The position numbers were made by a program, and so were the translations under genes. The notes under the pieces are model-generated. The model did no database searches, was not told the DNA's origin, and saw only the letters and a list, made by a program, of their open reading frames with translations. Below, piece after piece: positions 1 to 37,603 of a stretch of 37,603 nucleotides of DNA. Within the stretch, counting starts at the first letter, position 1. Each line of letters opens with the position of its first letter. The stretch is from Alphaproteobacteria bacterium. GTDB lineage: Bacteria; Pseudomonadota; Alphaproteobacteria; Caulobacterales; Maricaulaceae. The DNA is taken from the NCBI GenBank assembly GCA_021776705.1, contig JAJFFL010000155.1, positions 1 to 37,603 of the forward strand. The letters are read 5' to 3'.

Positions 1-264
1 CGCCGTCTCCGCGCCGCCGGCGACGCGGACTCCGCCGCCGCTCTCGACATCATCTACCGGGATGAAATCGGCCATGTCGCCGTCGGGCGGCGCTGGTTCG
101 GCCGCGTGTGCGCCGTCCGCGGCCTCGATCCGGCGAAATCGTTCCACGCATTGGTGAGGGAACGCTTCAGAGGCGAACTCAAGCCGCCGTTCAACGTGAG
201 CGCGCGTTCCGCCGCCGGACTCGCGCCTGAGTTTTACACACCGCTGGCGTCAAGCTTGCGTTAA
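1..264 (+). CDS. C-terminal part of a ferritin-like DUF455 family protein (truncated by window start)
   Basis: Open frame 1 from base 1 to TAA at 262-264: ...AALDIIYRDEIGHVAVGRRWFGRVCAVRGLDP...FNVSARSAAGLAPEFYTPLASSLR*. The DEIGHVAVG-W-F motif resembles DUF455 ferritin-like proteins. Confidence 0.7.
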   Translation, partial: RRLRAAGDADSAAALDIIYRDEIGHVAVGRRWFGRVCAVRGLDPAKSFHALVRERFRGELKPPFNVSARSAAGLAPEFYTPLASSLR

Positions 265-316
265 CGAATTCGCCACTTCTGGCCGGTACGATCTTAAAGA
301 ATTATCTGTTGAAAAT

Positions 317-1612
317 GTGCCCGCGATCGAGTGGAATGCGCGGCACTGGGGGCTGGTGGTTGAGCGGGCGGAACGAATGATCACGCGCATGGCTTCGGGG
401 GCGAGCGCGTTTGTAAGACGCGCTTTTCCAGAACGGCAGATCTATCACCGGGCCGAAGGCCAGGTTCACTACATCTCGTTTTCGACTCGAGCGCAGCTGC
501 TCGCGGCGACGGCGTCGGCCCTGGTGATGGGCTGGACGGCCTACGCCACGGCGTCGGTGTTCTTGCGGGGGCACCTGTTGTCGACTCAGTCGGCCGAGGC
601 CTCGCGCATCAAGTCCAAGTACGAGCGTTGGCTCGCCGAAGCCCGGGCGCGGGAAGCGTCCGCCTTGGCGCTGCTGCAGACGCGCACGACGGACTTCGAG
701 GAAGCCGCGCGCGAATTCGAGCGCCGGCACGAGACCCTTAAGGAATTGCTTGAGCACGCGACGGGCGGCGAAACGCCGGGCCGCGGCGTTCAAGTGGCGC
801 GCAACGAGCACAGCGACGCCGTGTTGATGACCGCCGCGATCGAAGATCCGGAGCCGCGGCTGTCGCGCCTCGCGATCGAGAACGCCTCGTCGCGCGGTCG
901 CCCGGAAGAAGGCCGTTTCGCGCGGCTGATGGCCGAGCAGGACCATATGCTCGACGTCGCCGAGGAAACCGCTCAGGACCGCGTCGAAAACCTGCGCGCC
1001 GTGATGCGCATGACGGAGCTGTCGCCCGAACAAGTCGTCCGCGAGGGCGAAGGCGGGCTGGGCGGCCCCTTGATCAGCTTGACGGAGGCCGACGCGTTTC
1101 GCGCGGCGTTCGATCTCGAAGATGAGTTCGCCAGTCGGGTGGCGCGTGTCGCCGCACGGGTGGCCGAAGCCGAGAACATGGAGCGGGCGATCGATTCCGC
1201 TCCTCTCGGTGCGCCGGTGGGCGACGCCTACCGGTGGTCGTCGACCTACGGCAATCGGATGGACCCGATCACGGGCAAGCCCGCGTTCCATTCCGGCCTG
1301 GACTTCGGCGCCTATCGCCTCGCCCCCATCGTCGCCGCGGCGCCCGGCCGCGTGTCGTTCGTGGGTTGGAAAGGTGGATATGGTAAGGTCGTTGAGATTG
1401 ACCATGGACATGGCTTCGTGACGCGCTACGGTCATATGCATTCGACGAATGTGAAGCGCGGCGATCAGGTCGCCATCGGCGATAAGGTGGGCGCCATGGG
1501 CTCCACCGGACGCTCGACCGGCGCGCACCTGCATTACGAAGTCTGGTTCAAGGGCAAACACTACGATCCCTCGAAGTTCATGAAGGCCGGTAAATATGTT
1601 CAACAAGGGTAA
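317..1612 (+). CDS. M23 family metallopeptidase (LytM-type), membrane-anchored with coiled-coil region
   Basis: C-terminal HSGLDFGA...PGRVSFVGWKGGYGKVVEIDHGHGFVTRYGHMH...STGRSTGAHLHYEVW peptidase M23 signature; N-terminal TM segment and Glu/Arg-rich helix. Exact start uncertain. Confidence 0.9.
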   Translation: MPAIEWNARHWGLVVERAERMITRMASGASAFVRRAFPERQIYHRAEGQVHYISFSTRAQLLAATASALVMGWTAYATASVFLRGHLLSTQSAEASRIKSKYERWLAEARAREASALALLQTRTTDFEEAAREFERRHETLKELLEHATGGETPGRGVQVARNEHSDAVLMTAAIEDPEPRLSRLAIENASSRGRPEEGRFARLMAEQDHMLDVAEETAQDRVENLRAVMRMTELSPEQVVREGEGGLGGPLISLTEADAFRAAFDLEDEFASRVARVAARVAEAENMERAIDSAPLGAPVGDAYRWSSTYGNRMDPITGKPAFHSGLDFGAYRLAPIVAAAPGRVSFVGWKGGYGKVVEIDHGHGFVTRYGHMHSTNVKRGDQVAIGDKVGAMGSTGRSTGAHLHYEVWFKGKHYDPSKFMKAGKYVQQG

Positions 1613-2165
1613 AGACGCCGGTTCCTCCCACCCCGCGGAGCCGCCGGAAACGCCGCTGACGACGAGCAAACGCACCATGTCAAAATCATCCACGGCGCCT
1701 TCGATCTTGAGCGCCGATATCGTCATCAACGGCACAGTCACGGCTGAAGGTGAAATTCAACTCGACGGCCAGATCGAAGGCGACGTCAAAGCCGGCGCGC
1801 TGATCGTCGGCGAAAAAGCGTCCGTGAAGGGCGAAGTCATCGCCGACAGCGTCACCGTGCGCGGCCGCGTTCTCGGCAGCGTGCGCGGGCGTCAAGTTCA
1901 GCTCGCGTCGACGGCGCGGATCGAAGGCGACATCACCCATTCGGCGTTGTCGGTCGAAAGCGGCGCCTTTTTCGAAGGCCACTGCCGCCACACCAGCGAC
2001 CCGTTGAATCCCGCCGCCGACGACACCGCGCGCCCGACGTCGCCGACCTCGGGCCTCGGCGTCAGCCGGCCGTCGACGTCGAGCGGCTACAAGCCGAACG
2101 ACAGTTCGTCGTCGTCGTCTTCAACCGGCTCGCCCCTGGAAACCTCGGGCTCGTCGTCTTCCTAA
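1596..2165 (+). CDS. Bactofilin (polymer-forming cytoskeletal protein)
   Basis: ISADIVINGTVTAEGEIQLDGQIEGDVKAGALIVGEKASVKGEVIADSVTVRGRVLGSVRGRQVQLASTARIEGDI bactofilin beta-helix; overlaps the M23 gene end. Start could be 1596 or the ATG at 1677. Confidence 0.9.
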   Translation: MFNKGKDAGSSHPAEPPETPLTTSKRTMSKSSTAPSILSADIVINGTVTAEGEIQLDGQIEGDVKAGALIVGEKASVKGEVIADSVTVRGRVLGSVRGRQVQLASTARIEGDITHSALSVESGAFFEGHCRHTSDPLNPAADDTARPTSPTSGLGVSRPSTSSGYKPNDSSSSSSSTGSPLETSGSSSS

Positions 2166-2190
2166 ACGCCATCTCATCGGTGAACTTGAA

Positions 2191-2217
2191 ACGGGCGGCC
2201 CAAGGGCCGCCCGTTTT
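2191..2217 (+). terminator. Rho-independent terminator between convergent bactofilin gene and prfB
   Basis: Perfect 11-bp stem ACGGGCGGCCC-aa-GGGCCGCCCGT followed by TTTTCTTT. Confidence 0.8.
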
Positions 2218-2247
2218 CTTTGCGGCGACGCTTGGTCCCCTCGGCGC

Positions 2248-3376
2248 TCACGCCTCGTCAGCCGCCTCCTCGCCTTCGCCGCCGACGCGGGCGGCGAGCG
2301 AGGCGGCCATGAAGGCGTCGAGATCTCCGTCCAGGACGCCCTGCGTGTTGGACGTTTCGACGTTCGTGCGCAGGTCCTTGACCATCTGATACGGCTGCAG
2401 AACGTAGGAACGGATCTGGTGGCCCCAGCCGATGTCGGACTTGGAGTCCTCGGCCGCCTGGGCTTCTTCGTCGCGCTTTTGCAGCTCCAGTTCATAGAGC
2501 CGGGCGCGCAGCATGTCCCAGGCGCGGGCCCGGTTCTTGTGTTGCGATCGCTCGTTTTGACACTGCACGACGATGCCCGTCGGCTCATGAGTCAGGCGCA
2601 CCGCGGAATCGGTCTTGTTGATGTGCTGTCCGCCGGCGCCGCTGGCGCGGTAGGTGTCGGTGCGCACGTCCTTGTCGTTGATTTCGATTTTGATCGTCTC
2701 GTCGACTTGCGGATACACCCAGACGCTGGCGAAACTGGTGTGACGCCGGGCGCTGGAATCGAACGGCGAGATCCGGACCAGCCGATGGACGCCGGATTCC
2801 GTTTTCATCCAGCCGTAGGCGTTTTCGCCCTTGATCAGCACCGTCGCCGACTTGATTCCCGCTTCATCGCCCGGGTGTTCTTCGATCAAGTCCGCCTTGA
2901 ACCCGCGCGCCTGGGCCCAGCGCAGGTACATGCGCTGAAGCATCGCCGCCCAATCCTGGCTTTCGGTCCCGCCGGCTCCGGCGTGAATTTCGACGAAGGC
3001 GTCGTTGCCGTCCGCCTCTCCGGACAGCAAGGCTTCCAGCTCGGCCGTCTCCGCCCGCCGCTTCAGCGCCGCAAGCGTTTGCGCCGCTTCCTCGACCAGC
3101 GCGTCGTCGCCGTCGGCTTCGCCGAGTTCGACCAATTCGCGGACGTCGGCCAGCTCGCTTTCAAGCTCCAGGACGGCCTTGACCGACGCGTCGAGGCGGT
3201 TGCGCTCGCGCATCAGGGCTTGCGCCGCTTCCGGCTTGTTCCAAAGGCTGGGATCTTCGGCTTTGGCGTTCAGTTCGTCCAATCGCCGCTTTGCGTGATC
3301 CCAGTCAAAGACGCCTCCTCAGCAGTCCCGCGGACCGCTCGATGTCGGAGGCGAGCGCTTCCATGTCGGCTCGCAT
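2248..3376 (-). CDS. prfB: Peptide chain release factor 2, expressed by +1 programmed frameshift
   Basis: ORF 2248-3282 contains the RF2 GGQ loop ([38 protein letters not shown]). Upstream zero-frame ATG at 3376 encodes [23 protein letters not shown] then in-frame TGA (3307-3305); skipping one T continues [22 protein letters not shown]. Confidence 0.93.
3304..3322 (-). promoter_or_regulatory. prfB: prfB programmed +1 frameshift site (SD-like AGGAGG - CGT - CTT TGA C)
   Basis: Minus-strand AGG AGG CGT CTT TGA C: internal SD-like element 3 nt before the CTT slippery codon and UGA-C stop, the classic RF2 autoregulatory arrangement. Confidence 0.9.
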
Positions 3377-3442
3377 GAGTCACCTGTGTTGGTGGCGCCG
3401 CGGCGGCGCCGGTCGGGTCATCGCATAGCGGCCCGAATGGCG

Positions 3443-6181
3443 TCAGTAAATCCCTGACGTGCCCGAGTCGTCCGTCTCGGCTTCGGCGGCGTCGGCGTCG
3501 GCGGCGCCGGCGGCGCCGGCCTCGGCGGGCGGGGTCGCGGCGCCAGGATTGCGGCCGGCTTCCGCGGCCTGAGACAGGATCGCGTCAAGTTCCGCGTTGC
3601 CCGCGGTGACCGACCCGTCGTCGCCGCGCAGCGCCGGCGATCCGGACGACGCGTCGGGTGCGTTCACATTCTCGTACGGCGTGGCGATGCGAATGCCGTC
3701 GCTGGCGGCGTCGAACGCGTCCGTGGCCCCGCCGCTGGCGGCGTAGGTCGTGGGCTCGGTGCCGGGCCGGAAGGCCTCGTAGATGTAGTTCGGGTCGCCG
3801 AGGCGCGCGAGTTGGCCGCTGCGCGGCTCCACCTTGACCAGCCGCACGCCCTCGGGGATTCGAAACGAAATCGCCGGTTCATCCTTGAGCGCCTCGATCA
3901 TGAAGTCGCGGAACACCGGCGCGGCGACGCGGCCGCCGGCTTCGCCTTCGCCGAGCGATTTCGGCGTGTCGAACCCGATGTAGACGCCGGCGATCAAGTC
4001 CGGCGAAAAGCCGACGAACCAGGCGTCCTTGAAGTCGTTGGTGGTTCCCGTCTTGCCGGCGATCGGCTTGCCGACCGCCTTGACCCGAGTCGCGGTGCCG
4101 CGTTGAACCACGCCCTCCAACAAGGACACGATCTGGTAGGCGGTAACCGGATCGAGCACTTGCGGGCGCGGGTCCTTGAGCACCGGTTCCGGGGTGTCGG
4201 CGGTCCACTCCTCCACATCGCAGCCTTCGCATTCGCGCTGATCGTGCATGTAGACGGTCTTGCCGTCGCGGCCCTGAACCCGGTCGAGGATCGTCGGTTC
4301 AATGCGCTTGCCGCCGTTGACGAAGGTCGTGTAGCCGACCAGCAACCGCCACAAAGTCGTCTCCCCGGCCCCGAGCGCCATCGCCTCGTACGCCGGCAGA
4401 TCGTCATAAACGCCGAGCCTCTCCGCGGTCGCGGAGACCCGTTCCAGGCCGATCTTGTTGGCCAGGCGCACGGTCATGGCGTTGCGGGACTGTTCGACTC
4501 CGAGGCGCAGCGTCGATTCGCCGTACCAACGCCCGGTGTAGTTCTGCGGCTTGTAAAAGCCGGGCTTGTCGGCGTTGGGCGACACGTAGGGCGCGTCGAG
4601 AATCTTATCCACCGGCGTCAGACCGCTGTCGAACGCCGCAGCGTAGACGAACGGCTTGAACGTCGAGCCGGGCTGCCGCTTGGCCTGCGTCGCCCGATTG
4701 AACTGGCTGCGGCGGTAGCTGTAGCCGCCGACAAGCGCCATGACGCGGCCGGTGTGCGGGTTGATCGCCATCAAGGCGCCGTTGATCGCCGGGATTTGGC
4801 GCAATCCGTATTGGCCTTCGCGCGACGCGCCGGTTTCCGGATCCGGTCCCAACGGCTCGACATAGATAACCTCGCCACGGCGCACGGCGTCTTTGGGGCC
4901 GACGATCGCCGCGCCGAGCGAACCGTCTTCGGCGACTCGCCGCGCCCACACGAGCTCCGCCAACGGAATTTGCGCCATCGATCCGTCAATCAGGCCGATG
5001 CGGGCGACGGCGTCGTCGAACCCGAGCACCACGGCCGGCGACCACTGACCCGGCACGCCGGCGTCGGTCTCGACTTCGGCCAATCGTTCGTCCCAGCCGG
5101 ATTCCGGATCGATCACCGTGACCGGACCGCGATACCCGTACCGACGGTCGTAGTCCTCCAGGCCGTCGCGCAGCGCTTCGCGGGCGGCGATCTGAAGTTT
5201 CGTGTCGAGCGTCGTGCGGATCGACAGACCGCCGTCGTAGAGCTCGTCTTCGCCGTAAATCGAGAAGGCCAGCCGGCGAACCTCCTCGGTGAAATATTCG
5301 GCGGCTTCGTAAGTCGCGCCGGTGAGCCGGTCGGCGACCACGAGATCATCCTTGGCCGCGTCGCTCGCCTCGGCGGCGGTGACGAAGTTGTTCGCCTCCA
5401 TGCGGCCGATGACGTAGTTGCGGCGCTCGATGGCGCGAGCCTTGTTCAAGGTCGGGTGGTAATTGTTCGGACCCTTCGGCAGGGCCGCCAAGTACGCAGC
5501 TTCGGCCAACGTCAATTCATCCAGCGACTTGCCGAAATACAGCAACGACGCCGCGGCGACGCCGTAGGCGCGGCGTCCGAGGTAGATTTCGTTGAGGTAG
5601 AGCTCGAGAATTTCGTCCTTCGTGAACGCTTTCTCGAGCCGCTTGGCGATCACGATCTCGCGCACTTTGCGCGCGACCTTCTGCTCCGCCGAGAGCTTGA
5701 AGTTTTTCGCCACCTGCTGGGAGATGGTCGACCCCCTCTGCAACGATCCTTCGCCGCTCAAGAGATTGGGCAGGGAGCGCAGGCCGCCGCGGATCATGCC
5801 GACCGGGTCGACGCCGTCATGCTCGTAGAAATTCTTGTCTTCGGCCGAAATGAAAGCGTTCTTGACGTTGGCGGGAATGGTCTCGATCGGCACGAACACG
5901 CGGCTCTCGCGCGCGTATTCGGCGATCAGGCGGCCGTCGCCGGCGTGAACCCGGGTCATCACCGGCGGCTCGTACTGCGCCAAGTCCTCGATGCCGGGAA
6001 GGCCGTCGGTGACGCGGATCACGTAGATCCAAGCCACGATCACGAAGGCGATGGCCCCGGTGAAGCCGAGAGTCGTCAGGCCGGCGAGGATCTTCAACCA
6101 CATCGGCATGCCGCGGCGGCCGCCGGAACGGGTCAACCGTGGGCCTTTCGGCAGGCTGGTGTGGCTGGGCGGTTCGAACAT
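3443..6181 (-). CDS. mrcA: Penicillin-binding protein 1A (bifunctional transglycosylase/transpeptidase)
   Basis: GT51 motifs (SAEDKNFYEHDGVDPVGMIRG, GSTISQQVAKN, KxxEIxLNEIYLGRRAYGVAAAS) and transpeptidase motifs (RQPGSTFKPFVYAAA, SRNAMTVRLA, AGKTGTTNDFKDAWFVGFSP). Confidence 0.95.
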   Translation of the reverse strand: MFEPPSHTSLPKGPRLTRSGGRRGMPMWLKILAGLTTLGFTGAIAFVIVAWIYVIRVTDGLPGIEDLAQYEPPVMTRVHAGDGRLIAEYARESRVFVPIETIPANVKNAFISAEDKNFYEHDGVDPVGMIRGGLRSLPNLLSGEGSLQRGSTISQQVAKNFKLSAEQKVARKVREIVIAKRLEKAFTKDEILELYLNEIYLGRRAYGVAAASLLYFGKSLDELTLAEAAYLAALPKGPNNYHPTLNKARAIERRNYVIGRMEANNFVTAAEASDAAKDDLVVADRLTGATYEAAEYFTEEVRRLAFSIYGEDELYDGGLSIRTTLDTKLQIAAREALRDGLEDYDRRYGYRGPVTVIDPESGWDERLAEVETDAGVPGQWSPAVVLGFDDAVARIGLIDGSMAQIPLAELVWARRVAEDGSLGAAIVGPKDAVRRGEVIYVEPLGPDPETGASREGQYGLRQIPAINGALMAINPHTGRVMALVGGYSYRRSQFNRATQAKRQPGSTFKPFVYAAAFDSGLTPVDKILDAPYVSPNADKPGFYKPQNYTGRWYGESTLRLGVEQSRNAMTVRLANKIGLERVSATAERLGVYDDLPAYEAMALGAGETTLWRLLVGYTTFVNGGKRIEPTILDRVQGRDGKTVYMHDQRECEGCDVEEWTADTPEPVLKDPRPQVLDPVTAYQIVSLLEGVVQRGTATRVKAVGKPIAGKTGTTNDFKDAWFVGFSPDLIAGVYIGFDTPKSLGEGEAGGRVAAPVFRDFMIEALKDEPAISFRIPEGVRLVKVEPRSGQLARLGDPNYIYEAFRPGTEPTTYAASGGATDAFDAASDGIRIATPYENVNAPDASSGSPALRGDDGSVTAGNAELDAILSQAAEAGRNPGAATPPAEAGAAGAADADAAEAETDDSGTSGIY

Positions 6182-6256
6182 GCGCTTTCTCCCCCGCCCC
6201 TGTTGCCGAATTCTGCGACAGGAATAAGGCGGCGCCCCGCGTTCTGAGGTACCTCT

Positions 6257-7483
6257 TCAGCGCGCAGCGTACAAGCGTTCGCGGCGGTCGAAGTACCCCT
6301 CGATCGAGGCGACCACGGCGTCCGCGATCTCGACTTGATGCGGCGCCGACGTCAGCGCGGATTCGTCAACGGCGTTGGTGAGAAAGCCCATTTCCAGGAG
6401 CACCGCCGGCACGTCCGGCGCCAGCAACACGAAAAACCCCGCCGAACGATGGGTGTTGCGCACCACGGGCCCCACCGTGCGCATGTTGGGAATCAGCAGG
6501 TCCGCGAACGCCGCCGACTGGTTCTTGGTCTCGCGCTGCGCCAAATCGACCAGGATAGAACTCACTTCTTCCCGCCGTCCGGCCAAGTCCACGTCGAGCA
6601 ACCAGTTGTCGTCCTTGAGAATTTCTGATTTGGCGCGCCCATTGGCTCGTTCCGCCAGCGTGTACACCGAGGCGCCGCGCGCGCTCGAACCGCCGGCGCT
6701 GGCGTCGGCGTGAAAGGAGATGAACAGATCCGCCTGCGCGTCCCTCGCGGTTTTTACGCGTTCCGGCAAGTCCAGGTAAACGTCGGAATCCCGCGTCATG
6801 ACGACACGGTAGCGGCCTGTCGCCACAAGCCGATCGCGCACCGCCCGCGCCACCGCCAGGTTGACGTGCTTTTCGCGTGCGCCGGTGACGCCGGTCGCGC
6901 CGGTGTCCTTGCCGCCATGGCCGGCGTCAATGACCACGGTCAGCAATTCCTGCCGCCGAACGGGCGGCCCGGAAGCGGCGATGTCCGCCACCACGTCGCC
7001 CGGAAAACCAGAGGCGTGGTCGAACGTCGCGCGGTCTGTCCTGACCAAATCAATGACCAGCCGGTGGCAGGCGCAGTGGGAATCGGGCGGAATCACGAAG
7101 TGGCGCTTGACGTTGGCCGGGGCCGCGAGATCGAACACCAACCGCGATCGCGCCTCGGAAAAGTCCGCATACCGGTACTGGGATACCAGCCCGTCGCCGG
7201 CCCCGGCGCGCTGACCGCCGCCGATGGCTTCGCCGGCGAGGCGCCAAGTCACGGACGCCAAATCCACGACCACGCGGTCGCCCTGTTCGGCCAAGGTGAA
7301 AACGGAATACTCAGGTTCTCCGCTCGCCTCGAGCACGATGCGCGTGGTCGCGTCGTCGCCGCCGAAGCGCAGGGCGTCGACCCGCGGGCCGGCGGCGGCC
7401 GCCGGCCCCGCCCCCAGCGCCGTCGCCGCCGCAATTAGGAAAACGCTAATGATTTTCACGAAGCCACTCGACCCTGATTCCAA
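6257..7483 (-). CDS. amiC: N-acetylmuramoyl-L-alanine amidase with AMIN domain
   Basis: VVIDAGHGGKDTGATGVTGAREKHVNLAVA...FISFHADA...SAGFFVLLAPDVPAVLLEMGFLTN = amidase_3; N-terminal AMIN-like region. Start uncertain (signal peptide begins near residue 9). Confidence 0.92.
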   Translation of the reverse strand: MESGSSGFVKIISVFLIAAATALGAGPAAAAGPRVDALRFGGDDATTRIVLEASGEPEYSVFTLAEQGDRVVVDLASVTWRLAGEAIGGGQRAGAGDGLVSQYRYADFSEARSRLVFDLAAPANVKRHFVIPPDSHCACHRLVIDLVRTDRATFDHASGFPGDVVADIAASGPPVRRQELLTVVIDAGHGGKDTGATGVTGAREKHVNLAVARAVRDRLVATGRYRVVMTRDSDVYLDLPERVKTARDAQADLFISFHADASAGGSSARGASVYTLAERANGRAKSEILKDDNWLLDVDLAGRREEVSSILVDLAQRETKNQSAAFADLLIPNMRTVGPVVRNTHRSAGFFVLLAPDVPAVLLEMGFLTNAVDESALTSAPHQVEIADAVVASIEGYFDRRERLYAAR

Positions 7484-7900
7484 GGTTCAGGGATACGCGA
7501 TGCGCGTTAGCGGCGGCTTAAGGCGATGCCTTCAAGATGCCATCTGCACGCTTCCCTTTGGGTAAGAACTGGTGCAAAACACCGCTCGCGTCCGGGTCCC
7601 CGATGGTGGGACGTCGTATGACGACACGGCTCAAAGGCCTCAATTTCAAGGGCGAGCCGTCTCCGATCCACGCGATTCGGATGACACGACGATCCAGGTC
7701 TTAGCCGGTCGTCACACGCATTCGCCGGCTCCGCCGGCCCAAGGAACAATTAATGCGCCACGCCCATCCGCAGCCAGAAGCGCACCTCGCCGACGACGGC
7801 GCGGTTGCGGCGCGCGCGCCCCATTCGCCCCGAGCCGGCGGCCTCAGCGCGGCCTCGTCGCCGCCGCTGCGCCGGTTCGCGGACATCGGAGTCACCACAC

Positions 7901-10417
7901 ATGTCCAGAAAAATGCTCATCGACGCGGGCCACCCGGAAGAAACCCGGGTGGTCGTGGTCGACAGCCAGAAAGTCGAGGAATTCGACTTTGAATCACAAG
8001 CCAGACGCCAACTTCGCGGAAACATCTACCTCGCCCGCGTCACGCGCGTAGAACCGTCGTTGCAGGCCGCGTTCGTTGAATACGGCGGCAACCGTCACGG
8101 ATTCCTGTCATTCAACGAAATCCACCCGGATTACTATCAGATCCCGTATGAGGACCGCCAAAAACTGCTGGCGGAAGCGCAGCGGGAAGCCGAAAAAGCC
8201 GTCAAAGAGGACGACGACGCCGGCGATGTCGCCGCCGAAGCCGCCGATAGCTCGGACGACGAGGCGCCCGCCGACGCGCCGGCCGAGCCGATCGACGACG
8301 AAGAAGACGCCGTCGTCGCCCGCGCGCGCCGCGCCTTCCAGCGCCGCTACAAGATTCAAGAAGTCATCAAGCGGCGTCAGATCCTGTTGGTGCAGGTCGT
8401 CAAGGAAGAACGCGGCAACAAGGGCGCGGCGCTGACGACGTTCCTGTCGCTCGCCGGCCGCTACTGCGTGTTGATGCCGAACACCGCCCGCGGCGGCGGC
8501 ATTTCGCGCAAAATCACCAGCGCCACCGACCGCAAGCGTTTGAAGAAGATCGCCGGCGAGCTCGAAGTGCCGGACGGCATGGGCCTGATCGTGCGCACCG
8601 CCGGCGCCAAACGCACCAAAAGCGAGCTCAAGCGCGACTACGAATACCTCCTGCGGCTGTGGGAGACGATCCGCGAGGACACCCTGAAGTCGGTCGCGCC
8701 GTGCCGGATCTACGAAGAAAGCAATCTCGTCAAACGCGCCGTGCGCGACATGTACGACAAGGACATCGACGAGATTTTGATTGAGGGCGAGTCGGCGTAC
8801 CGCGAGGCGAAGGACTTCATGCGGATGCTGATGCCGAGCCACGCCAAAAAAGTGCAACACTACAAGGACGCCACGCCGGTGTTCATCAAACAACGCGTCG
8901 AAGATCAACTTGAGCAGATATACGAGCCGATCGTTCAACTGAAATCGGGCGGCTACATCGTCATCAATCAAACCGAAGCGTTGGTCGCCATCGACGTGAA
9001 CTCGGGACGTTCCACCCGCGAACGCAACATCGAAGCCACCGCCTTGAAGACCAATCTTGAGGCCGCCGAAGAGGCGTGCCGGCAAATGCGGTTGCGCGAT
9101 CTCGCCGGCCTGATCGTCATCGACTTCATCGACATGGAGGAGTCGAAAAACAACCGCTCGGTCGAAAAGAAGATGCGGGACAGCCTCAAGCGCGACCGCG
9201 CTCGCGTGCAGACCAGCAAGATCTCGATGTTCGGTCTGATGGAGATGTCGCGCCAACGGCGGCGGGCCAGCATCATTGAGGGTTCGACGGAAATTTGCCG
9301 CACCTGTGACGGCCGCGGCCTCGTCCGCTCCGTCGAGTCCAGCGCGCTGCATCTGCTTCGACGGGTGGAGAAAGAAGGCCTGCGCGGCGCCGTGGCGTCG
9401 ATGCGGGTGCGCGTGGCCCCCAAGGTCGCTCTTTATGTCCTCAACGAAAAACGCGAACACCTGAACGCCATCGAGGAACGGTGTCGAATGCGGGTGCTCG
9501 TCGAGGCCGACGACACCTTGGTGCCGCCGACGTACGAGATCGATCACGTCGAGACCCGCAGCGGCGACGACGCCGAACTCGAACCGGCGCCGGCGCCGGC
9601 CGTGGCGCGCGAGCGAGAGCGTGAGCCTGAGCCTGACGCGAAATCCGACGAAGACGGCGGCGAAGGCGACGGCAAGAAACGCCGTCGGCGCCGGCGGCGG
9701 CGTTCGCGCGGCGAGCGGACGGACGAGGCTCGGACCGACGTCTCGGACGACGACGACGACGCCGCGCCCGAAGTCGAAGCCGAGCCGGACGCCGGCGACG
9801 CCCGCGAACCGGCCTCGGCCGTCGACGGCGACGACGAAGAAGAACGTCCGAAGCGCCGCCGCCGTCGCGGGCGCCGCGGCGGCCGCGGCCGCCGCCGCGA
9901 GGCGACGACCGGCGAGACGGCGAACGGCGAGACGGCGAACGGCGAGACGGACGAACCGGACGCAATGCGGGTCGTCGACCCGGAATCCGCTGACCCGTTC
10001 GTGGCCGAAGTCCCGGTGGAACCCGCGCCGGCGCCCTCGGAAACCGAAGCGACGTCCGACGATGTCGAGATCGACAAACCTGAAAAACCGAAGCGGACCC
10101 GACGCCGGAGAAAGCCCGCCGCGACCGCCGCCGAGGCCCCTCTCTCGCCAGCGGACGTCGAAACCGCGGACTCAGGGGACGCGGTTGAAAAACCCAAGCC
10201 GCGTCGCAAAACCGCTGCAAAAACGACGGAATCGACGCCCAGCGTCGTGGACACCGAAGCGGAGGCCGAACCGGCTGACGCGCCGGGCGAAGTCGCGGTG
10301 GCGGAAGTCGCCGCCGAGGCCGGGCCGGACTCCGTCGCGACCGCGGCGGAGGATCCGGAAGCCGAGGAGCGGCGCAAGCGTTGGCAGGACCGGCTTAAGA
10401 CCTGGCTCAACAACTAG
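7901..10417 (+). CDS. rne: Ribonuclease E/G family protein (RNase E)
   Basis: MSRKMLIDAGHPEETRVVVVDSQKVEEFDFESQARRQLRGNIYLARVTRVEPSLQAAFVEYGGNRHGFLSFNEI...; EALVAIDVNSGRSTRERNIEATALKTNLEAAEE; Zn-link CRTCDGRG; long disordered Arg/Asp/Glu-rich tail. ATG 7901 chosen over ORF-track 7805. Confidence 0.93.
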   Translation: MSRKMLIDAGHPEETRVVVVDSQKVEEFDFESQARRQLRGNIYLARVTRVEPSLQAAFVEYGGNRHGFLSFNEIHPDYYQIPYEDRQKLLAEAQREAEKAVKEDDDAGDVAAEAADSSDDEAPADAPAEPIDDEEDAVVARARRAFQRRYKIQEVIKRRQILLVQVVKEERGNKGAALTTFLSLAGRYCVLMPNTARGGGISRKITSATDRKRLKKIAGELEVPDGMGLIVRTAGAKRTKSELKRDYEYLLRLWETIREDTLKSVAPCRIYEESNLVKRAVRDMYDKDIDEILIEGESAYREAKDFMRMLMPSHAKKVQHYKDATPVFIKQRVEDQLEQIYEPIVQLKSGGYIVINQTEALVAIDVNSGRSTRERNIEATALKTNLEAAEEACRQMRLRDLAGLIVIDFIDMEESKNNRSVEKKMRDSLKRDRARVQTSKISMFGLMEMSRQRRRASIIEGSTEICRTCDGRGLVRSVESSALHLLRRVEKEGLRGAVASMRVRVAPKVALYVLNEKREHLNAIEERCRMRVLVEADDTLVPPTYEIDHVETRSGDDAELEPAPAPAVAREREREPEPDAKSDEDGGEGDGKKRRRRRRRRSRGERTDEARTDVSDDDDDAAPEVEAEPDAGDAREPASAVDGDDEEERPKRRRRRGRRGGRGRRREATTGETANGETANGETDEPDAMRVVDPESADPFVAEVPVEPAPAPSETEATSDDVEIDKPEKPKRTRRRRKPAATAAEAPLSPADVETADSGDAVEKPKPRRKTAAKTTESTPSVVDTEAEAEPADAPGEVAVAEVAAEAGPDSVATAAEDPEAEERRKRWQDRLKTWLNN

Positions 10418-10496
10418 CGGCGCCGTGTGTTTGCCTTCTGCCGGAGGGAGCGTAGGCTTCTTCCGGCGGGGGACGAAGTCGGGCAAGGGAGCTCCG

Positions 10497-11858
10497 ATGT
10501 CGATTCAGCGCGCGATCACCGCGGCCGTCGCCGGCCTCGCGTCCGCGGCCGTCATGGCCGCTGCGGCGAACGCCCAATCGCAGATCCGCGACGAAGAAAT
10601 CGAATCGATGGTGCGGGAGTTCGCCGAGCCGATCATCGAGTCGGCCGGCCTGCGTCCGGAAGACGTGCGCACCTACCTGATCGGCGATCCGTCGATGAAC
10701 GCCTTCGTCACCGGCGGGCAGAACATTTTTCTGCACACCGGCATCATCGTCGCGTCCGAGCGGCCGATCGAGCTCAAGGGCGTCATCGCCCACGAAACCG
10801 GCCACATCAAAGGCGCGCACCTGGCGCGCCAAGGCGAAGGCCAGCGGGCCGCGACGCTGCCGATGATCGTGTCCATGGCGGCCGGAATCGCCGCGGTCGC
10901 CGCCGGCGAAGGTGCGGCCGGGGCCGCGATCCTGGGCAGCAGCCAACAATTCGCGATGCTGGAGTACTTCCAGTACACCCAGGGTCAGGAATCCGCGGCC
11001 GACCAAGCCGCCGTGACGTTTCTTGAACGCACCGGCCAATCCGGGGTTGGCCTGATTTCATTCTTCGACCGCTTCCGGGCGCAGGAGATTTTCTCTGAAT
11101 CGCGGCGCTTCCCCTATTTCCGGAGCCATCCGCTGTCCTCGAACCGAGTTGAGGCGCTGCGCTCGCGCGTCGCCGATCAGCCGCACGCCGACGCGGTCGA
11201 TCCGCCCGATCAGATCAAGTTGCTGGAGCGCGCCCAAGCGAAGATTCACGGCTTCTTGGACCCGGCCCAGAGCACATTTTACCGCTATCCGGAATCCGAC
11301 ACGTCGACCAACGCCGTCTACGCGCGTTCAATCGCTTTCCATAAGGTCGGCATGCTCGACAAGTCGATCAGCCTGATCGACGAACTGATCGACCGCGAAC
11401 CCGAGAATCCTTATTTCTGGGAGCTCAAAGGCCAAGTCTTCTATGAAAACGGCCGCGCCAATCTCGCCGCCGATCCGTACCGGCGCGCCATCGAACTGAG
11501 GCCGGATTCGGCGCTCTTTCACACCGGCTTGGCGCAAGCCCTGGTCGAAACCGACGACGACGCGACTCTCGACGAGGCGATGGCGAATGTCACTTTGGCG
11601 CTGCGCGCCGAGCCCAACAACGGTCTCGCCTGGTACGTGCGCTCCGTGATCCATGAGCGCCGGGGCGAAACCGCGATGGCTCAGCTGTCGATCGCCGAGC
11701 AAAGCTACGCCGTCGGCAATCTCCGCCGGGCCGCGATGTTCGCCCAACGGGCGCAGACGGACCTGGAAAAGGGCACGCCGCAATGGTATCGCGCCGCCGA
11801 TATCGTGATGGCGGCGGCCAATGTGATGGACCCCGAGGACGGGCGCCGGCGGCGTTGA
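10497..11858 (+). CDS. M48 family metalloprotease with TPR region (BepA/YfgC-like), secreted
   Basis: Signal peptide, IAHETGHIKGAHLARQ (HExxH), downstream QESAADQAA glutamate ligand, C-terminal TPR-like helices. ORF-track start 9621 runs inside rne; ATG 10497 chosen. Confidence 0.9.
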   Translation: MSIQRAITAAVAGLASAAVMAAAANAQSQIRDEEIESMVREFAEPIIESAGLRPEDVRTYLIGDPSMNAFVTGGQNIFLHTGIIVASERPIELKGVIAHETGHIKGAHLARQGEGQRAATLPMIVSMAAGIAAVAAGEGAAGAAILGSSQQFAMLEYFQYTQGQESAADQAAVTFLERTGQSGVGLISFFDRFRAQEIFSESRRFPYFRSHPLSSNRVEALRSRVADQPHADAVDPPDQIKLLERAQAKIHGFLDPAQSTFYRYPESDTSTNAVYARSIAFHKVGMLDKSISLIDELIDREPENPYFWELKGQVFYENGRANLAADPYRRAIELRPDSALFHTGLAQALVETDDDATLDEAMANVTLALRAEPNNGLAWYVRSVIHERRGETAMAQLSIAEQSYAVGNLRRAAMFAQRAQTDLEKGTPQWYRAADIVMAAANVMDPEDGRRRR

Positions 11859-11941
11859 CCTTGCATCACATGCGGTTCAACCCGCTTCGTTTTCTCAAAA
11901 AGACGGGTTAAGCCCCTCTTGTTCGCCACCGGGAGTCCGAC

Positions 11942-12728
11942 ATGCGCGCCCTTTTCTTCGCCCTCGCCGGGCTCCTGACGTTGGCTGGCCCGTCGGCCGC
12001 CCAGGACCTTTCCGACGCCGAAAAGGCCGAGATTCGCGACGTCATCCGGGACTTCCTGATGGAGCACCCGGAAGTGATCGAAGACGCAATCCTGGAGCTC
12101 CAGCGTCGCAACAAGGAAGCCGAAGTCGCGGCGTCGCGTGAAGCCATCGCCGCAGCGGAGGAGCAGCTGCTTCGGGATCCGCGCGATTTCTCCGTCGGCC
12201 CTGACGACGCCCCGGTCCAGATCGTCGAGTTTTACGACTACAACTGCAGCTATTGCCGGCGCGCCGCGCCATGGATGAAAAAGCTGATCGAAGAGCGCGG
12301 CGACAAGGTGCGGGTCGTGTTTAAGGAAACCCCGATCTTCGCCTACGACAAAGCCGGTTCCGACGTCGGCGCCCGCGCCGCGCTGGCCGCCAAGGACGAG
12401 GGCAAGTATCTCGACCTGCATTTCGCCTTGATGAACGCCGAGGGCGTCGTCACGCCCGAGGACGTCGAGCGGGTCTCGAAGGAAGTCGGATTGGATTGGC
12501 GGACGCTGTCCAAGCGCATGCAGGATGAAAAGCTGTCACGCCTGATGGTCGAAAACCTCGATCTGGCGCACTCCGTCGGCATGACCGGCACGCCGACCTT
12601 CATCATCAACGGCGAAATCGTCATCGGGGCCGACATTTTTGCGTTGGAACAGCTGATCGACCAGGCGCTGGCCGACAGAGCCGCCGCCGACGCCGGGGAC
12701 GCCGCCGCGCCGGACGCCGCCGCCGACC

Positions 12729-12736
<8 letters not shown>
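11942..12736 (+). CDS. DsbA family thiol:disulfide oxidoreductase (secreted thioredoxin fold)
   Basis: Signal peptide [42 protein letters not shown] CxxC motif; [15 protein letters not shown] cis-Pro region. Confidence 0.92.
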
Positions 12737-13532
<796 letters not shown>

Positions 13533-13533
13533 G

Positions 13534-13734
13534 TCAGCCTCCTCCAACGAATTGCACGATCTCCAGTTGATCGGCCTCGCGGAGCGCCGTGGCGTCGTAG
13601 TCCGACCGGGGCACGATTTCGCGGTTGCGTTCCACCGCCACATTCGAGGCGTCGACGCCGATTGACGCCAGAAACGCGGTGAGCGTCAATCCGGCGGCCA
13701 CGTCGCGCGTTTCGCCGTTAACCGTAACCCGCAT
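13534..13734 (-). CDS. thiS: Sulfur carrier protein ThiS
   Basis: 66-aa [28 protein letters not shown]...[12 protein letters not shown] with C-terminal Gly-Gly; immediately upstream of thiG. Confidence 0.93.
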
Positions 13735-13835
13735 GTTCTCATCCTCGCCTGTTCCATATAGGAATTTCCGCCGGGGCGCGCTCTTGTGACCGATGCGCGC
13801 GCCGCCTACAACTGCGGCCACTCAAGCGGACCTGC

Positions 13836-14285
13836 ATGCCGAATCCAATCTTCATCCTCAATGGGCCGAACCTGAATCGGCTGGGCGTCCGCGAGCCGGA
13901 AATCTATGGCGCGGAGACGCTTGACGACATACGCGCGGCGTGCGCGGACAGAGCCATGGCGTTCGGCTTCAACATTGAATTTCGCCAAACCAACCACGAG
14001 GGCCAACTTGTCGACTGGGTTCAGGAGGCCGCCGACGCGGCCGCCGCCTTGGTGATCAACCCCGCCGCCTACGGGCACACGTCGGTGGCCCTGCACGACG
14101 CGTTGAAATTGGTGGACGCGCCGATCGTCGAGGTGCATCTGTCCAACCCCGCCGCTCGCGAATCGTTTCGCCGGCGCAACTATGTCACCCGCGTCGCCGA
14201 CGGAACGGTCAGCGGCTTCGGGGCGACGAGCTACGTGCTCGGCGTCGAAGCCGCGTGCCGCTTTGCGATGAAACGGAGCGATTGA
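13836..14285 (+). CDS. aroQ: Type II 3-dehydroquinate dehydratase
   Basis: [21 protein letters not shown]...[17 protein letters not shown]...[19 protein letters not shown]...[20 protein letters not shown]. Confidence 0.96.
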
Positions 14286-14794
14286 TGGCGAAGTCCGCCC
14301 CGCCCGCCCGGAAGACCGCTTCACCGGTCGACGCGCATATCGTGCGCGAACTGGCGGAAATTCTGGCCGAAACCGGCCTCACGGAAATTGAAGTCGAAAA
14401 AGGCGAACTGCGTGTGCGGGTGGCCAAGGAACCGCCGCCGCAGACCATCGTCACCGGCGCCGGCATGACGACCGCTTCGGCGGCCGCGCCGCCGGCCGCC
14501 GCCTCCTCCGCCGCGCCGGAAACGCCCGGCCCGAACAGCGCCGCGGACATGAGCGCGCATCCCGGCGCCGTCGCGTCGCCGATGGTCGGCACCGCCTACA
14601 TGTCGCCCGAGCCCGGCGCCGCGGTGTTCATCGAACGCGGGCAGGCGGTGAAGGAAGGCGACACATTGCTGCTCATAGAGGCGATGAAGACCTTCAACCC
14701 AATCCCGGCGCCGCGCTCCGGAAAAGTGCTCGAAATCTTCGTCGACGACGGACAACCGGTGGAGTTCGGCGAAGCGCTCGTGATCATCGGCTGA
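14285..14794 (+). CDS. accB: Acetyl-CoA carboxylase biotin carboxyl carrier protein
   Basis: Biotinyl motif [24 protein letters not shown] overlaps aroQ stop (TGATG). Confidence 0.95.
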
Positions 14795-14804
14795 GGCGTG
14801 GCGC

Positions 14805-16145
14805 GTGTTCGATAAAATCCTCATCGCGAACCGAGGCGAGATCGCCCTGCGGGTGCTGCGCGCCTGCCGCGAGATGGGCATCCAGACCGTGGCCGTCCAT
14901 TCAACCGCCGACGCAAAAGCCAAGCACGTGCGCCTCGCCGACGAGAGCGTCTGCATTGGACCGCCGGCGGCCAAGGACAGCTATCTCAACGTGCCCTCGA
15001 TCATCGCCGCCGCGGAAGTCACCGGCGCCCAGGCGATCCATCCCGGCTACGGCTTTCTGTCGGAAAACGCCCGCTTCGCCGAGATTGTCGAAGCGCACGG
15101 CCTGGTGTTCATCGGGCCGACGCCGGATCACATTCGGATGATGGGCGACAAGATCACCGCCAAGCAGGCGGTCAAGGAAGCCGGCATTCCGGTCGTGCCC
15201 GGCTCCGACGGCGGCGTCGACAACGACGCCGACGCAGTCCGCATCGCCGCCGGCATCGGCTATCCCGTGTTGATCAAGGCGGCGGCCGGCGGCGGCGGCC
15301 GCGGCATGAAAGTGGCGCGATCCGAAAGCGGCTTGAAGGAAGCGTTGTCGACGGCGCGTTCGGAAGCGAAGGCCGCGTTCGGCGACGACGCGGTCTACAT
15401 CGAAAAATACCTCTCCCAGCCGCGCCACATCGAAATTCAAGTGGTCGCAGACACCCAAGGACACGTCGTGCACCTCGGCGAGCGCGACTGCTCGCTGCAG
15501 CGCCGTCACCAAAAGGTGCTGGAAGAAGCGCCCTCGCCCGCGCTCAACGACGAGCAGAGGGCGGAGATCGGCGACATCGTCGTCAAGGCGATTCAGCGGA
15601 TCGGCTACCGCGGCGTCGGCACCATCGAGTTCCTGTACGAAAACGGCGAGTTCTTCTTTATCGAGATGAACACGCGTCTGCAGGTTGAACACCCGGTCAC
15701 CGAAGCAATCACCGGCATCGACTTGGTGCGGGAACAAATTCGCATCGCCGACGGCGCGCCCTTGTCGTTCACCCAGGACGAGATCCAGTTCAATGGTTGG
15801 GCGATCGAGTGCCGGATCAACGCCGAGCATCCGCGCACGTTCGCGCCGTCGCCTGGAACGATCACCGAATTTCACGCCCCGGGCGGTCTCGGCGTGCGGT
15901 TGGATTCCGCGATCTACACCGGCTACGCGATCCCGCCCTACTACGACAGCTTGATCGGCAAGCTCATCGTCCACGGTCGGTCGCGGCCTGAGGCCTTGAT
16001 GCGCCTGAGGCGGTCGCTGGACGAAATGGTGATTTCCGGCATTCAAACCACCATCCCTTTGTTTCATGATCTCTTGAACGAGCCGGAATTTCAGAACGGC
16101 GATTACGACATTCACTGGCTGGAGCGCTGGCTCGCCAAACAGTGA
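14805..16145 (+). CDS. accC: Acetyl-CoA carboxylase biotin carboxylase subunit
   Basis: [25 protein letters not shown]...[16 protein letters not shown]...[13 protein letters not shown]...[19 protein letters not shown] start. Confidence 0.97.
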
Positions 16146-16163
16146 CGCCCCAGGGAGGCCGGC

Positions 16164-16850
16164 ATTCAGGGCTTCGGACCGGACCAGCTTTTGGCTTGTT
16201 ACGCGCGCGGCGTCTTTCCGATGGCGGATTCGCGCGACGACCCGCGGATTTTTCTGCTCAACCCGGACCTGCGCGGCGTCCTGCCGCTTGATTCCTTCCA
16301 TGTTCCCCGGCGCCTTCGTCGCACCATCCGACAGGATGCGTTCGAGATCCGCGTCGACACCGCCTTCGTCGATGTCGTTCGCGCCTGCGCCGAACCGGGG
16401 CCGGACCGCGAAGACACATGGATCAACGAACGGATCGCGGACCTGTACGTGACGCTTCATGCGCGCGGGGACGCCCATTCGATTGAAGCCTGGCGCGGCG
16501 AACGGCTGGTCGGCGGGCTCTACGGCGTCGCGCTCGGCGGCGCGTTCTTCGGCGAGAGCATGTACGCGCACGAGCGCGACGCGTCGAAAGTCGCCCTCGC
16601 CCACCTCGTGGCGCGTTTGATCGTCGGCGGTTTTTTGCTGTTGGACACGCAGTTCATCACCGACCACTTGCGACAATTCGGTGCGACCGAGATCTCACGC
16701 GACCAGTACCAGGCGATGCTCGCGTCCGCGCGCACGACCGAAGCCGATTTTTATTCGCTCGACTCTGTCGCCGGGGCCGCCGGCGCGTCCGGGTCGGTCT
16801 CAGGAACCGCTGTCTCCGAGATCCTGCAGTTCAGAGCCCAAACATCGTAG
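16164..16850 (+). CDS. aat: Leucyl/phenylalanyl-tRNA--protein transferase (probable ATT start)
   Basis: [69 protein letters not shown]...[23 protein letters not shown]...[24 protein letters not shown] track starts at TTG 16191 inside the conserved LLACYARG segment. Confidence 0.9.
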
Positions 16851-17209
16851 ACGCCGTGTTCGAGCGCGTTGAGCGCCGGACTCGACGCGAACATCCACCC
16901 CGAGAAAATGAGACGCGGCTCGCCCGCTCCGCCTTCGCCGTCGGTGGCGCGTTCAAACACCTCCATGCCGACGACCGTTTCAGGCGGCTCTTCGGGCGGG
17001 CGCTTGGAGCACTTGTGAACGCGTATGGTCAATGCGCCGAAAACCACGTCTTCGCCGACCGGCGCATCGAAATCGCGCGTTTCTGCGGTGATTTTGTCGA
17101 GGCCGCGCAACACGGCCGCCTCGCCGGGCAGCCACGTCGGCGAATCTTGGGCGCCGGCCGCGGTCATGCCGACGGCGGCGAAAGCCGCGCCGGCGATCAA
17201 GTTGCGCAT
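16751..17209 (-). CDS. DUF2155 domain-containing secreted protein
   Basis: [21 protein letters not shown] signal peptide; [45 protein letters not shown]...[27 protein letters not shown] typical of DUF2155. Overlaps the aat 3' end convergently. Confidence 0.88.
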
Positions 17210-17216
17210 CCGTTTC

Positions 17217-17669
17217 CTACTCCGAATCGTCGCGCCGGGTGACGAATTCCGCCAGCAAGCGCAGCACGTCGATCGCCCCTTGGCCGAACTCGATCTCTTG
17301 GCCGGCGACGAGGTAGTCTTCGTCCGCCCCCGGCTCGATGGCGAGATAGACGCCGCCCAACAGGCCTTCGTTGCGCAACCTGACGCTGGAATCGGACGGG
17401 ACTTTGACCACATCTGCGACCGTGAACGTCACGAACGCATTGAAGGACTCCGGATCTAGCTGAATCGCGCTCACCGAGCCGATCTTGACGCCCGACATGC
17501 GCACGTCGGCGCCAACGCCTAGGCCGTCCACTGAGGAGAATTGGGCCCTCAGCGGATAGCCTCCGGCGCCCGCCTTGCCCGCTGTGGTCAACGAATAGGC
17601 CAAAAACAAAGCGGCGACGGCGAGAACAGCGGCGCCGACCAAGGTTTCCGCGATTTGATCGCGCAGCAT
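17217..17669 (-). CDS. mlaD: MlaD-family (MCE domain) outer-membrane lipid asymmetry protein
   Basis: MLRDQIAETLVGAAVLAVAALFLAY... AQFSSVDGLGVGADVRMSGVKIGSVSAIQLDPESFNAFVTF...VRLRNEGLLGGVYLAIEPGADEDYL. Confidence 0.93.
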   Translation of the reverse strand: MLRDQIAETLVGAAVLAVAALFLAYSLTTAGKAGAGGYPLRAQFSSVDGLGVGADVRMSGVKIGSVSAIQLDPESFNAFVTFTVADVVKVPSDSSVRLRNEGLLGGVYLAIEPGADEDYLVAGQEIEFGQGAIDVLRLLAEFVTRRDDSE

Positions 17670-17671
17670 GT

Positions 17672-18274
17672 TCAGTCTCCCGGTGTCCAAGCTTCATAGT
17701 CGCCGGTCTGCTTGGCGCGCCCTTCGGACCGCGCCAGCGAGCCCTGCGGGCGCCAAGCGTGAAGCGTGCCGGTGAGGTTCGGCCGGTGATCCAACTCCCA
17801 GCTGCGGCGCGGCAGGCCTCGAACCCGGCTTTTGGTCGGAGCGGCGCTGTCCGGCGCGCCCGGCGCCGTTCGATCCAGCCAAGCGCGCCAGTCGTCCGGC
17901 ACTGTCGCCACTTCGGCGCCGTCGGCGAAAGCCACGAAGCGCCGACGGCGCACGTCATCGACCGACGTCCGCACTTCTTCAAAATACCGATTCCCGAGGC
18001 CGTCCTCGCCGACCAAATCCAGGCTCGGCGGTTCGGCGACGGTGTGGTGCAGCCAGCCGTGCCAGTCCGGCGGGACGCGGGACGCGTCGGCGTAGCCGTT
18101 GTAGGTGACATAGCGGCGCTTGCGGCCTTCAAGGCTGGTCCGGCGCTCTTCAAAGTAGCGGTTGCCGTACTCGTCCGCCCCGATGAAACGCGCGCCACGG
18201 CTCAGCAGCGTCCAGGCGGTCCCGATCGTGACGCCGTCCCACCAGGCGAACAGCCGTTTTATAAAGCGCAGCAT
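17672..18274 (-). CDS. NDUFA12-family (17.2 kDa complex I subunit-like) protein with internal duplication
   Basis: FAWWDGVTIGTAWTL...FIGADEYGNRYFEERRT...RRYVTYNGYADASRVPPDWHGWLHHT...HRPNLTGTLHAWRPQGSLAR...GDYEAWTPGD; a second copy of the GNRYFEE...DWxxWLxxT block lies in between. Confidence 0.9.
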   Translation of the reverse strand: MLRFIKRLFAWWDGVTIGTAWTLLSRGARFIGADEYGNRYFEERRTSLEGRKRRYVTYNGYADASRVPPDWHGWLHHTVAEPPSLDLVGEDGLGNRYFEEVRTSVDDVRRRRFVAFADGAEVATVPDDWRAWLDRTAPGAPDSAAPTKSRVRGLPRRSWELDHRPNLTGTLHAWRPQGSLARSEGRAKQTGDYEAWTPGD

Positions 18275-18437
18275 AAGGTCTTCCCTGTGAATCGGGGCGG
18301 AATATGCACGCCGTTCCCAAGGCCGTCCAGCGCCGGCGGCGAGGCCGAAAAAACAGCGTTCGGGCGGTGGAAAACGGCTCGCAAACCGCGCCCGACGATA
18401 CTATATTTAGCGTCTGATATTGAGTGGGGCACTAGTG

Positions 18438-21400
18438 ATGCGCATCGAACGCCGATTCACCGTCGAAGGGGAAGATCCTTATTCCCGGATCGCTTTTCGC
18501 AGCGCCGTGAGTGAACTGCATGGCCTCGACGGCGCTTCGGTAGGCGTCCCCGTGAACGTCGAAGCGCCGGAGGCGTGGAGCCAGACGGCGGTCGACATCC
18601 TGGCGCAAAAATATCTGCGGCGCGGCGGCGTGCCGGCGGCGCTCAAGTCCGTCGTCGAAAAAGGCGTGCCGGCGTGGCTGCGCCGTCGCCGCGCCGACGA
18701 CAAGGCCCTGGCCGACATCGTCGAGTCCGACCGGTCCACGTCCGAAACCTCGGCCAAGCAGGTGTTCGACCGCATGGCCGGCGCTTGGACTTATTGGGGT
18801 TGGAAAGAAGGCCATTTCCGCGACGAGAGCGACGCGCGCGCTTTTTTCGACGAAATCCGCTACATGCTCGCCGCCCAGATCGCCGCGCCGAACAGCCCGC
18901 AATGGTTCAACACCGGATTGCATTGGGCCTACGGCCTCGACGGCGGCCCTCAGGGCCATTGGTATGTCGATCCCGACACCGGTCGGGCGCGCAAGACCGA
19001 CAACGCTTACGAACGACCGCAACCGCACGCGTGCTTCATTCAGCATGTCGACGACGACCTCCTCGCCGAAGGGGGGATCATGGATCTCTGGACCCGCGAA
19101 GCGCGGCTGTTCAAATTCGGCTCGGGCGCCGGATCCAACTATTCCTCGATCCGCGGACGCGGCGAGCCGCTGTCGGGCGGCGGTGAATCGTCGGGGCTCT
19201 TGAGTTTCCTCAAAGTCGGCGACGCGGCGGCCGGCGCGATCAAGTCCGGCGGAGTCACTCGTCGCGCCGCCAAGATGGTGGTCGTCGACGTCGACCACCC
19301 GGACATCGAGAGCTTCATCGACTGGAAGGCCAAAGAGGAGCGCAAGGTCGCCGCCTTGGTCGCCGGCTCGCATCTTTTGAAAGCGCGGTTGGAGGCGATC
19401 CTCCGCGCGTGCGTCAATTGCGAGGGGGCGGCCGAAGACTGCCTCGACCCAGAGAAAAATGCCGCCCTGAAGCGCGAGATCAAGGCGGCCCGTCGCGCCG
19501 GCGCGCCGGACGGGGTGATCGCCCAGACCCTGGCGCTCGCCGCCCAGGGCGAGACGGACCTCGATTTCGAAACCTACGACATCGATTGGGACTCGGAGGC
19601 CTACGAGACCGTTTCCGGGCAAAACGCCAACAATTCCGTTCGCATCCCGGACGCCTTCCTGCGCGCCGTCGAAGAAGACGCCGATTGGTCCCTGGTGCGC
19701 CGCACCGACGGCCTCACCTCCAAGACCGTGCGGGCGCGGGACCTGTGGCGCAAGATCGCGCGCGCGGCCTGGGCTTCCGCCGACCCGGGCGTGCAATTCC
19801 ATGACACGATCAACGCCTGGAATACGTGCGCCGCGAGCGGCGAAATCCGCGCGTCGAACCCGTGTTCGGAATACATGTTCCTCGACGACACCGCCTGCAA
19901 CCTCGCGTCGTTGAACCTGAAATCGTTTCTGCGCGACCACGGCGAGTTCGACACCGAGGCCTTTGCGCACGCCGTCCGGCTGTGGACCGTGGCGCTCGAC
20001 GTTTCGGTGTCCATGGCGTCGTTTCCTTCGAAGAACATCGCCAAGCGGTCGGCGGAATTTCGCACCCTCGGATTGGGCTACGCCAACCTTGGCGGCCTCC
20101 TTATGTCGACCGGTCTCGCCTACGACAGCCGCGAAGGCCGCGCCGCGGCGGCGGCCATTACAGCACTGCTGTCGGCGACAGCCTACCGCACGTCGGCCGA
20201 GCTCGCCGCGGCGCTTGAGCCGTTTCCGGCGTACGCGACAAACCAGGTCCACGCCCTGCGGGTGTTGCGCAATCACGCCCGCGCCGCCTACGGGATTGGC
20301 GAGGCGCACGAGTTTGAAGACGTCAACGTTCCACCGTTGCCGCTCGACGTCGACGGCTGTCCCTTTCCGGGTCTCGCCGAGGCCGTTGGTGACGCCTGGG
20401 AGGCGACGCTTGAAGCCGCCGAGACCCACGGCTTGCGCAACGCCCAGACCACCGCCATCGCGCCGACCGGCACGATCGGTCTGGTCATGGACTGCGACAC
20501 CACCGGAATCGAACCGGACTTCGCGCTGGTGAAATTCAAGAAACTCGCCGGCGGCGGCTTCTTCAAGATTATCAATCGCTCGGCGCCCGCTGCGCTGCAG
20601 GCGTTGGGCTACACGCCGGCGGAAATCGCGGAAATTGAAATCTATGCGCTTGGCCGCGGCACTCTCGAGGGCGCGCCGTCGGTGGGGTGGGAGACTTTGA
20701 GGGCCAAAGGCTTCACCGACCTCGAAATCCGCACCGTCGAAGACTCGCTCGCCGACGCGTTCGACATCCGCTTCGCCTTCAACCGGTGGACGTTGGGCGA
20801 CGGATTCCTCACCGACGCGCTCGGCATTCCCTCCGAAGACTTGAATCAGCCCGGCTTCGACGTGCTGACCGCGATCGGGTTCAGCGCCCGCGAAGTCGAA
20901 GAAGCCAACACCTACTGCTGCGGCGCAATGACGCTTGAAGGCGCGCCGCACTTGAAACTGGAACACCTGCCGGTGTTCGACTGCGCCGCGCCTTGCGGGC
21001 GGACCGGAACGCGGGCGCTGTCGATCAACGCGCACATCCACATGATGGCCGCGGTGCAGCCCTACGTCTCGGGAGCGATCTCAAAAACCATCAACATGCC
21101 GAACGCCGCCACGATCAACGATTGCTCCACCGCTTACGCCAAGGCCTGGAGCCTCGGCCTCAAGTCGGTCGCGCTTTACCGCGACGGCTCCAAGTTGTCG
21201 CAACCGCTCGCCAGCGCCCTACTCGACGCAGTGGAGCTCGAGGCTTTGGAAGACGTTGTCGAGCAACCGCGCGCGGCGGCCTCGCGCGTTCTCGCGGAGC
21301 GTGTTGTGGAACGCGTTGTCGAGCGTGTCGTCGAACAACCGATGTCGCGCCGCCGTCTGCCCGACCGGCGCAAAGGCTACATTCAAAAGGCGACGGTCGG

Positions 21401-22094
21401 CGGCCACAAGGTCTACCTTCACACCGGCGAATTCGACGACGGCGATCTCGGCGAAATCTTTCTCGACATGCACAAGGAAGGCGCCGCGTTTCGGTCGCTG
21501 ATGAACAATTTCGCGATCGCGATTTCCATCGGCCTGCAGTACGGCGTGCCGCTGGAAGAATTCGTCGACGCCTATGTGTTCACCCGTTTCGACCCGGCGG
21601 GTCCGGTGACCGGCAACGACCGCATCAAACAGGCGACGTCGATCCTCGACTCCCTCTTCCGAGAACTCGCGGTGTCCTATCACGGGCGCGACGATCTCGC
21701 CCACGTCGACCCAAGCCGCGCCGCGTCCGACGGACTCGGCGGCGGCGTCAAGGAAGGCCGATTGGAACAAGCGCCGGAGGAGGCCGCCAGCCTGATCTCG
21801 AAGGGGTTCAGCCGCGGCCGGGCTCCCGAGAACCTGATCCTGTTGGCCGACGCCGCCCGACGGCTCAAGGCCCGCATGCCCGGCGGCGGCGACATCGCCG
21901 CCGCGCCGGACGCCGGCTTTGTCGAAACCAGCCCTCCAGCGGGGCCGGGAGCGCGCGACAGAGCGCACGCGGAAGAGGCGAGAATCAAGGGCTACGCCGG
22001 CGATCCATGCCCCGAATGCGGTTCCTTCACGCTGGTGCGATCCGGCACGTGCATGAAGTGCGACACGTGCGGCACATCAACCGGCTGCAGCTGA
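18438..22094 (+). CDS. nrdJ: Vitamin B12-dependent ribonucleotide reductase
   Basis: [97 protein letters not shown]-terminal [28 protein letters not shown]. Start at 18438 ATG (or 18435 GTG). Confidence 0.96.
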
Positions 22095-22156
22095 GGAGCG
22101 CCTGCGGCCCGCGGCTTGCTTAACCTCAGGGAAACCATGTCGAGGAGGCCGCCGCC

Positions 22157-22657
22157 ATGCGCGCCCGTTTCATCGCCGCTTTGGCCGCGTTCGCGGTCGC
22201 CGGAACCGCGTCAGCCCAGGACGCCGGGCAAATAGCCCGCGTCGAGGCGGGGCTGAAGGCTTGTCCCGGCTGCAATCTCTTTCAAGCGGATTTCTCGTAT
22301 TGGGACATGCCGGGCCGCGACTTTTCCGGGGCGCGGCTTCGCCAAGCGACGTTGACCGCCGGAATCTTCGACGACACGAACTTCGTCGGAGCCGATCTCT
22401 CGATCCTCGACGGAGCCGCCGCGCGGTTTTCCAGCGCCCGGTTTCGCGACGCCGACCTGTCGCGGGCCAATTTCGTCGGGGCCTATCTTGGCTATGCCGA
22501 CTTCGCCGGCGCGGACCTCACGGACGCGGATCTGTCCGGCGCTGAACTGGAAGGCGCGAAAAACCTGACCCAATCGCAGCTGGACGCGGCCTGCGGCGAT
22601 TCTTCCACGCAACTCCCCTCGCCTTTGACGATAAGGGATTGCGGGTCTCCTTTCTAA
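22157..22657 (+). CDS. Secreted pentapeptide-repeat protein (paralog 1 of 4)
   Basis: Signal peptide MRARFIAALAAFAVAGTASAQ; CPGCNLFQADFSYWDMPGRDFSGARLRQATL...FVGADLSILDGAAARFSSARFRDADLSRANFVGAYLGYADFAGADLTDADLSGAELEGA; C-term LTQSQLDAACGDSSTQLPSPLTIRDC. Confidence 0.92.
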   Translation: MRARFIAALAAFAVAGTASAQDAGQIARVEAGLKACPGCNLFQADFSYWDMPGRDFSGARLRQATLTAGIFDDTNFVGADLSILDGAAARFSSARFRDADLSRANFVGAYLGYADFAGADLTDADLSGAELEGAKNLTQSQLDAACGDSSTQLPSPLTIRDCGSPF

Positions 22658-22743
22658 GGACTTACAAGGATTTAAGTACTTTCCTCCGGCGCATCGGGGT
22701 ACCTCTGAGACCGACCTAGACGGAACCGGACAAGGAGGACGCG

Positions 22744-24465
22744 GTGCGCGGAGCGCTTCTCACCGCCGTATTCATGATCGTCTTCGCGAGCCCCGCGTTC
22801 GCGCAAAAGGACGACGTGAAGAAAACCAAGGCGATCGGGGGCGTCTGCTCCGATTGCGATTATTCCGGCAACAATCTTAACGGAGCCACGATCAGCGGAA
22901 ACCTGCCGCGGTCGAATTTCTCCGGAGCCAAGCTGCAAAAAACCCGCATCAGCGGCAACCTCACGAATGCGAATTTCGCCCGCGCCGATCTGACGCGCGC
23001 CGTCATCCAGGGCGGCAACATGTCTCAAAGCGATTTTTCGGGAGCGCGGCTGAACCGCGCGGAAATCATGGGCGCCAACTTCTCGGCGTCGGATTTCTCC
23101 AGCGCCGAACTCCAGGAAGCGGAAGTCGTCGGCGCTAATTTTTCAGACGTGACGTTTCTGGGCGCCAAACTCAGTGCTGGGGAGTTTCAGGGCACGACGT
23201 TCGTGCGCGGCGATTTTTCCCGCACTGTTCTTTCCGGTTCGAGTTTCGCCGGCAGCGTCTTCAAGGGCGCGAAGTTCGAGGGCGCCGACCTGTCCGGCTC
23301 CGAGTTTGAAGGCGCCATCTTTGAGAACGCGGTCTTCGCCGACACCAACGTCGAAGGCGCCGATTTCAGCGGCGCCATGTTCGGCGGCGCCGACCTGACG
23401 GGCGCGCGCGGCTTGACCGTCAGCCAACTTGAATCCGCTTGCGGCGACGACGACACCAAGTTGCCCGCGAACCTGTCGGAAACGCCGCTCAAGAGCTGCG
23501 CCGACTACCATTTCGGCAAGAAGTTCGGCTTCAGTTCCCGATACTTTTTCGGCCCGGACGGGGTCGACGTGTTCCAGAATCACCAAAACGGCTTCGTCAT
23601 GCCGGACGTTGATGTCCGCGTGGTTGAGAACGGGCGCGGCGTCTTCGCCATCACCGGCAAAGATGGATCGTTTTCGTTCGTCGTTCCCGATGGCGACCTG
23701 GCCGCGTTCGAAAACTTCGAGGCCTTCGCCGACGCCGCCGAAGCCCTCACCGAATCGCGGATGGCGTTGAACGAAGCCTTCGCGGCGGCGCACGGCGACA
23801 TCGATCTTGAGATGCGCGACGCCATCGACGCCGCGCGCAACGCCCTCAACGAAGTTCAGATCGACCTCGACATCGATCCCACAGACTCGCTCCAGGAAGC
23901 CCGTCGTGCGCTGGAGAGCGCGACTCTTGCGTCTCAGGGCGAATACGTCACCGAGGCCCTCCAGGAAGCGTTGGATGCGTTGGACGACGCCGAAATGGAG
24001 TGGATCGACGCTCGCGACGAGCTTCGAGAAGAACGGCTCGATCGCCGCATCGAAGTCATCGACGCCCGGCGCGACCTCGAGGAATCCCGCGTCGAGCGCG
24101 AGTTCGAAATGCGCGAGCGCGCTCTGGAACGTGAATACACGTCCAAAGAACGCAGCCTGGCGCGTGCCTTTCGCGATCGAGAGCGTGCGATTGAAGTTGA
24201 ACAATCCCTGATCGAACGTCGCCTCGACCGGGCCGACGACAGTGAAACTCGCGCTCTCGAGAACCGGCTGCGCGAGCTCGAAAACGAACTCGAACGTTTG
24301 GAAGGCGAATACGAACAAGCGGAAGCCAAACTCGAAACCGAGCAGGAAGCCGCCGAAGAGCGCTTTGAAGCCGAATACGAAGAACGCCTCCAGCAACTGC
24401 ACGCTGAAATCGACGCCATGATGCACGACATCGAACGCGAGGCTGAAACCGACGTCGAACACTGA
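22744..24465 (+). CDS. Secreted pentapeptide-repeat protein fused to a C-terminal charged coiled coil (paralog 2 of 4)
   Basis: GTG start; MRGALLTAVFMIVFASPAFAQ; CSDCDYSGNNLNGATISGN... ~30 pentapeptides; LTVSQLESACGDDDTKLPANLSETPLKSC; then ~200 aa Glu/Arg-rich helix. Confidence 0.92.
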   Translation: MRGALLTAVFMIVFASPAFAQKDDVKKTKAIGGVCSDCDYSGNNLNGATISGNLPRSNFSGAKLQKTRISGNLTNANFARADLTRAVIQGGNMSQSDFSGARLNRAEIMGANFSASDFSSAELQEAEVVGANFSDVTFLGAKLSAGEFQGTTFVRGDFSRTVLSGSSFAGSVFKGAKFEGADLSGSEFEGAIFENAVFADTNVEGADFSGAMFGGADLTGARGLTVSQLESACGDDDTKLPANLSETPLKSCADYHFGKKFGFSSRYFFGPDGVDVFQNHQNGFVMPDVDVRVVENGRGVFAITGKDGSFSFVVPDGDLAAFENFEAFADAAEALTESRMALNEAFAAAHGDIDLEMRDAIDAARNALNEVQIDLDIDPTDSLQEARRALESATLASQGEYVTEALQEALDALDDAEMEWIDARDELREERLDRRIEVIDARRDLEESRVEREFEMRERALEREYTSKERSLARAFRDRERAIEVEQSLIERRLDRADDSETRALENRLRELENELERLEGEYEQAEAKLETEQEAAEERFEAEYEERLQQLHAEIDAMMHDIEREAETDVEH

Positions 24466-24500
24466 CGTCGACCGTTCTCGCTCAACGGGGAGAAACTTTC

Positions 24501-25280
24501 ATGCGCCTGCTGCTTGCCGCCTTGGTCGCCGGAGCCGCCGTTTCGAGCGCGGCCGTCGCCGACGATGAACGCGAATGTTCCGGCTGCGACTACGCCGGCC
24601 GCAATCTCGCCGACAAAAATTTCACCCGCGTCGATTTCGAGTATTCAACGTTCGCCAACGCCACCCTCACCGGGTCGCGTTTTGCGCACTCCTCGTTCGA
24701 AGGCGCGACGTTCGACGACGCCGACATGCGCGGCGCCAATCTGGCGCATACGGATTTTGAAGGATCCAGCTTTGCGCGCGTCGATTTCACCGACGCCACT
24801 CTGTCGCACAGCGACTTCGACGCCTCCGACGCGCCGGGCGCGATTTTCACGAACGCCGATATCTCACACGTCGACTTTGACGCCTCGGATTTGACCGCCG
24901 CCCAGTTCGGCGGCGCCCAAATTCGCCACGCCGACTTCGACGCTGGACGGCTTGGCGACGCGGTGTTCGACGACGGGCGGCTGATTCATGTCGACTTCGA
25001 CGAATCAATCCTCGATGGCGCGTCCTTCCGGAACGCCTATCTTGAGCACGTCGATTTCGACGGAGCCACGGCCCGCTCTCTCGACTTCACCGGCGCGGAA
25101 TTCCGGATCGTCGACTTCTCCAATGTCGACTTGTCGGACGCGGCCGGCCTGACTGCCGCGCAACTCACGATGGCCTGCGGCACCAATCTCACGCGCGTGC
25201 CTGACGGACTCACGATCCAAAACTGCAAGGACGCGCCTTGGAACGAAGGCCGCTTTTGGAACTCATCCTGGCGCAATTGA
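24501..25280 (+). CDS. Secreted pentapeptide-repeat protein with HxDFD histidine ladder (paralog 3 of 4)
   Basis: Signal peptide; CSGCDYAGRNLADKNFTRVDF...; seven turns (F/L/I)xH(S/T/V/A)(S/D)F(E/D) every 20 aa; LTAAQLTMACGTNLTRVPDGLTIQNC. Confidence 0.93.
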   Translation: MRLLLAALVAGAAVSSAAVADDERECSGCDYAGRNLADKNFTRVDFEYSTFANATLTGSRFAHSSFEGATFDDADMRGANLAHTDFEGSSFARVDFTDATLSHSDFDASDAPGAIFTNADISHVDFDASDLTAAQFGGAQIRHADFDAGRLGDAVFDDGRLIHVDFDESILDGASFRNAYLEHVDFDGATARSLDFTGAEFRIVDFSNVDLSDAAGLTAAQLTMACGTNLTRVPDGLTIQNCKDAPWNEGRFWNSSWRN

Positions 25281-25315
25281 CCTCCGCCAGAACTCAAAAA
25301 ACCCGGGAGACCAAA

Positions 25316-26122
25316 ATGACGACGTTGATCACCGCCGCCGGAGTCGGCGCGCTTGCTCTCGCCGCCTCCGCACTCGCGCACCCAGACGATGACGGCGCGC
25401 GGCGCGACAAGAACATGTGCATTTCGTGCGATTATTCGAACGACGATCTCAGCGGTCGCGACTTCAGCCAAAGGAGCTTCGTCAGCGTCAATTTTGACGG
25501 CGCCAACCTGACAGACGCCACCATCTCGCACTCCTCCCTCGCCAACGCGACGTTTCGCAACGCCACGATGCGTCGCGCGACCATCGCCCACGTCAACGTC
25601 GGCGGCGCCGACTTCTCTCGTTCCGACATGCGCGAATCTCGGCTTCAACACGCCAACTTCGGCGACGCCGGTCTCGGCGAAATCGATTTGACGGCGGCCG
25701 ACGTTCAACACGTCAACTTCGGGTCCGTGGACGGCGACAATCTGATCGCCGACACCGCCACGTTCGACCATGTCAATTTCGGGCACGCGGTCTTGATCAA
25801 GGCGAGATTTGAAGGCGCGAGCTTCGCACATGTGAATTTCGGTCGAGCGCGACTCGCCGACGCGTCTTTCATCGACACGGAAATCTCTGAGTCGAACTTT
25901 CACGACGTCGCGTTCGACAGCTCCGACTTTCGCGGCGCACGCCTTCATGAAGTCGCCTTCGAAGGCGCGGACCTTTCGAGCGCTCGCGGCCTCAATCAGG
26001 GCATGCTCGCCGTCGCCTGCGGGGACAGCGACACGCGGCTGCCGAACGGTCTGACGATCGCCGACTGCGATGACGTGCCCTGGATGGAGAATCGCCGTTC
26101 GCATCGAAACTACGACGATTGA
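25316..26122 (+). CDS. Secreted pentapeptide-repeat protein with HxNFG histidine ladder (paralog 4 of 4)
   Basis: ATG 25316 after GGGAGA; signal peptide MTTLITAAGVGALALAASALA; CISCDYSNDDLSGRDFS...; six His every 20 aa; LNQGMLAVACGDSDTRLPNGLTIADC. Confidence 0.93.
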   Translation: MTTLITAAGVGALALAASALAHPDDDGARRDKNMCISCDYSNDDLSGRDFSQRSFVSVNFDGANLTDATISHSSLANATFRNATMRRATIAHVNVGGADFSRSDMRESRLQHANFGDAGLGEIDLTAADVQHVNFGSVDGDNLIADTATFDHVNFGHAVLIKARFEGASFAHVNFGRARLADASFIDTEISESNFHDVAFDSSDFRGARLHEVAFEGADLSSARGLNQGMLAVACGDSDTRLPNGLTIADCDDVPWMENRRSHRNYDD

Positions 26123-26274
26123 GCACATCCGCGTTGGCGCGCGCGGCATGACGCATGCGCAAGAGTGACGCCGGGCACGGCAAGAGGCCCAGCCTGGCGG
26201 CGTCCCGCGTGCCTCGGCGCCCAGTCGGATAAGCCGGACGTTCGCTCCTCGGACGCCCGGCGGTTCGACTTCGC

Positions 26275-28086
26275 CTAGCTCTTGGCGGTCTCTTTGGGCG
26301 GTTCAACGACGCGGATATGCAATTCCTTCAATTGCTGTGAGGACACGTCCGACGGCGCGTTCATCATCAGATCCTGCGCTTGCTGGTTCATCGGAAACAT
26401 CGTCACTTCACGGATGTTCTCGACGCCCGCAAGCAACATGACGATACGGTCCACCCCCGGCGCGATTCCGCCATGCGGCGGAGCCCCGTAGCGGAAAGCG
26501 TTGAGCATGCCGCCGAACTTGTCTTCGACGATGTCCGGACCATAGCCGGCGATGTCGAACGCCTTGAGCATGATCTCCGGGCGATGGTTCCGGATCGCCC
26601 CAGAGGAAAGCTCCACGCCGTTGCAGACGATGTCGTATTGGTAGGCGAGGATGTCGAGAGGATCCTTTGACTCGAGCGCCTCCATGCCGCCTTGCGGCAT
26701 TGAGAACGGGTTGTGCGAGAAATCGACTTTCTTGTCGTCCTCATTCCACTCGAACATCGGAAAATCGACGATCCAACAAAATTTGAAAACGCCGGGTTCG
26801 ACCAAATTCAACTCCTGGCCGATCTTCGCCCGCGCCGCGCCGGCGAGTTTCACCGCATCGCCGGAGGCTCCCGCCGCGAAGAACAGGGCGTCGCCCGCCT
26901 TGACGCCGGCGTGGTCGGCCATCTCGCGTTGGACGTCTGCTGGAATGAACTTGGCGATCGGCCCCTTTCCGGTCAGACCTTCCGGACCGTCCTCGAAGAC
27001 GACATAGCCAAGGCCCGGCGCCTGCATCTCCTTGCGCGCCCAATCGTTGAGCTTGTCGAAGAACGAACGCGGAAGCGCCCCCGCGCCCGGGGCGGGCACG
27101 CCGCGCACGGTGCCGCCGCCGGAGATGACGTTCTTGAACGCGTTGAAGGTCACGCCGTCGCGCTCGAAGAACGACGTGACATCGCAGTTTTCGATCGGTA
27201 TCCGCAAGTCCGGCTTGTCAGTTCCGAACTTCAGCATCGCGTCGGCGAACGGAATGCGGGGGAACGGCGCCGGACTGACCGCGCGGCCGTCGGCGAAGTC
27301 CTCGAACAATCCGTGCATCACCGGTTCGATCGCCTCAAACACGTCGTCCTGGGTGGCGAAGCTCATTTCCACGTCAAGTTGATAGAATTCGCCCGGACTG
27401 CGATCGGCGCGCGCGTCTTCGTCGCGAAAGCACGGGGCGATCTGGAAGTAGCGATCGAAGCCGGCGACCATGATCAGTTGCTTGAATTGCTGCGGCGCCT
27501 GCGGCAGGGCGTAAAACCGCCCCGGGTGCAAGCGAGACGGCACAAGAAAATCGCGCGCCCCTTCCGGACTCGACGCCGTCAGGATCGGGGTCTGGAATTC
27601 CGTGAATCCCTGATCGGTCATGCGTCGTCGGATTGAGGAGATGATCGCGGACCGCAGAGCGATGTTTCGGTGCAGCGTCTCCCGACGCAAATCCAAAAAC
27701 CGATAGGTGAGCCGCGTCTCTTCCGGGTACTCCGGCTCGCCGAACACCGGCAACGGCAATTCGGCGGCCTCCGAATGGACCTCCAATTCCGTCGCCTTGA
27801 GTTCGATGCCGCCGGTCGGCAAGCTGGCGTTCACGGTGTCGGCGCTGCGCGCGACGACTTCGCCCGTCACCGACACGACGCTCTCCACCCGCATGCGCTC
27901 AAGTCGTTCAAAATGCGGATTGCCAGGCAAAAGCACGCACTGCGTGACGCCGAAATGGTCGCGCAGATCGACGAACAAGAGCCCGCCGTGGTCGCGCTTT
28001 CTGTGGACCCAGCCGGCAAGCCGGACGGTTTGGCCGACGTCTTCGGCGCGCAGCGCGCCGCACGTGTGGGTGCGATAAGCGTGCAT
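26275..28086 (-). CDS. aspS: Aspartyl-tRNA synthetase
   Basis: [46 protein letters not shown]...[24 protein letters not shown]...[44 protein letters not shown] 28086. Confidence 0.97.
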
Positions 28087-28194
28087 GTCCCTGCCTTCAA
28101 ATGGGGAGGTTCCGGGAAGTCGGCGGGACAACGCCTTGGAATCACCTGTGAGTCAAGAATCCGCCTGCGCGACAACGCCGCCGACCGCCGCTAT

Positions 28195-29343
28195 ATGAGC
28201 CCGATGAAGCTGATTTCGACCACCGAAGCCCTCGCCGACGCCTGCGACCGCTTGAGCCGCAGCGACTTTGTCGCCGTCGATACGGAATTCATGCGCGAGT
28301 CGACCTATTGGCCGAAGCTCTGCCTGATCCAGGCCGCCGCCGGCGACGTCGAGGTTCTGATCGATCCGCTCGCCGACGGCATCGACCTCGCGCCATTCCT
28401 GGAATTGCTGCACGACCCGGGGACTTTGAAGGTCTTCCATGCGGCCCGGCAGGATCTGGAAATTTTCTTCCACATGACGGGGGACGTGCCGAAGCCCCTG
28501 TTTGACTCCCAAATCGCCGCCGCGGCCGTGGGTCTGGGAGACTCTATCGCTTACGACAATCTCGTCCGCGCGCTCTTGAACCGGCATGTCGACAAAAGCT
28601 CTCGATTCACCGACTGGTCCCAACGCCCGCTGTCGGAGAAGCAACTCGCCTACGCGCTTTCGGACGCCGTGCATCTGCGAGATCTCTATCCAAAGCTCCG
28701 CGAACGCCTGGAGAAAGCGGAACGCACGCGCTGGGTTGATGAAGAAATGGCGACGCTGGCGGCGCCGGCGACCTACCGCTTGGAACCGGACCAGGCTTGG
28801 CGGCGGTTGAAATTGCGCAAGCACACGCCGGGCTACGTCGCCGCCTTGATGGCCGCCGCGGCGTGGCGCGAACGCGAAGCGCAGGATCGCGACGTGCCAC
28901 GCTCCCGGATCCTCAAGGACGACGCGCTCTATGAAATCGCGCTGCAGCGCCCGCGCACGGAAGAGGCCCTGTCCGCGTTGCGGGCCGTGCCGCGAGGGTT
29001 TGAACGATCGCGCGCCGGAAGGTCGCTCGTCGACGTCCTCGCCGACGTGCAGGACAGCGACGCACCCAAGATCGACCGCCCGCCCCCGACGCCGCCGGGT
29101 CTTGGCCCGATCGTCGAACTCCTGAAAGTGCTCTTACGCCTTAAGGCGGAAGAACATGACGTCGCCGCCCGATTGATCGCCACCGTGCCGGACTTGGAGC
29201 GCATCGCCGCCGACGACGATGCGCCTGTTCCAGCCCTCAAGGGTTGGCGGCGCGGCGTGTTCGGCGACGCCGCGCTGGCGCTGAAGCGCGGCGAGGTCGC
29301 CTTGCGACTCAAAGGCGATCGGATCGTGGCGACGTCGGACTGA
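28195..29343 (+). CDS. rnd: Ribonuclease D
   Basis: FVAVDTEFMRESTYWPKLCLIQAAAGD...LKVFHAARQDLEIFFHMTGDVPKPLFDSQIAAAAVGLGDSIAYDNLV...TDWSQRPLSEKQLAYALSDAVHLRDLYPKL plus HRDC region. Confidence 0.95.
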   Translation: MSPMKLISTTEALADACDRLSRSDFVAVDTEFMRESTYWPKLCLIQAAAGDVEVLIDPLADGIDLAPFLELLHDPGTLKVFHAARQDLEIFFHMTGDVPKPLFDSQIAAAAVGLGDSIAYDNLVRALLNRHVDKSSRFTDWSQRPLSEKQLAYALSDAVHLRDLYPKLRERLEKAERTRWVDEEMATLAAPATYRLEPDQAWRRLKLRKHTPGYVAALMAAAAWREREAQDRDVPRSRILKDDALYEIALQRPRTEEALSALRAVPRGFERSRAGRSLVDVLADVQDSDAPKIDRPPPTPPGLGPIVELLKVLLRLKAEEHDVAARLIATVPDLERIAADDDAPVPALKGWRRGVFGDAALALKRGEVALRLKGDRIVATSD

Positions 29344-29350
29344 CCGACGG

Positions 29351-30928
29351 CTACGTCGTGACGATCTTGGGATCGCGGCCCAGCGCGGACGCGAAATGCA
29401 AAAAGCGGCGTTCGGCAGCCGATGTGTAGAGGCATTTCCCCGTTTCGGTGAGCGACAGTTCCACGTCCTGATCAGTCACGGCCAAATGGGCGTGGTCGAG
29501 GAGCGTCGCCGCCCGTCCTGAGAACGTGCAGGCGAAGCGCAGGCCGAGACCCAATTTGAAGGCGGCGTCCCGGCCTTCCTCCCGCAGAAGGCGCAACGGC
29601 GCGGCCAACGGAGCCGGGTCGCGACGGCCGCCGTAGCGGTGATGCACCGCCAGGGCCAGAAACACACGCTCCTCGTGGCTCACGCCGGCGACCGGCGCAT
29701 AGAGCGTCTCCAGACTCGCCAGCTCCGCGCGATGATCGGGGTGATGGCGGCCGCCCAAGTCCGCGGTACGGCACGCGGCCGAAAAAAGCACGGAGTCGCG
29801 GTCGGCGTCGAACACCGCGCCCATCGCCGCTCGCGCCGGTTCGAGCCAACTCTCCAGCGCCGGCCCGATCGCCGCAATCCCGCCGCTGCGCCGCGCGAGG
29901 GCTTCAAGACCCGCGACGAGCGGATCTCCGGCGCGTTCGTCTTCGCTCATGCGCGCAAAGAGCAGCCCTTCGCGCAGCCCGTAGGCCTGAACACGCACGC
30001 ACTTCACGCCCAACCGCTTGACCGCGCGTTCCAGAACAACCGCCGCAAGCGGAAGCGTTTCGGCCCGCCGTCTGGACACTTCCGGGACGCTCGCGATCGA
30101 CGCCACGCTTTGTTTGGCCACGAATTTGGCCAGATCGATCGCTTCGACGGCGGACAGTTCATAGCCGTGCAGCAAGCGAACGGGATGGCCGCGCGATTCC
30201 AAAGAAATGCGCGCGATCGCGCGCCACGCCCCGCCGACGGCGTAGAGGGTTTCGCGCGGCCCGGTGAAACGCCGCGCCGCTCGGCTCACAATCGTATCGA
30301 CGATTTTTCGCGCCGCCTTTAGGTCCCCGCCGCAGGCGCCGGCCAAGGCGAACGGCCCCAGCGGCAAGGTCATGCCCGACACGAATTCTCCGCCGTCGAC
30401 GACGGCGAACTCCAAGCTCGAGCCACCGAGATCGCCGACTATTCCGCTCGCGTCGGGCTCGCCGGCGATGATTCCAAGCGCCGACGCCCGCGCCTCCTCT
30501 TCGCCGGTGATGACGCTCAATTGAGCCCGCAAGATCTGGGCGACGCGCTTGGCGAACGCCGGACCATCCTTGGCTTCGCGAACCGCGGCCGTGGCCACGG
30601 CGATGACGTCCGTGACGCCGCGCGCGTCCAAGAACACGCGAAACCGCTCCAACGCCGCAACGGCCTCCGTCACGCCGTCGGGCGACAGCACGCCGGACTC
30701 CTGCAATCCGCGACCCAGCCCGACCGCGGACCGCTCATTCAAGATCGGCAGAATCGCCCGGCCTTCGATGCGGTAGAGAACCAATCGAATTGAGTTCGAG
30801 CCGACGTCCACGACCGCCGCGTCGCGAACGGCGACGGCGGCGGCGGGGGCAGGACGAACGGCCGCCGGAGCGAACGGACGCGCGACGCGCCCGAACAGGT
30901 CGGCGGCGTCACCCGCGCCGGTCGGCAT
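29351..30928 (-). CDS. ppx: Ppx/GppA family phosphatase (exopolyphosphatase)
   Basis: [21 protein letters not shown]...[18 protein letters not shown]...[14 protein letters not shown]...[16 protein letters not shown]; adjacent to ppk. Confidence 0.93.
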
Positions 30929-33116
30929 GAGGTTGCTGCGGCGGCAGGTCGTTCTGCAACGCGCTTCCGCGGCCGGACAGGCTCGGGTTGTTCATGAAAT
31001 ACTCATGGGCGCTGAAAGGCTCGGCGATCGAGGAGGTGTCGACCCGCGTAAACGAGCCATCGGCGCCCATGTACCAGCTTTGGCGCTCGTCGTAGAGGTT
31101 TGCGATCATGATCTGACTGAGCACCTGCCGGTGAACCGTCTTGTTCTCGATCGGGGCCATGACTTCCACACGTCGTTCCAGATTGCGCGGCATCCAGTCG
31201 GCGGACGAAATGAACACCTTGTTTTCGGATGAAGGCATCTCGGCCCCGTTGGCGAAACACGAGATGCGGGAATGCTCGAGAAATCGCCCGACGATCGACT
31301 TCACGCGAATGTTGTCGGAAAGCCCGGCAACCCCCGGCCGCAGACAACAAATGCCGCGCATCACCAATTCGATTTTCACGCCGGCTTGGGACGCGCGGTA
31401 CAGGGCGTCGATGACATCAGGGTGCACAAGCGAATTCATTTTCGCCCAGATGCCCGACGGCTTCCCCGCGAGAGCGTTCTCAGCTTCGGTGTTGATCAGC
31501 TCCAAGATCTTTGATTTCAGATTGACCGGCGACAATCCAAATTTTTCGAGTTCGTCGGGTTCGGCGTAGCCGGTGACGAAATTGAACACCCGCCCCGCGT
31601 CGCGTCCGAAAGCCGGGTCCGCGGTAAACAGCGCCAAGTCGGTGTAGATCTTCGCCGTCACCGGGTGATAGTTGCCGGTGCCGACATGGGTGTAGGCTCG
31701 CAATCCGTCGGTCTCGCGCCGAACCACGAGACTCAGCTTGGCGTGGGTCTTCCACTCCATGAAGCCGTAGACGACTTGCACGCCGGCCCGTTCCAAGTCG
31801 CGGGCGAAATTGAGATTCGCCTCCTCGTCGAAGCGCGCCTTGAGTTCAACCAGAGCGGTGACGTTCTTGCCGGCCTCGGCCGCTTCGCACAACGCGGCGA
31901 CGATCGGCGACCCCTTCGACGTCCGGTACAATGTCTGCTTGATGGCGACGACGTTGGGATCGTCAGCGGCCTGCTTCAGAAATTGCACCACGACGTCGAA
32001 TGACTCGTAGGGATGATGGACGAGAATGTCCTTCTCCCGGATGGCGGCGAAACAGTCGCCGCCATGATCCCGAATGCGTTCGGGAAACCGCGCCTCGTAC
32101 GGCGGAAAGCGCAAGTCTTGCCGATCGTCCGGTATCAACTCGGACACGTCCTTCACGCCGAGAATGCCCTCGACCATGGTGATGTCCTGGGCCTGCGCCT
32201 CCAGTTCGCGCACGATGAAATCGCGCAGGGCCTCCGGCGCCGACGCGTCGATTTTCAGCCGCACAAGGACGCCCCGCCGCCGACGTTTGAGCGCCGACTC
32301 GAAGAACTCCACGAGATCTTCAGCTTCTTCTTCGATCTCGATATCGCTGTCGCGGATGATTCGAAACGCGCCGGTCTCGACGACACTTCGTCCTGGAAAC
32401 AGCGAGTCTAAAAACAGAGTCAGCACGTTTTCGATCGACATGTAGCGGCGCGCCGACCGGCCCGCAGCGTCCTTGGCCTCTGTCGGCAAGGCCACGAACC
32501 GCTCCACGCCTTGCGGAATCGGAACCAGCGCGTTCATGCGGCCGCCGTCTTTTCCCTTCAGGCGCAAGGCGATGTTGAAACCAAGGTTTGGGATGAAAGG
32601 AAACGGGTGCGCCGGATCCACCGCCAGCGGCGTGATCAAAGGAAAAATGCGGACCATGAAGTCTTCGCGCAGCCAGGCCTTTTCTTTTTTGGTGAGATCC
32701 GCTGGCTGCAGAACCTGGACGCTCGCCGCGTCCATCGCTTCGACAAGCGAGCGCCAGCACGCTTGCTGGTCGTCCATCAATTCGCTGGCGACCCGATTGA
32801 CGGCGTCGAGTTGTTCGGCAGGCGTCAAACCGTCCTGGCTGGGCGTCGTGACGCCGTTGCGGACCATCGCCCGCAGGCCCGCAACACGGACCATGAAAAA
32901 CTCATCCAGGTTGGAACCCGAAATCGCCAGAAAGCGAACTCGCTCCATCAACGGGTGATTGATGTTTTTGGCCTCGTCGAGGACGCGTCGGTTGAACTCG
33001 AGCCAAGACAGTTCGCGGTTGATGAATCGCCCAAGATCTTGAAACGGGTCCGGCGCGGCCTCCGCCGCCTCGACCACCGCCGCCGTCTTGGTGCGTTTGC
33101 GCGTTTTCGACGCCAA
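30909..33116 (-). CDS. ppk: Polyphosphate kinase 1
   Basis: [19 protein letters not shown]...[23 protein letters not shown]...[37 protein letters not shown]...[30 protein letters not shown] start. Confidence 0.97.
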
Positions 33117-33139
33117 AGCCCGATTGCTCCCGTAGCCGC

Positions 33140-33790
33140 CTAACCGTCAACGCCGAACGTGTCTTGTGCCAGCGCACGGTTCACGCTCCGCCCCCGTCTC
33201 AAGGCTTCCGCGTCAAGGCGTTCGACCGCTGCGGCTGCTGCAGCGGGCGTGCGCTCAATCCGCCGCACAAGATACTCCAGCAGACCGTCGCTGGCTTCTA
33301 TCCCGCGATCCCCAAACAGTTTCTGAAGAATTCGCCGTGATTCCTCCTCGCCCGGTCGATCGACTTCGACGGCCGCGATCGCGCGCAGGCGAGAACGCAG
33401 GTCCGGCAAGTCCGCCCTCCACAATCCCGGCCGCGACCGCGCCGTCATCAGCACCGGGCCGAGAGCTCCGGTTCGAACTCCCTCCACGAAGGAAAACAAC
33501 GCCCGTGCGTCTTCAACCTCGTCCGCGCGGTCGAGCACGACCGGGCCCGACGTTGGCGCGCCGGCTAGATCGGCGTCGAGCCAGACCGCTCCGACATCGG
33601 CGGCCCAAACCGCGGCGAGGTGCGACTTGCCGACGCCCGCGGGCCCCACAAAGGCCAGAGCCCCGCCCAACCAGTCACGCCAATGGGCGAACGCCGCCCG
33701 CGCCGCCGCGTTCGCCGGACCCTCGACAAGCGTGGCGCGCGGATCGCGATCCAGCGGCGGGAACGGGAGCGCCAGGCGCTCCGCCGTCAT
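33140..33790 (-). CDS. hdaA: DnaA-related regulator of replication initiation (HdaA-like)
   Basis: [31 protein letters not shown]... [59 protein letters not shown]: DnaA-like AAA+ fold, next to ppk as in other alphaproteobacteria. Confidence 0.85.
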
Positions 33791-34851
33791 CGCCGGGACG
33801 CGCCGAAGCCAAACCCGCCGGTCAGCCGGGCGACGTACACGACGTCCGAGGTTTGCAGGTCCACGCCCCGCTCCGACAATTCCAGCGCCAGCTGATCCGG
33901 CCGGCCCCGATGATTCACCGTCATCAGCGCCCCGTCGCGAGTCATCGCGTCAAGCCGCGCGTCTTCGATCAGCGACGCGCCGCCCAAAGCGGTCTGCAAT
34001 CGCCGCCAATCCGCGAGGCCGTCGTACAGCACCGAAATTCGAACCTCGTTGGTTCCTCCGCCGCGCACGATCGCCCGACGTTTCCATTCTTCCTGCAGCA
34101 CGGCCGCGGTCCGGGTCGCCAACTCGTCCAGCGCCCGGGCGCCGAGCACCCCGCGGTCGATGATCGCGGCGCCTTCGCCGAAACGAACTTCCGTCAATGA
34201 CGCGCCGGCGCCGGACCCCGACGGTTGCGCCCGCGCCACGAGGACACGGTCGGCGCCGTATCGCTTCGCCAAGCTTTCCAGCCGCACCGTGTCGAGGCGG
34301 GCGACGGCTTCCGCCGGCAGATTGGAAATTTCCTCCAAGTCACCGACCGGCGCGATCAGCGGCACCAACTCGCGATCGAAGCCGCCGTTGCGCAACGCGT
34401 CGAGCCACGGATTGTCCGACCACAACCGCGTTTCACCGTTTTCGCGCCAGAGCGGCACCACAACCACCGGTCGCGAGCGGCTCTCGACAAACGGCGTGTC
34501 GGCGCCGCGCAGCACAGCGCGCACCGACGCCGGATCGAACGAGAATGTGAGGGTGGCGATGTAGCGTGTGCCGGAGGCCTTCTCGTTTTGCACCTGCATG
34601 CCGGTCACCAATTGGTTGGCGAACGTTGAATCGACCACGGGCAAAAGGCCCTGGTCTTCCGGCAGCGTGAGCCGTTCGAACAGTCGCCGGGCGGCGGCGG
34701 CCTGGCCGTTGGCCAAGGCCACGTCACGGGCCGCGGCGCCGCTGGCCGCGGTCGCATCCACCTTGACCCCGGCGACGGTGAAAACGTCCTGGGCCGAGGC
34801 CCCGAAAGCGGCCGCGACGGCGGCGAACAAGGCGGTCAAGACGACGCGCAT
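33787..34851 (-). CDS. DUF2066 domain-containing secreted protein
   Basis: [63 protein letters not shown] typical DUF2066 start; 4-nt ATGA overlap with hdaA. Confidence 0.85.
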
Positions 34852-34961
34852 GCGGTGCTCCTTCACAGATTTGTGCCGACTATAGCGGTCCCCAGGCCGC
34901 GTGCGAACCTTGCGCCGCGCCCCGGATCGCGCTGATCTGCGCCCAATCGTCCGGAGCCGCC

Positions 34962-35996
34962 ATGCCTTCATCGGATTCCAAGGGCCTGACCTACGCCGAC
35001 GCCGGGGTGGACATCGACGCCGGCGAACGCCTCGTCGACCTCGTCAAGCCGATGGCGGCCTCGACCCGGCGCCCTGGCGCGACGCCGGCTTTGGGCGGCT
35101 TTGGGGCCTTGTTCGACCTCAAGGCCGCCGGATATGCGGACCCCTTGCTCGTCTCGGGCACGGACGGAGTCGGCACCAAGCTGGAGATCGCCGCCGCCGC
35201 CGGCCGCCACGACACCATTGGAATTGATCTTGTCGCCATGTGCGTCAACGACGTCTTGGCGCAAGGGGCCGAGCCGCTGTTTTTTCTGGACTATTTCGCC
35301 ACCGGAAAATTGGCGGCCGACGCCGCGGCGGTCGTCGTCGCCGGAATCGCGGAAGGCTGCCGGCGCGCGAACTGCGCCTTGATCGGCGGCGAAACCGCCG
35401 AAATGCCGGGCATGTACGACGCCGGACGCTACGACCTGGCGGGCTTCGTGGTCGGCGCCGTCGACCGGCTTCAGTTGCTGCCGAAACTCGACGCCATGCG
35501 GCCCGGCGACGCGCTCGTCGCGGTGGCGTCCTCGGGGCCGCATTCAAACGGCTATTCCTTGATTCGCAAGATCGTCGAGCGCGCGGGCCTGGCCTACGAC
35601 GCCCCGGCGCCCTTCGCGCCCGACCGATCGCTCGGCGACGCCTTGCTCGAACCCACTCGGATCTATGTCCGCTCGCTGCTGCCGCTGATCCAGGCCGGCC
35701 GGATCAAGGGACTCGCTCATATCACCGGCGGAGGCTTGGTCGAAAACCCGCCGCGGATGACGCCGGAAAACTTGGCGCCCCGCATCGACCACGCATCCTG
35801 GACGCTGCCGCCCGTGTTCGAGTGGCTGCGCGACGCCGGCGCCGTCGCCGAAGCGGAGATGCGCCGCGCCTTCAACTGCGGCGTCGGCCTGGTTCTCGCT
35901 GTCGAAGCCCGCGACGCGGACGAGATCGTGGCGGTGTTGACGGCGGCCGGAGAAGTCGCCTGGACGTGCGGCGAACTGACGCCGTCGTCGCCGTGA
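34962..35996 (+). CDS. purM: Phosphoribosylformylglycinamidine cyclo-ligase
   Basis: [13 protein letters not shown]...[33 protein letters not shown]...[32 protein letters not shown]...[11 protein letters not shown]...[14 protein letters not shown]. Confidence 0.97.
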
Positions 35997-36616
35997 CGCC
36001 GCGCCGCGTCGCCATCTTGATCTCCGGCCGGGGCACCAACATGGTCGCTCTGCTCGACGCCATGGCGGCCGACGACTTTCCCGCCACCTGCGCCGTGGTG
36101 TTGTCCAACCGCGGCGACGCCAAGGGACTGGAGACGGCCGCCTCGCGAGGCCTTGCGACCGGCGTCGTCGACCACACCGCCTACCCCGACCGCGAACGGT
36201 TTGAAATCGAGCTTCACGCCCGCTTGCTCAACGCCGACGCGGACCTCGTGTGCCTGGCCGGGTTCATGCGGGTGCTGACACCGTACCTGGTGAGCAAATG
36301 GGCGGGGCGGATGCTCAACATTCACCCGTCGCTGCTTCCGGCGTTTCCCGGACTGCACACCCACCGGAGGGCGCTCGACGCCCGCGTCCGGATTCACGGC
36401 TGCACGGTTCACGAGGTGACGGCGGGCGTGGACGCCGGACCGATCGTCGGCCAAGCCGCCATCCCGATCTTGCCGGGCGACGACCCCGACACCCTGGCCA
36501 CGCGCGTGCTCGAGGCCGAACATGGGCTCTATCCGGCATGCCTGAAGCGGTTCGTGACCGGCGCGGAAGACCCGCCGCCGTCGTTCACGTCGCCGGTCTA
36601 CAACCCAGGCGTTTAG
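35993..36616 (+). CDS. purN: Phosphoribosylglycinamide formyltransferase
   Basis: [24 protein letters not shown]...[43 protein letters not shown]...[24 protein letters not shown] start in a GTGA overlap with the purM stop. Confidence 0.95.
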
Positions 36617-37035
36617 CCGACGATTTCAGCGTCTTTGAAGAAGAACTTGATCTCGCGCGCCGCGGTTTCCGGCTTGTCCGACCCGTGCACCGAGTTTTCG
36701 CCGATGGATTGAGCGAATTCCTTGCGGATCGTGCCGGCGCTCGCTTCGGCCGGATTCGTCGCGCCCATCACGCCGCGGTAGGTCTTGATCGCGTCGTCGC
36801 CTTCCAGGACCTGCACGACGACCGGGCCGGACATCATGAAGTCGACAAGCTCGCCGAAAAAGCCGCGCTCGCTGTGTTCGGCGTAAAAACCTTCCGCCTG
36901 CTCGCGCGTCAGTCGGATGCGTTTTTGCGCGACGATCCGAAGGCCCGCCTCTTCAATTTTCATGTTGATCGCGCCGATGAGATTGCGCGCGGTGGCGTCG
37001 GGTTTGATGATGGACAGCGTGCGTTCGACAGCCAT
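36613..37035 (-). CDS. ndk: Nucleoside diphosphate kinase
   Basis: [23 protein letters not shown]...[43 protein letters not shown] with catalytic His context NSVHGSD. Confidence 0.97.
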
Positions 37036-37354
37036 GTCGGGCGTTCCTCACGAACAGAAATGACGGGAAATCATTTGTTGGTCTTGGGTCGGGCGTTCGT
37101 CTAGCGCTCTGGGCGCGCGCCGTAAAGCGCCCCGTAACGAGCGCCGAGCCGCCGACGTGAAAACCGGCGGCCGAAACGGCGCGACGCCGTCAGCGGTAAC
37201 CTGTGGCGGCGTGGCGCAATTCACACAGACTCGCGGACTTTCGCGGCTGTCTGCTGTCGCGCATTGAACCGCGCACGCCGACGCCTCAAATCGCGTGAAG
37301 TCGCGCGGATATCGCGCGCAATCAGGACCGATCGTCCAACTAGAGGTTTGAGAA

Positions 37355-37603
37355 ATGATCCGAATTCAACATGCCGTCGCGGCTCTCGCGGCCGGCGCGG
37401 CCCTATCAGCTCCGGCGCTGGCGCAAGACGGCCAGTTCCATGCCGGCGTGGGCTACAATCACATCATGCTGGAAGACGTCGATTTGGGCGCCGCCGTGTT
37501 TCGTGGCGGCTGGGACTTCCACCCGAACTTCGGCATCGAAGCCGAAGGTCAGTTCGGCGTCCTTGACGACGACATCGGCCCGATCGACGTCAGCCTGGAC
37601 TAC
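37355..37603 (+). CDS. Outer-membrane beta-barrel protein, N-terminal part (truncated by window end)
   Basis: MIRIQHAVAALAAGAALSAPALAQDGQFHAGVGYNHIMLEDVDLGAAVFRGGWDFHPNFGIEAEGQFGVLDDDIGPIDVSLDY: signal peptide plus alternating porin-like strands. Confidence 0.75.
   Translation, partial: MIRIQHAVAALAAGAALSAPALAQDGQFHAGVGYNHIMLEDVDLGAAVFRGGWDFHPNFGIEAEGQFGVLDDDIGPIDVSLDY

Follow-up and report, generated by a model that had tools for sequence, protein, structure and literature searches.

Pentapeptide-repeat proteins (PRPs) of the bacterial envelope are represented by YjbI/PerA (CCNA_01968) of Caulobacter crescentus, which restrains the envelope-stress systems UzcSR and ChvGI (PMC12864828). YjbI-HA is lost when cells meet Zn, Cu, sucrose or pH 5.5, but not Mg; the same study cites three Ca ions lying along one face of the orthologue 2G0Y and suggests ion exchange on the helix, without a defined site (PMC12864828). 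Here we describe a locus related to that of YjbI in which two additional exported PRPs each carry a single straight row of stacked histidines.

The window, the whole 37,603-nt stretch of DNA that was analysed (contig JAJFFL010000155.1 of assembly GCA_021776705.1, Maricaulaceae, Caulobacterales), holds four PRP genes in a row on the forward strand. These are p1 (22157..22657, 166 aa), a short exported YjbI/PerA-like protein that has no His; p2 (22744..24465, 573 aa), an exported PRP that has no His ladder and whose C terminus is a long charged tail; p3 (24501..25280, 259 aa; PF00805 E value 2.4e-43) and p4 (25316..26122, 268 aa). They are flanked upstream by nrdJ (adenosylcobalamin-dependent ribonucleotide reductase, 18420..22094, forward strand) and downstream by the convergent aspS (26275..28131, reverse strand), both named by eye from their translations. 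By published locus tags the arrangement matches the Caulobacter YjbI/PerA locus, in which NrdJ is CCNA_01966 (PMC6538847) and YjbI/PerA is CCNA_01968 (PMC12864828). Relatives from the family and the order of this genome show the same succession nrdJ-p1-p2-aspS, with p1 conserved beside nrdJ and p2 as the second gene, and only these two PRP genes are present there. Judged from this gene content, p3 and p4 are a tandem expansion within a conserved locus. The gaps p2-p3 and p3-p4 are both 35 nt, and this spacing on one strand suggests that p2, p3 and p4 may be read as one transcript; a consensus promoter was looked for around the p1-p4 cluster and none was found.

All four proteins show an export signal by inspection, with a hydrophobic start and A-x-A ahead of a polar mature end. 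In p3 the signal peptide MRLLLAALVAGAAVSSAAVA (24501..24560, forward strand) would be cleaved after AVA and in p4 (25316..25378, forward strand) after ALA, both cleavage sites being placed by eye. The mature p4 would then begin His-Pro-Asp-Asp-Asp (HPDDDG, window 25379-25396), and an N-terminal His is a possible copper ligand. Each of p1 to p4 starts with CxxC and ends with a terminal Cys pair, which in p3 and p4 takes the form C-x15-C. The p3 pairs are C26-x-x-C29 (24576..24587) and C226 with C242 (25176..25226), so that C29 and C226 stand 197 residues apart. This distance between second and third Cys is shared by p3, p4 and 26 p2-type relatives and is 107 residues in p1-type proteins, which identifies p3 and p4 as ten-coil helices of the p2 type lacking the p2 tail. 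As a ruler across the PRP cluster (22157-26122) the Cys spacing keeps helix length strict although identity is about 34%; at 195 residues, p2 of the window is slightly off it. Past its β-helix p2 (22744-24465) continues for about 300 residues in a Glu/Arg-rich, heptad-like extension, and the length of this tail varies widely among p2-type relatives.

The likeness of p3 and p4 to YjbI/PerA extends to an export signal, a predicted envelope-facing location, a locus close to nrdJ (PMC12864828; PMC7690452) and a quadrilateral β-helix with paired Cys at both ends. There are also differences. YjbI is a single short protein (183 residues) for which no His ladder is described, whereas p3 and p4 are ten-coil extra copies beside p1 and p2. 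The charged lysine tail of YjbI enters the outer membrane; the short charged tails of p3 and p4 differ from it, share the motif C-x-D-x-P-W-x-E-x-R and are modelled by AlphaFold with low confidence.

The preliminary description had assigned p3 to the right-handed quadrilateral pentapeptide fold, and modelling upholds this. PF00805 scores p3 at 145.7 bits and p4 at 84.0 bits against a curated cut-off of 20.2, and AlphaFold gives both as quadrilateral helices (mature p3, pLDDT 92.5 and pTM 0.87; p4, pLDDT 89.7 and pTM 0.84). The best full-length solved match of the p3 model is HetL (3DU1; TM 0.74). HetL, MfpA and Qnr, which have this fold in common with p3 and p4, act in the cytoplasm as regulators or in gyrase protection and are not known to carry an export signal. 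In contrast, p3 and p4 are exported, and both fall far under the curated NCBIfam cut-offs of those families, of which p3 reaches 69.5 of 260 bits for HetL, 57.2 of 360 for MfpA and 47.1 of 240 for Qnr; membership of any of the three was rejected for p3 and likewise for p4. The p3 model also matches the lumenal Rfr-domain PRPs 2F3L and 2G0Y of Cyanothece/Crocosphaera, whose fold likewise lies outside the cytoplasm and of which 2G0Y is the one cited with three Ca ions on one face (PMC12864828). This alignment is partial (105-120 columns, TMq 0.25-0.34), and the accessible part of the published record for 2F3L and 2G0Y reports no His row.

The p3 ladder (24681..25064, forward strand) is real. Its His codons lie at 24687, 24747, 24807, 24867, 24927, 24987 and 25047, exactly 60 nt apart, in the contexts FAHSSF, LAHTDF, LSHSDF, ISHVDF, IRHADF, LIHVDF and LEHVDF, followed by FRIVDF in the next turn; codons and motifs are thus as first described. 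These seven residues (H63, 83, 103, 123, 143, 163 and 183) are the only His in the protein, and each lies at the same position of its 20-residue turn, over seven turns in succession. With four pentapeptides per turn and no insertions or deletions through the ladder, residues 20 apart stack, and the proposed stacking of the rungs is borne out. Across the whole p3 repeat region, a single column out of 20 would take up all seven His by chance with a probability of about 5e-10; when His is restricted to i+2 sites, the chance of all seven falling on one face is about 1.4e-5. Within the window p3 and p4 alone match a DNA pattern of four rungs, which 100 shuffles failed to reproduce. The His occupy i+2 of one face (column R-HHHHHHH-I). 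The Asp stripes said to flank them are present: the i-1 column reads D-S-DDDDDDD, which through the ladder is S then six D, and i+1 of the next pentapeptide is an E/D stripe (EEE-DDDDD-S).

The adjacent gene p4 carries a second ladder, absent from the preliminary description, of six rungs in the same register (25523..25840, forward strand; His codons at 25529, 25589, 25649, 25709, 25769 and 25829). The first rung follows the first Cys by 37 residues in p3 and p4 alike. The p4 columns are Q-HHHHHH-EE at i+2, SS-NNNNNN-A at i-1 and V-A-GGGGG-H-E at the next i+1. The His row is therefore common to both proteins, while the flanking stripes, uniform within each, differ in chemistry between them. 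Since p4 has Asn and Gly where p3 has Asp, flanking Asp stripes are not essential to the ladder.

The two proteins are sisters in the tree (support 96/92) on long branches (0.93 and 1.2) that add up to about 2.1 changes per column, and they are only about 35% identical overall. They are nonetheless identical at 6/7 ladder sites, compared with 16/95 other outward sites (Fisher p 3e-4). From this alignment the His row is under constraint in the p3/p4 lineage. In the same tree p3 and p4 fall among p2-type proteins from certain genera of the family, whereas the window's p2 joins its counterparts from other genera (99/98); this split placement makes an older duplication with loss, or transfer, possible, either of which may have shaped the locus (22744-26122).

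The history of the row can be read against the 26 p2-type relatives, all of equal (ten-coil) length. Gly occupies 40-48% of their i+2 positions, in keeping with the earlier remark that this site is usually Gly. At the seven p3 ladder sites they have mostly Gly, and His appears at successive rungs in 0,0,0,0,2,2,8 of 26. Conservation of the His among relatives, which the preliminary description had looked for, thus held only in part, as it fails in the ten-coil relatives and is seen in p4, the sole true sister. Scans of the family and the order found no orthologue of p3 or p4 beyond this genome, nor did a class scan among the matches listed. By these comparisons the ladder is derived and not ancestral, and perhaps was seeded at its last rungs. 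The distribution in relatives also argues that it was built by separate replacements and not by DNA duplication. That the row arose simply because a 60-nt unit which chanced to hold a His codon was recently duplicated is, in our view, very improbable. Lag-60 nucleotide identity is indeed higher in p3 (54%) than in the other three genes (42-48%). However, a DNA tandem repeat search found none, CAC and CAT are both used among varied flanking codons, and outside the His-face block lag-20 identity amounts to 28% for p3 and 16% for p4, whereas relatives average 33%. As self-identity does not exceed that of relatives, tandem duplication was rejected as the origin of the ladder.

Like residues do stack 20 apart in these proteins, His more than most, and a ladder could therefore form without any ligand. 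At i+2 in the 26 relatives, like pairs are enriched 8.7x for His, 7.3x for Gln, 3.6x for Glu, 3.3x for Asp and 2.1x for Asn, and the His value falls to 5.6-fold once ladder-bearing relatives are removed. The ladder is accordingly an extreme of a known stacking tendency and not a new principle. This bears on the main rival to a functional row, namely that the His form a structural stack only, an extreme of the ordinary like-on-like packing of parallel β-helices which is kept for stability and serves neither metal nor signal. We regard this as a substantial possibility, although one that we would not favour. Besides the enrichment, in which His and Gln rank highest, the same proteins often carry long runs of Gly, Asn, Asp, Ser and Arg, and His ladders of 3-4 rungs occur on different faces in three other genomes (G129, G149 and G154). 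A search for four rungs in 137 genomes of the family found, besides this genome, pentapeptide helices only in G149 and G154, with the ladder on another face; a three-rung search of 398 genomes of the order added G129, with the ladder on a third face; and in 385 genomes of the class there was no further pentapeptide ladder among the matches listed, several of which were repeat arrays of 60-nt period with a CRISPR-like appearance. Against packing alone stand three points: (i) the usual Gly has been replaced at up to seven consecutive rungs; (ii) no relative examined exceeds four His rungs; and (iii) His has been kept while the neighbouring stripes changed from Asp and Asp/Glu in p3 to Asn and Gly in p4. 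In related genera, p2-type proteins bear His ladders on other faces at L291 1020-2324 (four rungs), L292 1050-2324 (four) and L320 696-2603 (three); these apparently have independent origins.

Caulobacter loses YjbI when exposed to Zn, Cu or low pH, and on this ground we infer that the binding of metal (Zn/Cu) or the sensing of acid has the most support as a function; a surface strip that responds to metal or acid is likely. More specifically, p3 and p4 would be a lineage-specific exported pair of the YjbI/PerA type, whose ten-coil β-helix bears a selected, surface-exposed row of stacked His. Within the cell envelope this row would offer a multivalent surface of imidazoles, able to bind Zn2+ or Cu2+ and taking up protons when the pH is mildly acidic. 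It might thereby tune how stable p3 and p4 are, or what they contact, during the envelope-stress response to zinc, copper and acid, which in Caulobacter is under the control of the related YjbI. We hold this full proposal tentatively, at somewhat short of even confidence. The family's known Zn response need not depend on a His ladder, since p1, nearest to YjbI in length, has no His.

Designed systems indicate what such a row could do. Stacked His bind Zn in designed parallel β-sheets (PMC8431744), and cryo-EM of a His-stacked amyloid places the N-N distance between adjacent layers at 4.7-5.7 Å, too long to share one Zn, so that a second surface was invoked (PMC10008563). Designed catalytic amyloids of the IHIHIQI type, which bind Zn, resemble p3 and p4 in having rows of His one β-layer apart (PMC8431744, PMC10008563); they are synthetic self-assembled peptides and not a folded secreted protein, and the analogy is physical only. 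Given these distances, a linear array such as the one first proposed for p3 would require that rotamers alternate, that Asp serve as co-ligand or that a partner surface take part. In the imidazole-surface proposal, metal would sit between neighbouring rungs in alternating rotamers, aided in p3 by the flanking Asp stripes, or else between the ladders of two molecules.

A bolder version takes up this last arrangement. The p3 and p4 rows would face each other at the cell surface with several Zn or Cu ions between them, and envelope stress signalling would be set by a p3-p4 (or p3-p3) complex made or broken by metal. We consider this unlikely; if true, it would be a natural β-helix counterpart of the designed His amyloids. 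Similarly doubtful is a pure pH switch, in which the row is neutral above pH 7 and becomes a positive line below about 6, so that contact with anionic LPS or with the neighbouring acidic protein changes or the protein becomes accessible to a protease. Such a switch would accord with the loss of C. crescentus YjbI at pH 5.5 (PMC12864828), with the Asp stripes beside the p3 His and with the acidic cores of both proteins (net charge -24 in p3, -17 in p4). However, the YjbI-type p1 has no His, so that acid-induced loss may not need it.

With titratable, metal-liking side chains set in a fixed row, these two paralogues make it possible to test directly by what means exported YjbI-type proteins sense Zn, Cu or acid. 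As a natural His ruler with one-coil spacing, the row may also be of use for metalloprotein design and for studying the evolution of same-residue stripes in repeat proteins.

A literature search found no paper on a His ladder in a PRP. When the four-rung pattern was scanned across genome and viral contigs, only L090, L141 and L268 were pentapeptide-helix-like among the matches listed. Four stacked His are found at L090 1915-4425 (reverse strand) in a Castellaniella genome, at L141 3073-4509 (reverse strand) in another genome and at L268 12278-12760 (forward strand) on a viral contig, where His lie on several faces. The ladder scan also met Met/His-rich MDHSxM/GHGAM repeats (L161, L070, L100, L147 and L162), which are not pentapeptide helices and resemble copper-binding Met/His repeats. 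Low-complexity repeats of other kinds were also among its matches. At L344 (G697:C1:1911870 and 1921282) and L348 (G696:C59) there are CRISPR-like arrays TGCCGCAYAGGCAGCTCAGA with a 60-nt period, which match any 60-nt periodic search.
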